Virus record (IMG/VR): IMGVR_UViG_3300047476_000521
Span: 1 to 64,000 of that record
Source: a virus
Length of the DNA: 64,000 nucleotides
Reading direction: 5' to 3' (one strand)
Made by a program: the position numbers and the translations under genes. The notes beneath the pieces are model-generated. The model did no database searches, had not been told where the DNA came from, and worked only from the letters and a program-made list of their open reading frames with translations. Positions within the stretch are counted from its first letter, which is position 1. Each line of letters opens with the position of its first letter. Shown in pieces: positions 1 through 64,000 of the stretch.

Positions 1-6767: not shown

Positions 6768-6792
6768 CTTTTGTCGCATCTAGAGGTATAAT
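6764..6792 (+). promoter_or_regulatory. Sigma70-type promoter for the SWIM gene
   Basis: TTGACT (6764-6769), 17-bp spacer, TATAAT (6787-6792) preceded by GAGG. GGGAG and the ATG at 6819 follow. Confidence 0.85.
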
Positions 6793-6818
6793 ACCTGAAT
6801 GAATTAAGGGAGTCAACT

Positions 6819-7238
6819 ATGCGCCTTCGTATTCGAGTTTCAAATCCGATGTATGCATACCGTCACACGTATGCTTCATATATTCAGATCCCTGAATACT
6901 ACGAATACGAAGGCGAGATTGTATCTCCCAAGCCTAAGTGGCTTTCCGATAACCAATTTATGATGGATACTGGCGAAGATGAATCCGTACTTCGTATTCT
7001 GGATAAAGACAGAATCATTTGTGGTTGGATACCTGGTAATGATAGGAAACTGTCTGCTCCTACGTCAGTTACTGTCCAATCCGGATCTTCTGGAAAGTCT
7101 TATATTGTATCTCTGGCCGATGGCGGTCTTAGTTTACGCTGCAATTGTACATCTTTTTCGTACAGGAAAACTTGCAGTCATATTAAGGAAGTAGAGGAAG
7201 CCGATGTTTACATTTGTCAAAATGCCATCGATGCATAA
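6819..7238 (+). CDS. SWIM-type zinc finger protein, 139 aa
   Basis: The C-terminal part contains CNC (108-110) and CSH (119-121), the CxC...CxH arrangement of a SWIM zinc finger, which usually binds DNA or protein. Residues 25-100 are beta-rich (VTVQSGSSGKSYIVSL leads into the finger, as in many SWIM proteins). GGGAG lies before the ATG. The 3' end overlaps the convergent HNH endonuclease by 56 bp. Stand-alone SWIM domains in phages have no settled role; the domain call is from the motif. Confidence 0.75.
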   Translation: MRLRIRVSNPMYAYRHTYASYIQIPEYYEYEGEIVSPKPKWLSDNQFMMDTGEDESVLRILDKDRIICGWIPGNDRKLSAPTSVTVQSGSSGKSYIVSLADGGLSLRCNCTSFSYRKTCSHIKEVEEADVYICQNAIDA

Positions 7239-7695
7239 CAAGACTTTGACCTGTTTTACCGCAATGAGGGCAAGTAACATATTTACTGTGCACTTCATCG
7301 TAAACCCTCTGGAGATGATCCAATTTCGCTTTTGATCTGCTTTTACCACCTTTAACAGCGTTACGACGCTGTATTTCTGAATTCTGAAAAGGATTTCTTC
7401 CTTCAGATAGTAGTCTCTGTGCTAACTTTTTACCGAATGGATGATCGCCTCTTTCTATTCTTCTTTTGTTAGATAGACTAGCGAGTTGAGACTTATCGGC
7501 CGATAGAGAATGTTTAGAAAGTAGTAAACAAGCAGCCCAGTCTCCTTGTTCGAAATGCACGTTGTAATGTTCTTTTGGAGATAAAGCAATTAGGTTTGAA
7601 GGATTGTTGTTAGTTCTATCTCCATCGATATGATGGATATGATAACCTTGAGGAATAGGACCGAAATGTTGTTCGTAGATACGTCTATATATCAT
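7183..7695 (-). CDS. HNH homing endonuclease with C-terminal zinc finger (copy 2)
   Basis: A 170-aa paralogue of copy 1: YRRIYEQHFGPIP, YHIHHIDGDRTNNN, NLIALSPKEHYNVHFEQGD (HNH core, residues 3-53), basic helical middle (GDHPFGKKLAQR; NSEIQRRNAVKGG), then finger CPHCGK...RWHFDKC near the end. AAGGAG precedes the ATG. An exact TATAAATA late element is 62 bp upstream. The 3' end is antisense to the last 56 bp of the SWIM gene, mirroring copy 1 at the AAA+ gene. Free-standing mobile endonuclease. Confidence 0.88.
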   Translation of the reverse strand: MIYRRIYEQHFGPIPQGYHIHHIDGDRTNNNPSNLIALSPKEHYNVHFEQGDWAACLLLSKHSLSADKSQLASLSNKRRIERGDHPFGKKLAQRLLSEGRNPFQNSEIQRRNAVKGGKSRSKAKLDHLQRVYDEVHSKYVTCPHCGKTGQSLVMHRWHFDKCKHRLPLLP

Positions 7696-7764
7696 ATGCT
7701 GGCGCTCCTTATTAGCGTTAGAGTCCGTAGATATTGGAGTATCGTGACGGACAACTTATTTATA
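7696..7764 (-). promoter_or_regulatory. Late promoter and leader hairpin of HNH copy 2
   Basis: TATAAATA on the minus strand (7764-7757), then GTCCGT...ACGGAC forming a perfect 6-bp stem near the predicted transcript start, then CTCTAACGC. A second possible stem, CGCT/AGCG, places the AAGG of the ribosome site in its loop. Confidence 0.7.
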
Positions 7765-7775
7765 TGGGAAGCAGC

Positions 7776-8264
7776 ATGAATAACACACAAATATTTGCAT
7801 TCTTTATTCTACCTGCACTTATTAGTTGTGCTGTAGTCGCCTTTGCTCTGTTGTTCAACAGGCTTAACAAGCCCAAGGAGATCGACAAGCCAAAGAAGAC
7901 TGTTGGGCGAACTCTGTATAATTATGATTTGGACGAGTGGAATTATCTAGGGACAACTGAACTAACTGCAGGCGTTGGCGAAGTTAAGGATTACGGTTAT
8001 GTGTTCTTCTTTACACTAAAGTCCGACACAGATGTTCGTGATTATCATGTTCCCAATAGGTTATTCCGAGGACATGCATGGCTTGATGGCATGGCCGAGC
8101 CATGGAAAGCAGGAGAGCGTGAATATTATACGGTGATCAATAAAGCGCCATCTTCTTACCTCAAGAATTACATGAAGGAAAACTATAACTCCGAATGGTG
8201 TAGTAACACTAATTGGTGGGTTCCGATCGTTAAACAAGACCCAGGAACATATTGGGGAGCGTAA
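7776..8264 (+). CDS. Membrane-anchored hypothetical protein, 162 aa
   Basis: MNNTQIFAFFILPALISCAV...: one N-terminal membrane segment (residues 5-26), a Lys-rich linker, then a soluble domain with many aromatics (YGYVFFFTLKSDTDVRDYHV; TNWWVPIVKQDPGTYWG). GGAAG precedes the ATG; a longer frame upstream would run through the HNH leader. The soluble part may face the cytoplasm (positive linker after the TM). Family not recognised. First gene of a run of overlapping genes to 10.37 kb. Confidence 0.7.
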   Translation: MNNTQIFAFFILPALISCAVVAFALLFNRLNKPKEIDKPKKTVGRTLYNYDLDEWNYLGTTELTAGVGEVKDYGYVFFFTLKSDTDVRDYHVPNRLFRGHAWLDGMAEPWKAGEREYYTVINKAPSSYLKNYMKENYNSEWCSNTNWWVPIVKQDPGTYWGA

Positions 8265-8899
8265 TGACTGATATTCTAAAAGACCTTGAAGGTTATCCCA
8301 ACGATCCTACAGTTGTAATGTCTCGGCGTTTAGTAGGTGATGTTGTTGCTGAAATCAAGAGGCTTCGTGCTGAACTTGTCACTGCCAACGAAGCAAATAT
8401 AGATTTGCGGAAAGCCGCTGCCGTCTTCCTCGATGTCATGCGAGCCGCCCAAGCCGAACTCGCCGCCGAGCGTCGAGACCACGAAGCGACAAAGATTGAA
8501 CACTCGTTAGCGATGAAACGTGCAGCAGAAGAGGCACGGGAAGCCCACATCAACCTCGCCGCCGCCCGTGAGGAAAGTGAGCGTTTGCGCTGGTCGTGCT
8601 CTGCCAAGGACGATGTGGCCCGAAAGATAGCGGAAATACATCGCACCAACCTCGCAGCCAAAAACGAAAATCTAAGAGATATGATGTTTCGTGCATATCA
8701 GGAAGGATGGAACTCCTCATTGAGCTACGTAGGCGAAGACGACATGATTGACGCTTGGGAGGAGTCCGCCGCCAAAGCTCGCATCGACGCCTTTCTCGAT
8801 TGGCTCCGCTCGAATGGGTTTGAGTTGGTGCCGATGGCGCTGATGCCAGAAGACATTGCCAACATCGACGCTGCGCTGAAAGGAGACGGGGATGAGTGA
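8264..8899 (+). CDS. Coiled-coil protein, 211 aa, GC-rich
   Basis: The ATG overlaps the stop of the upstream gene (TAATG). Residues 25-140 form a long Ala/Glu/Arg-rich coiled coil (AELAAERRDHEATKIE; AHINLAAAREESERLR); the C-terminal 60 residues are a separate folded segment. The middle of the gene is clearly richer in G and C (runs of GCCGCCGCC) than its neighbours, suggesting recent acquisition from a host genome or another phage. Function unknown. Confidence 0.75.
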   Translation: MTDILKDLEGYPNDPTVVMSRRLVGDVVAEIKRLRAELVTANEANIDLRKAAAVFLDVMRAAQAELAAERRDHEATKIEHSLAMKRAAEEAREAHINLAAAREESERLRWSCSAKDDVARKIAEIHRTNLAAKNENLRDMMFRAYQEGWNSSLSYVGEDDMIDAWEESAAKARIDAFLDWLRSNGFELVPMALMPEDIANIDAALKGDGDE

Positions 8900-9143
8900 T
8901 TTTCCTGACCTAGATAAACTCGTTGAAGAATGTCCCTATGACGTAAAGTTAGCAGTGACTGCTTGGGTGTTCGAGAACATCGATAATCATATCAACGAGG
9001 GTGGCTCGTTTCGATATCTAATCTATGATCGCCTAGGATTTGGTGGTGATGCTTACGTTCCGCTGTATTGTGCTGGTGGAATGAATGTTTCTAATGCATG
9101 TAACGATATAAAAGGTATTGAGGATGACAATGGAGCAGATTGA
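8892..9143 (+). CDS. Conserved phage hypothetical protein, 83 aa
   Basis: MSDFPDLDKLVEECPYDVKL... with a Gly-rich loop (YDRLGFGGDAYVPLYCAGGM). It overlaps the upstream gene by 8 bp, and its GGAGACGGGG ribosome site lies within that gene. I recall similar small proteins in phages of Gram-negative bacteria, always without known function. Soluble, no catalytic motif. Confidence 0.75.
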   Translation: MSDFPDLDKLVEECPYDVKLAVTAWVFENIDNHINEGGSFRYLIYDRLGFGGDAYVPLYCAGGMNVSNACNDIKGIEDDNGAD

Positions 9144-9348
9144 TAGATGGTTACCTATAATTGCCATATCAATTATATTCAGCGCATTTGGTATTGTTTT
9201 TATGTTTGCGCATAATGATAACTACAACAGATTTGTTCACAAGTGCATTGAAGCCGAAGGCGTTCCAGTTAGTATGATGACATACACCAAGGGATATGGT
9301 GATAGCTGGGCTTGTGTTAAGATTGATAGAAAGGTAGAAGTAAAGTGA
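9124..9348 (+). CDS. Single-TM small protein, 74 aa
   Basis: MTMEQIDRWLPIIAISIIFSA..., one membrane helix (residues 9-29), then a short outside or periplasmic domain with two Cys (HKCIEAEGVP and SWACVKI). The same layout (TM, Cys-x4-GVP, x-A-C) occurs in the 25040 gene, so the two are probable distant paralogues. The start overlaps the preceding gene by 20 bp; TTG at 9118 is an alternative. Confidence 0.7.
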   Translation: MTMEQIDRWLPIIAISIIFSAFGIVFMFAHNDNYNRFVHKCIEAEGVPVSMMTYTKGYGDSWACVKIDRKVEVK

Positions 9349-9545
9349 GTAATACTACTATCACAGCAGAAAAGATGAATGAGTTCGTTACATTAGATGA
9401 CGGGTTTGTTTATTATTGGCCATCTGGTTTCGCTGGCGGCGCTCTTTCTGCTTATCAATTACGAGAGATCGCTGACGAACTAGACCGTCGTAACGAAGCA
9501 TGGCAGGCAGACATTAACAAGTATTTTGAGGAGAACAAGGAATGA
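9345..9545 (+). CDS. Hypothetical protein, 66 aa
   Basis: GTG start overlapping the previous stop by 4 bp (GTGA), with GGTAGAAGTAAA upstream. The C-terminal half is a helix (AYQLREIADELDRRNEAWQA); the N-terminal half is beta-rich and ends in the Gly-rich loop SGFAGGALS. No recognised family. Coupled to its neighbours on both sides. Confidence 0.7.
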   Translation: MSNTTITAEKMNEFVTLDDGFVYYWPSGFAGGALSAYQLREIADELDRRNEAWQADINKYFEENKE

Positions 9546-9736
9546 AGAAGTTTCATATCGTTGAAGAAGAGACAATCAAGGCAATCTACGAGATTGAAGT
9601 CCCGGACGAGATCGTTGCTAAGGGCGTAGAAGCCATTTACGAATACTGGTATGAAATCGAAAATCCCGGTGACTATCTAATCGAGAGCGAATGCCGTGAC
9701 GTAGACGCTATTGATTGTTATGAGGTAACAACCTAA
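9542..9736 (+). CDS. Hypothetical acidic protein, 64 aa
   Basis: MKKFHIVEEETIKAIYEIEV..., preceded by GAGGAGAACAAGG. Strongly acidic with alternating strands and one aromatic helix (VEAIYEYWYEIENPGDYL). Overlaps its neighbours on both sides by 4 bp and 1 bp. Function unknown. Confidence 0.7.
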   Translation: MKKFHIVEEETIKAIYEIEVPDEIVAKGVEAIYEYWYEIENPGDYLIESECRDVDAIDCYEVTT

Positions 9737-10047
9737 TGAAAATGATTTATAAGTACCCTTTGGGTATGGATATCCATCACAATGCTGTATATGAGATTGA
9801 AATGCCCCGAGGAGCAAAGATCCTTGATATTCAAACTCAAGGCGGTAATATACCTGTAATCTGGGCTATCGTAAATCCCAAGAAAGAGAAGCGTAAGTAT
9901 GTGTTCCATGTATTTGGAACTGGCTTCGAGATGCATGACTACGATAAGAAATATTATGATTATGTCAAGACAATTCAGCAATCAACTGCTCTAGGCGTAG
10001 CATTAGTATGGCACATCTTTGAAGTGCATGAGCCAGCCTTAAACTAG
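9736..10047 (+). CDS. DUF7352-like conserved phage protein, 103 aa
   Basis: MKMIYKYPLGMDIHHNAVYE...FHVFGTGFEM...ALVWHIFEVHE. The MIYKYPL start, central FGTG and terminal VWH(V/I)FE are features I associate with a small conserved phage family (DUF7352-like); function unknown. It ends with TAG, which is uncommon in this window, and the next gene at 10057 continues in the same frame, so amber readthrough would fuse the two. Confidence 0.75.
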   Translation: MKMIYKYPLGMDIHHNAVYEIEMPRGAKILDIQTQGGNIPVIWAIVNPKKEKRKYVFHVFGTGFEMHDYDKKYYDYVKTIQQSTALGVALVWHIFEVHEPALN

Positions 10048-10056
10048 GATAATAAC

Positions 10057-10287
10057 ATGCCAGCAAGAATTACTAAGACCAGTCCATTTACTGATCGTAC
10101 TCATACTATGCAGTTTGACCTATACGATCAGGACGAATTCGAATTACGCCTATTAGCATGGCGTCGAGGGGATAAGTTAATTCAAGAGGCGTTTCCGGAG
10201 CTATCATCCGACGCCCGAGAATTCATCAAAAGCGGCGTGACGCCCGATGAATGGCGTAAGTATATGGGAGAAGAAGATGAAGCCTAG
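10057..10287 (+). CDS. Conserved phage hypothetical protein, 76 aa
   Basis: MPARITKTSPFTDRTHTMQF... The second half (LIQEAFPELSSDAREFIKSG, then VTPDEWRKYMG) is a helical motif I have seen in small phage proteins that sit in similar gene clusters. No catalytic residues are evident. No strong ribosome site: AGGATAATAAC precedes the ATG. In frame with the upstream gene across its amber stop. Confidence 0.7.
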   Translation: MPARITKTSPFTDRTHTMQFDLYDQDEFELRLLAWRRGDKLIQEAFPELSSDAREFIKSGVTPDEWRKYMGEEDEA

Positions 10288-10372
10288 TATGTTTGGTGTT
10301 ACAATTGGCGTGGCTTATACTATTACAGTATCATATGTTATTAGTTTAATCGTCAAGGGATTATACGGCTGA
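10277..10372 (+). CDS. Single-TM peptide, 31 aa
   Basis: MKPSMFGVTIGVAYTITVSY..., nearly all of it one membrane helix. GGGAGAAG lies upstream in the end of the previous gene, which it overlaps by 11 bp. Its TGA stop is the first TGA of the 12-bp repeat array that follows. Too short for the usual ORF cut-off, but spacing and coupling support it. Confidence 0.55.
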   Translation: MKPSMFGVTIGVAYTITVSYVISLIVKGLYG

Positions 10373-10441
10373 CCTATGATGTGACCAACCCGCTGACCAA
10401 CTTAATGACCAGCGGGTTGACCAACTTAATGACCTATTAAT
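10370..10441. repeat. 12-bp TGACC repeat array A (6 units)
   Basis: TGACC occurs at 10370, 10382, 10394, 10406, 10418 and 10430, exactly every 12 bp. Units read TGACCTATGATG, TGACCAACCCGC, TGACCAACTTAA, TGACCAGCGGGT, TGACCAACTTAA, TGACCTATTAAT. The array fills the whole gap between two convergent stop codons. CCCGCTG (10389-10395) and CAGCGGG (10410-10416) form a 7-bp stem within it. Confidence 0.9.
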
Positions 10442-10586
10442 CGTCCAATGCGGCGTCGTAATAACCTTCCTTCCATTCTTCCCAGAGCGGTTCTTCCGCA
10501 CCCCACGCATTGTAGGGATTATCATTCACCGACTGGTCGTTAAGATAGGCGTTATAGCCTTCCCAATAAGCTTCTGACCTATTCAT
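10437..10586 (-). CDS. Rmf/CrpP-like small protein, 49 aa
   Basis: MNRSEAYWEGYNAYLNDQSV...NPYNAWGAEEPLWEEWKEGYYDA. The pattern A-x2-(E/R)GYxA...(N/C)PY...W-x2-GY/W matches the ribosome modulation factor fold family (Rmf is 55 aa in E. coli and dimerises ribosomes on starvation). Unlike Rmf, this protein is acidic rather than basic, so direct rRNA binding is doubtful; an Rmf antagonist or a different target is possible. The ATG is embedded in repeat array B. Confidence 0.6.
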   Translation of the reverse strand: MNRSEAYWEGYNAYLNDQSVNDNPYNAWGAEEPLWEEWKEGYYDAALDD

Positions 10587-10634
10587 TGACCTATCCTTTG
10601 ACCAACCGATTGACCAACTCCTCGGCCAATTTGC
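10575..10634. repeat. 12-bp TGACC repeat array B (4-5 units)
   Basis: TGACC at 10575, 10587, 10599 and 10611 (units TGACCTATTCAT, TGACCTATCCTT, TGACCAACCGAT, TGACCAACTCCT), then a degenerate CGGCC at 10623. It spans the junction between the leftward genes at 10591 and 10586, covering the stop of one and the start of the other. Confidence 0.85.
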
Positions 10635-10872
10635 TTTTACCGCCGATATGCCAGTTGTACATACCTTTGGGCGTCTTATGCTCTTTCCAATCATAGATAG
10701 TAGCAACTACCTGATTATCAATCACGATTTGCCATTCGCAAGTAACCTTTTCGCCATCACCAGTATAATGAGGCTCGCCTAGCTTTTCTACCAGCGTCTT
10801 ATAGTCAGTCATAACATAACCTACAAGACCAGTCATAGCAACTTCATTCTGAGTAGCTTTACGAAAGTTCAT
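10591..10872 (-). CDS. Hypothetical protein, 93 aa
   Basis: MNFRKATQNEVAMTGLVGYV...; start preceded by GGAGAATACT. The first half is helical; the second half has strands with CEWQIVIDNQVVATIYDWKE and the C-terminal helix LAEELVNRLVKG. The segment YDTK-LVEKLGEPHY/W...TYDW resembles small phage proteins of unknown role. Its last codons lie in repeat array B. Confidence 0.75.
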   Translation of the reverse strand: MNFRKATQNEVAMTGLVGYVMTDYKTLVEKLGEPHYTGDGEKVTCEWQIVIDNQVVATIYDWKEHKTPKGMYNWHIGGKSKLAEELVNRLVKG

Positions 10873-10882
10873 AGTATTCTCC

Positions 10883-11188
10883 TTACTTAGAGTCAAATTT
10901 GGCTTTCAGGCGTTCAAACTCTTTTAATTCTGCTTCATTGCGAAGCTTTTCCCATCTTTTTTCGTTCTCAATTCGAACAGCCATTTCTCCATCAGTTTCT
11001 TCTCGTTCGGCACACACATAAAGATACTCTCTATCGGAGTATGCTTCGCTATGTGAATCAATATAGGCGTCTTTGCCATATTTGTCAATAAGATATTGAA
11101 TACGCTCGAGCGCCTGCCCGAGTTTAGAATAATCAATATCTAAGCTTTCGGCGGCATACTTGATAGTTTTTCTTTTACGATCAACCAT
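10883..11188 (-). CDS. Charged helical hypothetical protein, 101 aa
   Basis: The second of two close ATGs (MVDRKRKTIKYAAESLD) is chosen because GGAG lies 7 bp upstream; the first would be only 1-2 bp away. Mostly helical and highly charged, with a C-terminal coiled-coil-like stretch (EKRWEKLRNEAELKEFERLK). No family recognised. Second gene of the leftward operon behind the 11364 promoter. Confidence 0.75.
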   Translation of the reverse strand: MVDRKRKTIKYAAESLDIDYSKLGQALERIQYLIDKYGKDAYIDSHSEAYSDREYLYVCAEREETDGEMAVRIENEKRWEKLRNEAELKEFERLKAKFDSK

Positions 11189-11201
11189 AGTCATTCTCCT
11201 A

Positions 11202-11339
11202 TTAGTGCATTTCAATATAACCAGTATAACCCTGGTCTTCGGCGTTTTCCAAATGAGCGACGGCCATTTCCTCGGAGTCAAAAACTCCCCAAACGGAATA
11301 TTCTTTACCGTCGTGAATTAATACGGCGTAGACTTTCAT
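11202..11339 (-). CDS. Hypothetical protein, 45 aa
   Basis: MKVYAVLIHDGKEYSVWGVF..., with GGAGAGCGAGCT before the ATG. Its opening resembles the 17695 gene (MKVYAVVTPL), both combining MKVYAV with a following Ala-rich helix, so the two may share a small alpha/beta fold. First gene after the promoter at 11364-11392. Confidence 0.7.
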   Translation of the reverse strand: MKVYAVLIHDGKEYSVWGVFDSEEMAVAHLENAEDQGYTGYIEMH

Positions 11340-11363
11340 AGCTCGCTCTCCTATCTTGTTTTA

Positions 11364-11392
11364 ATTATAGCTCGGATCGCGAGATTTGTCAA
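11364..11392 (-). promoter_or_regulatory. Sigma70-type promoter, leftward
   Basis: Minus strand TTGACA (11392-11387), 17 bp, TATAAT (11369-11364): both boxes perfect. Divergent from the rightward promoter starting 46 bp away. Confidence 0.9.
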
Positions 11393-11437
11393 GCGTTGCC
11401 TAGACCGTGAGGCGAAATTTTTTCACTACGGCCAAGC

Positions 11438-11466
11438 TTGACTTTTTTCCAGATCCGAGGTATTAT
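11438..11466 (+). promoter_or_regulatory. Sigma70-type promoter, rightward
   Basis: TTGACT (11438-11443) followed by TTTTTCC, 17-bp spacer, TATTAT (11461-11466). A GAAATTTTTTC tract lies about 18 bp upstream. Drives 11491-12399. Confidence 0.8.
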
Positions 11467-11490
11467 TAATATACGATGAGGAGAAAGCGA

Positions 11491-11700
11491 ATGAATAAGG
11501 GCGAATATAAAATTATAATTGGCGCTTTTGAGTTCGGCGGCATATCCCCTGAACCTATTCAAGAGGCTTATGACACGGCTGATAGTTTTTATGAACCTGG
11601 GCTAGATATGACAGTCCTAGTTTATTTAGACGAGTGGGGCGACGATACATTTGTCGAATTGCCTTATGCCGGTCCTTCAAAGGAGAAATCAAATGAATAA
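11491..11700 (+). CDS. Hypothetical protein, 69 aa
   Basis: MNKGEYKIIIGAFEFGGISP..., start after GAGGAGAAAGCGA; five codons upstream is another ATG without its own site. Acidic, with beta strands and a Pro/Gly-rich loop. Function unknown. Overlaps the next gene by 8 bp. Confidence 0.7.
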   Translation: MNKGEYKIIIGAFEFGGISPEPIQEAYDTADSFYEPGLDMTVLVYLDEWGDDTFVELPYAGPSKEKSNE

Positions 11701-11878
11701 GATTGTTAACTACGTAGTATGGAGCGTAATTATTGGTACGTTTGCCCTTATTGGGTATTACGGTTATATTAGTCATTCGATGCTCAGGGATTGTATTGAG
11801 TCAAATGACCCTGGTAGTAAGGCTTGCTTTAAGTATAGCGTTTACTCCGGCCAGATGAGGAACGTAAATGTCTATTAA
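11693..11878 (+). CDS. Single-TM small protein, 61 aa
   Basis: MNKIVNYVVWSVIIGTFALIGYYGY: one membrane helix, then a short Cys-containing tail (LRDCIESNDPGSKACFKY). Layout is like the TM-plus-two-Cys proteins at 9124 and 25040, though without the GVP motif. AGGAG upstream. Probably inner-membrane with the tail outside. Confidence 0.7.
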   Translation: MNKIVNYVVWSVIIGTFALIGYYGYISHSMLRDCIESNDPGSKACFKYSVYSGQMRNVNVY

Positions 11879-12077
11879 GATTATAACTTCATATGAAGAC
11901 CCGGAGTTTAAGCTATATGAGAATTATTTCTGGAAGTTCTCGCCCGATGACTGGGATTATATTATCATTGGCGAGAACTCACACGAGGTAGAGAGTATAG
12001 CCGAGAAGCTATATGTATGTGATTATCAAATGAAGGAGTTTGATAATCTTTACGTTGCCGTAACATATCACTCTTAA
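11868..12077 (+). CDS. Hypothetical acidic protein, 69 aa
   Basis: MSIKIITSYEDPEFKLYENY..., ATG preceded by GAGGAAC and overlapping the previous gene by 11 bp. Aromatic and acidic; no motif I recognise. Part of the 11.5-12.4 kb rightward unit. Confidence 0.7.
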   Translation: MSIKIITSYEDPEFKLYENYFWKFSPDDWDYIIIGENSHEVESIAEKLYVCDYQMKEFDNLYVAVTYHS

Positions 12078-12095
12078 TTCCTTGAGGAGCGTCGA

Positions 12096-12254
12096 ATGAA
12101 TCCAATTCTTAAATCATTTCTAATTGCAGTGGGAATAATCCTATCCCTTATCCTATTTGTGGCGATTATTCTATTAGTTCCATTTGGGTCACTAATCCTA
12201 GGCTTTCTAGCCATTTGGGGTCTTGTATATGCTATCCTAACGGGGAGAGTTTAA
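12096..12254 (+). CDS. Two-TM hydrophobic peptide, 52 aa
   Basis: MNPILKSFLIAVGIILSLIL...LLVPFGSLILGFLAIWGLVYA: two adjacent membrane helices and almost nothing else. GAGGAGCGTCGA precedes the ATG. Such mini membrane proteins recur through this region; possible roles include membrane modification or superinfection exclusion, not shown by the sequence. Confidence 0.65.
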   Translation: MNPILKSFLIAVGIILSLILFVAIILLVPFGSLILGFLAIWGLVYAILTGRV

Positions 12255-12255
12255 A

Positions 12256-12399
12256 GTGAAAACCCTATTCTATTGGCTGGCTATCTTTAGTATATTCCTA
12301 GTTGTATTATCTGAAACCCATGAAAAGCGAATAGAGATTTCTCTTATGGCTGTAATTGACCTACTATTCGCTTTATATTGGCAGAGGGAAGAGCGATGA
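12256..12399 (+). CDS. Membrane peptide, 47 aa
   Basis: GTG start one base after the previous stop, with GGGGAGAG upstream. MKTLFYWLAIFSIFLVVLSE is a membrane helix or signal anchor, and a second hydrophobic stretch (ISLMAVIDLLFALYW) follows. Its TGA stop is the first TGA of repeat array C. Confidence 0.6.
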   Translation: MKTLFYWLAIFSIFLVVLSETHEKRIEISLMAVIDLLFALYWQREER

Positions 12400-12420
12400 C
12401 CAACTTAATGACCTATGAGG
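12397..12420. repeat. 12-bp TGACC repeat array C (2 units)
   Basis: TGACCAACTTAA at 12397 and TGACCTATGAGG at 12409. As in array A, the first unit begins at the stop codon of the rightward gene. The following 12421-12553 stretch holds no convincing gene; a 26-codon frame from about 12456 lacks a clear ribosome site. Confidence 0.85.
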
Positions 12421-12553
12421 CTTAATACCCGAGAATGAATATGAGTTAATATGGTATGGAAAAGGAGTATTTTAAATCCCGTTTATTTTATCGTAGCGAG
12501 GATTGGTCCGTGTCGCTGTGTGTCTGTGGATACTAATGCGTGCTGGTGCTGGT

Positions 12554-12625
12554 TGACCTATTAGCTGACCAACTAATAAACCAACTTAGTGACCTATACG
12601 CTGACCAACTTAGTAATCAGCGACC
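12554..12625. repeat. 12-bp TGACC repeat array D (4 exact, 2 degenerate units)
   Basis: TGACC at 12554, 12566, 12590 and 12602, with degenerate units in phase at 12578 (AAACC) and 12614 (TAATC). Units include TGACCTATTAGC, TGACCAACTAAT, TGACCTATACGC and TGACCAACTTAG. The array ends at the stop codon of the leftward gene at 12610. Confidence 0.85.
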
Positions 12626-12831
12626 AATTGACCATTACTATCAATATACACGAAAACATGACCAGTAGCCATAACACCAAAGTCATTATACTTGATAGTA
12701 TATTTGACCTGGCCTTTATTGGTGCTGGTATAAGAAGCCGAATGAATTTCATTTGAGCTCTCTATATAACCTGTTTCTTCAAGCAGGTTAACCAGCTGAT
12801 TACGGGTGAGTTTAGTAAGATCAGTAATCAT
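12610..12831 (-). CDS. Hypothetical protein, 73 aa
   Basis: MITDLTKLTRNQLVNLLEET... then a beta-rich half (KGQVKYTIKYNDFGVMATGH, FVYIDSNGQLVADY). AGGAGAATGAT precedes the start. Helix-then-sheet layout, no recognised family. Third gene of the leftward operon from the 13285 promoter; its stop codon is inside repeat array D. Confidence 0.7.
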   Translation of the reverse strand: MITDLTKLTRNQLVNLLEETGYIESSNEIHSASYTSTNKGQVKYTIKYNDFGVMATGHVFVYIDSNGQLVADY

Positions 12832-12843
12832 ATCATTCTCCTA

Positions 12844-13095
12844 TTAGTAATACTGTTCGACCTGCTTATCAACCATTTCACCAATCTCATTATAATTGGT
12901 GACACCACGAGCAGCCAATTCATTAATAGCCGCTTTGGTTACATCAGCATTTTGAGCACCAGAATAACCCCAATTCCAGTATACCAAATAGCATAGCTGC
13001 TCATTAGACATAACAGGCAAATAGCCGTGGTCTTGCTCGGCCTTATCAGCCATATCATTCATAGCAACCAGCCAATCATAGTCAAACGTAGTCAT
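12844..13095 (-). CDS. Hypothetical protein, 83 aa
   Basis: MTTFDYDWLVAMNDMADKAE..., start after AAGGAGAAACCAT. Helical, acidic, with aromatic pairs (CYLVYWNWGYSGAQNADVTK). Family unknown. Middle gene of the three-gene leftward operon. Confidence 0.7.
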   Translation of the reverse strand: MTTFDYDWLVAMNDMADKAEQDHGYLPVMSNEQLCYLVYWNWGYSGAQNADVTKAAINELAARGVTNYNEIGEMVDKQVEQYY

Positions 13096-13111
13096 ATGGT
13101 TTCTCCTTATA

Positions 13112-13261
13112 TTAGAGAACCCAAACCCGATTATAACAATTATCAGCCTTTATAATATAGCCGATAATAGTATTATAACCGAAGCAAAAGGCCGAAACTT
13201 CACAAACCACACACCCGAACTCATTATTATAAGGTTCGGGACGGGTAAAAGTCAAGTTCAT
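13112..13261 (-). CDS. Cys-containing small protein, 49 aa
   Basis: MNLTFTRPEPYNNEFGCVVC...FCFGYNTIIGYIIKADNCYN. AGGAGATAGCTA sits directly before the ATG. Four Cys, two as CVVC, could bind a metal. Its first codons mimic a promoter (ATGAACTTGACTTTTACC) but the ribosome site and frame favour coding. First gene of the leftward operon. Confidence 0.65.
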   Translation of the reverse strand: MNLTFTRPEPYNNEFGCVVCEVSAFCFGYNTIIGYIIKADNCYNRVWVL

Positions 13262-13284
13262 TAGCTATCTCCTATCTATTATTC

Positions 13285-13313
13285 ATTCTAGCCCGTTTCC
13301 CGAAAAATAGCAA
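13285..13313 (-). promoter_or_regulatory. Sigma70-type promoter, leftward
   Basis: Minus strand TTGCTA (13313-13308), 17-bp spacer TTTTTCGGGAAACGGGC, TAGAAT (13290-13285). The spacer has the TTTTTCG start and GGG near the -10 typical of this phage. Confidence 0.75.
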
Positions 13314-13347
13314 GCTTGGCCGTAAAAATATTTTTCTATTGCTACGC

Positions 13348-13376
13348 TTGACTTTTTCCGAAAAAGGGAGTACACT
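13348..13376 (+). promoter_or_regulatory. Sigma70-type promoter with no assigned gene
   Basis: TTGACT (13348-13353), 17 bp, TACACT (13371-13376), with an AAAAATATTTTT tract 12 bp upstream. The next 90 bp (GGGAGTGG... to the second promoter at 13465) contain no convincing gene, so this may yield a short RNA or a long leader for 13525. Confidence 0.7.
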
Positions 13377-13464
13377 CTAGGGAGTGGTTGTTGAGGTGGG
13401 CTGGTTCTTCACAACGGCAGAGCTCTGGGTTGAAAAATATTTTTAAAAAGTCGGGTTGGGGGGG

Positions 13465-13493
13465 TTGACATTTTTCGAGTTACGGGTTAGACT
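13465..13493 (+). promoter_or_regulatory. Sigma70-type promoter for 13525-13995
   Basis: TTGACA (13465-13470), TTTTTCGAG spacer of 17 bp, TAGACT (13488-13493). An AAATATTTTTAAAAA tract and a run of seven G precede the -35. Second of two rightward promoters stacked in this gap. Confidence 0.8.
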
Positions 13494-13524
13494 GAATCTA
13501 CGATAGGAAAAACGGAGAAAACTG

Positions 13525-13746
13525 ATGACTCGCTCTGAAGCTTTACAATTCCTTAATAAGGCCGAATTCCGCCCGTTTACTAAGGCTGACTGGTATTCGT
13601 TCGCTGGTTGCGAATCAAACTATCCGCTTATATGCGAGGATTATAAAGGATTTCTTATTATAATCGATGGCGGTTCGTTTACCTTTTATCCGCATGAAGC
13701 TTTATATGAGGGAACGGATGAAGGCGTTGAGCGTTTCGAAATATAA
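13525..13746 (+). CDS. Small paralogue pair member 1, 73 aa
   Basis: MTRSEALQFLNKAEFRPFTK...YPLICEDYKGFLIIIDGGSF. It shares the pattern (A/T)EF(R/K)PFT-x2-D-x3-F(A/S)G-x6-YP(L/M)I with the next gene at 13774, so the two arose by tandem duplication. CGGAGAAAACTG precedes the start. Soluble acidic protein; function unknown. Confidence 0.75.
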   Translation: MTRSEALQFLNKAEFRPFTKADWYSFAGCESNYPLICEDYKGFLIIIDGGSFTFYPHEALYEGTDEGVERFEI

Positions 13747-13773
13747 TAAAACAACTCAAATAGGAGAAAACTG

Positions 13774-13995
13774 ATGAACGCCACTACTGCTTTGATTATG
13801 GTTGCTAAAACCGAATTCAAGCCGTTTACTATCTCTGATTATGAGGCGTTTTCTGGAGTTACTAGCGAATATCCTATGATTGGCGAATACGAGGATTATA
13901 TCATTGTTATTGACGGTGATGTAATTCAGATTACTGAATGCGAATTGGGTTCTTGCTATCAGTTTAATCTCGGCGAGGCACTTCGAATCTTTTAA
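13774..13995 (+). CDS. Small paralogue pair member 2, 73 aa
   Basis: MNATTALIMVAKTEFKPFTI...YPMIGEYEDYIIVIDGD, same length as and aligned with the 13525 product from TEFKPFT onward. AGGAGAAAACTG precedes the ATG, identical in layout to the first copy. Retention of both copies suggests distinct roles or targets. Confidence 0.75.
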   Translation: MNATTALIMVAKTEFKPFTISDYEAFSGVTSEYPMIGEYEDYIIVIDGDVIQITECELGSCYQFNLGEALRIF

Positions 13996-13996
13996 C

Positions 13997-14024
13997 TTGA
14001 CATTCCACAAATACCCAGTATAAT
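13997..14024 (+). promoter_or_regulatory. Sigma70-type promoter for 14056
   Basis: TTGACA (13997-14002) and TATAAT (14019-14024), both perfect, 16-bp spacing. It starts right after the previous stop codon. Confidence 0.85.
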
Positions 14025-14055
14025 CATTAGTGCAGGAAATGAAGGAACAGAAACA

Positions 14056-14367
14056 ATGACTAGCATATATGACTTCATCGAAGACGTCAATGAAAAGCTT
14101 TTCCGCCGTACTGATAATATGACTCGAGTATCTGCTGATAAGCTTGGATTGGATATCCGTGCTGGTTATAATCTTTATATTGATGAGGAATGCATTATAG
14201 TCGATAGGCATTATGACCGTATGCTACAATATTACGGTGCGTTCGAATATGTCGATAAAGAATTCCGAAACGAAATTGGTGATTATGTGATTTATACTAA
14301 TGGTGATGATCGGGTTTTGAACTGCCTTGAGCGTTACTATGACATGGAAGCAGAGGCTGAGCAGTAA
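14056..14367 (+). CDS. Hypothetical acidic protein, 103 aa
   Basis: MTSIYDFIEDVNEKLFRRTD..., AAGGAACAGAAACA upstream. The C-terminal half (YVIYTNGDDRVLNCLERYYD) is loosely similar in tone to the 13525/13774 pair (strand, acidic turn, helix), but I cannot align it with confidence. No motif. Single-gene unit with its own promoter. Confidence 0.7.
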   Translation: MTSIYDFIEDVNEKLFRRTDNMTRVSADKLGLDIRAGYNLYIDEECIIVDRHYDRMLQYYGAFEYVDKEFRNEIGDYVIYTNGDDRVLNCLERYYDMEAEAEQ

Positions 14368-14397
14368 AATATTTTTTAAAAAAGTCCTGGAAGGGGG

Positions 14398-14426
14398 TTG
14401 ACTTTTTCGAGGAACCGAGGTAGAGT
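14398..14426 (+). promoter_or_regulatory. Sigma70-type promoter for 14458-15326
   Basis: TTGACT (14398-14403), TTTTTCGAGG spacer of 17 bp, TAGAGT (14421-14426). AAAATATTTTTTAAAAAA and a G run precede the -35, the same composite layout as 13465. Confidence 0.8.
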
Positions 14427-14457
14427 TAGATTATAGGTTGAAACGGAAGGAAGTCAA

Positions 14458-14607
14458 ATGTCTAACACTCGCTTTAGCCCCAAACGCCTCGATCCGGCTC
14501 TCGCCCTGGCTCTGCTTCAGACTCGCGAGAACGTAGCCGTTACCGTTTGCAAGCCCAAGCGTTCCAAAAAGGTTAACATTCCTTCCAATAAGGTTATCAT
14601 CAAGTAA
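14458..14607 (+). CDS. Basic small protein, 49 aa
   Basis: MSNTRFSPKRLDPALALALL... then a Lys-rich tail (CKPKRSKKVNIPSNKVIIK). GGAAGG upstream. Net positive charge suggests nucleic-acid or ribosome contact; unproven. First gene of a five-gene unit. Confidence 0.65.
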   Translation: MSNTRFSPKRLDPALALALLQTRENVAVTVCKPKRSKKVNIPSNKVIIK

Positions 14608-14619
14608 GGAGATAATCAT

Positions 14620-14823
14620 ATGGCTAATATGTCCTACTGCAAATTCCAGAATACTTCTCGTGATATGGATGATTGCCTTGAAGATATGCGTGAGGCATAT
14701 GAGAATGCTGATACTCTTAAGGAGTATCTGGCTACTCTCTCAAAAGAAGAACAGTATGGCTTTAATATGATGCGCCAATACTGCCTTGAGTTTGTCCGTC
14801 TTATGGAAGATATGGAGCGCTGA
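14620..14823 (+). CDS. Conserved-looking acidic helical protein, 67 aa
   Basis: MANMSYCKFQNTSRDMDDCL..., preceded by AAGGAGATAATCAT. The opening MSYCKFQNT followed by a helix with DL/DM-x-DC resembles small proteins I recall from many phages and their hosts (MSYCRFENTxxDL). Role unknown. Soluble, mostly helical. Confidence 0.75.
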   Translation: MANMSYCKFQNTSRDMDDCLEDMREAYENADTLKEYLATLSKEEQYGFNMMRQYCLEFVRLMEDMER

Positions 14824-14824
14824 T

Positions 14825-15049
14825 ATGACATACTATATCCTCCACCTTGATAAAGGCATATTTAGAGTTCGATTGACTGCCGAAAAGGTTGCAACCTATC
14901 TTTTAGGTAAATCTATCAAATACATTGTAATAATGAAGAATTATCCCGAATCTGAGATTCTGGATAATTCCGAATCTGATGTTGTAAAGCGTTATGTTCC
15001 TTCTGATGGTAATGTATCAAAGATCCAAAAAGAACTGGAGGCATTATGA
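14825..15049 (+). CDS. Hypothetical protein, 74 aa
   Basis: MTYYILHLDKGIFRVRLTAE..., directly after the previous stop; GGAGCGCTGAT lies upstream. Alpha/beta layout with a Lys/Ser-rich middle. Its opening (strand, then a short helix ending in YLLGKSIKYIV) recalls the 15046/15189 pair, which also begin with a strand and a V-x-YYI helix. Confidence 0.7.
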   Translation: MTYYILHLDKGIFRVRLTAEKVATYLLGKSIKYIVIMKNYPESEILDNSESDVVKRYVPSDGNVSKIQKELEAL

Positions 15050-15189
15050 TTAAGCTAATGAAAATCACAATTTACTTCAGCGGTGGACAGAAAACTTATT
15101 ATAATATCTCTCGTACCGCAGTCAAGTATTATATTGATTGGTATCGAGATAATAAGGATTTGTGCACCTATGTATTGGAGGATGCATAA
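15046..15189 (+). CDS. Tandem duplicate 1, 47 aa
   Basis: MIKLMKITIYFSGGQKTYYN then ISRTAVKYYIDWYRDN. The next gene has the same MIK-x-M start and the identical block NISRTAVKYYI, so this is a tandem duplication. CTGGAGGCATT precedes the ATG, which overlaps the previous stop. Confidence 0.7.
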   Translation: MIKLMKITIYFSGGQKTYYNISRTAVKYYIDWYRDNKDLCTYVLEDA

Positions 15190-15326
15190 TGATTAAGCGA
15201 ATGAATCTCACGATCTATACGGATAAGGGTGTTATCCATTATCTTAATATCTCTCGTACTGCAGTAAAGTATTATATTGCTTATCATCAAGAGAACCCAG
15301 ATTTCTATGGCTACGCTCTAGATTAA
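15189..15326 (+). CDS. Tandem duplicate 2, 45 aa
   Basis: MIKRMNLTIYTDKGVIHYLN then ISRTAVKYYIAYHQEN; paralogue of the gene just upstream, with a start overlapping its stop (TAATG). Same helix block, diverged ends. Function unknown. Confidence 0.7.
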   Translation: MIKRMNLTIYTDKGVIHYLNISRTAVKYYIAYHQENPDFYGYALD

Positions 15327-15345
15327 AAAAAGTTCACAGTCGGGG

Positions 15346-15374
15346 TTGACTTTTTCCAGGATCTAGGGTAGAAT
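15346..15374 (+). promoter_or_regulatory. Sigma70-type promoter for 15429
   Basis: TTGACT (15346-15351), TTTTTCCAGGATCTAGG spacer of 17 bp, TAGAAT (15369-15374). This is the clearest example of the shared spacer sequence. Confidence 0.85.
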
Positions 15375-15428
15375 GATAATACGATGGGTGATGAGCTCAT
15401 CCGGTGAAACTCTGATAGGAGATATATG

Positions 15429-15950
15429 ATGTCTAAGCGTTCTGAGGCTATTGAGGTGATGAAGGCCAACGAGGGTAAGTCGATGGCTGATGTGGTTAAG
15501 CTTATCGCCGAGCGTATCGGTGTTACCGAGGGCAATGCTAAGTCCTACTACAAGTGGATTGTCCAGCACGGCATGGCTCCCGGTGAGGTTGTTAAGTCTA
15601 CCCGTGCCAAGGCAGAGCCCAAGGCTAAGGCTGCGAAGGCTGCTAAGCCGAAGCTTGTCAAGGTTCCCAAGCCTCGTGTGGCTGGGGACAAGGAAGAGGC
15701 TGAGAAGGCCAAGCTTGGTAAGGAAAAGACAGCGGAAGAAATTGCGGATATTCGTGCTAAGAACCTCCAGCGTTTAAAGGCTGTGGGAGCCAAATACGCT
15801 CGTGGCCAGTATGCCGAAGGTCGTGCTGGTGGTTTCACCAAGAAGCAGGCTCAGGAAGCCCGAGACTATGTCGCTGCTGTAAACGATGACCTGGAGTCCT
15901 TTAAGTCCCCGACGTTCTTGTCTATGGACGAGGTCAAGGTTCTCGTGTAA
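15429..15950 (+). CDS. Histone-H1-like basic DNA-binding protein, 173 aa
   Basis: Residues 1-50 form a helix-turn-helix-like domain (SEAIEVMKANEGKSMADVVK then LIAERIGVTEGNAKSYYKWI). Residues 55-85 are Lys/Ala/Pro-rich (KAEPKAKAAKAAKPKLVKVP), like histone H1 tails, and the C-terminus is helical. A bacterial H1-like or nucleoid-type role is likely, on phage or host DNA. AGGAGATAT lies 7 bp before the second of two adjacent ATGs, which I take as the start. It is a single-gene unit: strong promoter upstream, terminator downstream. Confidence 0.75.
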   Translation: MSKRSEAIEVMKANEGKSMADVVKLIAERIGVTEGNAKSYYKWIVQHGMAPGEVVKSTRAKAEPKAKAAKAAKPKLVKVPKPRVAGDKEEAEKAKLGKEKTAEEIADIRAKNLQRLKAVGAKYARGQYAEGRAGGFTKKQAQEARDYVAAVNDDLESFKSPTFLSMDEVKVLV

Positions 15951-15982
15951 TTTCTAGCCTACCGCATTTTAGCACCAAAGTC

Positions 15983-16035
15983 AAGTCCGCCCTATCGTTG
16001 TCTCTGTGGAGCCCCAGGTAGGCGGACTTTTTTTT
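15983..16035 (+). terminator. Rho-independent terminator with long loop
   Basis: AAGTCCGCC (15983-15991) pairs perfectly with GGCGGACTT (16021-16029), followed by a T run. The 29-nt loop is unusually long. It ends the 15429 transcript just before the next promoter. Confidence 0.85.
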
Positions 16036-16056
16036 AAAAATATCTCGTTTTAGGGG

Positions 16057-16085
16057 TTGACATTTTTCGGGATCTAGGGTACATT
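16057..16085 (+). promoter_or_regulatory. Sigma70-type promoter for the 16.2-17.4 kb unit
   Basis: TTGACA (16057-16062), TTTTTCGGGATCTAGGG spacer (17 bp), TACATT (16080-16085). An AAAAATATC tract and GGGG lie upstream. The spacer is almost the same as at 15346. Confidence 0.8.
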
Positions 16086-16107
16086 AAGAATATGGGGTGA
16101 ACTGAAA

Positions 16108-16174
16108 GTCTTGTAGTGATTAAGCTGTGGCTTGTCCATAACGAGTCTTGCAGTGATTAAGCTATGGCTTCGCC
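16108..16174 (+). repeat. Two tandem 30-nt leader repeats with small hairpins
   Basis: GTCTTG(T/C)AGTGATTAAGCT followed by (G/A)TGGCTT occurs at 16108 and again at 16145 (37-bp offset). Each copy contains AAGC(T)...GCTT, able to form a small hairpin. They lie in the untranslated leader between the promoter and the duplicated genes. Confidence 0.7.
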
Positions 16175-16207
16175 GTTCATCTCATACCGAACTCTGGAGG
16201 ATTGATT

Positions 16208-16327
16208 ATGGTTGTCTATTACACTCGCTGGCTCAATCTTTTTGTTACTGATTACATTATCAGCGATGTGAAGCCATATAGCTGCGATGCATCCTGGTGG
16301 ATTGTTCCTGGAACTCTGGAGGATTGA
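16208..16327 (+). CDS. Mini-protein, SWWIVPGT family, copy 1, 39 aa
   Basis: MVVYYTRWLNLFVTDYIISD then VKPYSCDASWWIVPGTLED. TGGAGGATTGATT precedes the ATG. The second half is repeated in the next gene, with 48 bp identical at DNA level (16264-16311 and 16392-16439), so the duplication is recent. A more distant relative at 18664 ends SEWLVPGT. Function unknown. Confidence 0.7.
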   Translation: MVVYYTRWLNLFVTDYIISDVKPYSCDASWWIVPGTLED

Positions 16328-16329
16328 TT

Positions 16330-16461
16330 ATGATCGTTGTATATTACGCTCCCTGTTTTAACGTTTTTTCTGTTACTGGTTACAATTTCAACGATGTGAA
16401 GCCATATAGCTGCGATGCATCCTGGTGGATTGTTCCTGGCACTATCAATCTGGAGAAGTGA
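16330..16461 (+). CDS. Mini-protein, SWWIVPGT family, copy 2, 43 aa
   Basis: MIVVYYAPCFNVFSVTGYNF then NDVKPYSCDASWWIVPGTIN. Same upstream site (TGGAGGATTGATT) as copy 1. The N-terminal half has diverged, while the C-terminal half is identical, which points to gene conversion or selection on that half. Confidence 0.7.
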   Translation: MIVVYYAPCFNVFSVTGYNFNDVKPYSCDASWWIVPGTINLEK

Positions 16462-16462
16462 T

Positions 16463-16786
16463 ATGTTTCTTTTATTTGTAGGCTGGGACTATTATCCTGA
16501 GGGTGGATGGAATGACTATTGGGGAACGTATAATACGTTAGAAGAAGCAGAGGCCGCTTATTCGAATATCAAACGTAAAACCGATTGGTGTCATATAGTC
16601 GATATTAGTGGTGAAATTCCTCGCCTTGTAAAGGAGAAGAATGATGTTCGCTGTGACATTTGTGGCAAGCGGTCTGTTATATTTGACTCTTGGTTCAACT
16701 ACTTCCCTTGTGAAGACCACGAACATCTAACGCCCAATCAGTATAAAGACGAGAAAGAAAAGTTGAAAGGTAAGAGGGAACTATGA
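16463..16786 (+). CDS. Zinc-ribbon-like protein, 107 aa
   Basis: MFLLFVGWDYYPEGGWNDYW..., start at the ATG right after the previous stop, with TGGAGAAGTGAT upstream. Residues 60-90 contain CDICGK and FPCEDH, candidate zinc ligands. The N-terminal half has a short strand-helix unit (TLEEAEAAYSNIKRK). Function unknown; a nucleic-acid-binding ribbon is the best guess. Confidence 0.7.
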   Translation: MFLLFVGWDYYPEGGWNDYWGTYNTLEEAEAAYSNIKRKTDWCHIVDISGEIPRLVKEKNDVRCDICGKRSVIFDSWFNYFPCEDHEHLTPNQYKDEKEKLKGKREL

Positions 16787-16815
16787 CCCATCTAGCAGAA
16801 TTTCTTGAGAAGTAA
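16783..16815 (+). CDS. Possible 10-aa leader or coupling peptide
   Basis: MTHLAEFLEK, its ATG overlapping the TGA of 16463 (ATGA) after AAGAGGG, and ending one base before the ATG of the next gene. It may only carry ribosomes to the next start. Confidence 0.3.
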   Translation: MTHLAEFLEK

Positions 16816-16816
16816 T

Positions 16817-17026
16817 ATGTTCGTCTATATCGTATTCTATCATATAGCGTATGAGGGAGAATATGCCCAGGCAGTATTCTCGTCCTACGATAAGGCTCGT
16901 TCATTCGAGTTGGAATTGATCTCCAAGATGAGTATAACAGGATCATCTGAATCAACGAGCATTCGTAAGGTTGAGGTGGATAAGGCTGATTATTATGGTT
17001 TTGAACTCGTAGGAGAGGAAGTCTAA
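16817..17026 (+). CDS. Hypothetical protein, 69 aa
   Basis: MFVYIVFYHIAYEGEYAQAV..., alpha/beta, with a strand start and helix YDKARSFELELISKM. The (F/V)Y-(I/V)-V-x-(Y/F) opening resembles the small SWWIVPGT-family and MKVYAV-type proteins in this region, suggesting a shared small fold. CTTGAGAAG upstream. Confidence 0.65.
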   Translation: MFVYIVFYHIAYEGEYAQAVFSSYDKARSFELELISKMSITGSSESTSIRKVEVDKADYYGFELVGEEV

Positions 17027-17027
17027 C

Positions 17028-17126
17028 ATGCGTAATGAAGAACTGCTCGCCGTTATTGGTTTGGGTGTTATGACCCTGGGTATGATCCTATTCCTCACCA
17101 TTATTGTCTATCTTCCGGAGGTGTGA
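17028..17126 (+). CDS. Single-TM peptide, 32 aa
   Basis: MRNEELLAVIGLGVMTLGMI then LFLTIIVYLPEV: one membrane helix. AGGAGAGGAAGTCTAAC precedes the ATG. Short but well placed between coupled genes. Confidence 0.55.
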   Translation: MRNEELLAVIGLGVMTLGMILFLTIIVYLPEV

Positions 17127-17127
17127 T

Positions 17128-17277
17128 ATGGATAAGCCAAAGAAGATTATCTCAGGATCATTCTCATATGTTTGTCGTCAGTCTCGCATATGGAGTGCAA
17201 TGGGCTATCGTATTGTAAAGCAGAAGCGTTGGAGTGATAACTCATATACGTTCGTATTGGAGAAGAATGATGACTGA
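17128..17277 (+). CDS. Basic small protein, 49 aa
   Basis: MDKPKKIISGSFSYVCRQSR... KQKRWSDNSYTFVLEKNDD. Start right after the previous stop with CGGAGGTG upstream, a strong site. Basic middle and strand-rich ends. No family recognised. Confidence 0.6.
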   Translation: MDKPKKIISGSFSYVCRQSRIWSAMGYRIVKQKRWSDNSYTFVLEKNDD

Positions 17278-17449
17278 TCTCGTAGATATGATTAAGAACC
17301 GTATTGCTCGAGTATCAATTGATGCCCGATATGGGTGCCCAATGTCATGGGATGAGGCCGAGAAGCTATTGGATATTATTGACAAGCTTCAGGCAGAGGT
17401 AGAGCGGCTGGAGGATTTCATCGAGGAAATCCTTCCCAAGGAGGACTAG
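17270..17449 (+). CDS. Coiled-coil small protein, 59 aa, TAG stop
   Basis: MTDLVDMIKNRIARVSIDAR... ending in the acidic coiled coil LQAEVERLEDFIEEILPKED. The second of two adjacent ATGs is chosen for its 7-bp distance from GGAG. Ends with TAG, one of few in the window. Could be a scaffold or antirepressor-type adaptor; unknown. Confidence 0.65.
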   Translation: MTDLVDMIKNRIARVSIDARYGCPMSWDEAEKLLDIIDKLQAEVERLEDFIEEILPKED

Positions 17450-17495
17450 CTCGATCTGAGCCATAAAATATTTTTCAAAAAGATCACTTTTCCGC

Positions 17496-17523
17496 TTGAC
17501 TTTTCCAGAGATTCAGGTACAAT
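17496..17523 (+). promoter_or_regulatory. Sigma70-type promoter for the 17.55-18.4 kb unit
   Basis: TTGACT (17496-17501), TTTTCCAGAGATTCAGG spacer region, TACAAT (17518-17523), 16-bp spacing. AAAATATTTTTCAAAAA lies about 15 bp upstream. Confidence 0.8.
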
Positions 17524-17551
17524 GGAATTATAGGTTGAAACGGAGGTTCTG

Positions 17552-17692
17552 ATGTCTACTATGTCCGCTAATGACGCCCACCGTCTGGAGCTTCAAGTCG
17601 CTATTCAGGAGTGCTATCTGAATGGTGATGCGGCTGGTGCAGCAGAGCTCGAGGCTGAGCTTCAGGAATTCGAAGACTGCATGGAGGATTGA
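17552..17692 (+). CDS. Acidic helical protein, 46 aa
   Basis: MSTMSANDAHRLELQVAIQE... AAELEAELQEFEDCMED, fully helical and acidic. CGGAGGTTCTG precedes the ATG. First gene after the 17496 promoter. No motif. Confidence 0.65.
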   Translation: MSTMSANDAHRLELQVAIQECYLNGDAAGAAELEAELQEFEDCMED

Positions 17693-17694
17693 TC

Positions 17695-17886
17695 ATGAAA
17701 GTCTACGCTGTCGTCACCCCGCTCTCTGATCCCCATGGTGAGTCCACGGATGCGCTCAAGGTTCGTAAAATGTTCAGCACTCGCGAGGCCGCTGCTTCTT
17801 ATGCAAAGAAGTTGAGAGAACGTAATAAGAAGGATGGCGGATATCAGTGGACTTATTCGGTCCGTTCTTATACTATGGGAGCTTGA
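17695..17886 (+). CDS. Hypothetical protein, 63 aa
   Basis: MKVYAVVTPLSDPHGESTDA then LKVRKMFSTREAAASYAKKL. TGGAGGATTGATC precedes the ATG. Strand, loop and Ala-rich helix layout like the 11202 product (MKVYAVLIHDG). Function unknown. Confidence 0.7.
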   Translation: MKVYAVVTPLSDPHGESTDALKVRKMFSTREAAASYAKKLRERNKKDGGYQWTYSVRSYTMGA

Positions 17887-17887
17887 T

Positions 17888-17947
17888 ATGACTATGGCTG
17901 AGATAATTGTGTTCGCTATCTTCGTCTATGCTGCTATGGAGGTTTGA
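17888..17947 (+). CDS. Possible 19-aa membrane peptide
   Basis: MTMAEIIVFAIFVYAAMEV, a single hydrophobic helix. GGGAGCTTGAT precedes the ATG. Its last codons supply the ribosome site (TGGAGG) of the next gene, so it may be mainly a coupling peptide. Confidence 0.4.
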   Translation: MTMAEIIVFAIFVYAAMEV

Positions 17948-17949
17948 TT

Positions 17950-18057
17950 ATGACTAGAATTCGTCTCTTTATCGCCTTTATACTGCTGGCAATTGGTGTT
18001 CTGCTTTTTGGTCCTGAATGGGCTTCCCGGACAATCGAAGAATCGAAAAGGAAATAA
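17950..18057 (+). CDS. Single-TM peptide, 35 aa
   Basis: MTRIRLFIAFILLAIGVLLF then GPEWASRTIEESKRK: N-terminal membrane helix and short charged tail. TGGAGGTTTGATT precedes the ATG. Confidence 0.55.
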   Translation: MTRIRLFIAFILLAIGVLLFGPEWASRTIEESKRK

Positions 18058-18060
18058 CCA

Positions 18061-18237
18061 ATGACCGAAGACCAAATTGAACGTATAGTCGAGCGTCAAA
18101 TGACCAACCTAGACCGACAACTGACCAAGGGTATGATTACCCAAGAGGAGTATGAGCAAGAGGTAAAAGAGCTTGACATGTGGGCTCGAGATGAGTATAG
18201 TGCCAGACAATTTTTTCGACAGTATCGGGAGTGGTAA
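18061..18237 (+). CDS. Charged helical protein with SHOCT-like motif, 58 aa
   Basis: The stretch LTKGMITQEEYEQEVKEL resembles the short SHOCT motif (L-x-xG-x-IT-x-EEYE), a helical oligomerisation element; the rest is charged helix ending FFRQYREW. AAGGAAATAACC precedes the ATG. Overlaps the next start by one base. Confidence 0.6.
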   Translation: MTEDQIERIVERQMTNLDRQLTKGMITQEEYEQEVKELDMWARDEYSARQFFRQYREW

Positions 18238-18407
18238 TGCCTTATCCAATTCGAACGATTGAACTGTATCAGAGAATGATGGCTGCTCAAAAGCGAGGCA
18301 CATTCACAGAGCATAATCTTCTTGACTTTATGCCGCATTTCTGGTATAATGGATCATATAATGAGTATTATGATACAGCATACTCCCCGAGGAGAAAGAA
18401 GCGATGA
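18237..18407 (+). CDS. Hypothetical protein, 56 aa
   Basis: MPYPIRTIELYQRMMAAQKR..., Tyr-rich middle (YNGSYNEYYDTAYS) and basic end PRRKKR. GGGAGTGGTA precedes the start. A promoter for the next unit is embedded in its coding sequence. Function unknown. Confidence 0.6.
   Translation: MPYPIRTIELYQRMMAAQKRGTFTEHNLLDFMPHFWYNGSYNEYYDTAYSPRRKKR
18322..18350 (+). promoter_or_regulatory. Sigma70-type promoter inside a gene
   Basis: TTGACT (18322-18327), 17 bp, TATAAT (18345-18350) preceded by TGG. It lies within the 18237 gene and would drive 18404 and the long unit to 20.2 kb. Confidence 0.7.
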
Positions 18408-18493
18408 GAGAGGCAATAGGTTGGGCTTTACTGTTGGTGCCTTGTCTTTTGTGTTTGTTGGTGATGTGGCTTGGGCGAGACCATTCTGTATAA
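18404..18493 (+). CDS. Single-TM peptide, 29 aa
   Basis: MREAIGWALLLVPCLLCLLV then MWLGRDHSV. GAGGAGAAAGAAGCG precedes the ATG, which overlaps the previous stop. One membrane helix, nothing else. Confidence 0.5.
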   Translation: MREAIGWALLLVPCLLCLLVMWLGRDHSV

Positions 18494-18529
18494 AGTCGGT
18501 CCTTTAGGAAATCACGAAAACTTGGCTGG

Positions 18530-18627
18530 GGGACCCGAAGCCTAGTGTCATCTCCGACAACACACCACAAGCTCCAAAGTCGCAACAAAGCTCCAAAGTC
18601 GCATCAAGAAACACTAAGGGACCCGAA
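18530..18627. repeat. Short direct repeats in a 170-bp gap
   Basis: AAGCTCCAAAGTCGCA occurs at 18569-18584 and 18588-18603 (19-bp period), flanked by two copies of GGGACCCGAA (18530-18539 and 18618-18627). The gap 18494-18663 holds no gene; it ends with an AATTCCGCAAAAATTTTT tract and the ribosome site of 18664. Confidence 0.75.
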
Positions 18628-18663
18628 TCAAAAAAATTCCGCAAAAATTTTTAGGAGCCTGCA

Positions 18664-18798
18664 ATGTTTATCGTCTATGGTATCGCCGATGATGTCATTC
18701 CTTATGGCTTTATCGATACGGTATATGGTGAGATCGAGTATAGTCTTGTATCTGATCGATCAGAATGGTTGGTTCCAGGAACTCAATGGTGGGTGTAA
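18664..18798 (+). CDS. Mini-protein, distant VPGT-family member, 44 aa
   Basis: MFIVYGIADDVIPYGFIDTV... SLVSDRSEWLVPGTQWWV. TTAGGAGCCTGCA precedes the ATG. The strand start and the S-x-(W)-(L/I)VPGT ending match the 16208 and 16330 products. Confidence 0.6.
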   Translation: MFIVYGIADDVIPYGFIDTVYGEIEYSLVSDRSEWLVPGTQWWV

Positions 18799-18799
18799 A

Positions 18800-18952
18800 A
18801 TGTCAATCACTGCAATCGTAACAACTACTGGTCTAGTGCTAATCGCTATCTCCATTTTCATGCAGTTCGGTATGATCCCTGGACTTTTCTCTAGTGGTTT
18901 GCTATGCGCGATTTGGGGTATTGGTAAGACATCTTATAGGGATTTGACATGA
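18800..18952 (+). CDS. Two-TM peptide, 50 aa
   Basis: MSITAIVTTTGLVLIAISIF...GLFSSGLLCAIWGIG: two membrane helices. GGTGGGTGTAAA precedes the ATG, which follows the previous stop by one base. Confidence 0.55.
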   Translation: MSITAIVTTTGLVLIAISIFMQFGMIPGLFSSGLLCAIWGIGKTSYRDLT

Positions 18953-19167
18953 AAAGACTAATCTCTGCAATCCAAAACGTTTTGAGTGTGCCCGTATATA
19001 ATGGTATGCGTAAGACACAGGGTCTTCCAGAAATTCATAATGCTGCCATGCGTCATGCATTCATCTATGGTGGTGATGCAGAGTCTCTTATGATTCTTCG
19101 TATCTATGCACTGTATCTGGATAACAATGGATGCTATCCTGATTCCGAAGATAAACTGTGGGTGTAA
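18949..19167 (+). CDS. Hypothetical protein, 72 aa
   Basis: MKRLISAIQNVLSVPVYNGM..., basic N-terminus, helical middle (ESLMILRIYALYLDNNGCYP) and acidic end. ATGA overlap with the previous gene; AGGGATTTGAC upstream. Function unknown. Confidence 0.65.
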   Translation: MKRLISAIQNVLSVPVYNGMRKTQGLPEIHNAAMRHAFIYGGDAESLMILRIYALYLDNNGCYPDSEDKLWV

Positions 19168-19168
19168 A

Positions 19169-19327
19169 ATGTCATATTATGAATTTGTTCTAGTATATAA
19201 TGAAGGTGTTCAGTGGTACAGGGATGGAATGCTTTGTTCTGATAATCCCTATTATGGTGTATCAAAAATCCTTGCTGACAGATTTGACGATGGCTACTGG
19301 GATGCTGAGTATGGAGATAAGTCATGA
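19169..19327 (+). CDS. Acidic aromatic small protein, 52 aa
   Basis: MSYYEFVLVYNEGVQWYRDG...DRFDDGYWDAEYGDKS. Starts one base after the previous stop and overlaps the next gene (ATGA). GTGGGTGTAAA precedes the ATG. No motif. Confidence 0.6.
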   Translation: MSYYEFVLVYNEGVQWYRDGMLCSDNPYYGVSKILADRFDDGYWDAEYGDKS

Positions 19328-19482
19328 TACGTGAACTTAATTACAGGGTTGTTGGATGTGATGACGAGGTTCATATTGAGAACGTTTCGTTAACGTTAGC
19401 TCGTGTCATTGCAACTATGCTTAATGATATGCATGATCATACATATTTCATTGTAGAGGAAATGGAAGATGAAACTACGTAA
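19324..19482 (+). CDS. Hypothetical protein, 52 aa
   Basis: MIRELNYRVVGCDDEVHIEN then VSLTLARVIATMLNDMHDHT, ending EEMEDETT. GGAGATAAGTC precedes the ATG. Strand, helix, strand layout; overlaps both neighbours. Confidence 0.6.
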   Translation: MIRELNYRVVGCDDEVHIENVSLTLARVIATMLNDMHDHTYFIVEEMEDETT

Positions 19483-19672
19483 GCTTGAAAATAATGCAAA
19501 AGAATATGAATGGGAATCTGGTAAGGCTCGTTATGCCATAATCTATATTCACGATGAGGGACCCGGACCCTCTCCTGTTATCGCAACGTTTGATTCTTTA
19601 TATTGGGCAACAAAGTTTGTTGTGGCTGGAGGCAGTAACATGCGAATTATGGAGATTGTTGATGGAGATTAA
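19469..19672 (+). CDS. Hypothetical protein, 67 aa
   Basis: MKLRKLENNAKEYEWESGKA..., beta-rich, ending MRIMEIVDGD. GAGGAAATGGAAG upstream. Overlaps 19324 and 19662 by 14 and 11 bp. Function unknown. Confidence 0.65.
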   Translation: MKLRKLENNAKEYEWESGKARYAIIYIHDEGPGPSPVIATFDSLYWATKFVVAGGSNMRIMEIVDGD

Positions 19673-19883
19673 TGGCGCTGTTGACTATGGGTCAATGACA
19701 GATGAAATGCTTCTTGACGAAGTTCATCGCCTGGCCTCTTCCGTTTCATATTACAATGCTGCTGAGGGTAATTGGAGTAGCGAAACTGCAGATCGTGTTG
19801 CTACTAATGCTAAGTTTCGTGCAGCACGTGAAGAACTTGCTCGTCGTAATATGATGTTTGAAAATAGGGGTTATCTATTATGA
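19662..19883 (+). CDS. Helical protein, 73 aa
   Basis: MEINGAVDYGSMTDEMLLDE... with an Arg/Ala-rich C-terminal helix (KFRAAREELARRNMMF). GGAG lies 7 bp before the ATG. The LLDEVHRLASSVSYYN... pattern suggests a helical hairpin. No family recognised. Confidence 0.65.
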   Translation: MEINGAVDYGSMTDEMLLDEVHRLASSVSYYNAAEGNWSSETADRVATNAKFRAAREELARRNMMFENRGYLL

Positions 19884-20182
19884 AAATTGCTGTTGATCTA
19901 GACTACGAGACTGTTGATGAAATCTTCCTTCAGATCCTTTATGATGGTTATGAAACAACATATCATTGTTATGAAGAAGATGTTCAAAAATTCGTGCAAG
20001 ATCCTACGTCTTGGGCCTTTAAGCGTGAAGATATCTTTAACTCTACAAGAGTTCTTGATGCCTACGAAGTTCTAGCAAAGCATTTTTCCGTAGGAACAGA
20101 GGCAGAAAAGCGTTTGCAGGCTATTCGTGACCGATTAGATTATAAGAATAAGATTGCAAAGGGTATGTCTCAGGTTGATTGA
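19880..20182 (+). CDS. Hypothetical protein, 100 aa
   Basis: MKIAVDLDYETVDEIFLQIL..., helix-rich, acidic; C-terminal basic helix (EKRLQAIRDRLDYKNKIAKG). Similar short openings (VDLDYETVDEI) are known to me from T4-like phage hypothetical proteins, without function. Overlaps the previous gene by 4 bp. The next 62 bp hold a small GGTC/GACC hairpin and a ribosome site. Confidence 0.7.
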   Translation: MKIAVDLDYETVDEIFLQILYDGYETTYHCYEEDVQKFVQDPTSWAFKREDIFNSTRVLDAYEVLAKHFSVGTEAEKRLQAIRDRLDYKNKIAKGMSQVD

Positions 20183-20244
20183 CTGTGATTGTGGAAACCT
20201 AAGTATTTTGGTCGGTGGACCGTCTCTGGTAAAAAGGAATACGG

Positions 20245-20433
20245 ATGGCAAAAGATAAGAAATATAGTCAATCTAAAGTTTTTGAATTCAAACCTAAAGA
20301 TAATATTACTGAAAACGAGATAATCGAGTTGCTGGTTCTTATTCGTATTGGTGTCAGTGGCGAATTGTTGGATAAAGCTTCTCCTGAACTAAAAAAACAC
20401 TTCGTTGAAGTTCGAGATAAAAAATCTGCATAA
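20245..20433 (+). CDS. Hypothetical basic protein, 62 aa
   Basis: MAKDKKYSQSKVFEFKPKDN..., then helix ENEIIELLVLIRIGVSGELL and a Lys-rich tail. AAGGAATACGG precedes the ATG. Function unknown. Confidence 0.65.
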   Translation: MAKDKKYSQSKVFEFKPKDNITENEIIELLVLIRIGVSGELLDKASPELKKHFVEVRDKKSA

Positions 20434-20499
20434 AATATTTCTTGTCTTTGGAATGATATATATAATACATCTATGCTTATCAATTGAAGGATAAATGAA

Positions 20500-20712
20500 A
20501 TGCAAGAATGGCAGTACGATAATCAGTTTTTTATGGAAGGTCGTAGTCATTTTTCTATGGGCGGTTCTGTCGAGGATTGTCCATATAACTACTTGAGCGT
20601 AAAACAAACCGATGAAAAACGGGTGCAGTCTGAACTGTATCGCCAGAAAGAATGGCTTGCTGGTTTTCATTTTGAGTACAAGGAATCTATAGACTCTAAG
20701 AAAATTGCTTGA
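20500..20712 (+). CDS. Hypothetical protein, 70 aa
   Basis: MQEWQYDNQFFMEGRSHFSM...NPY-like PYNYLSVKQTDE... KEWLAGFHFEYKE. The order (N/D-x-F-x-x-G, PY, W-x-x-GF) loosely recalls the Rmf-like 10437 product, but I would not assign it. AAGGATAAATGAA precedes the ATG. Confidence 0.6.
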   Translation: MQEWQYDNQFFMEGRSHFSMGGSVEDCPYNYLSVKQTDEKRVQSELYRQKEWLAGFHFEYKESIDSKKIA

Positions 20713-20749
20713 GAGAGTCTAAGATATTTAACAACTAATGGAGTATAAA

Positions 20750-20932
20750 ATGGATAAGATTACTATTAAGTTCGAACTAACATTCGAAGAAGCTAACGCT
20801 GTTCTCTTTTCTCTAGGTAAGATGCCATATGATCAGGTAGCTGCTCTAGTCGAAAAGCTACGCCAGCAGGCAGCACCACAGCTTCCTTCTCCTGGTCAGA
20901 ATGCGGATTTTGGAGTCGATCCTGCGGAATAA
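20750..20932 (+). CDS. Hypothetical protein, 60 aa
   Basis: MDKITIKFELTFEEANAVLF...QVAALVEKLRQQAAPQLPSP. GGAG lies 6 bp before this ATG; an earlier ATG has no site. The motif LTxEEANxVLxALGKLPY-x-xVxxLIxKL is one I recall from small cyanophage and T4-like proteins of unknown function. Disordered Pro/Gly tail. Confidence 0.75.
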   Translation: MDKITIKFELTFEEANAVLFSLGKMPYDQVAALVEKLRQQAAPQLPSPGQNADFGVDPAE

Positions 20933-20936
20933 GGGC

Positions 20937-20965
20937 TTGACTTTTTAAAAATATCGAGCTATACT
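20937..20965 (+). promoter_or_regulatory. Sigma70-type promoter for the DUF932 gene
   Basis: TTGACT (20937-20942), TTTTTAAAAATATCGAG within the 17-bp spacer, TATACT (20960-20965). AAGGAG and the ATG at 21000 follow. Confidence 0.85.
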
Positions 20966-20999
20966 ATGTATATAATGAAGGTTGTGAAGGAGAACCAAA

Positions 21000-21962
21000 A
21001 TGTCTCATGAGATTGAAATTATTAATGGTATGGCTCAGATGGCTTATACTGGCGCTGTTCCGTGGCATGGTCTTGGTAAGGAAGTTCCTGCCGATCTGAC
21101 TCCGGAACAGATGCTTGAAGCTGCTGGACTCAATTGGGAAGTTCAGAAGTTTCCTACTTTTGCTATTCTGGATGAAAACGATCCAGATAGTGTCATCGAA
21201 ACTGGTCAGTCTGCTCTTATTCGCACTAAGGATAAGAAGCTGCTTGATGTTGTTTCTGATGACTGGAACCCTGTCCAGAATGCTGAAGCGTTTGACTTCT
21301 TTAACGAGTTTGTCATGGCTGGCGATATGGAGATGCATACTGCTGGTTCGCTCAAGGGTGGACAGATTGTTTGGGGCCTCGCAAAGATTAAGGACTCTTT
21401 CGAGCTTTTCAAGGGAGATCAGATTGACTCTTACCTTCTATTTTCTAATTTTCACAAGTATGGCTTTAGCACTGACGTTCGGTTCACACCGATCCGAGTC
21501 GTTTGTAACAATACGCTCACGCTCTCGCTGAGCTCTAAGGTCGAGCGTATGGCCAAGATTTCTCATCGTAAGCAGTTTGTTGCTTCTGATGTAAAGGATA
21601 TGCTTGGTATCGCTACTGATAAGCTGCAGAAGTATAAGGAGATGGCTCAGTTCCTTGGCTCTAAGAAGGCTAAGACCGAATCAATCGTCGAGTACTTCGA
21701 GCGTATCTTTCCTCTCGCTAACGCTACCGAGGGTAAGCGTTCTAAGAATGCGAACATTGCTCTCGGTATCATTGACACTCAGCCTGGTTCGGAGTATGCT
21801 CAGGGAAGTTGGTGGCAGCCGTTTAATGCTGTTACCTTTATGACTGACCATGTTCTGGGTCGTACGGCAGACACTCGTATGCAGTCTGCCTGGTATGGTT
21901 ATAACAAGGGTCTTAAGACCAAGGCTCTTGAACTGGCTGTCGAAATGGCTGAGGCTGCGTAA
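21000..21962 (+). CDS. DUF932 phage/plasmid-like protein, 320 aa
   Basis: MSHEIEIINGMAQMAYTGAV then PWHGLGKEVP: this opening, the central YLLFSNFHKYG...VRFTPIRVVCNNTL and the late GSWWQPFNAVTFMTDHVLG are hallmarks of the DUF932 family (TIGR03299-type), found on phages and plasmids with unknown function. Single-gene unit: strong promoter before it and terminator hairpin after it, so it is probably made in quantity early. Length is normal for the family. Confidence 0.9.
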   Translation: MSHEIEIINGMAQMAYTGAVPWHGLGKEVPADLTPEQMLEAAGLNWEVQKFPTFAILDENDPDSVIETGQSALIRTKDKKLLDVVSDDWNPVQNAEAFDFFNEFVMAGDMEMHTAGSLKGGQIVWGLAKIKDSFELFKGDQIDSYLLFSNFHKYGFSTDVRFTPIRVVCNNTLTLSLSSKVERMAKISHRKQFVASDVKDMLGIATDKLQKYKEMAQFLGSKKAKTESIVEYFERIFPLANATEGKRSKNANIALGIIDTQPGSEYAQGSWWQPFNAVTFMTDHVLGRTADTRMQSAWYGYNKGLKTKALELAVEMAEAA

Positions 21963-21972
21963 TAAAAGAATT

Positions 21973-22006
21973 GACATCCTACTTGGAATATAGTAGGATG
22001 TCTTTA
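21973..22006 (+). terminator. Terminator hairpin after the DUF932 gene
   Basis: GACATCCTAC (21973-21982) pairs perfectly with GTAGGATGTC (21993-22002), then TTTAG. The T tract is short, so termination may be partial. The remaining leader to 22080 has a small GCAC/GTGC hairpin but no promoter I can support. Confidence 0.65.
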
Positions 22007-22080
22007 GTTGATACCGAAGCACATAGTGTGCCAGGATTGACTGTGTAAGGACTATATGTCCAGACCTATGGAGAAGTGAA

Positions 22081-23439
22081 ATGAAGACTACGTTTACTGT
22101 TAAGACTGTTCACGAGCTTATCGACCTTGCAATCAAGGGAAAGCTTAATCCCGACCCTATCTCTCAGCGTCCTGCTACCTCCTCTGGCCCTAAGAAGTCT
22201 CAAGAAATTATTGAGGCCATGCGTAATCATTTTGGCGTGGGAATGATTACAGTTCGAGATATTTCTAACGATCTTAAGATGCAGGAAGTCTATCCTGGCG
22301 TTCATTATCTTGTTATTGATGGTGGACACCGTATTCGAGCGTTTACAGATTTTTATACCAATAAGTTTAAGTTGGCTGGTAAGTATTTCAACGAAACTGA
22401 AGATACATCTTTCCTGAACACGGAAATTCCGTTTGAAATTGTCATCTGCACTTCTGCGGAGGCTACTAAGATTTTCCGTACACGTAATAAGACTACTTCT
22501 GTTAACTTTATTGAGATGATTATGTGCGATGACGAGTCTTCTATTTGTCGCGAAGTTCGTAGCCGTACAAAGTATTATAAGGAATATCAGAACTCTGTTC
22601 ATCCTTTGTTCGAAGCAAAGCGTAATTCTAAGGGCGAATGGGTTCCGGAATGTTTTGATTCTGACATCAACCCCCGTCGTAAATGGGATGAATACGTATT
22701 CATCGCAATTCTTAAGACTATTGGCGGTGGAAACGTTGATGCTGGTCAGCGAGAGATTGAATCTCTTGTTCATGGCGAATATGATGGTAAGAACCCTGTT
22801 TCTAAGAATGTTCTTAAAACAGTTGATCGTTTCTTTGCTGATGTTGATGATTTTAGGTATCGTCGTGGTAAGAAACTTAATGGCGATATCTATGCAGCAT
22901 TTCAACTTGTTTGGTTTGCTCTTTATGAGCAGAATCGCGAGTTTGTTATCAGCGATCGCTATCAGTTCAAGGATAAGTTCATGGAGGCTTATTCTAAGTT
23001 GACTGGTACTGGTAATAGTCTTTATAACGATAAGACTATTAATGTTGGAACAGAAGACGAACCTGAATACGTTTTCGTAAAGGAATTTGTTCGTGTAAAT
23101 ACGAAGAATTTTTCGAACAGCGTTATTCAGCGTCAGTGTGCCAAAATTATTCTTGAAGAAATGGGTAAGGATATTGGAGTTACATTCCGAGACTCTAAGC
23201 GTTCTTTATCTACTGCTAAGCGAGAAGAAATGCTTGCTATTCAGGGGTATAAGTGCGCAATCGATGGAGAACAGTTAACTCTTGAGGACTCTGTTTGGGG
23301 CCACGATACTCCTTGGGCTCAGGGAGGGCAGTTGAAGGACGGCGCTGTTATCCGTAAGTCCCATAACCGCGACATGGGTTGTACTACTCTGGACGAATAT
23401 CGTCTTATCCTCAACATGCGTAAAAATAAAGCTGCTTGA
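22081..23439 (+). CDS. DUF262/ParB-like plus HNH nuclease protein, 452 aa
   Basis: The N-terminal domain contains IDGGHRIRAF (79-88), equivalent to the DGQQR-type motif of DUF262/ParB-like NTP-binding domains. The C-terminus (389-452) is an HNH domain: YKCAIDGEQL with one Cys, GHDTPWAQGG (H408-D409), and SHN-RD at 427-431. This DUF262 plus HNH layout is that of GmrSD-type (type IV) restriction enzymes and related defence proteins, though the zinc Cys pairs are incomplete here. In a phage it might act against competing phages or on host DNA. GGAGAAGTGAA precedes the start. Confidence 0.75.
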   Translation: MKTTFTVKTVHELIDLAIKGKLNPDPISQRPATSSGPKKSQEIIEAMRNHFGVGMITVRDISNDLKMQEVYPGVHYLVIDGGHRIRAFTDFYTNKFKLAGKYFNETEDTSFLNTEIPFEIVICTSAEATKIFRTRNKTTSVNFIEMIMCDDESSICREVRSRTKYYKEYQNSVHPLFEAKRNSKGEWVPECFDSDINPRRKWDEYVFIAILKTIGGGNVDAGQREIESLVHGEYDGKNPVSKNVLKTVDRFFADVDDFRYRRGKKLNGDIYAAFQLVWFALYEQNREFVISDRYQFKDKFMEAYSKLTGTGNSLYNDKTINVGTEDEPEYVFVKEFVRVNTKNFSNSVIQRQCAKIILEEMGKDIGVTFRDSKRSLSTAKREEMLAIQGYKCAIDGEQLTLEDSVWGHDTPWAQGGQLKDGAVIRKSHNRDMGCTTLDEYRLILNMRKNKAA

Positions 23440-23464
23440 CAAATCTCTATAAGAGAGATATAAT
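23436..23464 (+). promoter_or_regulatory. Sigma70-type promoter for 23488
   Basis: TTGACA (23436-23441), 17 bp, TATAAT (23459-23464), both perfect; the -35 overlaps the preceding stop codon. The spacer contains a CTCTATAAGAGAG inverted repeat (CTCT/AGAG) that could be an operator. Confidence 0.85.
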
Positions 23465-23487
23465 ATAAAAAGAATAAGGAGAGAACT

Positions 23488-24618
23488 ATGGCTCGTCGCC
23501 CTGCAATGATCAAGCGTAAACCGAAGACTATTCGAGTCTCTAAGAGCGAACAGTATATCGTTAATCGCAAGTATCTGGGCGACGAGCCTCTCATGGTAGA
23601 CGAGATTAGCCTTAGTCAGTGCTTCACATGGTATAACTATATGTGCACTACTAATGATGCTCGAGACTATCTCAAGGAGTATTTCAAGAATACTGGTAAG
23701 CCAGAACTGGCCAAGAAGCTTTCGAGGATCTCTGACTGTGATATTCCTCTGACGGCTGCTTGGATTGCACGTATGATCTCTCGTGGTCATAAGCCTGCAG
23801 GCTCGACCATGCAGTTCTTTAGTAGCAAAATTCTAAATATGTGGGATAAGGCGAAGGAAGAGCCCAAGCAGGATTCTAATGAAACGCCAAAGGTCTCTAT
23901 CCAGGATCGTATGCGTGAGCGTATGCATGATATTTTGGGAGAAATTGAAGGATTGATTGACGATTATATGTATAAGAATGAAGAGTTTTCTCTTTACGAT
24001 TGGTTGCAGGCGAATAATATTCCTGCTGCTTATGCTACGTCAATTATTTCTAAGTTCTCTCCTGTCCTAGATGAACTTCTAGAGGCATATGAGGGTAAAG
24101 ATGAACAACTCAAGGAAGGCTACCGCCACCTCAAAAAGGCGGATCTCAAGAAGATCATCACGTTCTACAACACCCTCATCGAAGATGCGGAACGGTATTC
24201 TTCAAACACGAAGAAAGTTAGAACGGCTCGCAAACCGCGAACGGTTTCGGTCGAAAAGAAAATCAAGAACCTCAAGTTCCAAAAGGAAGATGCAACTCTT
24301 AAGATTGTTAGTGTCTCTCCAGAAAAAGTCATTGGAGCGATGGAACTCTGGACTTACAATACGAAGTATAAAGTCTTTACACGGCTCGTGGCGATTGATC
24401 GGGGTGGCTTACAAGTCAAGGGCACTAGCATTACGAACTATGACGAAAATAGTTCTATCTCTCGGAGTGTTGGAAGGAAAGAGCCAACTGAGTTTCTCAA
24501 GCGTGTACTCGAAGGTGGCAAACTTGTATTACGAAAAGTCTTGGATGACCTCAAGACAGAAAAGCCTCTGGCGTATCGTATCAACGAAAACACGATTCTA
24601 CTGAGGGTGGTGCAGTGA
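23488..24618 (+). CDS. Hypothetical basic protein, 376 aa
   Basis: MARRPAMIKRKPKTIRVSKS..., AAGGAGAGAACT upstream. Mostly helical and basic, with a Lys/Arg-rich stretch near residues 225-255 (NTKKVRTARKPRTVSVEKKI) and a beta-rich C-terminal domain (YKVFTRLVAIDRGGLQVKGT). The size, charge and early promoter suggest a DNA-linked protein. I recall similar proteins in T4-like phages but no function. The codon style changes near 24.1 kb (more AAC and CTC), which could mark a fusion of two sources. Confidence 0.75.
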   Translation: MARRPAMIKRKPKTIRVSKSEQYIVNRKYLGDEPLMVDEISLSQCFTWYNYMCTTNDARDYLKEYFKNTGKPELAKKLSRISDCDIPLTAAWIARMISRGHKPAGSTMQFFSSKILNMWDKAKEEPKQDSNETPKVSIQDRMRERMHDILGEIEGLIDDYMYKNEEFSLYDWLQANNIPAAYATSIISKFSPVLDELLEAYEGKDEQLKEGYRHLKKADLKKIITFYNTLIEDAERYSSNTKKVRTARKPRTVSVEKKIKNLKFQKEDATLKIVSVSPEKVIGAMELWTYNTKYKVFTRLVAIDRGGLQVKGTSITNYDENSSISRSVGRKEPTEFLKRVLEGGKLVLRKVLDDLKTEKPLAYRINENTILLRVVQ

Positions 24619-25043
24619 AGATTCATAATGAGCCTCGACTTTTAAAACCAGAAAACGTTTCATTAATCGAGGAAAAATATAATGGTAAATATGTTTTCGA
24701 ATCTGCTCTCAAAACTAAAGACGGGAGTTGGACAGACAGAGCCTATGCGATCTTTTACACCGAAGAGCCACATCCCGAAGGTTCGAACTATTTTGCAATC
24801 GGGTGGGACTATTTCGGTAATCTGATTATTACTAATGGCATATCTGCTACTGAGGAGTTTCAAGGCGTTGAATACAAAGGCGAAGTATACTATTCCCGTT
24901 ACAGTCATGATTTTCGTGAGTGCCCTAACGGTCTTTTTGTTGACGGTGGCAGGAACTACACACGTTACGGTGGTTCCGTTTTGAAAGAGTGCAAACTGGT
25001 AAAGATTAGGGTTAATAAGGATCAATTGGAGGTTGTTGAGTGA
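24615..25043 (+). CDS. Hypothetical protein, 142 aa
   Basis: GTG start overlapping the previous stop (GTGA), with GAGGGTGGTGCA upstream. MKIHNEPRLLKPENVSLIEE..., Tyr- and Gly-rich (YFAIGWDYFGNLIITNG; DGGRNYTRYGGSVLK), soluble. No catalytic motif recognised. First of a coupled run of genes to 26.7 kb. Confidence 0.7.
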   Translation: MKIHNEPRLLKPENVSLIEEKYNGKYVFESALKTKDGSWTDRAYAIFYTEEPHPEGSNYFAIGWDYFGNLIITNGISATEEFQGVEYKGEVYYSRYSHDFRECPNGLFVDGGRNYTRYGGSVLKECKLVKIRVNKDQLEVVE

Positions 25044-25255
25044 GTAATGATGATAAATGGTTCTTGTTTATTCTATCTGGTTTATTATTTTTATTCATCG
25101 TTGCTATTGTCGAGGGTTCCAAATACGAAGAAGAGTTTGTAGAGAAATGTCATGCAGCTGGTGGTGTGCCATCTAAGTATTATACGATGGTAGGCAAAAC
25201 GCATCGCACAGAGCGTGCCTGCCTTCATCCTCGTGCTATTATTAATATGGAGTAA
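25040..25255 (+). CDS. Single-TM protein with Cys-x4-GVP motif, 71 aa
   Basis: MSNDDKWFLFILSGLLFLFI VAIV membrane helix (residues 6-24), then EEEFVEKCHAAGGVPSKY and ERACLHP. The same TM, C-x4-GVP, A-C layout is in the 9124 product. GTG start overlapping the previous stop by 4 bp. Probably membrane-anchored with a disulfide-capable domain outside. Confidence 0.7.
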   Translation: MSNDDKWFLFILSGLLFLFIVAIVEGSKYEEEFVEKCHAAGGVPSKYYTMVGKTHRTERACLHPRAIINME

Positions 25256-25257
25256 AT

Positions 25258-25644
25258 ATGTCTAGGTTTAAAGAACTCTCGATTCTTGCTTTTTTCTTTG
25301 TTCTCGGCTTTTTGTTTACATATAAAGTTGCTCATGCAGAGGAAACGAATACAGCTCCAATTGAGTTAAAGTGTTATAAGAACGACGAGTTTATGACACT
25401 TATCGCTTCAGAAAAGCTCTTTTCTGTTTTCAACGGCGAAAAGACTCCAACCAGAACTATTGAAGTTCTATCATCAAAGAACCGTAGTATCTATTTTGTT
25501 GAGTATGATACCTCCAAGAGCGGTAGTGCTTTCCAATCAAAGGAATATTGCGTAACACAGAAGATTAATAACCCTTTATTCAATGATAAATTTATTGATT
25601 TTCTTCATGAAGTATTAGAGAAGTCAAAAGGACAAAAGACATGA
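25258..25644 (+). CDS. Secreted hypothetical protein, 128 aa
   Basis: A clear signal peptide, with hydrophobic LSILAFFFVLGFLFTYKV and a likely AHA cleavage site near residue 27. The mature part contains two Cys (LKCYKND, EYCVTQ) that could form a disulfide in the periplasm. GGAGTAAAT precedes the ATG. Periplasmic role unknown; candidates are superinfection exclusion or envelope modification. Confidence 0.7.
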   Translation: MSRFKELSILAFFFVLGFLFTYKVAHAEETNTAPIELKCYKNDEFMTLIASEKLFSVFNGEKTPTRTIEVLSSKNRSIYFVEYDTSKSGSAFQSKEYCVTQKINNPLFNDKFIDFLHEVLEKSKGQKT

Positions 25645-25889
25645 GTGAATTAATTGGTTTTCCGACAGGCGGATTAGTGACTAAGCATCCAATCGAAGAA
25701 ATTCGCATGGTTATGTTTCCTAAGATGATGGTGCATCCAGAAACGAAACAGATGGTAATGGTTCCTATGCAGGATCTTCAGTATAAGCGTCAGGGTTCAG
25801 CTGAATGGTTTTCTGTTCGAATTGATGAAATGGAAAAGCACGAGTTTAATCCAGAGGAAAAGAAGAGTAATATTATCGCAGGAGCTTAA
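25641..25889 (+). CDS. Hypothetical protein, 82 aa
   Basis: MSELIGFPTGGLVTKHPIEE..., Met-rich middle (VMFPKMMVHPETKQMVMVPM) and acidic C-terminus. No signal or TM. AAAGGACAAAAGAC precedes the ATG, overlapping the previous gene by 4 bp. Function unknown. Confidence 0.65.
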   Translation: MSELIGFPTGGLVTKHPIEEIRMVMFPKMMVHPETKQMVMVPMQDLQYKRQGSAEWFSVRIDEMEKHEFNPEEKKSNIIAGA

Positions 25890-25890
25890 T

Positions 25891-26016
25891 ATGAAAAAGA
25901 TCGCATTAGTTCTAGTAGGTTTATCCTTTCTTAGTTTTAGTTTGGCTGGGTGCGGTGCAGCGGGAACAATTGCTCGCTGCTCACTACTGGATAACACATC
26001 TAGGCCATGTAACTGA
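25891..26016 (+). CDS. Small lipoprotein, 41 aa
   Basis: MKKIALVLVGLSFLSFSLAG then CGAAGTIARC: Lys-Lys start, hydrophobic stretch and lipobox LAGC, so Cys21 should be lipidated. Mature part is only 21 residues. AGGAGCTTAAT precedes the ATG. Size fits an Rz1-type outer spanin or a small envelope lipoprotein, but no i-spanin partner is evident next to it. Confidence 0.75.
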   Translation: MKKIALVLVGLSFLSFSLAGCGAAGTIARCSLLDNTSRPCN

Positions 26017-26051
26017 TACGCCTACGATCAAAGATTTTGAGGAAGAATTGA

Positions 26052-26231
26052 ATGAATAAGTTCGATGATCAGAAACTACTTGACATCAACAATCTTATAC
26101 ACTATATTATGTGGAGTAAGGATAAGATTGCTGGTGGCGTTCAACAGGAAGAAGCGGTAAAGGCTCTTTCTCGTTTGCTTGATTATCCTGTCGATCTGAT
26201 GATTTCTATATCAGGTAAGGACAAAAAGTGA
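26052..26231 (+). CDS. Hypothetical protein, 59 aa
   Basis: MNKFDDQKLLDINNLIHYII... VKALSRLLDYPVDLMISISG, helical, acidic to neutral. GAGGAAGAATTGA precedes the ATG. Overlaps the next GTG start. Confidence 0.6.
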   Translation: MNKFDDQKLLDINNLIHYIMWSKDKIAGGVQQEEAVKALSRLLDYPVDLMISISGKDKK

Positions 26232-26515
26232 TTCGTGTTTTTGTTATGTTGCTTCTTTCTTGCTCTGCCGCTCTTGCTGAGGACATCTCTTGTCAAAAGA
26301 AGCCAACTCATAACTTTGTTATCGAGTGTAAGAGCAAGAAAGAAGCGGATGTCTCTCTATTAGCACTAAACGGTGGTGAATGTGCTTCTGTTGCATTTCA
26401 CAAACATGTTGGCGCAGAGAAAGCATTTGAGATACCTGGAACAAAAGAGTGCTTCTATGTTCGAAGCGTAACACTATCAATAGATGGCAAGAGTAAGACA
26501 ATCGGACCACTATGA
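26228..26515 (+). CDS. Secreted Cys-rich hypothetical protein, 95 aa
   Basis: GTG start overlapping the previous stop. Signal peptide MIRVFVMLLLSCSAALA, cleavage after ALA. The mature part has four Cys (ISCQKK, IECKSK, GECASV, KECFYV) likely paired in the periplasm. GGACAAAAA upstream. Role unknown; with 25258 and 25891 it forms a small envelope-directed cluster. Confidence 0.7.
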   Translation: MIRVFVMLLLSCSAALAEDISCQKKPTHNFVIECKSKKEADVSLLALNGGECASVAFHKHVGAEKAFEIPGTKECFYVRSVTLSIDGKSKTIGPL

Positions 26516-26706
26516 TAAAGGAACTGATCATACTGGCGCAGGTGGCTAATACAATTCCTCCTGCTGACATTATGAGAAATGACATTCCGACTTATTCATG
26601 GGAAAGGCCAACACAGCCACCGAGATATCAAGTTCCTGCTACTGGTATTTACTCGGCAGGATCTAGACCTCCTCCGATTTCGTTTGAAGAGGTTGAAGTA
26701 GAATAA
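26512..26706 (+). CDS. Pro-rich small protein, 64 aa
   Basis: MIKELIILAQVANTIPPADI..., Pro-rich and probably disordered (SWERPTQPPRYQVPATGIYS). ATGA overlap with the previous gene. Its stop codon overlaps the late-like element in front of the tmRNA gene. Confidence 0.6.
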   Translation: MIKELIILAQVANTIPPADIMRNDIPTYSWERPTQPPRYQVPATGIYSAGSRPPPISFEEVEVE

Positions 26707-26709
26707 ATA
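26702..26709 (+). promoter_or_regulatory. Late-type element before the tmRNA gene
   Basis: AATAAATA, one mismatch from TATAAATA, placed so that transcription would start near 26715, just inside the expected acceptor piece. Weak evidence because the motif is short and AT-rich. Confidence 0.35.
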
Positions 26710-26995
26710 GAATTGCCAAAGGTCGTTGAGAGACGAAACATAGGTTTCTTGGACGTGGGTGCGATTCCCACCGTCTCCACCATGGATACATTCAACCATA
26801 CACACCTGGTGCTAACTAGGTTGCGCAGCCGAAAAGACGTAGAGAAAGAGTCTGTTAGCGGAATGTATCTTTGATGGGGACGAACAGGTTCGACAGGATT
26901 CAGTAAGGTCGTAAGGAGACTGTAGGCATTTATAGGTGCAAACGATAACTTCGCACCATTTGAGATGGCACTAGCTGCTTAATCTCATTGGGTTG
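26710..26995 (+). ncRNA. ssrA: Circularly permuted (two-piece) tmRNA
   Basis: The tRNA-like 3' part comes first: T arm GTGGG-TGCGATT-CCCAC (26755-26771), acceptor strand CGTCTCC, A73, CCA at 26780-26782. A 93-nt intervening segment (26783-26875) follows, whose ends pair (GATACATTC 26785-26793 with GAATGTATC 26861-26869; GCTAAC 26811-26816 with GTTAGC 26854-26859). The 5' part starts GGGGACG at 26876 and pairs with CGTCTCC, including the G3-U70 alanine determinant. The tag frame from the resume GCA at 26938 to TAA at 26980-26982 reads ANDNFAPFEMALAA. This is the permuted ssrA layout of alphaproteobacteria. The product would rescue stalled ribosomes and tag proteins for proteolysis. The outer 5' boundary is approximate. 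Confidence 0.93.
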
Positions 26996-27028
26996 GCAAC
27001 TTCCTAGAAACAGAATAGTTGCTTTTTT
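26996..27028 (+). terminator. Terminator after the tmRNA coding piece
   Basis: GCAACT (26996-27001) pairs with AGTTGC (27017-27022), followed directly by TTTTTT. The GCAACT/AGTTGC stem may also form the 3' end of the precursor. Confidence 0.75.
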
Positions 27029-27044
27029 CATTTTGGAGTTTATA

Positions 27045-27242
27045 ATGACCGATCAAAAAGACAAATACACCGGCATGCGTGAGTTTAATTTTGCATTGAG
27101 CACTAATGTCTATATCTGTGCAGCAGCAGGAGCTTTTCTAGGAGCAATTCTAGGTTATTGGGCGACAGGATTAGTAGAGATCTCTGTAGCTTCGTCAATC
27201 ACTTTCTTAGTTCTTTCTGGTATCTTTGGGATGTTTGTGTAA
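27045..27242 (+). CDS. Two-TM protein, 65 aa
   Basis: MTDQKDKYTGMREFNFALST then two membrane helices with Gly/Ala-rich faces (AAAGAFLGAILGYWATG; ITFLVLSGIFGMFV). TTGGAG precedes the ATG; a longer frame upstream runs into the tmRNA. The GAFLGAILG glycine pattern suggests helix packing. Function unknown. Confidence 0.65.
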   Translation: MTDQKDKYTGMREFNFALSTNVYICAAAGAFLGAILGYWATGLVEISVASSITFLVLSGIFGMFV

Positions 27243-27249
27243 CATTAGC

Positions 27250-27278
27250 TTGCTTTTTCGTCAATCATAGGGTATAAT
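27250..27278 (+). promoter_or_regulatory. Sigma70-type promoter for tRNA-Arg
   Basis: TTGCTT (27250-27255), TTTCGTC... spacer of 17 bp, TATAAT (27273-27278). The tRNA begins 9 bp after the -10, so the transcript would start at or just before its 5' end. Confidence 0.8.
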
Positions 27279-27287
27279 ACTAATAAT

Positions 27288-27364
27288 GGCTCCGTAGCTC
27301 AGCTGGATAGAGCAACAGACTTCTAATCTGTGGGTCGTGTGTTCGAATCGCACCGGAGTCGCCA
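27288..27364 (+). tRNA. tRNA-Arg (anticodon TCT)
   Basis: Full cloverleaf: acceptor GGCTCCG/CGGAGTC (one G-U), D arm GCTC...GAGC, anticodon stem ACAGA/TCTGT with loop CTTCTAA (TCT), T arm GTGTG-TTCGAAT-CGCAC, discriminator G and encoded CCA. It reads AGA, a codon frequent in the AT-rich late genes of this window (many Arg codons there are AGA) and usually rare in alphaproteobacteria. Confidence 0.97.
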
Positions 27365-27382
27365 TTTTATCGGAGAACAAAA

Positions 27383-27496
27383 ATGTCTGACCGTCATAAT
27401 CACTGGTTTTGGAACTCCCGTTTTGTTGATGTGGTTCATCAACAGCTGCTAAGGCTAACTTCTTGGATCTGGCAAAAGCAGAATCATAACCACTGA
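27383..27496 (+). CDS. Small His/Trp-rich protein, 37 aa
   Basis: MSDRHNHWFWNSRFVDVVHQ...WIWQKQNHNH. CGGAGAACAAA precedes the ATG, 19 bp after the tRNA. Unusual composition (five His, four Trp). Could be co-transcribed with tRNA-Arg. Function unknown. Confidence 0.55.
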   Translation: MSDRHNHWFWNSRFVDVVHQQLLRLTSWIWQKQNHNH

Positions 27497-27504
27497 GGTT
27501 TAGT

Positions 27505-27702
27505 ATGCAATTTAGACCTTCAGCTTCGTATTCTCAACTCACCCTGTTAAGGCTTGCATTTGAATACGAGTTAAACAATGTTTTAAAGTTCGAGGATAGG
27601 CAGGAATTCTTTAGAGTTATACAATACCTACAAGAGCGAATTGAACAAATTAAGGAAGATGAGAAAAAATGCTTAAAGATTCAAGGTTCGTCGAAGAAGT
27701 AG
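27505..27702 (+). CDS. Hypothetical helical protein, 65 aa, TAG stop
   Basis: MQFRPSASYSQLTLLRLAFE..., helical (FFRVIQYLQERIEQIKEDEK). TGAGGTTTAGT precedes the ATG. Overlaps the gp33-like gene by 34 bp and ends with TAG. No recognised family, but its place before gp33 suggests a replication or transcription accessory role. Confidence 0.65.
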   Translation: MQFRPSASYSQLTLLRLAFEYELNNVLKFEDRQEFFRVIQYLQERIEQIKEDEKKCLKIQGSSKK

Positions 27703-27887
27703 AAAAGCTCTGTAGAGATAAAAACATCGAATATATTGATGCTGTTGTTTATTGGTGTAATAAAAACAATCTAGAAATTGAAACTGCAGCTTACTGGATT
27801 AAAAAGGATCCGGTAATGAAATCTAAAATTCAGCTAGAAGCTGAAAATCTAAATGTCCTAAAGCGTGGGGCAAGACTTCCGATATAA
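27669..27887 (+). CDS. 33: Late-transcription co-activator (gp33-like), 72 aa
   Basis: MLKDSRFVEEVEKLCRDKNI then EYIDAVVYWCNKNNLEIETA. T4 gp33 (112 aa) has a similar pattern (a helix, SYLEATTAFLEENSIPE, then EKIQSEAIDENLL); here the last part reads KSKIQLEAENLNVL. It would bridge RNA polymerase beta flap and the sliding clamp at TATAAATA promoters. Gene order 33-zincin-59-32 here parallels T4 59-33-32. GAAGATGAGAAAAA precedes the ATG. Call from short-range similarity plus synteny. Confidence 0.75.
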   Translation: MLKDSRFVEEVEKLCRDKNIEYIDAVVYWCNKNNLEIETAAYWIKKDPVMKSKIQLEAENLNVLKRGARLPI

Positions 27888-27890
27888 ATA
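27883..27890 (+). promoter_or_regulatory. T4-type late promoter element
   Basis: Exact TATAAATA overlapping the gp33-like stop codon, 28 bp before the zincin gene ATG. It would add late transcription of zincin-59-32. Confidence 0.6.
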
Positions 27891-27917
27891 ATGGGTTAAC
27901 CATTGTTGGAGGCTAGT

Positions 27918-28427
27918 ATGCACGTTAAAACAATCGGTAAACCCTTAAATGTATCTCTGTCAATGGCCAAAAAGGCAGCTGTTTTTTATGGAAAATATCT
28001 TGTCGGTAATGGTAAACTCTACAATAATTTGAAACTGACAATTCAATTTGAAAAAATGTCTTCTATGGAGGACGATTATGCCTACTGTGATTGGGTAGAC
28101 GATAACAATCTAAAAAGAGAATTTGTAATAGGCGTAGATAGAACTCTCAATAAAAAAGAGACCTTGCTAGCTTTAGCCCATGAGATGGTGCATCTAAAGC
28201 AATACGCCAAAGGAGAGATGAAAGACATTCATCATCCAGTCAGAATGGTCAAATGGCAAGGCGAGAGATATCTTTATGAGGAAATGGATTATTGGGAATG
28301 TCCCTGGGAAATTGAAGCGTATGGTCGTGAGAGAGGTCTATACTTCAAATTTTTGAATTATCTAAAAGATGGTGAGCCCGAATTAAAATGTCAGCCTTCG
28401 AAGCGTATAAAGATTATGTCGCCTTAA
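27918..28427 (+). CDS. Zincin-like protein (HExxH), 169 aa
   Basis: LAHEMVHLKQY puts the HExxH zinc-binding motif at residues 88-92; the later YWECPWEIEAYGRERGLYFK supplies a possible third ligand Glu (E-x-EAYGRE). TTGGAGGCTAGT precedes the ATG at 27918. Such single-domain SprT-like or M-family zincins occur in T4-like phages and may process protein on DNA or virion proteins; the target is unknown. Overlaps the gp59-like gene by 40 bp. Confidence 0.8.
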   Translation: MHVKTIGKPLNVSLSMAKKAAVFYGKYLVGNGKLYNNLKLTIQFEKMSSMEDDYAYCDWVDDNNLKREFVIGVDRTLNKKETLLALAHEMVHLKQYAKGEMKDIHHPVRMVKWQGERYLYEEMDYWECPWEIEAYGRERGLYFKFLNYLKDGEPELKCQPSKRIKIMSP

Positions 28428-28963
28428 AAAACCATTTCACCAAAACTGACTACGACTATATCAAATATAACGGTAAAACAGGTCTAACTTTTTCTTCCTT
28501 TGAGAAACGCAAGGATAAGGTGTTCTTTGAGAAGCTTGCGAAAAATCCGGACTATCACGAGTATCTTGTTGCTAACCTTAGTAACAATCCGAAGCTTTGG
28601 ATTCGTGATCTCGCATATTCAGAAAATGCTAATGTAATCTTCCAAAACTGGAAGAAACGAAACCAATCCCTCACATATAATTTCAAAACAGATTTCAAGA
28701 AAATTTTAGATGCTCCAAAAGGGCATCAACATCCTGCAGCCATGCGAACGTATCTAGCAGGAGAAATTAGTTTAGAGTCCCTTTGTATATTTGTATCTAT
28801 GACTGGTGCGCTTAAAGAGTGGGACTCTAAGTTGGAATACGATCCTATCTGGGAAGATCTTAGGATTAGGGTCGTAAAATATACTCCATTCATCAAATTT
28901 GATAAAATGAAGATTAAAAAAGTCATGCTTGACGTTATGGATGATTTGGGGTATACTAAATAA
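28388..28963 (+). CDS. 59: Helicase loader (gp59-like), 191 aa
   Basis: AFEAYKDYVALKNHFTKTDY, DYIKYNGKTG, FEKRKDKVFFEKLAK, YLVANLSNNPKLWIRDLAYS: these blocks match T4 gp59 (KSVYKLYLMIKQHM..YDVIKYN..YQKRRDKYFFQKLSEK..LIFISNLVANQDAWIGDIS, as recalled). gp59 loads the replicative helicase onto gp32-coated forks. Length is near T4 gp59 (217 aa). It lies directly before the gp32 gene, as expected for partners. Confidence 0.9.
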   Translation: MSAFEAYKDYVALKNHFTKTDYDYIKYNGKTGLTFSSFEKRKDKVFFEKLAKNPDYHEYLVANLSNNPKLWIRDLAYSENANVIFQNWKKRNQSLTYNFKTDFKKILDAPKGHQHPAAMRTYLAGEISLESLCIFVSMTGALKEWDSKLEYDPIWEDLRIRVVKYTPFIKFDKMKIKKVMLDVMDDLGYTK

Positions 28964-28985
28964 TGTTGGGTGATACAAATGCCCA

Positions 28986-29020
28986 TCATACATTGTAATA
29001 CATTGTCATACGGAGAAATA
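28986..29020 (+). promoter_or_regulatory. gp32 leader with direct repeats
   Basis: ATACATTGT is repeated at 10-bp spacing (in the 28988-29007 stretch) just before the GGAG of gp32. In T4, gp32 represses its own translation through its leader; unstructured repeats here could serve the same end. Inference only. Confidence 0.35.
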
Positions 29021-29023
29021 CAC

Positions 29024-29929
29024 ATGGTAGATTTCAAGTCACTTAAAGCTTCTTCAGGTAAGAAGTCCCTCGAAACACTTACAGCAGAACTAACAAAGAT
29101 TTCAGGCGGCGAAAGCAAGGGCTCTGATGATCGTTTTTGGACGCCAACAGTCGATAAGGCTGGTAACGGTTATGCTGTTATTCGTTTCCTTCCCCCACCA
29201 GCTGGCGAAGACGTTCCATTCGTTCGTATCTTTGATCATGGTTTCCAGGGTCCAGGCGGATGGTATATCGAGAACTCGCTAACAACTCTCGGTAAGAACG
29301 ACCCAGTTTCAGAGTATAATTCTAAGCTTTGGAACTCAGGTATTGAAGCCAACAAGGAAATTGCTCGTAAGCAGAAGCGTCGCCTTCATTTCGTAAGCAA
29401 TATCTATGTTGTTACTGATTCAGGCAATCCTGCTAACGAGGGTAAGGTTTTCCTTTACAAGTACGGCAAGAAGATCTTTGATAAGCTAAAGGAAGCTATG
29501 GAGCCACAGTTTGCTGATGAAGAGGCAATTAATCCTTTTGATCTTTGGGCTGGTGCTAACTTCAAGTTAAAGATCCGTCAGGTCGAGGGTTATCGTAACT
29601 ACGATAAGTCAGAGTTTGATAAGATTGCTCCTCTTCTGAACGATGACGAAGAGCTAGAGGCAGTTTGGAAAAAGGAACATTCTCTGAAGGAATTCCTTGC
29701 GCCATCTAACTTTAAGACTTATGAAGAGCTACAGGCTCGTTTGGCTAAGGTTCTGGCCGAAGACTCTGCGCCTGCAAAGCGTGCAAAGGCTGAGACCACA
29801 GAAGTTCCTTGGGATAACGATGAGGATTCAGCGCCAAAGTTTAAGGCTGCTAGTGCACCAAAGTACGCAGCTGAAGATGATGACGATGATGAGTCGTTAG
29901 AATTCTTTAAGAAGCTCGCAAGCGAGTAA
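29024..29929 (+). CDS. 32: Single-stranded DNA-binding protein (gp32-like), 301 aa
   Basis: The start is the ATG after CGGAGAAATACAC, 18 codons inside the longest frame. An N-terminal Lys/Ser region (FKSLKASSGKKSLETLTAEL) stands for the cooperativity domain; the core has FWTPTVDKAGNGYAVIRFLP, PFVRIFDHGFQGPGGWYIEN, RRLHFVSNIYVV and FKLKIRQVEGYRNYDKSEF, all typical of T4-like gp32. The acidic C-terminal tail (AAEDDDDDESLEFFKKLASE) recruits other replication proteins. There are no Cys residues at all, so the zinc site of T4 gp32 is missing. Terminator follows. Confidence 0.95.
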   Translation: MVDFKSLKASSGKKSLETLTAELTKISGGESKGSDDRFWTPTVDKAGNGYAVIRFLPPPAGEDVPFVRIFDHGFQGPGGWYIENSLTTLGKNDPVSEYNSKLWNSGIEANKEIARKQKRRLHFVSNIYVVTDSGNPANEGKVFLYKYGKKIFDKLKEAMEPQFADEEAINPFDLWAGANFKLKIRQVEGYRNYDKSEFDKIAPLLNDDEELEAVWKKEHSLKEFLAPSNFKTYEELQARLAKVLAEDSAPAKRAKAETTEVPWDNDEDSAPKFKAASAPKYAAEDDDDDESLEFFKKLASE

Positions 29930-29933
29930 AATT

Positions 29934-29957
29934 AAAGGGAGCTAAAAGCTCCCTTTT
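29934..29957. terminator. Bidirectional terminator between gp32 and the tail lysozyme gene
   Basis: AAAGGGAGCT, loop AAA, AGCTCCCTTT then TT; A-rich on the other side. It separates convergent genes ending at 29929 and 29960. Confidence 0.9.
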
Positions 29958-29959
29958 TA

Positions 29960-32008
29960 TTATCCAGCCATATGCTTTTTATAATGTTTCATTTCTTCCC
30001 AATGGTTTCCGCCGATCAAAGCAGCCCAGTCAGGCCAACCGACATCTCCTGGAAGATTGTATGCGTATCCGGATGCATCTGCAGGGCTCATCGAACCTGT
30101 TCCTCCTTGAGGAGAAGGAACGTTTTGAGTTGCAACAATTTGAGGAGTTTGTGTTTCTGCCATTCTTTGACTTTCAATAGCAGCTTCTTTTACTCTTTGA
30201 ACGTTTTGATTGGAAACTGTTGGTTTTGGTGTTAATTCTGCAAAAGGCATAGGAGTAGATTCTATTCCTTCTAAAGCAGAACCAATCATAGGTAATACTG
30301 ATCCCAGGATTCCGCCTAGACCCATAGGCAACATTCCCCCCATCATTCCCATAAGCTGTCCCATAGGGAAGCCAGCCGTCTGTGGAGCCATTGCAGCTTG
30401 AGTCATAGGAGCTTGGGTGACTGGTTCTGCTGCTGATGGAGCAGAAACAACAGATGGGCTAGTAGTCATACCAGGAGTTGGTGGCGTCATTTGAGGAGCG
30501 CTCGAACCAGGAGTTGTTGGAGTCTCTCCAGCGGAAGGAGTTACTTGCCCTCCAATTACTGATTGACCTCCTCTGATTCCTTTTCCACCGATCTGAGCAT
30601 GTATATGATCTTGATGACCTTTTGTTCTCCAAAGAACAGTATAACCTGCAGCTTGAATTTGTTTTGCTAGTTGATCGAATTTTGGACCCCATGTAGGATC
30701 TTGAGCTTCGACTATGCCACCAGGAGCATTAATATCAATGGCCATGTTGTCATAATGAGCGCTGTTTTTACCATGAGCAGTAGGGCTTACTCCTCCAAAA
30801 GCTGGATGTTCAGAAACTTGAACCTTCATTCCTTTGAGCGCATTACCTAGTGCAACAAGATCGCCTGATGGTAGAGAAGCAGAATTTTCCATTTTTTCTG
30901 CATGACCTTCTCCGTGCATTGCTCCACTAATTGGCCCATGACCACCTTCTTTGCCTATTGTTTCAGTTCTTAAAGAAGTAGCTGAAGGAATAGACTCTGG
31001 TTTGTTAGTAGGAGTTGCAGTAGCAGTTGTCGCACCAGAAGTTGTTGAAGTAGATTGAGTAGTAGTTGGCGTTGAGCTACCTTCGCTTTTTGCTAATGCA
31101 ACAGCATTAGCCATTCTTTGACCTAAGTGTTGATGAGACGATCTTTCGTAACCATAATCAATTGCTTTAGCAGCATCAATTGCACTAGAAGCAGCTTTCA
31201 GCATTTCTCCAGCACGCTTTTCAGTATTGGTTAGTTCCCACTGAACGAATTCTAATTGCTGTTTGAAGTTTGATTGCCTAATGGGAATACCCATTACTTC
31301 TTGGAATTTTCTCTGTCTGTCTGGATGCCACTGAGCAATACCATAAGCTTGTCCGCTATCCCCTACAGCATCTGTTCTTAGGTTTTTACCTGATTCTGTT
31401 TGTAGATTACCTACAATACCAGCTGATTGCTCTTTAGACCATCCTTTGGATTGGAAGAACGACATTGCTTCAGAAGAACTTCCTGATTCTCCAACGCCTT
31501 TACCAACAGGTCCAGAAGTTACACCGCCAGATAGCTGAGAAGCTCCATAACCAATTGCTCCAGCAACAGCCATTCCGCCAATAGCAGCTGCCACATTACC
31601 AAAACCAGCGGTCAAAGAACCAAGAACAGAATTAGATCCCTGACCAACTAAACTGTTGTTCAGGCTACGATTCATTGATTCTGTGGTATCATTAAGAATT
31701 TTAATATTTCTTGATATATTATTAAGAGTTCCAAGCATGGTTGTTTGTAAACTGACTGATTCTTGGAATATTCTAGTTAGACCATCAACTTTTTCGTTTG
31801 TTTGTTCAGATGCATATTGACCTTCAGCAATTGTATTGTGAAGATCAATAATATCTTTTCTTTGTGATGAAAAAGTGTTGGCTAGATCTTTAACTATCTT
31901 AGATAGACTAGCAGAAGAAGCAGTGGCAGCTTGTCTGAATTGACCAGCTGATTCTCCCATAACTGATCTTAAACTTCTAGAAACTTCTGCTAATTCTGCC
32001 GTTGCCAT
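29960..32008 (-). CDS. Tail-associated lysozyme plus M15-type peptidase, 682 aa
   Basis: Residues 1-120 are coiled coil, 130-165 Gly/Ala hydrophobic. Residues 181-300 match the phage tail lysozyme family: AMSFFQSKGWSKEQSAGIVG, NLQTESG (Glu205 candidate catalytic), GQAYGIAQW (219-227). Residues 395-475 look like an M15/VanY-type zinc peptidase: SAHYDNMAIDI (H418, D425) and DHIHA (H468, H470). The rest is Pro/Thr/Met-rich linker. It would cut glycan and peptide bonds of peptidoglycan during DNA injection, replacing the lysozyme that T4 fuses to gp5. Last gene of the leftward late operon. Confidence 0.85.
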   Translation of the reverse strand: MATAELAEVSRSLRSVMGESAGQFRQAATASSASLSKIVKDLANTFSSQRKDIIDLHNTIAEGQYASEQTNEKVDGLTRIFQESVSLQTTMLGTLNNISRNIKILNDTTESMNRSLNNSLVGQGSNSVLGSLTAGFGNVAAAIGGMAVAGAIGYGASQLSGGVTSGPVGKGVGESGSSSEAMSFFQSKGWSKEQSAGIVGNLQTESGKNLRTDAVGDSGQAYGIAQWHPDRQRKFQEVMGIPIRQSNFKQQLEFVQWELTNTEKRAGEMLKAASSAIDAAKAIDYGYERSSHQHLGQRMANAVALAKSEGSSTPTTTQSTSTTSGATTATATPTNKPESIPSATSLRTETIGKEGGHGPISGAMHGEGHAEKMENSASLPSGDLVALGNALKGMKVQVSEHPAFGGVSPTAHGKNSAHYDNMAIDINAPGGIVEAQDPTWGPKFDQLAKQIQAAGYTVLWRTKGHQDHIHAQIGGKGIRGGQSVIGGQVTPSAGETPTTPGSSAPQMTPPTPGMTTSPSVVSAPSAAEPVTQAPMTQAAMAPQTAGFPMGQLMGMMGGMLPMGLGGILGSVLPMIGSALEGIESTPMPFAELTPKPTVSNQNVQRVKEAAIESQRMAETQTPQIVATQNVPSPQGGTGSMSPADASGYAYNLPGDVGWPDWAALIGGNHWEEMKHYKKHMAG

Positions 32009-32015
32009 TTGTTAC

Positions 32016-32201
32016 CTATCTATTTCCTGATGCCTTTTTGGCTTCCTCTACCTCTTTTATATAATTCACCAAAAGTTGAACATAGATATCTCTTTCAAAT
32101 GGTATAAGGTTTTCTACTTCGCTAATTGAATATTTATGATGCTGAACTAAAGAAAATATAGTCGAATAATAAGAACTCAGGTTCGAGTAGTTCAGCGCCA
32201 C
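32016..32201 (-). CDS. Small protein, gp51-like candidate, 61 aa
   Basis: GTG start overlapping the gp26-like stop. Helical: YSTIFSLVQHHKYSISEVEN then LIPFERDIYVQLLVNYIKEV. The segment E-x-x-x-IPFER(D/E)-(I)Y-V-x-LL is one I associate with small hub-assembly proteins (gp51-like) of T4-related phages. In T4, gp51 and gp26 both act on the hub, matching the adjacency. Confidence 0.5.
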   Translation of the reverse strand: MALNYSNLSSYYSTIFSLVQHHKYSISEVENLIPFERDIYVQLLVNYIKEVEEAKKASGNR

Positions 32202-32905
32202 GTAAAAAAATCGTTTAACGAACTCAAAACAATTTCACGTTCGTTGCCTAATTCGTTTTGGTATAAAATTTTATATTCCATTTTAGGAATGTTGACCAAG
32301 AATTCTTGGATCTTTTCGAAAGTCTTGATATTCAGATTTTCTAAAAATTCATTAATTTCTTCGTTTCTGTAATCTTTAGTTTCAAAAATCTGTTCTTCGA
32401 AGTAGATAGAATCTATACAACGTACAATAAGTTCAAACATATAATCCTTATCTAACTTCAAAAACTGCTCGTCATCATAAAGAGAAGCAGAAGGATACTT
32501 CATGATAATTCCTGATTGAGGAGTTATCTTAATATTGTTGTCTATCTTTTCTGGATATTTGATCTTTACATCTTCAAGATTAATTTCGAAATCATAAATC
32601 TTACCGTCTTCGTTGTCTTTGTAAGAAACCTTAATAAGATTGTCTACTGAGATAGATCTTAATTTTAGAAAAATATATTCTAGATCAAAAATAGCCAATT
32701 TACCGATATCGAGTTTTTTGTCTATCGAACAATTGTTTACTATTTGCTTTATAGAAGTTAAAACATCTGCTGGGTTTTCGCTTTCCTTAGCCATCAACAG
32801 CAGCTTTTCTTCTTTCACCAAAAAAGGTCTAAATTGATAATCCTTTTTCAAAGAAGGAATATTAATTTTGTAAACTGGGTAATCAATTTTAGGCAACCTT
32901 GACAT
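32192..32905 (-). CDS. 26: Baseplate hub protein (gp26-like, T4_baseplate family), 237 aa
   Basis: MSRLPKIDYPVYKINIPSLK, YQFRPFLVKEEKLLLMAKES, VNNCS, LEYIFLKLRSISVDN, YDDEQFLKL, LVRCIDSIYFEEQIFETKDY match the T4 baseplate protein gp26 family. The chosen ATG has GGAG 7 bp upstream; the ATG four codons earlier has no site. It is a hub assembly factor or component. Second to last in the leftward operon. Confidence 0.85.
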   Translation of the reverse strand: MSRLPKIDYPVYKINIPSLKKDYQFRPFLVKEEKLLLMAKESENPADVLTSIKQIVNNCSIDKKLDIGKLAIFDLEYIFLKLRSISVDNLIKVSYKDNEDGKIYDFEINLEDVKIKYPEKIDNNIKITPQSGIIMKYPSASLYDDEQFLKLDKDYMFELIVRCIDSIYFEEQIFETKDYRNEEINEFLENLNIKTFEKIQEFLVNIPKMEYKILYQNELGNEREIVLSSLNDFFTWR

Positions 32906-32920
32906 TTCAAACTCCATTAA

Positions 32921-33586
32921 TTAGTTTATAAGTGTTTCCTTATACACAGCTGGTCTGTTTGGACCAGGTTGTTCCAACTTAACCTTTTGTACGGTTGAGT
33001 TTTCTATAGTATATTCAGTATAAGCTATTTGCACGTTAATCTTCATGAGATTAGTATCTCCCCAAGAAAGAGGAAAATCTCTTATTGATGTTGGGAAAGC
33101 TTCAAATAAATGTAATTTTTGAACGATATTACCAAAATGGTCGTATATAAAGATAGACATTGTAGAAGAATAGTTTTCTTTATATTCCGCTGTATAATTT
33201 GGAGCCCAGTTTCCTGTAGTGGAACCATTAAACTGAAAAATAGCTCTAGTCCACTGATACCAGAACTGCCAAAACTCGCAATAATGATCGCCCAATGTAG
33301 ATATGTTTATTTCTTGGAACTGAGCGTTTATTGGCATCTTTTGAGTTGGGCCGATACCATATCTGTTTATATCTGCTGTCATCAAAGAAATACCAGGAGC
33401 TCTGACCTGATCAATTCTGAATTCCAAATTCTTAGCAATATTAGATATTGAAGTAGGTGTGCCTTGATTGCTCAAAGAAGAATTAAATAAAATCCTAGGA
33501 CTCTGGACCAACATAGAAAAAGAGTTATTGTCTAGATATCCAAAATCTCTTAGATTCGTTTGGAATTTATTTACGTCGAATGGCAT
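32921..33586 (-). CDS. Tail tube-like protein (gp19/gp54 superfamily), 221 aa
   Basis: NLEFRIDQVRAPGISLMTAD, then KMPINAQFQEINISTLGDHY, IYDHFGNIVQKLHLFEAFPT and PLSWGDTNLMKINVQIAYTE: the order (presentation loop, strand pair, FPTSI...LSWGD, AYTEY) is that of T4-like tube and tube-initiator proteins. AGGATAAAAA precedes the ATG. Placement among baseplate genes rather than with a sheath favours gp54 (tube initiator), but gp19 is possible. Confidence 0.75.
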   Translation of the reverse strand: MPFDVNKFQTNLRDFGYLDNNSFSMLVQSPRILFNSSLSNQGTPTSISNIAKNLEFRIDQVRAPGISLMTADINRYGIGPTQKMPINAQFQEINISTLGDHYCEFWQFWYQWTRAIFQFNGSTTGNWAPNYTAEYKENYSSTMSIFIYDHFGNIVQKLHLFEAFPTSIRDFPLSWGDTNLMKINVQIAYTEYTIENSTVQKVKLEQPGPNRPAVYKETLIN

Positions 33587-33594
33587 TTTTTATC

Positions 33595-34167
33595 CTAGTA
33601 AGGCGGAGAGCCGCTGTATTTTTTATTTGGGTTGATAGACCATCTCTGTAATGGTAACATAGCAGCCTTTTCCCAATCGCCAGCATTAACTAGATGAAAA
33701 GAACTTCTGACATGAGAAAACAGATATTTCTTTATACAATTTTCCACGCCAACAAACTGCCTAGAATACCTACTCAATAATTCATACGATACTAATAGTT
33801 TTGTTGATTCGTTGTATTTATTATTGTTCTTGATATCGTCTAAAGCTCTAAGAAGGTTTATTCTAGCCAAGGGTGGTAAATAATGGATATTTATACCAAG
33901 AAACCCATCTTTATACATTTCTATAGGGAAAACCAATGGATGCATGTCATAAAAGGGTAGAGTGTCTTTATGTTTCGCCTCGTAAAAGAAAAGATACATG
34001 CTTCCAACCTGAGGCATGGAAAACTTCTTAAAAATTTTATTTGGATCTCTATTTTGTTGTTTCTGAACGTCTGCTACTGAACCTTTGAACCAGTCAACAG
34101 CTGAAGCTGATTGAGCCGCTATTTCCCTAGCAGTAGCTCTAAGCATTTTTGAGAATCTGTTTGACAT
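33595..34167 (-). CDS. Conserved T4-superfamily structural or assembly protein, 190 aa, TAG stop
   Basis: The central block PQVGSMYLFFYEAKHKDTLP, FYDMHPLVFPIEMYKDGFLG, INIHYLPPLARINLLRALDD is one I recall from hypothetical proteins of cyanophages and other T4 relatives; function unknown. The ATG overlaps the gp4-like stop (TAATG). Ends in TAG, the only amber stop I noticed among the structural genes. Second gene of the leftward operon. Confidence 0.7.
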   Translation of the reverse strand: MSNRFSKMLRATAREIAAQSASAVDWFKGSVADVQKQQNRDPNKIFKKFSMPQVGSMYLFFYEAKHKDTLPFYDMHPLVFPIEMYKDGFLGINIHYLPPLARINLLRALDDIKNNNKYNESTKLLVSYELLSRYSRQFVGVENCIKKYLFSHVRSSFHLVNAGDWEKAAMLPLQRWSINPNKKYSGSPPY

Positions 34168-34616
34168 TAGAACTTAATTCCTAACTCTTTTTCTGTCATA
34201 ATAATAAATTCATAACCTCTATCCTTACAATATTCTCTGGCAGCTTTCCATTTAGCGGAGTTAACTCCCCAGGTCATAACCTGTTTTATATACGTTTTGG
34301 ACTTCTTTTTTCCTTCGGTCAAAACAGGAGGCATGGTTTGGTATAAAGGTTTTACTTCTATAAGCAGAGTTTTAGTTCGACCATCTAAGGTATTTAACCT
34401 GACAGTAAAATCTACATAATAACGATGAATTCTGTTATCAACGGGCGATCTGTATGGAACAATAGTTTCTTCCGAAGACCACCATATTATCTGAGGGTCA
34501 GCGTCAAAACGGTTCATTGCTTTCAATTCCCAACTAGACCTATAGACTATATTTGTTGGGTCGCCTCGGTATTTTTGTGGGTTTCTTGGACTGAAAAATC
34601 CCTGATATTTTGCCAT
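34167..34616 (-). CDS. 4: Head completion nuclease (gp4-like), 149 aa
   Basis: QGFFSPRNPQKYRGDPTNIV, YRSSWELKAMNRFD, WSSEETIVPYRSP, HRYYVDFTVRL, LLIEVKPLYQT are the standard blocks of T4 gp4 (gp50). VDF and EVK form the D...ExK active site of a PD-(D/E)xK-type fold. It finishes filled heads before tail joining. Length matches T4 (150 aa). First gene after the leftward late element at 34651. Confidence 0.93.
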   Translation of the reverse strand: MAKYQGFFSPRNPQKYRGDPTNIVYRSSWELKAMNRFDADPQIIWWSSEETIVPYRSPVDNRIHRYYVDFTVRLNTLDGRTKTLLIEVKPLYQTMPPVLTEGKKKSKTYIKQVMTWGVNSAKWKAAREYCKDRGYEFIIMTEKELGIKF

Positions 34617-34628
34617 GTTTAATTTTTG

Positions 34629-34658
34629 TAATAAATAGATTAAGTAACTCTATTTATA
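34629..34658. promoter_or_regulatory. Divergent late promoters
   Basis: Minus strand TATAAATA (34658-34651, exact) for the leftward tail operon; plus strand AATAAATA (34630-34637, one mismatch) for the rightward baseplate genes. The two overlap in a 57-bp gap between divergent genes. Confidence 0.75.
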
Positions 34659-34673
34659 GCGACGTAGGTAACA

Positions 34674-35408
34674 ATGGCCCGTACAGTAAATTTTCCACAA
34701 CCTCCTGGTAGGTCTCAAAGAAAAAATGATTCTTTTCCAAACGACCTGGAACAGAACAACAGAAGATTCTTCACAAAACTTACCTTTTCCAAATATAATT
34801 ACAGTTTTGCTGGTGGGGCAGGAGCTATTGTTCTTGGAGACAGCGTAACGTTACCATTTCCTAGAAAGCTAAATGACAACGAAATTATTAACTGGGAAGA
34901 ATGGTCTGGTGCTGCAGCAGCAGGATCTGCTCTTCAAACCATCGGGCAATTTGTTCCAGGAGCAAGTATGGCAGGATCTGCTATTTCTTCTTTAGCGGCT
35001 GGTGTTGATATGATGGGTACTTTTACTGGTCAATCTGTTAACCCGTTTCAGTTTATGATGTTCAAACGCCCAAATTTTAAAGAACATACGTTACAATGGA
35101 CTTTGGCTCCAAACACTAAAGAAGAGTCAGAAACCCTTAAAAGAATTATTAATACATGTAAAAAAGCTGCATTGCCATCAGGAGGCAGAACTAGCATTAT
35201 GATGGATTATCCAGATTTATGTAATGTGTCTTTTACTCCTGATAATTACCTTTATAAGCTAAAACCTTGTGCAATAATTTCAGTTCATGTTGATTATACT
35301 GGAGCAGGCGGTCCTTCTTTTTTCAATTCTGGTGCGCCAACAGTCGTAAACTTAACTCTTCAGCTTAAAGAAATAGAGCTTTGGAGTAAAGACAACTATC
35401 AAGAGTAA
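34674..35408 (+). CDS. Baseplate tail-tube cap/initiator (gp48/gp54-like), 244 aa
   Basis: MARTVNFPQPPGRSQRKNDS..., with a hydrophobic Ala/Gly stretch (AAAAGSALQTIGQFVPGASM), FQFMMFKRPNFKEHTLQWTL, PDLCNVSFTPDNYLYKLKPC and VVNLTLQLKEIELWSKDNYQ. The F-x-x-FKRPNFR-x-H-x-x-W-x-L and L-x-L-x-E-x-E-L-x-x-(K)-D blocks are typical of gp48/gp54 tube-cap proteins in T4 relatives. Would seat on the hub and start tube polymerisation. GTAGGTAACA precedes the ATG. Confidence 0.8.
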   Translation: MARTVNFPQPPGRSQRKNDSFPNDLEQNNRRFFTKLTFSKYNYSFAGGAGAIVLGDSVTLPFPRKLNDNEIINWEEWSGAAAAGSALQTIGQFVPGASMAGSAISSLAAGVDMMGTFTGQSVNPFQFMMFKRPNFKEHTLQWTLAPNTKEESETLKRIINTCKKAALPSGGRTSIMMDYPDLCNVSFTPDNYLYKLKPCAIISVHVDYTGAGGPSFFNSGAPTVVNLTLQLKEIELWSKDNYQE

Positions 35409-35411
35409 TAA

Positions 35412-36293
35412 ATGGCACAGAAATATTTCGACAAGTTCCCTATCGTAAATTACGCTAATACTCAAGCAATAGACATCACAAGACGTGTAACTGTTCTTGA
35501 TAAAATTGCATCAGAGCCTTACGTATTCTATCCATACGAGATCACAGATAACGAAAGAGCAGACCAATTTTCTGCAAGATATTACGACGATCAATACAAA
35601 AGTTGGATATTGTATATAACAAACAAAATTATAGATCCATATTACGAATGGTATTTACACGAAAGAGATATGCAAGAGTTTATCATCAAAAAATATGGTA
35701 CATTCTACGCTGCTCAAACTAAAGTCAAATACTATACCAATGACTGGACTGGGCAGGACAATATTACAGTTAGTGCATATAATGCTTTGACCTTGAGCAT
35801 GCAAAAATATTGGGAACCTATGTTTGGTAATTATAACAGAGTTATGTCTTACAAAAGAAAAGAAGTTGACTGGAAAGCTAATACTAACAAAATCATGGAA
35901 TATGCAGTTTCTACTTCGAATCCTACGTTTCAGATGGATGAAATATGCGACATAGTTTTTGACGCTCAGTATTATGGTAAAGGCCAAATACTTTCAGTTG
36001 TTGATGATAAAGTTTCTATACAACATATCAGCGGGGTTTACCAAACTAATAACGTAGTTTCTATTTCTGGTTCAAGTTACCTTTATGGAACTGAAAGCGC
36101 AGTAAACACGGCTTTTACAGATGAAAGACTTGTTTCTAGAAACATTAGCGTTGAAGAAGAAGCTTATTGGAAACCTGTTACTTATCTTGAATACGAAACA
36201 GAGAAAAACGAATTTAATAAAACAATCAGAGTTCTTGACAGTAGTTTGAGACAAACGGCAGTGGATAATTTAACAGACTTGTTGAAGGAGTAA
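35412..36293 (+). CDS. 53: Baseplate wedge protein (gp53-like), 293 aa
   Basis: YFDKFPIVNYANTQAIDITR, VFYPYEITDNERADQFSARY, YDDQYKSWILYITNKIIDPY, YEWYLHERDMQEFIIKKYG: the last two blocks (YDDPY-x-W-x-IY-x-x-N-x-IIDPYY-x-W) define gp53, with a LysM-like N-terminus. It links wedge and hub. Four bp after the previous stop. Confidence 0.92.
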   Translation: MAQKYFDKFPIVNYANTQAIDITRRVTVLDKIASEPYVFYPYEITDNERADQFSARYYDDQYKSWILYITNKIIDPYYEWYLHERDMQEFIIKKYGTFYAAQTKVKYYTNDWTGQDNITVSAYNALTLSMQKYWEPMFGNYNRVMSYKRKEVDWKANTNKIMEYAVSTSNPTFQMDEICDIVFDAQYYGKGQILSVVDDKVSIQHISGVYQTNNVVSISGSSYLYGTESAVNTAFTDERLVSRNISVEEEAYWKPVTYLEYETEKNEFNKTIRVLDSSLRQTAVDNLTDLLKE

Positions 36294-36294
36294 T

Positions 36295-37548
36295 ATGGCT
36301 GTAGGCGATGTAAAAATTTCCAGTTTGAAAATTGGAAATCTAGACCTTATCAAATCTGGCGAAGCTTCTATAGTAGGATTTAATATCTACGAAGATATTC
36401 TAAATCCTTATGGCCCTGTTGCAGAAATAAGGGTCATAGATCCTTCAGACGCTTTGTCTAAAAACAGAATAAATGGTTCATACGACCAGGATGTTGAGAT
36501 AAACTTTTCTGGCGACGATAATATCTTAGGTTCTGGTGGTGGTAATTTTAAATTTAAAATGTATCAAAACAAAAACCTCAACGATCAATCGCTACACAAC
36601 GTTGGTTCAGGCCACAACAAACAATACGACATCAGATGCGTTTCACCAGAATTTTTGAATGCGCAAGGCAATCATATCGAAAAGAGCTTTAAAGGAAATA
36701 CAAGCGAAGTAGTGGAATATATCCTTAAAGAAGGTTTTAAAACTAAAAGAACTATAGAAAAAGCTAAGACCAAGGGAAACAGAAGAATAGTTATACCAAA
36801 AATGCATCCATTAGATGCATTGAAAAAGATGAACACTGAACATGTTTCAGAAAAATATGAGTCTTCTACATTTGCTCTTTTTCAACAAGCTGATCAACAG
36901 GGCGAACACAAGTATGTGTTTAAAACCTTCGAAGAATTATTTGAAGAACAACCTGCAGTTAAATTGAAACAGACTACTAGCCTGAACTATGACTATAAAG
37001 ATCAAAACGCCAAACAAAAATCTATTCTTTGGTTCAGGCCATCTAAGAATTTTGATACTGGCCCAAGAGCTTTAGACAAAACTGAAGAATACACAGTAGA
37101 TCTAACAACTCATAAAGTTGTGGCTACAAATTACAACAAGAAGAATAAGTTTAAGTTTGCAGACAGTCAAGGGGTTTACGACGAGTCTCCCTCTTATGCT
37201 AAATCTTTGCCTATTAGATATATACATGATAAAGCAAACAACAAAGACAAGCATACAACTTCTTCGGCTAAAACTAAAAGGGCTGCTTTTCTTTCTCATC
37301 TGGCTCAGAATTCAGCAGAACTAGAGGTTTATTATGATCCTAAAATAAAATTAGGGTCTATGATAGAATTAGAAATACCAAAAAAGGCCAACAGCGATAC
37401 TGAAGAAGGCGAAGGCCAGTTTAATGGAAAATGTCTTGTAGTCGCAATCAGAACAAAATATAAAGTGGCTGCAGAACCACCTAAATGCACAATGGTTCTC
37501 AGGGTTGTGAAAGCTTCGTTCAAACGTGGCGGCGGAGGTCAAGGATAA
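36295..37548 (+). CDS. Baseplate hub protein (gp27/gpD-like), 417 aa
   Basis: N-terminal IVGFNIYEDILNPYGPVAEI and VIDPSDALSKN, then YDIRCVSPEFLNAQGN..VEYILKEGF (typical of gpD/gp27 first tube-like domain), HPLDALKKMNTEHVSEKYES, and C-terminal LEVYYDPKIKLGSMIELEIP with CLVVAIRTKYK..CTMVLRVVKA. Trimeric hub that adapts the spike to the tube. Directly followed by the OB-fold and spike genes, as expected. Confidence 0.85.
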   Translation: MAVGDVKISSLKIGNLDLIKSGEASIVGFNIYEDILNPYGPVAEIRVIDPSDALSKNRINGSYDQDVEINFSGDDNILGSGGGNFKFKMYQNKNLNDQSLHNVGSGHNKQYDIRCVSPEFLNAQGNHIEKSFKGNTSEVVEYILKEGFKTKRTIEKAKTKGNRRIVIPKMHPLDALKKMNTEHVSEKYESSTFALFQQADQQGEHKYVFKTFEELFEEQPAVKLKQTTSLNYDYKDQNAKQKSILWFRPSKNFDTGPRALDKTEEYTVDLTTHKVVATNYNKKNKFKFADSQGVYDESPSYAKSLPIRYIHDKANNKDKHTTSSAKTKRAAFLSHLAQNSAELEVYYDPKIKLGSMIELEIPKKANSDTEEGEGQFNGKCLVVAIRTKYKVAAEPPKCTMVLRVVKASFKRGGGGQG

Positions 37549-37952
37549 TGTTTTATATTGCAGAAGTAAGAAATTTTGAAGACGATCCAACAAGATCAGG
37601 TCGAGTAAAAGTAAGAATTTACAATGAACATAACGACGAACAGGAAATTAAAGACGACGATTTACCTTGGGCTATGGTTGTTCAACCTAGCACATCAGCA
37701 GCTACTGCTAAATTAGGTTACGCTCCTCATGGTTTAAGAGTTGGATCAAGAGTTCTTGTTACATATCTTCCGCACGATTCTGCTAAACAATATCCTATAG
37801 TTCTTGGTTCTTTACCAAGAGGGGATATGCCAGAAGGCAACGATGACAGTAATGGTGGTGTTGGTAAAGATTCTCAAGAATCTCAGAAAAATTCTGGTGG
37901 TAAAATTAGAAAACCAGGCCCTGACAATCCTGCGTATACTAAGGAAAAATAA
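37548..37952 (+). CDS. gp5 OB-fold protein (spike base), 134 aa
   Basis: MFYIAEVRNFEDDPTRSGRV, then VRIYNEHND, LPWAMVVQPSTSA, HGLRVGSRVLVTYLPHDSAK and YPIVLGSLPRGDMPEG: the classic OB-fold of gp5/gpV (RVKVRI..LPWA..P..G..VGS-x-V-x-V-x-F-x-x-G..PIVLGS). In T4 this is fused to lysozyme and a beta-helix; here it ends after a short disordered tail. The ATG overlaps the hub stop. Confidence 0.88.
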   Translation: MFYIAEVRNFEDDPTRSGRVKVRIYNEHNDEQEIKDDDLPWAMVVQPSTSAATAKLGYAPHGLRVGSRVLVTYLPHDSAKQYPIVLGSLPRGDMPEGNDDSNGGVGKDSQESQKNSGGKIRKPGPDNPAYTKEK

Positions 37953-39388
37953 TGACACAAGAAACTGCTTTCGGAGAAGAAAAGAAAACCGTTTTACATC
38001 GTAAAACTAAACCCAAAATTTTGAAGGGCGATGTAAAATACGCTGATCCACCAAGATCAAAAGGTTCGGATGGCGAAAAGGTAGAAGAAATCCGTAAAGA
38101 ATACGCCAAGAATGCAGATAAACCAACCACAGCTTCTGGCGATGTTGGTGGTAAAGACCTACCTCAAGTTTTACAAAAAGTTGATGGAAACGGTCAATCA
38201 CAGGTTATGCCTCAACTTTATCAACAGATGCAGCAGATAACAAGCTTGTTGTCTATGGGTTCAGGATCTAGTGGAGGTCAAAACGGCGGACAACAAAGTT
38301 TCGGTGATAATCCGTTATCTGGCCCTACAGTTATTCTTAATGATTCTTTTACTGGAGCTCTGGCTATCCTTGTAAGACAGTTCGGGTTTGATAAAGTTAT
38401 AGCTTTGTTCACTTCAGTTTTATCAGGTAATGGTTTAGACAACATCAATATATTATACAGAGATATAGTAAAAAATGGTATGGCTAATCTCATAAGACTA
38501 GCTTTATATTTCGGACCATTAAATATTCCTGTTTCTCAATACGATGACACTGTTTTCGGAGACTTAGTTCCATCTCCGCTGGTTTCTGCAAGTTCAGTTC
38601 CTGATTTGTATGTAAAGCAATACTACACATTAGACAAAGATCCTTTCCCTGGTTATGAAGAATGGTTGTCTCCTGATAAGACAAAAAAGGTTTACGTTAA
38701 AAAACCAACTAAATCTTATCATTTTAGCACATCTAGCGAAGAAATATTTTCTGAATCTGAAACTCAGCTAGCTGCAGATTTAGCAATTTATTTCGAATTA
38801 AATACAAACGGTTTACCAATTAGAAAGCTTACACCAACTAAATTAAACGATATTCTTTATAAGCAGTTGGTAACCATAGAAAATAACTCTATGGATTTGG
38901 GAGCGGGTAATAAGAGTAGCTCTTCTAGTAATTCTAATAGCATGCTTGGAGGTCAATTACAGTCTCTGATTAGTATGTTAACGCAACAGACAAGCAAACC
39001 TAATGCAGCTGTCACTAGCTTAGATGATGTGATGCAAAAATTCAAAAAAGATATGGGCCTAAACAACAAAATATTCGAGCTTGGCAAACAAGCTCTTGGT
39101 GGAGGTTCGCCTTTAGGTTCTCTTGGTAATATGGGCGGTATCTCTAATATCATGGGAGGTTTTTCTATGGGAGGTGGCGGCCTTGGTGGCGTGCTTTCTT
39201 CAATAGGTCTGCCGAGTCAGCTTGGTAGTTTTGGTTCGTTTGGTGGTAATTCTGGTGGCGGCGGCGGAGCAGCTGGTTCTGGATTTGGTGGTTATACTGG
39301 CGGTAACTATGATGGTGGAGATGTTTCCACGGAAGGTATGAAAAATATATCGCAAATGCTACAAATATTAGGAATTTCAAATGGCTGA
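37952..39388 (+). CDS. Gly-rich hub-region protein, 478 aa
   Basis: N-terminal region similar in tone to a spike adaptor (KPKILKGDVKYADPPRSKGS), a middle helical domain (IVRQFGFDKVIALFTSVLSG; YFGPLNIPVSQYDD) and a long Gly/Ser/Met-rich C-terminus (GGGGAAGSGFGGYTGGNYDG). Not recognised. Placed between the OB-fold and spike genes, so probably a hub or spike component. Overlaps the spike gene by 8 bp. Confidence 0.65.
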   Translation: MTQETAFGEEKKTVLHRKTKPKILKGDVKYADPPRSKGSDGEKVEEIRKEYAKNADKPTTASGDVGGKDLPQVLQKVDGNGQSQVMPQLYQQMQQITSLLSMGSGSSGGQNGGQQSFGDNPLSGPTVILNDSFTGALAILVRQFGFDKVIALFTSVLSGNGLDNINILYRDIVKNGMANLIRLALYFGPLNIPVSQYDDTVFGDLVPSPLVSASSVPDLYVKQYYTLDKDPFPGYEEWLSPDKTKKVYVKKPTKSYHFSTSSEEIFSESETQLAADLAIYFELNTNGLPIRKLTPTKLNDILYKQLVTIENNSMDLGAGNKSSSSSNSNSMLGGQLQSLISMLTQQTSKPNAAVTSLDDVMQKFKKDMGLNNKIFELGKQALGGGSPLGSLGNMGGISNIMGGFSMGGGGLGGVLSSIGLPSQLGSFGSFGGNSGGGGGAAGSGFGGYTGGNYDGGDVSTEGMKNISQMLQILGISNG

Positions 39389-40193
39389 TGACAACAAGAA
39401 ACTACCGAAAGATGCAGTTTGCGAAGGCGATATAGAACCAAAATACGGTTTTATAACTGGATACTGGAGAGAATGTGGTGGTAGTAATTGGCATTACGAG
39501 AATGTTTCCGAACAAAATAAAACGTTCTCTCAAACTATGCACCCATCCGGAGCTTATGACACTATTGAAAAAAATGAAAAGAAAAAAGAAATTCACAGTA
39601 GTCATAGACCTGGAGAAGTTAGGCATTATGTTGGTGGCGGTAAATCTACTCATGTTGACGGGCATCATGACATTAACGTTGAGTCAACTTTTAGAATAGA
39701 ATCTGCTGGAGACATAGGTCAGGCTACTGGTAAAAATTATTATAGAGGCACCAAAAATAAAGAAGTAAAAATCTCCGGAGATACAGCAAAAATAAAGACA
39801 GGTTCAAAGGCTGTTAGTTCTAGAGGCTATACAGGAACTGTTAGAAATTCTTATGAAGAAGATTATTTCAACCATGTAGAAGGCGATATTGTCAGCATGG
39901 GCGAAAAGAATAAAGTTACTGTTACTAAAAAAGATTATGCTATAAACGTTGGTCAAAATATGGACACGTACGTTGAGCAGAAAGGAAAAATTGAAACTGG
40001 TAGCACCATGTTTATTCAAACTGGTTCTACAGCAACAATTAATTCTGCTTCTGATGTTAGTGTTAACGCAGCTTCTGAGATAGTATTAAACGCTAGTTCA
40101 AAAATTACTCTAAAGGTGGGTAGTTCAAAAATAGAGATTAGTTCTGGTTCTATAACTATTACATCACCATCTATCGAATTTAAACAAGGGTAA
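39381..40193 (+). CDS. Baseplate central spike (beta-helix), 270 aa
   Basis: MADDNKKLPKDAVCEGDIEP... then GAYDTIEKNEKKKEIHSSHR (matches the gp5-type HPSGTYDTIE-x-x-G region) and a long beta-helix of alternating short strands to the end: GSTMFIQTGSTATINSASDV, VNAASEIVLNASSKITLKVG, SSGSITITSPSIEFKQG. This is the membrane-piercing needle that T4 has as the C-terminal part of gp5; here it is a separate gene with no lysozyme domain. Confidence 0.85.
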   Translation: MADDNKKLPKDAVCEGDIEPKYGFITGYWRECGGSNWHYENVSEQNKTFSQTMHPSGAYDTIEKNEKKKEIHSSHRPGEVRHYVGGGKSTHVDGHHDINVESTFRIESAGDIGQATGKNYYRGTKNKEVKISGDTAKIKTGSKAVSSRGYTGTVRNSYEEDYFNHVEGDIVSMGEKNKVTVTKKDYAINVGQNMDTYVEQKGKIETGSTMFIQTGSTATINSASDVSVNAASEIVLNASSKITLKVGSSKIEISSGSITITSPSIEFKQG

Positions 40194-40202
40194 ATATATT
40201 AA

Positions 40203-40490
40203 ATGACAGAAGCACACGTAAACGGCCAGCTGAGATCATGTGGAGCAACAACAATAGTATCAGGTCAAAGTTTTGTTAAAGTAGATGGTCAGCTGTGGGC
40301 TGTAGAAAATGATCAAAACAGTCATGGAAGCGGTCAATTGATAGCTTCAAAGACTTATGTTAAAATTGATGGAAAGTCTGTTATTATAAAAGGCGACAGT
40401 GCACAACAAGATGCTTTATGTCCCTCTCTAGGAGGAGAACACTGTAACCCAAAAGCCCAAGAGGGTAAAAGTTTTATAAAGGTAAGCTAA
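40203..40490 (+). CDS. PAAR-like spike tip protein, 95 aa
   Basis: MTEAHVNGQLRSCGATTIVS, then GQSFVKVDGQLWAVENDQNS..GQLIASKTYVKIDGKSVIIK and CPSLGGEHCNPKAQEGKSFI. Repeated short V-x-V-(D)G-x strands with His/Cys (C13, H, C79, H84, C85) fit a PAAR-type zinc-bound cone that sharpens the spike (gp5.4 equivalent). Immediately after the spike gene. Confidence 0.85.
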   Translation: MTEAHVNGQLRSCGATTIVSGQSFVKVDGQLWAVENDQNSHGSGQLIASKTYVKIDGKSVIIKGDSAQQDALCPSLGGEHCNPKAQEGKSFIKVS

Positions 40491-40924
40491 TGGCAACTAA
40501 ACCAACAAGAGCAGATACATTTACAGGTAGCAAAAAACAAGTAGATTTCTTTTCTGACTTTATGACAAGTTTTGCAAAAACGCCAATTGGTAATCAGTTA
40601 GCAAAAGTATCTAATGAGCATTCTGTAAATCAATCTTTAAAAAACCTATTGAAAACCAATTTGGGCGAAAGATTGTTTCAACCAACTGTTGGGTCAGAAA
40701 TTATGGCTACCTTGTTTGAAATGAATGTTACAGATTCTCTCAGTATGTTAGAAATGTTTATCAGAAATACTATTGAAAACAACGAACCTCGTGTTAATTT
40801 AGTAGAGGTAAACGTTGAAACTGTAGTTAATGATGAAAATACTATTGAAATAACATTAATCTACAACTTAATAAATAATCCAGAGTTAAATACTCTTACC
40901 ATGTTACTAAAAAGAGTCCGATAA
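40490..40924 (+). CDS. 25: Baseplate wedge protein (gp25-like), 144 aa
   Basis: DFMTSFAKTPIGNQLAKVSN, EHSVNQSLKNLLKTNLGERL, FQPTVGSEIMATLFE, IRNTIENNEPRVNLVEVNVE. The NEPRV motif (EPR core) and GERLFQPxxGSxI are definitive for the gp25/TssE family, which joins sheath and wedge. Overlaps the PAAR stop (TAATG). Confidence 0.95.
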   Translation: MATKPTRADTFTGSKKQVDFFSDFMTSFAKTPIGNQLAKVSNEHSVNQSLKNLLKTNLGERLFQPTVGSEIMATLFEMNVTDSLSMLEMFIRNTIENNEPRVNLVEVNVETVVNDENTIEITLIYNLINNPELNTLTMLLKRVR

Positions 40925-42745
40925 ATGGCAAATAGCTCTCTTACTTTAACTTCTCTTGATTTCGATACTCTCAAGTCTAATTTCAAAGAGTATCTAAAAG
41001 CCCAGTCTACCTTCAAAGATTATAATTTTGACGGTTCGAACATCAACGTGTTATTGGACGTTATGTCTTATAACTCATATTTGAATTCGTTTTACTTGAA
41101 TATGGTAGCTTCTGAGATGTTTCTGGACTCTGCTCAGAAAATAGATTCAGTAATTTCTCATGCTAAAGAACTAAACTATATTCCTAGAAGCGCCCACGCT
41201 GCAGTAGCTAATGTCTCATTTACTGTAGAAGCTTCTGGTTTTACTGCAAACAAATTAGTAATCCCAAAGGGAACTAGATTTTCAGGACTCAACTCTAACG
41301 GAACATACACTTTCGTTACTGACCAGTCTTTGACTTTCACATCAAGTAATAATACATATTTGGTGGATAATATTCAGATCAACGAAGGTAATTATTTTCA
41401 AGATACTTTTGTTGTTGACTATGACATTGAGTCTCAGAAGTTTGTGCTTTCTAACGAGTTTATTGACATAAATTCAATACAAGTAAACGTCATAGAAAAC
41501 TCTGGCTTGTCAAATACAGAATTCTCATTCGTTAATACTTTGTTTGGATTGAATAACCTCTCAGAAGTTTATTTCGTTCAAGCTGTTGAAGGCGGTAAAT
41601 ACGAAATATTGTTTGGTGACGGGCTTTTCGGTAGAAGACCATTAAATGGTGCCACTATTTCGGTTAGCTATATCGTTACTACTGGTTCCGATGGTAATGG
41701 CGTAGAAAGTTTTACTTTAAGCGACAACATAGGTCCAGTAAACGGTGGTACAGCAGAAGCTTCTGAGATAACAGTTATAACTCCTTCTGTTTGGGGAGCC
41801 AATCAAGAAAGCATTGAGAATATTCGTTTCAATGCTCCTAGATATTATGCTACTCAACAAAGAGCAGTATCTGTAGACGATTATGCTTCTCTTGTATATG
41901 CTAATTTCGGCGGCGCTGTAGACGACGTTATTGTTTATGGAGGTCAGGAATTAGAACCTAAACTATACGGTAGAGTAATTATTGCTATTAAACCAACAGC
42001 CTCTACTATTGCATCTTCTTTGTTAAAGACTAATATTGAAAACTATTTACAGGATTTTATTGCTTTACCTAATAGAGTGGTTGTATCTGACCCAGACTAT
42101 TTCTACATTAAGGTTAGATCTTCAGTTCAGTTTAATTCTAAATCTTCTACAAAGTATTCTTCTGAAATTAGAAGCCTTATATTAAATACTGTTATAGACT
42201 ATAGTAGAAATCAATTAGAAAAATTTGGTAATGATTTTAGATATAGTAGATTCGTTACTCAAATAGATAATACAGATAATAGTATAACCAGTAATGATAC
42301 CCATGTCAAATTAGTAAAAAGAATCAATCCTAAGATTGATTTTGCTACTTCATATGATATTAGATTTAATAATCCTGCTGAATTAGAAGGCGTATATGCT
42401 GGTATAGCTTATCCAGACGATAGAGTTCTTATGAGTTCTTCTTTCTCTTATATTAATGAAAGAAACGAAGTAACTCCTAATTGTTATATCGAAGATGATG
42501 CTGTCGGTAATCTTATAGTTTATACTTATATTAAAGGGTTAAAAACCGTATTAAATAATGCAATAGGAAACATTAATTATGAAACCGGAGCAGTTTCTAT
42601 AACTAACCTTAAAACCAGAGATTATGGTAATTATATTACTCTAGAGCTTTCTACTAGAAATAAAGATATTATAGCATCAAAGAATATGGTATTGGTTATA
42701 GAAGCCGAAGACATTAGTATTAACGTAATAGAAACATTGAAGTAA
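40925..42745 (+). CDS. 6: Baseplate wedge protein (gp6-like, baseplate J family), 606 aa
   Basis: SLTLTSLDFDTLKSNFKEYL, KDYNFDGSNINVLLDVMSYN, YNSYLNSFYLNMVASEMFLD, HAKELNYIPRSAHAAVANVS: the standard gp6 N-terminus in T4 relatives. Later: YEILFGDGLFGRRPLNGATI and APRYYATQQRAVSVDDYASL (baseplate J core). gp6 forms the iris-like inner ring of the baseplate. Length close to T4 gp6 (660 aa). Confidence 0.95.
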   Translation: MANSSLTLTSLDFDTLKSNFKEYLKAQSTFKDYNFDGSNINVLLDVMSYNSYLNSFYLNMVASEMFLDSAQKIDSVISHAKELNYIPRSAHAAVANVSFTVEASGFTANKLVIPKGTRFSGLNSNGTYTFVTDQSLTFTSSNNTYLVDNIQINEGNYFQDTFVVDYDIESQKFVLSNEFIDINSIQVNVIENSGLSNTEFSFVNTLFGLNNLSEVYFVQAVEGGKYEILFGDGLFGRRPLNGATISVSYIVTTGSDGNGVESFTLSDNIGPVNGGTAEASEITVITPSVWGANQESIENIRFNAPRYYATQQRAVSVDDYASLVYANFGGAVDDVIVYGGQELEPKLYGRVIIAIKPTASTIASSLLKTNIENYLQDFIALPNRVVVSDPDYFYIKVRSSVQFNSKSSTKYSSEIRSLILNTVIDYSRNQLEKFGNDFRYSRFVTQIDNTDNSITSNDTHVKLVKRINPKIDFATSYDIRFNNPAELEGVYAGIAYPDDRVLMSSSFSYINERNEVTPNCYIEDDAVGNLIVYTYIKGLKTVLNNAIGNINYETGAVSITNLKTRDYGNYITLELSTRNKDIIASKNMVLVIEAEDISINVIETLK

Positions 42746-42746
42746 A

Positions 42747-45700
42747 ATGGATTTCAACATAGAAAAAACAATATCGAATTTTATTGAAAACCAGTTCCCT
42801 CAATTCTATAAAGAAGAGGGACAAAACTTCATTCAATTCGTAAAAGCTTACTATGAATGGTTGGAAGAAGATTCTTCTACTAATGGTTATGGTGGTTCTA
42901 TTAAAGAAAGCAGAAAGCTTTTTGATTATAGAGATATTGATACAACAGTAGAAAGATTTCTAGAATATTTCCAAAAGAAATATCTTTATGGTATTCCATT
43001 TAATGTTATTATTAATAAAAGATTCCTATTAAAGCATATCTTGGATGTTTATCGTTCTAAAACAACTATCCAGGGTTATAAGCTTTTATTCAGATTGATA
43101 TACAACGAAGATGTTGATATTTACATTCCTGGTAAAGACGTTCTTAGAATTTCTGATGGTAAATGGGTAAGTCCTCGTTACTTAGAAGTTACATATACTG
43201 AAAACCTTGAGTCTTTGATTGACAAAACTGTTATTGGTGTGTCTTCAAAAACTACAGCTACAGTAGAAAAAGTTGTAAGAGAAAGAGTCAACAAAGATAT
43301 TGTATATCTGGCTTATATTACCAGCGTTGCCCCAAAAGGCGGCGATTTTGATGTTGGTGAAAGAATTGTAGATTATCGTTATAGAAACGATTCTGAAACT
43401 ATTAGTAAATCCCCTGTTATTGTTGGTTCTCTTGATACATTGGATGTGTTCAATAGCGGTAACTCATTTAACGTTGGAGACATACTAAAAATAGCTTATA
43501 AAGACCCAGATACAAACGAAATCGACTCGTTTGGTATTGAAGGTCTTGTTATCGTTAAATCTTTGTTCCGTGGTTACGGTTCTTTGAATTTCAATATCGT
43601 AAATGGCGGTTTTGGATTTCTTGCCAATTCTGCAATTTTCATTTATAAGAATATTCTAGATCAAACAGGCCAAGGTGCCAGCTTTAACATAAAACTCGCT
43701 GATACTAGACAGTTATCATTTAATACAGACTGGATTCAAGACTTCATCGATTTACGTCTTGACGAAGCATCTTTTGGGTTTTTAGGCAACCCGACAGCTA
43801 ATCTATCGTCAACCATAGGAGATGTTTTACAATATGACTCTGGCGTTTTCGGTAGAATCGCTGCTCTCACTAATGTTTTGGCTGGTAATGCTTATATCGC
43901 TCCTGCCAACGTATTCATCAGATCAACATTCAATTCCAAAAACTTACCTGGTAAGCTTTGGTATTATAACACCAACACTTTCATAAACACATATTCAAGC
44001 GGCGTATATGTAAATACAACATATGTAGATTCTACAAACAATGCAATTCTAATACCAAATGCTATAAAGCATTATGATTTGAATGCTTATGTTGATTATG
44101 TTGTGCCTGCTGGAAACGTTGCTATTACTGGACTGACAGCTAATTCTAGATATTATGTCAAAACAACTAATAGCACTGGTATCACTCTGAGTTCTACACC
44201 AGGCGGTTCAACAGTTGACATAGGAACAGTTCCTTCAACAAACACAACACAACGTCATTTTTTCAATACTAAAGCATTGACTAAGAGTTTCTTTGCAAAT
44301 AATACTTCTGTAAATAACAGCAGTTATTCAATACTTGTTACTGACGCTGATACATATTTTGCTGCTAATGATTATGTGTATTATCTGGTTCCTGCAGGAA
44401 ATACAGGCATAAATGGTATAGAATCAAATACATTTTATTATGTAGAAACTGTAAATTCTACTGCTTTGACTTTATCAGATACTGTTGGTGGACTTAATCC
44501 ATTAGCTATTTCAACAGACGTATATATTGCTGGCGAAACTCATTATCTACTAAATGATACAACTCGTGCTCAGACTCCTTATGTTAATGCCAGTTTAGAA
44601 GAGGTGTTTTCAAACAGCACTTCTGTAAACAACGCAGCATATTCTTTTATGATTGCCAACGCAGATTTAATTTTCAGCGCAGATCAGAGAATTTTTTATG
44701 ACGTTCCTGTTGGTAATACTGCTATTTCAAACCTTGTGGCAAATTCAGTATATTATGTCAAAACAGTAAATAGTAGCGCTCTTACGTTAAGCAATACATC
44801 TGGTGGAGCTACTATACAGATATACGCAAGCGGTTCTTTGAATGAGACTCATTTGTTGAAGGGTTCAAAGTTCTCAAAGTATTTTGCAGTAAACGACTTG
44901 ATGTACCTTCAAGCAAATAGTTCTGATGCTAATACTATGGAATTAGCCGTAATTAGAGATATTATAAGCGACACATCAGTACAGCTATATGGGTTTACTA
45001 ATAATACTTCAACCAATTCTATGGTATACGGTCGTGCAGTTGTTATTATGCCAGCACAATTTGCTAACTCTGAAGTAACATCCAGAAACAGAACTACAGG
45101 TCAGCTAGATCAGTTTAGTTTATTATCATACGATAACGACCCTTCTAATTATGGCCCCTATGCCAGTATTATGAGAAGACTTGATGATACTATTAATGGT
45201 ATTAATGATAATATTCTTGCTCTAAACTCTAGCGGTAATAACATCGTAGAAAGAGTTTCTGCTATATCTTCTGGTATCGGTTACGTTGAGGGCGAATCCG
45301 TTCACGCTTATCGTTATGGTATTCTGAATGTTCCAACTATTGTAAATGGTGGTAGAGGTTATTCTAATGGCGATACTCTAATATTTACTGGAGGATACAC
45401 TAATAGTCCTGCAAGAGGCTCAATTGTAACCAATTCAAGTGGTAATGTTGTATCTGTAAATACAATGACTGGAGCTTGGTATGGTGGTTCTGGGTATAAT
45501 GATGTTCCTTCCATTACAGTAAGATCTTCCAACGTTTTGGCTACAGGAGCCGTTCTTACAACATCGTACATACCTTTTGATACTGCCAACGAAATTAGAG
45601 GTCTAGTTAGAAAATCTGGTATTGGTAGAGATATAGGTTATTGGGCCAACGAAGACGGTCTATTAGATTCAGAAAAGAAAATTCAAGATAGTTACTACTA

Positions 45701-46076
45701 TCAGGATTATTCGTATGAAATTAAAACTGCTATCAGCCTAGAAAATTATAAAGACATTTTCTATACTACATTCCATCCAGCTGGTACAGAACTATTTGGA
45801 AAATATGAGCTACAGCCATTTACTGTTGATAGCGATATTGTTCTAGAGTTTGATACTTTTGCAAACACTTCTTGGCCTTTGTGGCTTACCTGCGACATTG
45901 CTGACTCCAGAATCAGATGCGATACTTACTACGACGAGCTTCCAGATGGTAGGTTGTTAACTACCATCCTAACCGTTGATAGATTCAGTTTCGCCAATAA
46001 TTATTTTGGATGTGATATAAATACAACAAAAGTAGATACAAGGCTTATTACTTGTGACAAAACAGCAGAAGATTGA
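42747..46076 (+). CDS. Baseplate wedge protein (gp7-like), 1109 aa
   Basis: The N-terminus FIENQFPQFYKEEGQNFIQF, VKAYYEWLEED, YRDIDTTVERFLEYFQKKYL, LLKHILDVYRSKTTIQGYKL and LFRLIYNEDVDIYIPGKDVL is the wedge-initiator region found in gp7-like proteins of cyanophages and T4 relatives. The middle holds three copies of a beta domain of about 90-100 aa (44.0-44.85 kb) with VPAGN, YY(V)xT and N-STALTLS blocks. The C-terminus binds fibres (FHPAGTELFGKYELQPF). Ends TGA followed by TAG. T4 gp7 is 1032 aa. Confidence 0.8.
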   Translation: MDFNIEKTISNFIENQFPQFYKEEGQNFIQFVKAYYEWLEEDSSTNGYGGSIKESRKLFDYRDIDTTVERFLEYFQKKYLYGIPFNVIINKRFLLKHILDVYRSKTTIQGYKLLFRLIYNEDVDIYIPGKDVLRISDGKWVSPRYLEVTYTENLESLIDKTVIGVSSKTTATVEKVVRERVNKDIVYLAYITSVAPKGGDFDVGERIVDYRYRNDSETISKSPVIVGSLDTLDVFNSGNSFNVGDILKIAYKDPDTNEIDSFGIEGLVIVKSLFRGYGSLNFNIVNGGFGFLANSAIFIYKNILDQTGQGASFNIKLADTRQLSFNTDWIQDFIDLRLDEASFGFLGNPTANLSSTIGDVLQYDSGVFGRIAALTNVLAGNAYIAPANVFIRSTFNSKNLPGKLWYYNTNTFINTYSSGVYVNTTYVDSTNNAILIPNAIKHYDLNAYVDYVVPAGNVAITGLTANSRYYVKTTNSTGITLSSTPGGSTVDIGTVPSTNTTQRHFFNTKALTKSFFANNTSVNNSSYSILVTDADTYFAANDYVYYLVPAGNTGINGIESNTFYYVETVNSTALTLSDTVGGLNPLAISTDVYIAGETHYLLNDTTRAQTPYVNASLEEVFSNSTSVNNAAYSFMIANADLIFSADQRIFYDVPVGNTAISNLVANSVYYVKTVNSSALTLSNTSGGATIQIYASGSLNETHLLKGSKFSKYFAVNDLMYLQANSSDANTMELAVIRDIISDTSVQLYGFTNNTSTNSMVYGRAVVIMPAQFANSEVTSRNRTTGQLDQFSLLSYDNDPSNYGPYASIMRRLDDTINGINDNILALNSSGNNIVERVSAISSGIGYVEGESVHAYRYGILNVPTIVNGGRGYSNGDTLIFTGGYTNSPARGSIVTNSSGNVVSVNTMTGAWYGGSGYNDVPSITVRSSNVLATGAVLTTSYIPFDTANEIRGLVRKSGIGRDIGYWANEDGLLDSEKKIQDSYYYQDYSYEIKTAISLENYKDIFYTTFHPAGTELFGKYELQPFTVDSDIVLEFDTFANTSWPLWLTCDIADSRIRCDTYYDELPDGRLLTTILTVDRFSFANNYFGCDINTTKVDTRLITCDKTAED
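44015..44850 (+). repeat. Triplicated beta domain inside the gp7-like gene
   Basis: Three protein-level repeats: YVVPAGNVAITGLTANSRYY, YLVPAGNTGINGIESNTFYY, YDVPVGNTAISNLVANSVYY, each followed by NSTALTLS-type strands and a GG turn. DNA identity is low, so the duplication is old. Confidence 0.75.
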
Positions 46077-46088
46077 TAGGGGGATAAA

Positions 46089-46673
46089 TTGGCAATAGAA
46101 ACAGCTAACATTGGCGTAAATCCAAATGATGGACTAGGCACTCCTTTGAGAGATGCTGTTTATATGTTTAATCAGAATTTTATACAGCTTAGTACTAATG
46201 CTGTAGTGAACACCAGTATTCAGGTAGGAAATAACACATTAGGTAACGTTTACGTAAACACCTCAGTTATTTTCGTTCAAAATAATGCTGGTTCGGTCAG
46301 AGTTGGTAATAACTCAACAAACGTTGTAGCAAACAGTTCTGGGTTCCATACAGCTGGATTGGTCAATACTGGTAATCTAACAGTTACCGGAAACAACATA
46401 ACTCTAGGTTCATCAACAACTACAGCTAATGGCTATATTTGGCTTCCAAACGGAATGAAAATGAACTGGGGTTGGATTTTTGCTAATTCTTCTGTAGGTA
46501 ATGCTACATTTTCTTCAGCTTTTGCTACGGCTTGTTATGTTGTAACAGCTACAGCCAATGCTTCTGATATAACATATAATGCAGGTGTTATAAGCATGAA
46601 CACTACTGTAGCAGCTATCAGAACCGCCAATGTAACCGCTACTAATGTGTATTACATCGCACTAGGAAAGTAA
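46089..46673 (+). CDS. Short tail-fibre-like protein with gp53-like C-terminal domain, 194 aa
   Basis: TTG start (GGGGGATAAA upstream, no ATG available). The N-terminus NPNDGLGTPLRDAVYMFNQN is an attachment motif seen in many T4-like fibre proteins (DGTGDPLR-x-A-F-x-KxNxNF). Middle is Asn/Thr/Val-rich repeats. The C-terminus YIWLPNGMKMNWGWIFANSS resembles the gp53-like fibre domain (IxLPNGLxIQWG). Likely a short receptor-contacting or capping protein. Confidence 0.75.
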   Translation: MAIETANIGVNPNDGLGTPLRDAVYMFNQNFIQLSTNAVVNTSIQVGNNTLGNVYVNTSVIFVQNNAGSVRVGNNSTNVVANSSGFHTAGLVNTGNLTVTGNNITLGSSTTTANGYIWLPNGMKMNWGWIFANSSVGNATFSSAFATACYVVTATANASDITYNAGVISMNTTVAAIRTANVTATNVYYIALGK

Positions 46674-46683
46674 GGCATAAATT

Positions 46684-48219
46684 ATGGCTGGAGTTCTATT
46701 ACCTGCATATAAAAAAGCTCTCATAGACGAATTGTTTGATAATATCAGATCAAACACTTCTTTTTATTATGCTTTTGCTGCCAACCCTGTACCATATTCA
46801 GGTTTAACTCCTAACACGAGTTTGGACGATTACAGCGCTAAATTTGAAAACGATTGGTTGATGTTATTCGGTAAAAGGTTATCTACTGCTAATTTTGCGC
46901 CTTTGATCCAGAATAATCTTTGGGTTTCAAATACAGTTTATCTAAGATACGATAATAGCGACTCTGACCTATATTCCAACAATATGTATTATGCCATTTC
47001 TTCGCCCCAATACGACGGCGGAACATATAATATTTACAAATGTTTGGATAACGCCAACGGAGCTCCATCAACTGTAAAACCAACAGAAGTCCAATCAACT
47101 TCGTTCTATACCTCTGATGGTTATTTGTGGAGATATATTACTTCTATTCCTTATCGACTTTATAAGATGTTTTCCACAAACGATTATGCTCCACTGTATG
47201 CTAATACGATTACTTCTATCTACGCCAATCAATACAGCGGCGTAGAAAAAGTAGTTATCGTAGACGCAGGAACAGGTTATTCTGCATATCATGATGGAAC
47301 TATTTTGTCAGCTAACAGCACAGTTTTACAGATTGGTAACGATGCTAGTATTCAGTCTGGATATTATACTGACAGTGCAATCTATATTTACAACGTTACA
47401 GCAACAACATCTCAGATTTTCAGAGTCTCGGATTACGTAGCCAACAGCGTTGGTAAATGGATCTATATTGACGGCGAAGCAAACACTACAAACATTCTAC
47501 CAGAAGCTACTCAATATCATATTTCACCAAGAGTTCAGTTTATAACTGATGGTGGTACTAAACCAGTAGCTTATACTAACATAAATCCATACAACAACTC
47601 AATTGCAGATGTTGTTATGTTGGATATCGGAGCAGATATTTCTTGGGCTAATACTACAATTCATGCTCTTGTTGGTTCTTCTGCGAACGTTTATTCTATT
47701 GTTCCTCCACCAGGCGGTCATGGCGCCGACGTTCTTTCAGAACTAAATGTAAAGGCTATTGGCGTTAATTTCCATTTTGCTAATACAGAAGGCGGAACAA
47801 TTCCAACTAGACCTCAATACAATAAAATTGGATTGTTAAAGAATCCATATGGTTTGCATGCCAATGGAGCAAAAAGCAATACTCAATACACATCAAACAC
47901 CTTTAGTCAAATTTTAGAAGCAGACCTATCAAGCCCGGTTCAGTTTCAGCTAGGCGATAGAGTATATGGTAACACCAGTAACGCATTTGGAGTTGTGGCT
48001 TTTGCTAATACTACTAAACTGTATCTAACAGGCGATAAGACTTTTGCTAATGGTGAATATGTATTCTCGAGTAATGGCGTTTTGAATTCTGAAATGACCA
48101 TAACAACTAAGGGCGACATATATGCCAAGGATATATCTCCCCTTTACGTTCAGAATATAAATAATGTTAATAGATCTAACAATCAAACAGAATCTTTCAA
48201 ACTGATCATTCATATCTAA
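46684..48219 (+). CDS. Baseplate wedge protein (gp8-like), 511 aa
   Basis: Opening PAYKKALIDELFDNIRSNTS, FYYAFAANPVPYSG, then DWLMLFGKRLSTANFAPLIQ, WVSNTVYLRYDNSD and YTSDGYLWRYITSIPY: the order (F-x-(G)K-R, W-x-x-(G)-x-VY-x-x-YD, DGY-x-W-(K/R)Y-(M/I)) is typical of gp8 in T4 relatives. C-terminal half has added beta structure. Next to gp7-like, as in T4. Confidence 0.85.
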   Translation: MAGVLLPAYKKALIDELFDNIRSNTSFYYAFAANPVPYSGLTPNTSLDDYSAKFENDWLMLFGKRLSTANFAPLIQNNLWVSNTVYLRYDNSDSDLYSNNMYYAISSPQYDGGTYNIYKCLDNANGAPSTVKPTEVQSTSFYTSDGYLWRYITSIPYRLYKMFSTNDYAPLYANTITSIYANQYSGVEKVVIVDAGTGYSAYHDGTILSANSTVLQIGNDASIQSGYYTDSAIYIYNVTATTSQIFRVSDYVANSVGKWIYIDGEANTTNILPEATQYHISPRVQFITDGGTKPVAYTNINPYNNSIADVVMLDIGADISWANTTIHALVGSSANVYSIVPPPGGHGADVLSELNVKAIGVNFHFANTEGGTIPTRPQYNKIGLLKNPYGLHANGAKSNTQYTSNTFSQILEADLSSPVQFQLGDRVYGNTSNAFGVVAFANTTKLYLTGDKTFANGEYVFSSNGVLNSEMTITTKGDIYAKDISPLYVQNINNVNRSNNQTESFKLIIHI

Positions 48220-48232
48220 TAGGTATCAAATA

Positions 48233-51200
48233 ATGGCTCTAAAAACAGATTTCAATGTCGCACCTTATTTTGACGATTATGATGAGTTCAAAGATTATTA
48301 TCGTGTTCTTTTTAGACCAGGAACAGCGGTACAGGCTAGAGAACTAACTCAGCTTCAGACAATTTTACAGAAACAGATCGAAAGATTCGGTAGCTGGGCT
48401 TTCAATAACGGCGATATTGTATATGGCTGTCAGATTTTTGACATGCCATCTGTTGGTTATGTTCGTTTGATGGATTTTGCTTCAAACGGTTCTGCCAATT
48501 CAGCCACTTTAGACGTAAGAGATTATGTCAACGCTGTTGCAATCAGTCACACTAGTAACCTAAGAGCTCAGGTTCTTTACGCCAATGCAGGATTCAGCAC
48601 CAATTATCCTGATACTAATATTCTATATCTAAAATATATCAACACTGGTGATGGTGGGGAATCTGTATTTTCCAATAATGAACTACTGAAATTCGTTCAA
48701 GTCACTCCTCTTGGTAACGTTGCTTTGGCTAATGTTTACAGTTGGGCCAACGTTTTCGCTAATACAGTTACTACTGGCAATGCGCACGGAATAGTTGTTT
48801 CAGAAGGCGTTGTGTTTATTGCTGGAGAATTCGTAAGAGTTGCTAATTCAACTTTTGGTTTGGTTAACAATTTCGGAACATATGCTGGTAATAACGTTGT
48901 AGGTTTCGATCTCATCGAAGAAATTATAACTGAAAACCAAGATGAAACTCTAGTTGATAACGCTCTTGGATATCCAAACGAAAATGCTCCTGGAGCGCAC
49001 AGACTAAAACTTACTCCATATATTGTATCCCTTACCCCTGAAGAAGCTTCTCTGAGAGAGAAGTTCAATCCTATTGGAACTTATAATTACGGATACCTTA
49101 TTTCTAAGGCTCAGCCTTCTACTAATCTTTATTCTATTATTGGCGATGTTGTTTCTAAGAGAACTTATGAAGAATCTGGAAATTACGTAGTAAATCCATT
49201 CATTGTAGACACTATAACTACAACTCCAGGAAACGATGTTGCAGCTGCAAACTCAAGCAGCGTTTTGGGACGTATTAGTTCTGGCGTTGGTTACGCTCAA
49301 GGAAACAGAGTTGAGTTATTAAAAACCAGCTATATCAACATGCGCCGTGGTGTTGATACACAAACTAACCGTTCTCAGGAAATTTATTTCAATTATGGTA
49401 ACTATTTCCTTGTTAACGAGTTTTCAGGCACATTTTTGAACGATGCAGTTCAAACTGTAAAATTATACAACACTGCCCAGAGATCAGTTTCTAGCAGAAC
49501 TTATGCCACAACATCTCCAACAGGAACTTTGATTGGTACTGCCAAAATGCGTTGTATCACATACGCATCTGGAGTTCCTGGATCTTCAACAGCACAATAT
49601 TATGTTCACGTTTTTGATATTTCTTTGACATCTGGATATTCTCCAAGTCAAGTAAAAGCTTTGTATTTTGATGGTACTAATAAAGGTTTTGCTGACGTTG
49701 TGTCTGCTGGCGTTCTTGGAGCAGATAATAAAGATCAGCTTTACAGCTTTGGTGTTACTGGTGTTAAAAACCTAAGAGATCAAAACAATAATATCAATAC
49801 AGATTATTATTACAGAACTTCTAATACTTCTGCTACAATGATAACTACTGGTGATATTGTTGTTAGACTTGCTTGTTCTCAGCCAGGTGGAACAGATATT
49901 CTTCCTTACGTTGGTGGTACAACTCTTATTGATACTGACGCTGCTGATATTATCATTACAGCTAAAGCAGACGTAGATTCGAATGCTTTGACAGGTACAG
50001 TAAACGTAACATCTACTTCTACAATTGTTAGAGGAAACAGTACTACATTCCTTAGCGATTTTACTCCTGGCGATATTGTAAAGATCGACGGAGCTAAGAG
50101 AATTGTTACTTCTGTTGCTAACAATATCTACATGACTGTAGACGGTAATCTAGCATACACAAACAATACAACTGCTTATCGTAAAAACTACGCTAACGGT
50201 AAAATCATTCCTTCTACAAGAGGTTTGTCTGGTCCTAACACTTATGTAACTATTGATGATTCTACAACTTTGACAATTCATTCTGGTCAGTTTCCAAATA
50301 CTTCAGTACCAGTAGATGTTTCTTATATCGTAAAAAGAACAGTTACAACGCCAGCCAAGAAGCTTATAAAGAAGAGAAGATTCGTTAAGATCAACACTGC
50401 TTCGAATATTAAAGGTCCATGGTGTTTAGGTTTCAGCGATGTTCATAAGATTAACAGAATTTATGGAACAGCTAATGGCGTTTACACAGTAGCTGGCGCA
50501 GACCTGACTTCTGACTTTATTTTTGATACAGGACAAAAAGATACTCACTATAGTCTAGCATATCTTTATGCAAAGAGCAGTTATTCTGCGGCTTCTTATC
50601 CAAACCTATTAATTGACCTTGACTATTTCGCAGTAGATACAACAACAGGTATGGGATTCTTTACAGTAGAATCTTATCCAATCGATGACGCTAATACTGC
50701 TAATACTAATGCTATTCAGACCAAAGATATTACTTTGTATGTTAATGAGAGCGGAGCAAAACTTCCTCTAAGAGATCATGTGGATTTCAGAACTCCATGT
50801 ATTAATACCGCTAATGATTGCGGCGTTTACGATACATCAAATGGAGCTCAAATAAACACTGCTATTAGTTATTCTACTCTGAATCCATCAGCAACAGTTA
50901 ACTTCAGCGTTCCAGCTGCAGGTATAAATTTCCCTGCATACGGAAAGAGCCTAGAAGCAGATTATACTTTCTACCTAGGTAGAAAAGACCTTATTATGAT
51001 CACTCCTGATAATATTGTGAAGGTCAAAGAAGGTGTATCTAGCTTAAACCCTCAATCGCCATTGTATCCAGAAAACGCTATGGCATTGTCTGTCTTAAAC
51101 ATTCCGCCTTATCCTTCTCTTTCTACAGATCAGGTAGACGAGTTTTTAACTATAAATCAATCTGCAACTAGCTTAATTAGAGACGCTAATCTAGCTATTT

Positions 51201-51982
51201 CTTGTATCTCAGTTTCTAACAGAAGATACACTATGAGAGATATTGGAACTATCGATCAGAGAGTTTCAAACCTTGAATACTACACTCAGCTTTCTCTTCT
51301 AGAGAAAAAGGCAAAAGACCTTACAATTACAGATCAAAACGGTCTAGACAGATTTAAAAACGGTATTTTCGTTGATCCGTTTTCTAGTTTTGCTTTGGCT
51401 GATACTTCTAACCAAGAATTTAATATAGCCATCGATCAAGATAAAGGTCACGGAAGACCTAAAATTATCAGAGAAGTTATAAACATTGCGTTTTCTCCAA
51501 CAGCCTCTTCGAATGTTGTTAAAACTGGAAGACTTATAACTCTTAATTATGCTGAAGTTCCTTTCGTAACACAGCAGTATGCTACTAAATATAGATCTTC
51601 GGCTTTGGTTGCTGCTTCTTGGAACGGTTTCGTAACATTGATACCTTCTTACGATAATAACATCAATCAGAAAAACACTGGTTCAGCTGATATCTTCATA
51701 GATCTCGCTGCTCCTTGGAAAGATTTTGCTGCTAGTCCATTGGCTTATAGTTGGGGCGATTGGAGAACATCAGTAAACACTGAAGTATCATCAGTAACCA
51801 CAGGCGAAGTTCGTAATATTACAAGAGATTGGCGAGGAAACCTAGTTAGCGATCAGCCTGTTAACCCTGCGCCAGTGCCTGCTGCAACAGCAGCTGCTGG
51901 AGGTCTACCTCTTATATTTGTGCCTTGGGTTGGATTTGTTCCTGCCAGCCTAAATCTCAATGATTTGTTCAGAGGTTCATAA
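48233..51982 (+). CDS. DUF4815-type virion structural protein, 1249 aa
   Basis: The N-terminus TDFNVAPYFDDYDEFKDYYR then VLFRPGTAVQARELTQLQTI and LQKQIERFGSWAFNNGDIVY is the DUF4815 signature of large baseplate/fibre-base proteins of T4 relatives. The long middle is beta-rich; the C-terminus includes VPFVTQQYATKYRSSALVAA and a Pro/Ala linker. Probably at the baseplate rim holding fibres. ATAATGG start 14 bp after the gp8-like stop. Confidence 0.85.
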   Translation: MALKTDFNVAPYFDDYDEFKDYYRVLFRPGTAVQARELTQLQTILQKQIERFGSWAFNNGDIVYGCQIFDMPSVGYVRLMDFASNGSANSATLDVRDYVNAVAISHTSNLRAQVLYANAGFSTNYPDTNILYLKYINTGDGGESVFSNNELLKFVQVTPLGNVALANVYSWANVFANTVTTGNAHGIVVSEGVVFIAGEFVRVANSTFGLVNNFGTYAGNNVVGFDLIEEIITENQDETLVDNALGYPNENAPGAHRLKLTPYIVSLTPEEASLREKFNPIGTYNYGYLISKAQPSTNLYSIIGDVVSKRTYEESGNYVVNPFIVDTITTTPGNDVAAANSSSVLGRISSGVGYAQGNRVELLKTSYINMRRGVDTQTNRSQEIYFNYGNYFLVNEFSGTFLNDAVQTVKLYNTAQRSVSSRTYATTSPTGTLIGTAKMRCITYASGVPGSSTAQYYVHVFDISLTSGYSPSQVKALYFDGTNKGFADVVSAGVLGADNKDQLYSFGVTGVKNLRDQNNNINTDYYYRTSNTSATMITTGDIVVRLACSQPGGTDILPYVGGTTLIDTDAADIIITAKADVDSNALTGTVNVTSTSTIVRGNSTTFLSDFTPGDIVKIDGAKRIVTSVANNIYMTVDGNLAYTNNTTAYRKNYANGKIIPSTRGLSGPNTYVTIDDSTTLTIHSGQFPNTSVPVDVSYIVKRTVTTPAKKLIKKRRFVKINTASNIKGPWCLGFSDVHKINRIYGTANGVYTVAGADLTSDFIFDTGQKDTHYSLAYLYAKSSYSAASYPNLLIDLDYFAVDTTTGMGFFTVESYPIDDANTANTNAIQTKDITLYVNESGAKLPLRDHVDFRTPCINTANDCGVYDTSNGAQINTAISYSTLNPSATVNFSVPAAGINFPAYGKSLEADYTFYLGRKDLIMITPDNIVKVKEGVSSLNPQSPLYPENAMALSVLNIPPYPSLSTDQVDEFLTINQSATSLIRDANLAISCISVSNRRYTMRDIGTIDQRVSNLEYYTQLSLLEKKAKDLTITDQNGLDRFKNGIFVDPFSSFALADTSNQEFNIAIDQDKGHGRPKIIREVINIAFSPTASSNVVKTGRLITLNYAEVPFVTQQYATKYRSSALVAASWNGFVTLIPSYDNNINQKNTGSADIFIDLAAPWKDFAASPLAYSWGDWRTSVNTEVSSVTTGEVRNITRDWRGNLVSDQPVNPAPVPAATAAAGGLPLIFVPWVGFVPASLNLNDLFRGS

Positions 51983-51985
51983 ATA
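51978..51985 (+). promoter_or_regulatory. Late-type element
   Basis: CATAAATA, one mismatch from TATAAATA, overlapping the stop of the 1249-aa gene and 32 bp before the next start. Low information on its own in AT-rich sequence. Confidence 0.4.
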
Positions 51986-52016
51986 ATATTTAAAATGATC
52001 GCATAGGAGAAATAAA

Positions 52017-54737
52017 TTGGCTCTTACTAATACGACTACAACAACAGTAACTACTACTAATACTCAAGATGGAACTAAATTAGTAGTTTCAACTAATGAG
52101 ACTAAAAAGACTATTGGTAATTACGTTACTGATGTTTCTATTCAGCCATACATTAAAAATAGAGTTGTTTCTTTTTATGCATATAATATGCGTCCAGGAA
52201 GAAGATTACACGTATTTTTTGATAGCGTAAACGTTGATGCATACTGCGCTCCTGGCGAAAGAATTGTCAGCGGAAATACTGCTATCAACAACACTTATCC
52301 AGTACCATCTGATACTAGTAACTTTGCTTCAGTTACAAGAAGCGGCGATTGGGGAACAGCTATTTACAGCGATCCTCAGGGTAGAGTTGCGGGTCAGTTT
52401 AATATTCCTGAATCTGTATTCAAAACAGGCGATAGAACTTTTCAGCTAGTTGACGTTGACTCTATTGCTCGAGGCAATGACGCTGTCACTACAGTTTCTT
52501 CTGCTACATTCACAGCATCTAATATGAATGTAACTAAGGAAAACCTTACTCTAACTACTGTTAATCCTGATCTAGGATTTCTTCCTGTATCTAACACTAT
52601 AGTTAACGTTGATACTACAGTAGAAGTTGTAGTAACTCCTGATAATATTACCACTCTTCCACCACCGCCTCCTCCGCCACCAATATTCTTCCCCGAGCCA
52701 GTTGCTCAGGCTTTGTCAATTAACACTCCTAATGGCGAAACTGGAATTTATGCAACTTCTATTGATGTTTTCTTTAAACAGAAAGCTTTGATTGCAGAAC
52801 ATGGCATAACTCTTTATCTTTGCGAAACTATCAACGGTTATCCTAATGGAAGAGCTGTACTTCCTTTTTCTAAGGTCCATAAAACATATTACGAAGTAAA
52901 CACCAGCGATGACGCAAGCGTTGCTACCAGATTTACTTTCGAATCTCCTGTATTCTTGACTAACAAACAGCTTTATGCTTTCGTTCTTAGACCTGATAAT
53001 AACGATCAGGACTATCAAGTTTGGACTGCTGAACTTGGCGACACTGACGTTAAAACTGGTTACCAAGTATTCAGTCAGCCAGTAATGGGAACTGCTTTTT
53101 ATGGAGCAACTGAACAGCAATGGACTGCTCTTCAGACTGAATATGTTAAGTTTACTTTGAACAGAGCTAGATTCAATTCACAAAGAGGTCAAGCAGTATT
53201 CTACAATACTAATACTGAGTTTATTCCTGTTACTGGATTGACATATTCAAACACTTCTGTTTCTATTCTGTCAGGCGATTATGTATTCGAATCTACAACA
53301 TCAAGTCCAACTACAGCCAATACTTCAGTAAGAGGCGTAATTGATTATTATGACGATTTAAATAATATTTTTCACTGCGAGAATTCTACCGGTAACTTTA
53401 CCGTCAACAGAATGGTTCAGGTTCATAGATTCAGTAATTCGACTATAACACCAAACACCTCAACTATTATAGCTTATGCTAATACATCATCTATGTATAA
53501 TCCTGGTATTAATGCGATCGTACCTCAGTTTGCGTATATTACTCCTCCTGGAACTTCGCTAGAATATTACTACAGAGGAACTTCTAATGCCTACGCAGTT
53601 GATACAGCAGAGTATAAAGTAACTTCTGGTTATGATTACGAGTTCTACGACAGAGAAAGAATTGTCGCGAGTAAGACAAACGAATTGAATAATATGTCTG
53701 GCAACAAATCTATGATGTTGAAGGGCGTAATGATTTCCGATAGTGAATTTTTATCACCAGCTATCGATACTGTTAGATACCAGCAGCTTGTTTTGAAAAA
53801 TGATATTGATCCTATAGCTTTTGAATATGACGAATTTTTCAATAATGGTGTTACTAAATCAAAATATATTTCTAGAGTCGTAACATTAGCTCCAGGCCAA
53901 GATGCTGAAGATTTACAAGTTATTCTCACAGCTTTCAGACCTATAGGTTCAGATATCGAAGTTTGGGTTAAATTCTTAAACGGCGAAGATGGCGAACCTA
54001 TAAATCAGAAAACATGGACTCCACTCTATAATCTAGGTCAGAATAATTATTCCGATCCAAGTAACCCATCAGATTTCAGAGAATACGCTTTTGCTGTTTC
54101 AAGTTATTATAGACCTCTTCAGCTTGAAGGAACTGTAACAGTTTCAGGAACCACAGTCACTGGAGTAAATACTAAATTCCTTACTGAATTGAGCCCAGGT
54201 TGGTTCGTATCGTTCATACCTCCTGCAACAGCAGGTTTCAGAGAACAACAGAGAAGAATTGTAAGTATAGCAAGCAACACTTCTTTGACAGTAGCTTCTA
54301 ATTTTATTGGAACATATACTACTGCAACTACAATGTATTTGGCTCCACCTTCTACTGTCGCTTGGTCAGGAAAAGCTGATACTACTGCTCTTACTGGTAC
54401 AGTAACAACTAGCACTACTAACAACAGTATTATCGGAAGTTCTACTCTATTTACTACTGAGTTGGCCGCTGGTTCTATTATTAGTATCGCTGGCGATCAA
54501 CAAACTGTAGTTTCAATATCTAATTCTACTTTCTTGACAGTAGGAACTCCATGGTCTTCAGCTGTTTCTGGAGCAAACGCTTCAGTCGTGGTAAACCCTG
54601 GACTAAGTTATTATAATTCTTCTAGAAGTTTGTTTACTTCTTTCAGGCAGTTCCAAATTAAGATTATCCTAAGATCTAACGATAGTTCTAAAGTTCCGAT
54701 TATCGACGATCTTAGAGCTCTAGCGATGCAGTTGTAA
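52017..54737 (+). CDS. Large virion structural protein with polyproline hinge, 906 aa
   Basis: TTG start with AGGAGAAATAAA upstream. Residues 1-215 (YVTDVSIQPYIKNRVVSFYA, YNMRPGRRLHVFFDSVNVDA) and the later FDSV/VTGVNTKF-type beta modules recall proteins encoded next to DUF4815 genes in T4 relatives. An uninterrupted run of 8 Pro (about residues 216-223) separates two parts. The second part has GETGIYATSIDVFFKQKALI and LYAFVLRPDNNDQDYQVWTA. Probably a baseplate-peripheral or fibre-base protein. Confidence 0.75.
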   Translation: MALTNTTTTTVTTTNTQDGTKLVVSTNETKKTIGNYVTDVSIQPYIKNRVVSFYAYNMRPGRRLHVFFDSVNVDAYCAPGERIVSGNTAINNTYPVPSDTSNFASVTRSGDWGTAIYSDPQGRVAGQFNIPESVFKTGDRTFQLVDVDSIARGNDAVTTVSSATFTASNMNVTKENLTLTTVNPDLGFLPVSNTIVNVDTTVEVVVTPDNITTLPPPPPPPPIFFPEPVAQALSINTPNGETGIYATSIDVFFKQKALIAEHGITLYLCETINGYPNGRAVLPFSKVHKTYYEVNTSDDASVATRFTFESPVFLTNKQLYAFVLRPDNNDQDYQVWTAELGDTDVKTGYQVFSQPVMGTAFYGATEQQWTALQTEYVKFTLNRARFNSQRGQAVFYNTNTEFIPVTGLTYSNTSVSILSGDYVFESTTSSPTTANTSVRGVIDYYDDLNNIFHCENSTGNFTVNRMVQVHRFSNSTITPNTSTIIAYANTSSMYNPGINAIVPQFAYITPPGTSLEYYYRGTSNAYAVDTAEYKVTSGYDYEFYDRERIVASKTNELNNMSGNKSMMLKGVMISDSEFLSPAIDTVRYQQLVLKNDIDPIAFEYDEFFNNGVTKSKYISRVVTLAPGQDAEDLQVILTAFRPIGSDIEVWVKFLNGEDGEPINQKTWTPLYNLGQNNYSDPSNPSDFREYAFAVSSYYRPLQLEGTVTVSGTTVTGVNTKFLTELSPGWFVSFIPPATAGFREQQRRIVSIASNTSLTVASNFIGTYTTATTMYLAPPSTVAWSGKADTTALTGTVTTSTTNNSIIGSSTLFTTELAAGSIISIAGDQQTVVSISNSTFLTVGTPWSSAVSGANASVVVNPGLSYYNSSRSLFTSFRQFQIKIILRSNDSSKVPIIDDLRALAMQL

Positions 54738-54738
54738 A

Positions 54739-54954
54739 ATGAATAATAAATACTATAAAACGGATTTCGAAGGCTTAGTAAAAGACCCTGATAGTGGAGC
54801 CGTTCTCAACGTAGATAATGTTAAATTAGAAGCTTATAAAAAGCATAAACTGGCTCTTGAAGCCAGTTCTAAAAACGTTGAAAGAATTAATAAAGTTGAG
54901 AATGATATAAAAGAGATCAAAGAAATGCTCAGCCAATTAATAAAGAGAAACTAA
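54739..54954 (+). CDS. Small coiled-coil structural-region protein, 71 aa
   Basis: NNKYYKTDFEGLVKDPDSGA then KHKLALEASSKNVERINKVE and NDIKEIKEMLSQLIKRN (C-terminal coiled coil). The opening (M-x-YYK-x-D-x-xLVKDxxSGAVLN) is one I recall from small virion-associated proteins of T4-like cyanophages. Two bp after the previous stop. Confidence 0.75.
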   Translation: MNNKYYKTDFEGLVKDPDSGAVLNVDNVKLEAYKKHKLALEASSKNVERINKVENDIKEIKEMLSQLIKRN

Positions 54955-54957
54955 TAA

Positions 54958-57900
54958 ATGACAGTTTTAATTGCAAATACAGCAAATAACAATACTTTCG
55001 ATTATTGGCGCAATAGAACCAACGAACTAGCATATGCTATGTCAGTGTATGCTGTCACAGCAAACGGTTCTAATGCAGCTGTTGGTAATGCTGCAATTAC
55101 TGGAATGTTTAGTGCGAATTCTTTGATCCTTACTCATAATGCGAACGTTGGAACTTATATCTCTGTAGGTAATTTTAGTGCCGCAGAATCCAATTCAGCT
55201 TATGTCAATACAACATTTATGCATGTTGGTAACGTTTCTGTAAATTCTACAGTAAACGCCATTGCTATGAAAACTTTCAACGTTTACGTTGGTTCTAATG
55301 TTGTTGTAAACACCTCTCAACTTTTTATAGGCGAAAGTGTAACTAACACAGTTCACGATAAGTGGCGTATAGTATTTCATGGTAACAGCACTGTCAATAC
55401 TGTCGCCAATTCTACCACAGTTCAAATCACAAAAGATGCTATTTCTTCTGTTCTTACCTTTGATACTTTGTGGGTAGGTAACAGCGTTATTAATGCTACA
55501 ATGGTAACGACAGCTAACGTAGAACCTACTGGTTTTACAGCTAATACTACTACATTCATGCTTGGACCTAATGTATATGCCAATAACACTACATTGGTTT
55601 TGGGTTATACATCGACTTCAAACGTTCTTTCTAACTCAACTTTTATTGATGTTAGAAGTCCAACTGGTAACGTAAAGATTAACTCTACTTTGATTAGCCT
55701 AGCTAATTCTTCTAGCGTAGCTAACCTTGCATCTGATTATTTACGTATTGGTAATTCTTACGTAAATAGTACTATTATTACTACTGGTAACGTAACAGTA
55801 AACACAACTGCTATTGTTGTTGGTAATTTAAATTCTCCTGTTGTTGCTATAACAGCAAGAGCGAATAACGTAACAGCTATTGGAGCAGAATCTAATTCTA
55901 ACATTGCTCTTTCCGGTAGATCAAACAGTTCTACTGGCGTTTATGGTATTTCTGTCAGTGGTTATGGTGTTTCTGGTATATCTAATTCTTCTATCGCTGT
56001 CTATGGTGTATCTAATACCAATTGGGCTGGTTATTTTGTTTCTAATACCGGTAATCCGTTTTACGTAGGTAATGCCACAATAGAATTCGCAAGAATTACA
56101 TCTGGTGGTCGTTTAGGTATAGGTAACAGCAACCCAACTCACGACCTTTCTGTTAACGGAACTATATTTGCTCTTACTTCCGTAGCAGTTTCGGGTAACT
56201 TCTTAACAAATACCAGCGGAATTTACCATACTGGTACAGCTAATGTAAACACTCTTACTTCTGGTTCTAATAGCGGAACAGCCACTGCCATAACAGGTTA
56301 CTCTGGTTCTTTGTATGGTGTTTATGGTATATCAAATACTTCTTTTGGTGTATATGGTTTTTCAAATTCTTCTTATGGCGTTTATGGCGTATCAAATACT
56401 TCTACAGGCGTTGATGGTAGATCTACCAGCGGCTACGGCGGTTCGTTTATTTCGACCAGCGGTTTGCCTCTATACGCAGGTAATAACACTACAGAATTTT
56501 TCAGAGTAACACCAACAGGTAATGTCGGCGTTGGATCAGGTTCTTCTTCAGATTCTAAATTCAGAGTTTACGATGCTACAACTAATACTGGCATTAGAAT
56601 AACATTCAACGGTACTAGCGTTCATTATTATGACGCTAATACTCATTATTTTAGAGACACCGCTGGTAATATAAGAGTTACTTCTAATACTACTGGTGTT
56701 GGTATTGGTAATACAACATATACAGATATGTTGGCTGTTGGTGGTTCAGTTTATTTCGGAACAACTCTTCAAGTTGTTACTAGTGTAAATTCTGCTGCTC
56801 ATACAGTTGGAACAGCGTCAATTGTAAACGCTACAGGTTTCTGGACAACAGGAACAACTAACGCTGCTGTACTATCTGTAGGTTCTGCGGTAATAGGTAA
56901 CACTAGCGGTCTATTCGTTGCTAACTCTCTAAACACTAACAACGTTAATGTTGGAGCAGGAACTTCTAATTCAGTAGTAAACTCGACCGCTCTTATCGTA
57001 AGAAACGTTTCTACTTCTACAATTGTTAATACTAGTATTATCCAAAGCACTGGTAACATTAATGTTTCTGGAGCAGCAATTCAGCTTGGTACAGCTGGTG
57101 GATATGCTAATATTGCTGGTAATATGTATGTAAGAGATTCTCTATACGTTACAACAAGCGTAAATTCCGCTAGTTATACTGTAGGAACTGCGACTATCGT
57201 AAATACTGCTGGTTTCTGGACTACAGGAACAACTAACGCTGCTGTTCTATCAGTAGGATCTGCAGTAATAGGTAACACTAGCGGTCTATTTGTTTCTAAT
57301 TCAGTCAATACCAATACTGTAAACCTTGGCGCAGGATCTTCTAACTCAGTAGTAAATTCTACTGCTTTGATTGTTAGAAATTCTTCTACATCAACTATAG
57401 TCAATACAAGTATTATACAGAGTAGCGGTAACGTTAATATTTCTGGAGCCGCTGTCCAACTTGGCGTAGCTGGAGGTTATGCCAACGTCGCTGGCGATAT
57501 GTTCGTCAGAGGAAATCTACAAGTAAGCGGTAATTTAACATACACTGGCGTTGCTACTGGCGATATTAATCCATTCGGTAATAATTTCAACCTAGGTAAT
57601 TTAACTAATCGTTGGGGATTATTCGCTGGAGCCATTGTTGCTTCTGCAAATATTACAACATCTCATAGCTTGTTGGTAAATAATCAGATTGTTCTTGGTA
57701 ATACATCAACAACATCATATATTACGATTGTTCCTCCGAACAATACAGAGAGAACTCAGGGTAACACTTTCCTAAGCGCCAACGGTTCTTGGGGAGCCCT
57801 ACCAACATTACCAATTTCAAATAGCTCTGTTACTACTACCGGAACTAGTGCACAAGTTATCGATAGCGTTCTACTTTCAACAAATGATGCATACGAGTGG

Positions 57901-58122
57901 TTAATTAATGTAATCGATAATGTGACAACAGGAAGAAGACACGCTACGAAAATTATCGCTACATGTAATTCTTCCGCCATGGTTGGTACTGAATACGCAA
58001 CAATATTTAATGTTGCCTCTCTTGGAACGTTTACAGTTACTTCAAACGCTACTCATGGTATTGTCCAATATACTCCAGTGCCATCTTCTACTACAGTAGC
58101 ATTTACTAGGATTAACGCATAA
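54958..58122 (+). CDS. Long tail-fibre-like protein, 1054 aa
   Basis: Asn/Thr/Ser/Val-rich throughout. GVYG(I/V/F)SN(T/S) repeats near residues 320-360 and 440-480 (for example YGVYGISNTSFGVYGFSNSS). Two fibre knobs with LGIGNSNPTHDLSVNG and VGVGSGSSSDSKFRVYD. Residues about 600-845 are two tandem copies of a 122-residue module (SVNSA(A/S)HTVGTAS; FWTTGTTNAAVLSVGSAVIG; SGAA(I/V)QLG). The C-terminus lacks a clear chaperone domain. Likely trimeric fibre or whisker. Confidence 0.8.
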   Translation: MTVLIANTANNNTFDYWRNRTNELAYAMSVYAVTANGSNAAVGNAAITGMFSANSLILTHNANVGTYISVGNFSAAESNSAYVNTTFMHVGNVSVNSTVNAIAMKTFNVYVGSNVVVNTSQLFIGESVTNTVHDKWRIVFHGNSTVNTVANSTTVQITKDAISSVLTFDTLWVGNSVINATMVTTANVEPTGFTANTTTFMLGPNVYANNTTLVLGYTSTSNVLSNSTFIDVRSPTGNVKINSTLISLANSSSVANLASDYLRIGNSYVNSTIITTGNVTVNTTAIVVGNLNSPVVAITARANNVTAIGAESNSNIALSGRSNSSTGVYGISVSGYGVSGISNSSIAVYGVSNTNWAGYFVSNTGNPFYVGNATIEFARITSGGRLGIGNSNPTHDLSVNGTIFALTSVAVSGNFLTNTSGIYHTGTANVNTLTSGSNSGTATAITGYSGSLYGVYGISNTSFGVYGFSNSSYGVYGVSNTSTGVDGRSTSGYGGSFISTSGLPLYAGNNTTEFFRVTPTGNVGVGSGSSSDSKFRVYDATTNTGIRITFNGTSVHYYDANTHYFRDTAGNIRVTSNTTGVGIGNTTYTDMLAVGGSVYFGTTLQVVTSVNSAAHTVGTASIVNATGFWTTGTTNAAVLSVGSAVIGNTSGLFVANSLNTNNVNVGAGTSNSVVNSTALIVRNVSTSTIVNTSIIQSTGNINVSGAAIQLGTAGGYANIAGNMYVRDSLYVTTSVNSASYTVGTATIVNTAGFWTTGTTNAAVLSVGSAVIGNTSGLFVSNSVNTNTVNLGAGSSNSVVNSTALIVRNSSTSTIVNTSIIQSSGNVNISGAAVQLGVAGGYANVAGDMFVRGNLQVSGNLTYTGVATGDINPFGNNFNLGNLTNRWGLFAGAIVASANITTSHSLLVNNQIVLGNTSTTSYITIVPPNNTERTQGNTFLSANGSWGALPTLPISNSSVTTTGTSAQVIDSVLLSTNDAYEWLINVIDNVTTGRRHATKIIATCNSSAMVGTEYATIFNVASLGTFTVTSNATHGIVQYTPVPSSTTVAFTRINA
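56757..57495 (+). repeat. Tandem 122-residue repeat inside the fibre gene
   Basis: Two successive copies (first from about 56770, second from about 57140) share the block FWTTGTTNAAVLSVGSAVIG exactly, plus most of the rest. At DNA level they differ at many synonymous sites, so selection keeps the protein repeat. Confidence 0.8.
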
Positions 58123-58454
58123 TGGCAACAAAGGCTAACCTAGTCATAGATCAAGGTACAACTTTTAGTGTTGATCTAGATCTAACAGACGATAACGGCG
58201 ATGCACTTGGATTGGATGGATTTACCGCTAACGCTCAACTTAGAAAGTGGTATACTTCTTCTAATTCTACAGCTTTCGCGACATCTATAAACACTTCTTC
58301 TGGCCAGATATCTTTGTCTCTTACAGCTAATCAGACTGGGTTATTAACAGCTGGTAGATACGTTTATGACGTAGAATTAACACAATCTTCCACTAACGCT
58401 ATCTCTAGAGTTGTTGAAGGTATAGTAACTGTGACACCACAAGTAACGAGATAA
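58122..58454 (+). CDS. Conserved beta-sandwich virion protein, 110 aa
   Basis: NLVIDQGTTFSVDLDLTDDN, LDGFTANAQLRKWYTSSNST, LSLTANQTGLLTAGRYVYDV and RVVEGIVTVTPQVTR. This (DL-x-IDQGTTFS..LTGYTARAQ-x-RK..LT..T..L-x-AGRYVYDVE..EG-x-VTVTP-x-VTR) is a conserved small protein of T4-like phages, Ig-like by its strand pattern. Probably decorates or connects fibres. The ATG overlaps the previous stop. Confidence 0.85.
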   Translation: MATKANLVIDQGTTFSVDLDLTDDNGDALGLDGFTANAQLRKWYTSSNSTAFATSINTSSGQISLSLTANQTGLLTAGRYVYDVELTQSSTNAISRVVEGIVTVTPQVTR

Positions 58455-58457
58455 TAG

Positions 58458-58727
58458 ATGGTAAACGTCGTTGTATCGAGAAAAAGAAACGTAAGAATTT
58501 CAACAAACGCCACAGCTGGCGTTATCGACACAACCACGCCAGTGACGCTTAAAAATATTCCAACTATTGCATCTGGCGTTGATACCATCGACGAATTGAG
58601 AGACGTAGGAGTTTCTCAAAGATCCGAAGGTTCTACATTAGTTTATGATGTTACGACCGACACATATCAAGTGAAACAATTGACTTTTGGTTTTATTGAC
58701 GGCGATTTGGATGGTGGAGTTTTTTAA
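58458..58727 (+). CDS. Small virion-region protein, 89 aa
   Basis: MVNVVVSRKRNVRISTNATA..., then TTPVTLKNIPTIASGVDTID and ELRDVGVSQRSEGSTLVYDV, ending FIDGDLDGGVF. The L-x-D-V-x-x-x-x-x-x-GS-x-LVYD motif and the DGGxF end are typical of fibre-assembly neighbours in T4 relatives; the last residues resemble the end of the 58767 product (YLDGGSF). Confidence 0.75.
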   Translation: MVNVVVSRKRNVRISTNATAGVIDTTTPVTLKNIPTIASGVDTIDELRDVGVSQRSEGSTLVYDVTTDTYQVKQLTFGFIDGDLDGGVF

Positions 58728-58729
58728 TC

Positions 58730-58737
58730 AATAAATA
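58730..58737 (+). promoter_or_regulatory. Late-type element
   Basis: AATAAATA, one mismatch from TATAAATA, 30 bp before the 58767 ATG and GGGAG site. Confidence 0.4.
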
Positions 58738-58766
58738 TATAAAAATTTCAAGGGAGCCCTGTTTAA

Positions 58767-60419
58767 ATGGCCAATAATAGAATTCAAATCAAAAGATCGG
58801 TAGCTAATGCTACGGTGTCAGGTCTATCTAACGGCGAATTGGCCTTTACTCAAGCCAGTAACACGTTACACATAGGACTTCCCGACGGCACTGGCGTACT
58901 AAGAATTGGTGGCGCTCAGTATCCAGGCGTATTAACTAATAATCAGGCTCTCGTTGCAAACGCAACAGGCGGTATAGATAAAGTTATCGTCGCAAATGCT
59001 GTTGTAACATCTCTAGTCGCTAATGGCTCTGCTGGTTCAAACGGTCAGGTTCTTGTTACAAACGGTTCTGCTGTTTACTGGGGTACTGGTACTTCTGGCG
59101 CTAATACTTATGTTCAGTTTAACGACTCCGGAGTTGCTAATGGCGTCTCTGGGTTTACCTTTGATAAAGTTACCAACACTCTTTATACTGCCAATAATGT
59201 TTGGACAAGTTTTGTCAACGCATCAGCAATAACTATTGGTAGCTCTCTTGTTACGAACTCTACAGGCCTTTATCACACTGGAACAGTCAACGCAGCAGTT
59301 CTTTCTACCGCAGGAAATCTAGCTAATACTTCTGGTGTTTATCCTGTATCTAACACTGTAGGTTCTGAGTTAGGTCGCGACGACGAACGTTGGATCGTAA
59401 AAGCCAACACAATACACGCTTCAGGATTGATTAATGGTAACAGCGGCCTTATTATAGAAGGCACTACAAATACCTCTGTTGCATTTAACATTCCAACTTC
59501 TTTTGTTGCTAACAGTTCTGGCCTTTATCACACTGGAACAGTCAATTCTACATCTTTCAATGTAGGTAACACTACTACTGGTGTTGGAGGCGTTTACGCT
59601 AATTCTACTACTGTGGTGGTAGGAAACTCTTCAGTAAACACTCAGATTACACAGGGCGTTATCAAAGTTAACGATAACGACGTAGTTGCTAATTCTTCTG
59701 GAGTGTTTGTTGAAAATACTGTTAACGCTCTATCTTACTCTATTGGCACTGCCTATACTGTAAACAGCACATCTCTAGTTTATACTGGCGAGTCAGTTAA
59801 TGCGACTTCAGCAACCCTAAACGTAAGAGATGCAAACATCACTGGAAACCTTTTCGTTTCTGGTGCTGTTGTTACAGTTAACGTTTCAACTATTCAAGTT
59901 AACGACAATATTATCGAGCTTGCGTATAATAATAACCAGACTGACTTAGTTGATACTGGCTGGTATTCTCCAGCAGGTAATAATACCAATGTTTGGTATT
60001 CTGGTCTTGTTCGTGTTGCTGGTGGTTCTTCTGCTGGCAATCCTTACTTTAAGCTTTTCTCAACATCAGTTAACCCAAATACATCTACAACAGTAGATAT
60101 TAATGCTGCTACTGGAACTCTTCAAGCATATCTAGCTCCATACGGTATTAATGGCGCTCTAGTTGCTAATAGCTCTAACGTTCAAATCACAGCTAACAGC
60201 ACCCTTGGTGTTAACTTTGTTGCCAACAGCCTAACTTTATCTACCGCTCTAGCTGGAACAGAAGGTGGTACTGGTTATAAGACTTCAGAGAATCAGTCTA
60301 TCCTTGTGGGTAATGCAACAAATGGATATAACAAATTATCATTAGGTTCTGAAGGATACGTTCTACAGTCTAATGGATCTGCTCTACTTTACGACTACCT
60401 TGATGGTGGTAGTTTCTAA
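58767..60419 (+). CDS. Tail-fibre-like protein, 550 aa
   Basis: The N-terminus RIQIKRSVANATVSGLSNGE and LAFTQASNTLHIGLPDG is the fibre-attachment motif (IKRS..L..GELA....LYIG) seen also in the 61388 product. Middle: Asn/Thr/Val repeats with SSGLYHTGTVN. The C-terminus TEGGTGYKTSENQSILVGNA then YVLQSNGSALLYDYLDGGSF is typical of such proteins. GGGAGCCCTGTTTAA precedes the ATG. Confidence 0.8.
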   Translation: MANNRIQIKRSVANATVSGLSNGELAFTQASNTLHIGLPDGTGVLRIGGAQYPGVLTNNQALVANATGGIDKVIVANAVVTSLVANGSAGSNGQVLVTNGSAVYWGTGTSGANTYVQFNDSGVANGVSGFTFDKVTNTLYTANNVWTSFVNASAITIGSSLVTNSTGLYHTGTVNAAVLSTAGNLANTSGVYPVSNTVGSELGRDDERWIVKANTIHASGLINGNSGLIIEGTTNTSVAFNIPTSFVANSSGLYHTGTVNSTSFNVGNTTTGVGGVYANSTTVVVGNSSVNTQITQGVIKVNDNDVVANSSGVFVENTVNALSYSIGTAYTVNSTSLVYTGESVNATSATLNVRDANITGNLFVSGAVVTVNVSTIQVNDNIIELAYNNNQTDLVDTGWYSPAGNNTNVWYSGLVRVAGGSSAGNPYFKLFSTSVNPNTSTTVDINAATGTLQAYLAPYGINGALVANSSNVQITANSTLGVNFVANSLTLSTALAGTEGGTGYKTSENQSILVGNATNGYNKLSLGSEGYVLQSNGSALLYDYLDGGSF

Positions 60420-60437
60420 TACTTTTAGGAGTTAAAA

Positions 60438-60764
60438 ATGGCTATTGTATATGATTGGGTAATTTCACAATTAGAATGTTATACTGTAAAGGATAAACTT
60501 CCGGAAGTAGTATTCAACGTTCATTGGAGATATACTGCAAAAGACGGCGAATATTATGCCGATGTTTATGGTTCACAAGCTTTAAACGCTGACGATATTA
60601 CAGATTTTATTCCTTATGAAGAACTAACTAAGGAACAAGTAGTATTATGGTTAGAAGAAGCTATTGGAGAAGATAAAATAGCTTCGTTCCAATCTAGTCT
60701 ACAAGCTTCTATTGATTCGTTAAAGAATCCTCCAGTAGTAACTCCTCCTTTACCTTGGAATTAA
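60438..60764 (+). CDS. DUF7936-like conserved phage protein, 108 aa
   Basis: VYDWVISQLECYTVKDKLPE, VVFNVHWRYTAKDGEYYADV, YGSQAL, FIPYEELTKEQVVLWLEEAI: a small conserved family in T4-like and other phages (VVFxVHWRLxAxDG...FxPYxDLTEExVLxWV), usually near fibre genes. Function unknown. The C-terminus is a Pro-rich tail. TTAGGAG precedes the ATG. Confidence 0.85.
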   Translation: MAIVYDWVISQLECYTVKDKLPEVVFNVHWRYTAKDGEYYADVYGSQALNADDITDFIPYEELTKEQVVLWLEEAIGEDKIASFQSSLQASIDSLKNPPVVTPPLPWN

Positions 60765-60803
60765 TACTTCAACGTCACATATGAATTATACTGGAGATTT
60801 ATG

Positions 60804-61349
60804 ATGGAGTCAAGCGAAAAAGTAACTGATAGAGAAAATTATTTAACAGCATATATCCAGAAACACGAAACATTGCTTCTGGAATATGTTAGAAAAAACG
60901 TAGATTTTGAAATTAAATTATTAGCTTATATGAGTTCTCTACAAGAGGCTAATAGGCGTATAGAAGAACTATCTTTACATTTAAATCAACAGACTGAGTT
61001 AGCCAGTCAAGCAACTCTTGGTGTTGAAAAACTTTCTATAGAAAAAAATCAACTGTTAGAAAAACAATCTTTTTATGAGTCTGAAATAAAAGACTTAGAG
61101 TCATCATTGTTGTCTAAAACAAAAGAGTTGGCTGCAGCCCTCGATGAATTGTCAGAGATTAAACAAAATAATAAAAATTCTTCTAAGCAAGTCGAAGAAA
61201 TTCGCAGGGAATTACAAAAACAAAACGAAGAACTAAATACTTTATATAGAGAAAACGAAGAGTTGAAAGGTAATTCAACTCAACCAAAAAAAGAAAATAA
61301 TGTAAAAAAGAAACCAGCCCAGGCAATATTGCCTCCGGACGAATTTTAA
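60804..61349 (+). CDS. Coiled-coil protein, 181 aa
   Basis: MESSEKVTDRENYLTAYIQK..., almost entirely a long coiled coil (FEIKLLAYMSSLQEANRRIE; EIKDLESSLLSKTKELAAAL; EEIRRELQKQNEELNTLYRE) with a Lys-rich tail ending AILPPDEF. GGAG is 7 bp before the second of two adjacent ATGs, which I use. Possibly a fibre-assembly chaperone or rod. Confidence 0.7.
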   Translation: MESSEKVTDRENYLTAYIQKHETLLLEYVRKNVDFEIKLLAYMSSLQEANRRIEELSLHLNQQTELASQATLGVEKLSIEKNQLLEKQSFYESEIKDLESSLLSKTKELAAALDELSEIKQNNKNSSKQVEEIRRELQKQNEELNTLYRENEELKGNSTQPKKENNVKKKPAQAILPPDEF

Positions 61350-61354
61350 TTTAA

Positions 61355-61370
61355 CTCAGTATATACTGAG
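61355..61370. repeat. Perfect 16-bp palindrome
   Basis: CTCAGTATATACTGAG, fully self-complementary, in the 38-bp gap before the last fibre gene. Could be a dimeric protein site or an RNA hairpin just after the upstream stop. Confidence 0.8.
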
Positions 61371-61387
61371 GTATTAGGGAGCCTAGA

Positions 61388-64000
61388 ATGGCTAATACGG
61401 TTTTTAAACTTCGCCGCTCTTCTGTAGCAGGCAAAGTTCCAAATACATCCACGCTTTCTATTGGTGAATTAGCCATAAATTTGACTGATAAGATTCTTTA
61501 TTCGTCAGATGGATCTAATGTATTTGAAATAGGTTCGAACCTTTCAAATATAAGCGTTTCTTCTAATGCCTCTATCAACAATTTAATAGTTGATTCTGTT
61601 TATGCCAATGGTTCATTAGGCGTAAGCGGTCAAGTTCTTTCCTCTAATGGTTCACAAGTTTTCTGGGCGACAGCAGGAACAGGAACAGTAAATGAAATAA
61701 ACACGGCAAATGGCCTAGTAGGCGGACCAATCACCACAAACGGAACAATATATGTTCTTGCTAATAACGGTATTGTTTCTAATACATCAGGTTTGTTTGT
61801 AAATGCTTCGTATATTGCTACATTAAATGCAAATAACGCAACAACTGTTGGTGGTAATACTTCTTCAGATTTAAGATCTTATTCTGAATCAACAGCATCT
61901 AATGCTTATTCTAATGCTGTATCGTATGTTGATGGTAAAATTGCTACTGCTAATGCAGCTATTACTAGTAATGCAGCTACTGCTTATTCTAATGCTGTAT
62001 CGTATGTTGATGGTAAAATTGCTACTGCTAATGCAGCTATTACTAGTAATGCAGCTACTGCTTATTCTAATGCTATAGCTTTTGCTTCAAACGCCTCTAA
62101 TATTAATACAGGAACTTTAGCAGAAGCCAGACTTCCATATCGTATGGATCAAAACGTTCGTACTAACGATACAGTTACGTTCGGTAATATTACAGTTTCT
62201 GGTAATCTAACAGTTAATGGCACTACTATTACCTTACAAGGTAATACTGTTAGCTTTACTGATAATATGTTATATTTGAATCAAGGAATATCAGCGAATA
62301 TCACTAATATCTCCGGTAATGGAACTTATGTAACATTTACTGCTAACAATAATTATTCTACTGGTTGGGACGTAACAATAACTGGGGTTAACCCTTCTTC
62401 GTATAATGGTAATTATAATAACATTTTCTTGGCTAATGCAACGCATTTCGTAGTAGCTAACACTAATACTGCTTCTTATGTTTCTGGCGGTGTTGCTAGA
62501 GGCAAAACAGATTCGAATCCAGATTTAGGTTTTGCTGCTGGTTATAATGATGGAACATATCAGCACGCCGGATTCTTTAGAGATGCATCTGATGGTATCT
62601 GGAAAGTTTTTGATGGGTATTTACCAGAACCAGATCAAAGCGTATTCATCGATACTACAAATACAAGTTTTAAGGTAGCAAATTTCCAGGCAAATACATA
62701 CTTTGCTGGTAATACAAGCACTAACTGGTTTGTTGCTAATGGTTCAGGAGCGTATCATACAGGAACAGTTAACGCTGCTAGTCATACAGTAGGAACTTCA
62801 TTTACTGCTAATTCCACTATGACTAATACTGTTTCTTTGGTAGTTTCTACTAATACAGCTACTATCGGAACTGGAACATATTTTGTTGCCAATGGTAATG
62901 TTGGTATTGGAACTTCAACACCAGGGTATAAGTTAGAGGTAAACGGCGAAACAAGAATATTGAACAATCGTTTCGCAAGCGGTTCAATTGAGGTCAATGG
63001 ATTAGGGACCGGAAATCGTTACGCTCTTATTGATTTTATAGGTGACGATACTTACACCGATTATGGTTTAAGAATCATTAGAGACAATGTTGGAGCAAAT
63101 AGCGGTTCTGAAATTAGCCATCGTGGTACAGGGCAGTTAGGATTAAAGACAATAGAAGCTGCTCCCATAACATTTTATACAAATAACGCCGAACGTATGC
63201 GAATCGCATCTGATGGAACTATATCTGTTGGAACTACAACAACAGGTTCAGTTTCTATGTTGTTTGGCGGTAATGCTCCTGCTGTCGCTGCGGCTAGAAC
63301 TTTACAAGCGGCGCAATTAATTTCGTCATCAACGACGACAAATTTTATTAATATTGCTTCTTATCCTTCTGTTGCAAACGCAGTATTTACTCTACCTAAT
63401 TTGTATCATTTTCTTGCAGGACAAGCAACATACGGTGCGTCTGCAACTATAACAAGTCAGTCTGGGTTTTATGTTGCATCATCTCTTACTGGAGCAACTA
63501 ATAACTACGGATTTCGTAGTGATATTCCTAGTGGAACTGGTCGTTGGAATGTTTACTCTGGCGGCACTGCTGATAACTTTTTTGCAGGTAATGTTGGTAT
63601 AGGAACTAATTCACCAAGCAATTTATTAGATGTTGCCGGTATGATTCGTATGAATTCGGCCACACAATTTAACGGTCTTACGATGCAGAATGGTACTTAT
63701 GAGTTTGCTAAACTCTATGGTCAGTCTGCTACAAACGACAATGGTGTTTTATCTTTAAACTTAGCGGGAACACCAAATGTTATACTAAGAGCTTCAGGAA
63801 TAAATTACATTAATGGTGGTAATGTTGGTATTGGCGTTAGCTCTCCATCTCAAAAACTTGATGTAGCTGGAATAATTACCAATCGTGGCGCTGCTTCTGT
63901 TGGTTGGGTTAATATATCCCAAGGAGATACTAGAACTGGTTTTACTGATTATATGTATGCAAATTCACAAAGCGTTGGATTTGTTGGATATGGCGACAGT
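61388..64000 (+). CDS. Tail-fibre protein, partial (cut by the window end), at least 871 aa
   Basis: Opens KLRRSSVAGKVPNTSTLSIG and ELAINLTDKILYSSDGSNVF (attachment motif as in 58767) after GGGAGCCTAGA. Contains a 26-residue repeat (AYSNAVSYVDGKIATANAAI...) at about residues 173-225, then three NVGIG blocks typical of fibre knobs: GNVGIGTSTPGYKLEVNG, GNVGIGTNSPSNLLDVAG, GNVGIGVSSPSQKLDVAG. The frame is open to the last base, so the C-terminus, possibly an S74-type self-cleaving chaperone, lies outside. Confidence 0.85.
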   Translation, partial: MANTVFKLRRSSVAGKVPNTSTLSIGELAINLTDKILYSSDGSNVFEIGSNLSNISVSSNASINNLIVDSVYANGSLGVSGQVLSSNGSQVFWATAGTGTVNEINTANGLVGGPITTNGTIYVLANNGIVSNTSGLFVNASYIATLNANNATTVGGNTSSDLRSYSESTASNAYSNAVSYVDGKIATANAAITSNAATAYSNAVSYVDGKIATANAAITSNAATAYSNAIAFASNASNINTGTLAEARLPYRMDQNVRTNDTVTFGNITVSGNLTVNGTTITLQGNTVSFTDNMLYLNQGISANITNISGNGTYVTFTANNNYSTGWDVTITGVNPSSYNGNYNNIFLANATHFVVANTNTASYVSGGVARGKTDSNPDLGFAAGYNDGTYQHAGFFRDASDGIWKVFDGYLPEPDQSVFIDTTNTSFKVANFQANTYFAGNTSTNWFVANGSGAYHTGTVNAASHTVGTSFTANSTMTNTVSLVVSTNTATIGTGTYFVANGNVGIGTSTPGYKLEVNGETRILNNRFASGSIEVNGLGTGNRYALIDFIGDDTYTDYGLRIIRDNVGANSGSEISHRGTGQLGLKTIEAAPITFYTNNAERMRIASDGTISVGTTTTGSVSMLFGGNAPAVAAARTLQAAQLISSSTTTNFINIASYPSVANAVFTLPNLYHFLAGQATYGASATITSQSGFYVASSLTGATNNYGFRSDIPSGTGRWNVYSGGTADNFFAGNVGIGTNSPSNLLDVAGMIRMNSATQFNGLTMQNGTYEFAKLYGQSATNDNGVLSLNLAGTPNVILRASGINYINGGNVGIGVSSPSQKLDVAGIITNRGAASVGWVNISQGDTRTGFTDYMYANSQSVGFVGYGDS
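61904..62074 (+). repeat. 78-bp tandem repeat in the last fibre gene
   Basis: Two identical 78-bp units (61904-61981 and 61982-62059) plus the first 15 bp of a third. Each encodes 26 residues (AYSNAVSYVDGKIATANAAI then TSNAAT). Exact identity shows recent expansion. Confidence 0.9.

Follow-up and report, generated by a model that had tools for sequence, protein, structure and literature searches.

Tandem arrays of a 12-bp repeat as candidate operon-end punctuation and gene seams in uncultivated T4-like phages

The stretch of DNA analyzed here (the window; IMGVR_UViG_3300047476_000521:1-64000, 64,000 nt) comes from a 136,102-bp record of an uncultivated virus and carries four arrays of the 12-bp repeat TGACC(AAC/TAT)NNNN, as an initial annotation made from the sequence alone had recorded (Table 1). 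We regard the arrays as a real, unusual, and recurrent element, which most likely punctuates operon ends and also provides a seam for recombination. In a more specific form, which we hold tentatively as a serious possibility, they would be rows of factor-bound sites acting as polar punctuation at the ends of operons and doubling as seams for gene shuffling; the termination itself, and the factor that would bind the arrays, are what we infer from sequence.

The window encodes T4-like proteins, including a single-stranded DNA-binding protein and baseplate proteins, and the nearest annotated baseplate wedge proteins (34–37% identical) are those of Stenotrophomonas phage DLP6, Caulobacter phage Cr30, Pelagibacter phage HTVC008M, and Sinorhizobium phages; the host could plausibly be an alphaproteobacterium. 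In the array region, small genes alternate between the strands in blocks, and strong sigma-70-like promoters lie where blocks diverge. A BLAST search of the array region against phage records returned no match, an Rfam search gave no meaningful match, and the literature on phage intergenic tandem repeats, as searched, held nothing resembling these arrays. Relatives were found using the MPARI gene (Table 1) as the anchor; they are mostly fragments, and genes were called with a simple custom finder. The TGACC motif also occurs in ~10 further uncultivated phages, most or all T4-like, with long variable arrays in L020, L022, L030, L034/L154, L032/L152, L147/L149/L150, L185, and L219, plus L018 and L203. 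The latter two share a spanin neighborhood, and inspection by eye shows T4-like genes nearby in L018, for example a DNA-polymerase-like ORF. The gene order in relatives runs from a rightward MPARI, usually with a small membrane ORF, through an array to the leftward genes P, X, Y, and Z, with arrays at some of the junctions.

Table 1. Coordinates of the four arrays and of neighboring features in the window.
Feature	Coordinates	Strand	Description
MPARI gene	10057-10287	+	phrog_20898, of unknown function; late in the rightward unit closed by array A
Small membrane-like ORF	10277-10372	+	TGA stop forms the first three bases of array A
Array A	10370-10441	+	Six units at a convergent junction that has no intrinsic terminator; array of the operon-end type
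Inverted repeat AACCCGC / GCGGGTT in array A	10387-10418 (arms 10387-10393 and 10412-10418)		18-nt loop
RMF-like leftward gene	10437-10586	-	Pfam RMF match (E = 6e-4) that falls short of the curated cut-off; lies between arrays A and B
Array B	10575-10634	+	Four units and a further degenerate one; at the junction of two leftward genes
Leftward gene X	10591-10872	-	Family kept in relatives; C-terminal codons and TAG stop within array B
Shine-Dalgarno AAGGA of the RMF-like gene	10594-10598	-	Within unit 10587-10598, by direct reading
Small rightward ORF, GTG start	12256-12399	+	Ends at array C, by direct reading
Array C	12397-12420	+	Two units; begins at the TGA stop of the small rightward ORF
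Array D	12554-12625	+	Four units intact, two more degenerate; lies 3' of gene Y
Leftward gene Y	12610-12831	-	Ends within array D

Arrays A and C begin at the TGA stops of the small rightward ORFs before them, and the stops of the RMF-like gene and of gene Y fall within the last intact units of arrays A and D, respectively, in agreement with the initial annotation, which had these two arrays ending at leftward stops. Its placement of the arrays at convergent junctions does not extend to array B, which spans the stop of gene X and the Shine-Dalgarno sequence and start of the RMF-like gene.

The repeat stands well apart from chance. Exact TGACCN7TGACC pairs number 11 against 0.04 expected, a count reached by none of 100 dinucleotide shuffles, and none lies outside the four arrays in the 136,102-bp record. 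Of the 23 copies of TGACC(AAC/TAT) on the + strand of the whole record, 15 lie within the arrays, and those outside (eight on the + strand and five on the − strand) are near the 4.2 expected per strand. Random scatter of the motif across the genome, against which the annotation had set its proposal, is excluded by these pair counts and by the near-chance octamer counts outside the arrays. Eight of the 12 unit positions are fixed and four are free, giving a core of YGACCWAY once per 12 bp. Across 23 arrays from ~10 phages we tallied 86 intact and 22 degenerate units, a tally biased by the search's own selection of units; the degenerate units retain ACC and are changed mostly at T1 (to C) or G2, with positions 9–12 free. 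Internal gap units, which were not selected by the search, also retain ACC (AAACCAACTTAG, TTACCTATCGGT, and CTACCAATACGC). With a fixed core and a free spacer, the arrays look like repeated recognition sites rather than recent duplications, which supports a reading as repeated protein sites. A coding repeat was rejected, as the same arrays cross different reading frames and gene ends, which indicates that selection acts on DNA or RNA.

An IMG/VR scan for three consecutive TGACCWA units gave 53 non-redundant matches, 22 of them with variable spacers and the longest of nine units, whereas the reversed control pattern gave at least 79 matches, among which, in the matches listed, eight had variable spacers and none exceeded three units. 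Long variable arrays of the motif thus appear specific, mainly to relatives of the window phage. A collection-wide meaning of three TGACCWA units was rejected, since most matches outside the group are in-frame coding repeats and the reversed control pattern is at least as common. A scan of bacterial genomes returned many loci.

The arrays occupy two kinds of sites, the ends of transcription units and the junctions between leftward genes. Ten are of the operon-end kind (arrays A and C of the window, and those of L020, L147, L152, L154, L219, L018, L203, and L185), and all ten read TGACC in the sense of the preceding gene, a count whose members are not independent because many arrays are homologous. 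Nine start with the TGA stop codon of that gene and the tenth, in L185, starts 4 nt later; this coincidence is partly mechanical, in that an ORF entering an array in one of the three frames stops at the first TGA by chance, and all TGAs of one array share one frame. The last gene before the array varies, being the small membrane ORF in the case of window array A, L020, L147, L154, and L219, MPARI in L152 and L185, a spanin-like lipoprotein in L018 and L203 (with an Rz-like spanin match for L018), and an unrelated ORF before array C. No convergent gene is present in L185, where MPARI is followed by the array, ~540 bp of non-coding sequence, a promoter, and a co-directional operon; since the gene that follows runs in the same direction from a promoter of its own ~490 bp on, the array is assigned to the end of the preceding unit. 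Where MPARI homologues sit inside co-directional operons (~15–20 cases, those of phages DLP6, CRP-4, and DSS3_VP1 among them), no array was found.

At junctions between leftward genes, the outermost unit of the array carries the Shine-Dalgarno sequence of the next gene, in the form GGAGATAGGTC-ATG in L020, L147, L152, L154, and L030, and as AAGGA in array B of the window. A bidirectional intrinsic terminator lies at the convergent junction 29929/29960 of the window; array A has none. Several other predicted convergent junctions in the record, for which some gene calls are doubtful, have neither an array nor a clear terminator.

The 7-bp inverted repeat reported in array A was confirmed. When the variable positions were shuffled, its folding energy was reached in 0 of 500 cases on the forward strand (p = 0.002 on the reverse). 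Hairpins beyond chance occur in array A, L020, and L147 (p at most 0.002), and reverse-strand folds beyond chance in L219 (p = 0.002) and L152 (p = 0.024); the L152 counterpart, AACTCG / CGAGTT, carries one compensatory pair change relative to array A. A universal hairpin was nevertheless rejected, as L154, L018, L185, and most internal arrays gave no significant result, and array B has no stem-loop beyond chance. The hairpins seem auxiliary. Array A has a hairpin without a U tract after it and so is not an intrinsic terminator.

Among the roles offered at annotation, a terminator-like element fits best, as in several phages the arrays mark where transcription units end, and one relative, L153, has a bidirectional intrinsic terminator at the same place. 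In the 45-kb record of L153 the gene order is kept and no TGACC pair is present; it is the only close relative in which the array is absent from the homologous junction, with the terminator there instead. This convergent junction reads AAAAGCCCGGAGAGATCCGGGCTTTT and then ATTTTATA, with a T tail on the reverse strand too, making a perfect, canonical bidirectional intrinsic terminator, and the X/Y junction of L153 holds only a 12-nt spacer with a Shine-Dalgarno sequence. The X protein of L153 is 91–92% identical to X of the array-bearing L020 and L147, to which X of the array-bearing L152 and L154 is 69–76% identical; loss is thus the simplest reading, and the arrays were probably lost in L153, as judged from these identities. 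Its MPARI is only 69–70% identical to that of L020 and L147, so that the terminator may have arrived with a recombined block. In the more distant L225 and L215, a 21-bp hairpin-forming tandem repeat directly follows the stop codon of an MPARI-family gene. The occurrence of three different devices in one operon-end slot is our main reason for favoring termination. In L020 and L147 a rightward intrinsic terminator lies just 3' of the array as well, and the array may therefore not be the terminator there.

Small genes are also gained and lost at the arrays. Around X, L147 is nearly identical to L020 (93%), yet it has 147 extra bp inside one array, a 41-codon GTG ORF with units on both sides, preceded by the array's own Shine-Dalgarno sequence and ending with a TAG inside a unit. 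The L147_c array combines units of two L020 arrays and looks chimeric. In relatives, Y adjoins X with an array between them; compared with these, the window has two leftward and several rightward genes between X and Y (arrays B to D), and an extra RMF-like gene between arrays A and B. These insertions and extra genes identify the arrays as places of small-gene turnover. As the arrays are repeated, supply stop codons, and carry Shine-Dalgarno sequences at leftward junctions, they would serve as small-gene seams.

Stoperators of the Cluster A mycobacteriophages (L5 and its relatives) are asymmetric, intergenic, transcription-oriented sites that stop elongation one way when bound by protein (PMC9283540, PMC6550527). 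The arrays are likewise asymmetric, intergenic, and oriented with transcription (10/10 operon-end arrays). They differ in that stoperators are single sites of 13–14 bp, 20–30 per genome, bound by a temperate-phage repressor, whereas here candidate sites form 12-bp tandem arrays at two places in a T4-like phage, with octamers outside the arrays near chance instead of dispersed through the genome. Start-Associated Sequences of the Cluster K mycobacteriophages are short asymmetric repeats in one orientation that overlap translation starts in the non-structural half of the genome (PMC3203893). These are single copies at starts, whereas the main arrays lie at operon ends; an overlap with a start or Shine-Dalgarno sequence is seen only in arrays between leftward genes, and arrays A, C, and those of L018, L203, and L185 are at gene ends. 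By the account in PMC4177764, which cites Arbiol 2010, PeSLs, the mobile regulatory cassettes of T4-type phages, are repeated intergenic elements proposed to mediate small-gene shuffling in T4-type genomes. Gene gain and loss between elements has its likeness here in the 147-bp ORF insertion. PeSLs reportedly pair an early promoter with a stem-loop, whereas the arrays are tandem 12-bp repeats without a promoter, the strongest promoter-like sites lying in divergent regions away from them. Judged by sequence features, the arrays would work like known polar elements, and no named family has all of its defining features here.

In the mechanism we propose, a sequence-specific factor would bind each unit and stop polymerase in one direction. 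Rightward RNA polymerase would be halted at array A once past the last gene, and so be kept out of the leftward genes; any polymerase that leaked past would meet same-orientation copies between the leftward genes. The candidates for the factor are a DNA-bound protein that blocks polymerase one way, as happens at the stoperators of mycobacteriophages, and Rho acting on the transcript, which offers one CC per 12 nt after the stop codon. We lean towards a sequence-specific binder over Rho, as a DNA-bound, stoperator-like protein would explain both the strict core and the polarity. It is a somewhat doubtful further step that T4-like phages have, in these arrays, a novel type of polar terminator, built of tandem short sites, served by a dedicated factor, evolutionarily interchangeable with intrinsic terminators, and acting as a cassette seam besides.

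RUT sites are defined as 78 nt long, with C>G and cytosines every 11–13 nt (PMC6407284). The arrays resemble them in placing a C every 11–13 nt over ~70–80 nt of untranslated RNA after the stop codon, arrays A and D rank top on the + strand of the window for in-phase YC counts at period 12 (which the 12-bp repeat builds in), and CC is retained in degenerate units. Rho-utilization sites, formed by a CC every 12 nt past the stop codon, nonetheless seem a quite unlikely explanation. Rho needs only pyrimidine-C, which leaves the fixed TGA and WA unexplained, and a strict eight-base core is not a rut feature. Sense-strand C/G ranges across arrays from 0.53 (the short array C with flank) to 2.4, and is about 1.0–1.1 in L147, L020, L185, and L203; array A, moreover, forms a stable hairpin. 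Rho would thus account for the post-stop position and the C every 12 nt, but not for the strict core or a C/G near 1. We think it improbable that the arrays are instead bound by a phage regulator controlling how the leftward genes are transcribed early on or translated. They do lie on leftward mRNAs and overlap Shine-Dalgarno sequences, held within the outermost unit in the six cases above; UGGUCA self-pairs through G-U pairs; and L020_A, L147_a, and L219_a have strong reverse-strand folds. However, the arrays that carry a Shine-Dalgarno sequence fold no better than shuffles, and the L185 array has no leftward gene nearby.

Modular gene-junction linkers, short homologies for recombination of small ORFs in a hypervariable region with no role in termination, are an unlikely reading, to which the 41-codon ORF of L147, the chimeric L147_c array, and the extra window genes in the A–B and B–D intervals all lend weight. 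Recombination alone would homogenize all 12 positions, whereas eight are fixed, four are free, and neighboring units differ; neither does it predict the constant orientation and the unit-end sites of L018, L203, and L185. Replication or partition iterons, raised by the annotation, have a similar unit length and tandem layout, and comparable 12-bp TGACCAA repeats are found within genes of L012, L027, L029, and L167 that resemble replication-protein genes. Those repeats, however, are in-frame coding sequence of unrelated phages selected by the search pattern, the arrays here follow the ends of operons whose last genes vary, and the scanned neighbors (small genes of unknown function and the RMF-like ORF) included no recognizable replication or partition gene, leaving iterons very improbable.

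If arrays acting as polar operon-end punctuation are borne out, a tandem-repeat device would join the known ways in which phages end transcription units, and the array, the intrinsic terminator, and the hairpin repeat found in one slot offer a natural and directly testable comparison. The same reading would provide a concrete mechanism for the rearrangement of small-gene regions in T4-like phages.

In two other phage records, L225 and L215, the operon-end place after the MPARI-family gene (phrog_20898), which holds a TGACC array in several relatives, is taken by a different repeat. This tandem repeat, GTCACTACAGTAGGTGATCGT, starts at the stop codon of the MPARI homologue and folds into hairpins.

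Coordinates of repeats and other features
Feature	Record	Position (strand)
21-bp tandem repeat, 3′ of MPARI homologue	L225	2232-2317
21-bp tandem repeat, 3′ of MPARI homologue	L215	1022-1110
tRNA, anticodon CTA	window	916-989 (-)
RMF-like gene	window	10437-10586 (-)
Divergent promoters	window	11364-11466
Tandem duplication, 128-bp unit present twice (86% matches)	window	16189-16443
tmRNA	window	26690-27073 (+)
Tandem repeat, 2.3 copies of a 78-bp unit (98% matches)	window	61895-62074

The gene between arrays A and B encodes a 49-aa product with a likeness to ribosome modulation factor (RMF), its Pfam match being weak and under the cut-off. Two strong sigma-70-like promoters, set back-to-back, separate divergent blocks of small genes; the leftward one reads TTGACA-17-TATAAT (12/12) and the rightward one TTGACT-17-TATTAT.

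The tRNA, labelled tRNA-Pyl by ARAGORN, is perhaps an amber suppressor. TAG is the stop of only 13 of the 206 genes predicted in the record, and a single TAG at ~75229 (record coordinate) separates two long open stretches. The phage also encodes a permuted (two-piece) tmRNA of the alphaproteobacterial type, with the predicted tag ANDNFAPFEMALAA.

Replication-protein-like genes of five unrelated phages (L012, L027, L029, L167 and L186) encode DQ/DL repeats, and the underlying DNA is a 12-bp TGACCWA repeat, possibly representing intragenic origin iterons.

Follow-up and report, generated by a model that had tools for sequence, protein, structure and literature searches.

The window analysed here is a stretch of 64,000 bases, the first part of a 136,102-base virus record from a T4-like phage. 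It contains a two-piece, circularly permuted tmRNA gene at 26715-27028 on the plus strand, in which the CCA-bearing acceptor piece is encoded first. The Rfam model tmRNA_permuted (RF04321) matched 26721-26982 with 88.3 bits (E 1.4e-15; cut-off 47), the model alpha_tmRNA (RF01849) matched 26680-27025 with 71.3 bits (E 1.9e-17; cut-off 50), and ARAGORN called a permuted tmRNA with the tag ANDNFAPFEMALAA. An earlier note, made from the letters of the window, had read a phage-encoded, circularly permuted two-piece tmRNA at this place and named the Rfam alpha-tmRNA model and ARAGORN as checks. Both recovered the gene there, the former above its cut-off, and the reading is supported by the Rfam models, by the acceptor strands pairing across the permuted arrangement and by compensatory changes seen in relatives.

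The 3' (acceptor) piece (26715-26782, plus strand) carries the 3'-side strands of P2, the T arm (26755-26771) and the acceptor 3' strand CGTCTCC (26772-26778), followed by A73 and CCA (26779-26782). The RF04321 and RF01849 alignments and covariation of P2b, P2c, P2d, T stem and acceptor in 33 composites support this assignment. A 93-nt intervening segment (26783-26875), which is presumably removed, separates it from the 5' piece. The part of the 5' piece before the tag (26876-26937) measures 62 nt. It starts with the acceptor 5' strand GGGGACG (26876-26882), which forms seven of seven pairs with CGTCTCC across the 93-nt segment, G3-U70 included, exactly as the earlier note had read it. A D-loop-like motif (GGTTCGAC), the 5'-side strands of P2b (26909-26912), P2c (26918-26921) and P2d (26925-26927) and a 10-nt spacer ending in ATAGGT also belong to this piece. 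The tag reading frame (26938-26982), also called by ARAGORN, opens with the resume codon GCA at 26938 and closes with the stop TAA; a tag frame is kept in 54/54 complete relatives of the short type described below. In the 3' domain of the mRNA-like piece (26983-27028), the stem GCAACT/AGTTGC (26996-27001 with 27017-27022) encloses the conserved loop CCTAGAAACAGAA and precedes a T6 run. The terminator that the earlier note placed after the tag is only partly right, this being the conserved stem of the tmRNA's own 3' domain with the T6 run behind it. A terminator scan of the plus strand made no call at the stem and T6 run, several relatives lack the T run, and we dropped the terminator reading of this hairpin.

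The internal loop between P2c and P2b (GUUGAGAG opposite AAGGA; window 26721-26736 with 26909-26921) is nearly invariant in relatives, although the scan pattern required part of it. With its 3-nt bulge and tandem GA it resembles a k-turn.

The intervening segment folds, as the earlier note had proposed (z -2.37 against shuffles), and the 10-bp helix between its two ends (26784-26793 with 26861-26870) co-varies in relatives. Its median length was 78 nt in 27 phage genes and 31 nt in 51 hosts (rank-test p 5e-10, where the phage genes were chosen solely by T-arm sequence and the test ignores kinship). Four contigs (L119, L287, L296 and L305) have a segment of 242 nt with a 68-codon ORF behind a GAGG-like ribosome site, located between CCA and the precursor helix.

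Downstream, a tRNA-Arg(UCU) gene adjoins the tmRNA (27288-27364, plus strand; ARAGORN; RF00005 64.9 bits), followed on the same strand by genes for a gp33-like late-transcription coactivator (27669-27887; phrog_254, E 1.6e-14), a gp59-like helicase loader (28388-28963; phrog_269, E 3e-52) and a gp32-like single-strand DNA-binding protein (28970-29929; phrog_224, E 1e-115), with tail and baseplate genes farther downstream. A 65-aa ORF between tmRNA and tRNA-Arg (27045-27242) had no PHROG match; its counterpart next to gp33 in L008 is 77% identical, though gp33 itself is 48% identical. ARAGORN detected 28 further tRNA genes in the remaining genome, and a dense array of 27 tRNA genes for most amino acids lies in the same phage genome (G000 104716-111000; L013 716-7000). 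Related short-type phages carry 8-27 tRNAs. The window also encodes an amber-suppressor tRNA with the anticodon CUA (916-989, minus strand; labelled tRNA-Pyl by ARAGORN), and TAG is a rare stop in the phage (5/88 ORFs of at least 150 aa). This tRNA had no DNA match in 15 related records, and the idea that it forms one system with the tmRNA was dropped. Imperfect direct repeats are present at 16189-16443, seen as secondary matches of ~85% in a comparison of the window with L095.

Members of the permuted class typically have a pseudoknot, PK1, after P2 and ahead of the resume codon; none was found in the window tmRNA. A script read 72 genes including the window, 54 of them complete. The distance from the 5' end to the resume codon was 62-64 nt in 54/54 complete short-type genes and 82-88 nt in 50/51 alphaproteobacterial hosts, the remaining host having 161 nt. 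In the hosts, the PK1 stems co-vary (S1 142/147 and S2 177/196 cells paired). P2 of the short type, consisting of P2a, P2b, P2c and P2d, extends almost to the resume codon, and P2d is followed by just 10-11 nt in all 33 composites, which is too short for PK1 (~27 nt in hosts). Judging from these sequences, the ~22 nt missing from the short type are those of PK1. The RF04321 model itself pairs the tRNA domain only, PK1 not being part of it (PMC11915505).

To analyse the remaining helices we used 33 distinct short-type composites and compared their pairing with 2000 shuffles; the resulting figures are not probabilities, and the composites are relatives rather than independent draws. The acceptor was paired in 231/231 cells with G3-U70 in 33/33, the T stem in 165/165 and P2b in 132/132 with double changes at all four pairs, and 0/2000 shuffles matched any of these three. 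P2c was also paired in 132/132 cells (4/2000 shuffles as good), and the precursor helix formed by the ends of the intervening segment in 292/297, with many double changes (0/2000 shuffles as good). Among short-type relatives, P2b changes from UCGU/ACGA to GUUC/GAAC, P2c from GGUC/GACC to GAUC/GAUC and P2d from GCC/GGC to GCU/AGC. The automatic count for P2d (90/99) is low because of register, the window P2d (GCC/GGC) having an inner loop of 3 nt instead of 2 nt. P2b reflects few independent events, since one block change is common to many sequences; more of them, with many separate changes, are seen in the 3' stem and the precursor helix. The 3' stem is built from unrelated sequences in the relatives with pairing kept, and its conserved loop (CCTNGnAACAGAA) is found in 53/54. 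Covariation of the helices besides PK1 argues for a functional RNA. Gene structure, covariation, loss of PK1, conserved position and exchange are all computational results, as is the selection that still acts on the tmRNA.

A signature scan with the 5' piece of the window detected 69 viral contigs, giving 70 short-type phage contigs with the window, and gp33 lies downstream on the same strand in 50/50 of those where it was found. In pattern scans of viral contigs, numerous permuted tmRNAs turned up on T4-like ones, and in most cases the same stretch also contained gp33, gp59 or gp32. The short-type signature matched 0/299 Pseudomonadota genomes, and BLAST with two short-type genes against 50,697 phage records revealed none of the short type. 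The limited host sample makes 'phage-only' a provisional term. By tmRNA DNA, the window had no close isolate match; the RNA type and the phage relatives lead us to guess at an alphaproteobacterial host.

In a tree of gp59, short-type phages fall into two lineages, and the test rejected a single clade (p 9e-5). This speaks against a single origin, yet exchange of a cassette explains the pattern. L082 and L130 share an identical mature tmRNA, while their gp33, gp59 and gp32 are 48.5, 35 and 56% identical. L119 and L287 share a 468-bp tract of 97.9% identity that covers the tmRNA and the 242-nt segment, and their gp33 proteins are 48.5% identical. Near-identical tmRNAs beside neighbour proteins of 35-56% identity imply exchange between phages, and the simplest reading would be that a tmRNA cassette of ~0.5 kb is exchanged at a fixed place. 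A tmRNA-like tag region (ANDNFAPLAAAA) was also seen in L137 (1745-1868; PBDU01000009, from a MAG named Euryarchaeota) beside T4-like gp59 and gp32. L137 seems to be a phage contig that was placed in an archaeal bin, a concrete example of misbinning, which has been raised as an explanation for archaeal tmRNAs (PMC11915505).

A phage-encoded permuted tmRNA as such is already known in marine phages and is not new, since Methylophilales phage Melnitz (MZ577097) and Pelagibacter phage Mosig (MT647606) carry one at the same place and a survey of 2022 counted 53 two-piece tmRNAs in phage genomes. Like these two T4-like phages, the window has its ssrA gene immediately ahead of gp33, both on one strand, and like Melnitz it has a long intervening segment (142 nt in Melnitz). 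In contrast to the window, their 5' regions measure 81 nt (Melnitz) and ~80 nt (Mosig) and contain, by eye, a PK1-like pseudoknot; Melnitz also has a glutamine riboswitch after the tmRNA, for which the Rfam search of the window gave no counterpart. With the alphaproteobacterial tmRNA (RF01849, Caulobacter type) the window shares the permutation, the T arm, the acceptor with G3-U70, a P2 that connects the two pieces, an ANDN... tag and a 3' loop with AACAGAA; the hosts differ in having PK1, a shorter intervening segment and 82-88 nt ahead of the resume codon. In mycobacteriophage DS6A the tmRNA consists of the tRNA-like domain only; it is likewise a phage-encoded tmRNA relative with parts removed, but it has no tag frame, which the window keeps (PMC4131195). 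E. coli tmRNAs engineered to carry a hairpin or a single strand instead of PK1 also have no PK1 upstream of the resume codon; they are one-piece laboratory constructs, whereas the window RNA is natural, two-piece and extended in P2 (PMC3968760, PMC4236655).

The earlier note had suggested that the tag core APFEM retargets proteolysis. The window tag has an alanine resume codon, a hydrophobic ALAA end and a stop, but ANDNxAP starts and ALAA or AVAA ends are common in host tags (e.g. ANDNFAPVALAA and ANDNVAPFAVAA). Retargeting is therefore unsupported, because ANDNxAP...ALAA tags are ordinary in alphaproteobacteria, and a retargeted tag was rejected as a special feature. Tags vary widely among sister phages. 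An xPF core was commoner in phage tags (11/32 distinct tags) than in hosts (1/48), an excess from which no conclusion is drawn since part of the phage set was selected by pattern. The unusual feature of the window tmRNA is its predicted architecture, with the loss of PK1, which the earlier note had missed.

For a long time PK1 was reported to be the sole pseudoknot that tagging requires; later reports described it as replaceable in laboratory work. One rival reading is that the window encodes an ordinary phage two-piece tmRNA, in which PK1 is present in a missed form or its loss is functionally silent drift. In E. coli tmRNA a hairpin or single-stranded RNA can replace PK1 (PMC3968760, PMC4236655), so that its loss may cost little, and long-type phages that keep PK1 live in the same way; the 10-11 nt left after P2d in 33/33 composites, however, offer too little room for a missed PK1, and the short form is common to many contigs in two phage lineages. 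We consider an ordinary tmRNA of this kind unlikely. The tolerance of E. coli for PK1 replacement also makes the loss compatible with activity, and an unusual tertiary element could replace PK1 in the short type.

The window tmRNA is very probably a functional phage ssrA gene, a reduced variant of the permuted class that has lost PK1 and is exchanged as a cassette upstream of gp33. Processing, charging, use of host SmpB, tagging and a benefit to the phage are what we infer for it. A single transcript would begin with the acceptor piece, and pairing of the ends of the 93-nt segment would place the acceptor strands side by side. The segment would presumably be cut out by RNase P and 3' processing enzymes of the host, so that two RNAs joined by base pairs are left, and alanine is expected to be loaded because of G3-U70. 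No SmpB was detected in the phage record or in 15 related records, where absence is not proof as the record is linear and perhaps incomplete, and so host SmpB is presumably used; an SspB adaptor was likewise not found in the phage record or the 15 relatives. Together with EF-Tu, host SmpB would deliver the tmRNA to ribosomes that stall on broken mRNA while infection proceeds, and the phage tag may send the unfinished protein to host proteases of the ClpXP type. In this reduced variant, PK1 would be gone and P2 would run to 10-11 nt before the resume codon.

Sharing of host SmpB, with none encoded by the phage, would also suit a competitor of trans-translation that binds host SmpB and ribosomes and blocks or redirects rescue. 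The tRNA-like domain of DS6A, proposed as a decoy or blocker of host rescue, provides a precedent (PMC4131195), and loss of PK1 could weaken tagging. Divergent relatives nevertheless keep the tag frame, the stop, an AUAG-like resume signal and the 3' domain, none of which a pure SmpB trap would need. A decoy role is for this reason less likely than a working tmRNA, and we regard it as improbable. The gene might instead be a remnant or a host gene once captured (moron) that no longer has a function, since integration often takes place at tmRNA genes and a phage could acquire one by chance, but this is highly improbable given compensatory changes across all helices, where a neutral gene would lose pairing, the position kept in 50/50 contigs and at the same locus in Melnitz and Mosig, and the absence of the form from the 299 sampled host genomes.

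A more far-reaching reading, which we regard as probable, is a natural class of two-piece tmRNA, phage-only so far, that works without PK1, with P2 extended directly before the resume codon, and whose gene is passed among T4-like phages in a ~0.5-kb cassette, always at the locus upstream of gp33. The combination of the tmRNA with large tRNA arrays, a fixed place by late-transcription genes and exchange among phages would make two motives for carrying a ribosome-rescue RNA testable, namely breakage of many mRNAs by infection and cleavage of tRNA or mRNA by host defence. If the reading is true, the PK1-less two-piece tmRNA would be a small scaffold for structural work, and this natural, widespread and co-varying RNA would reveal how little is required for positioning the resume codon.
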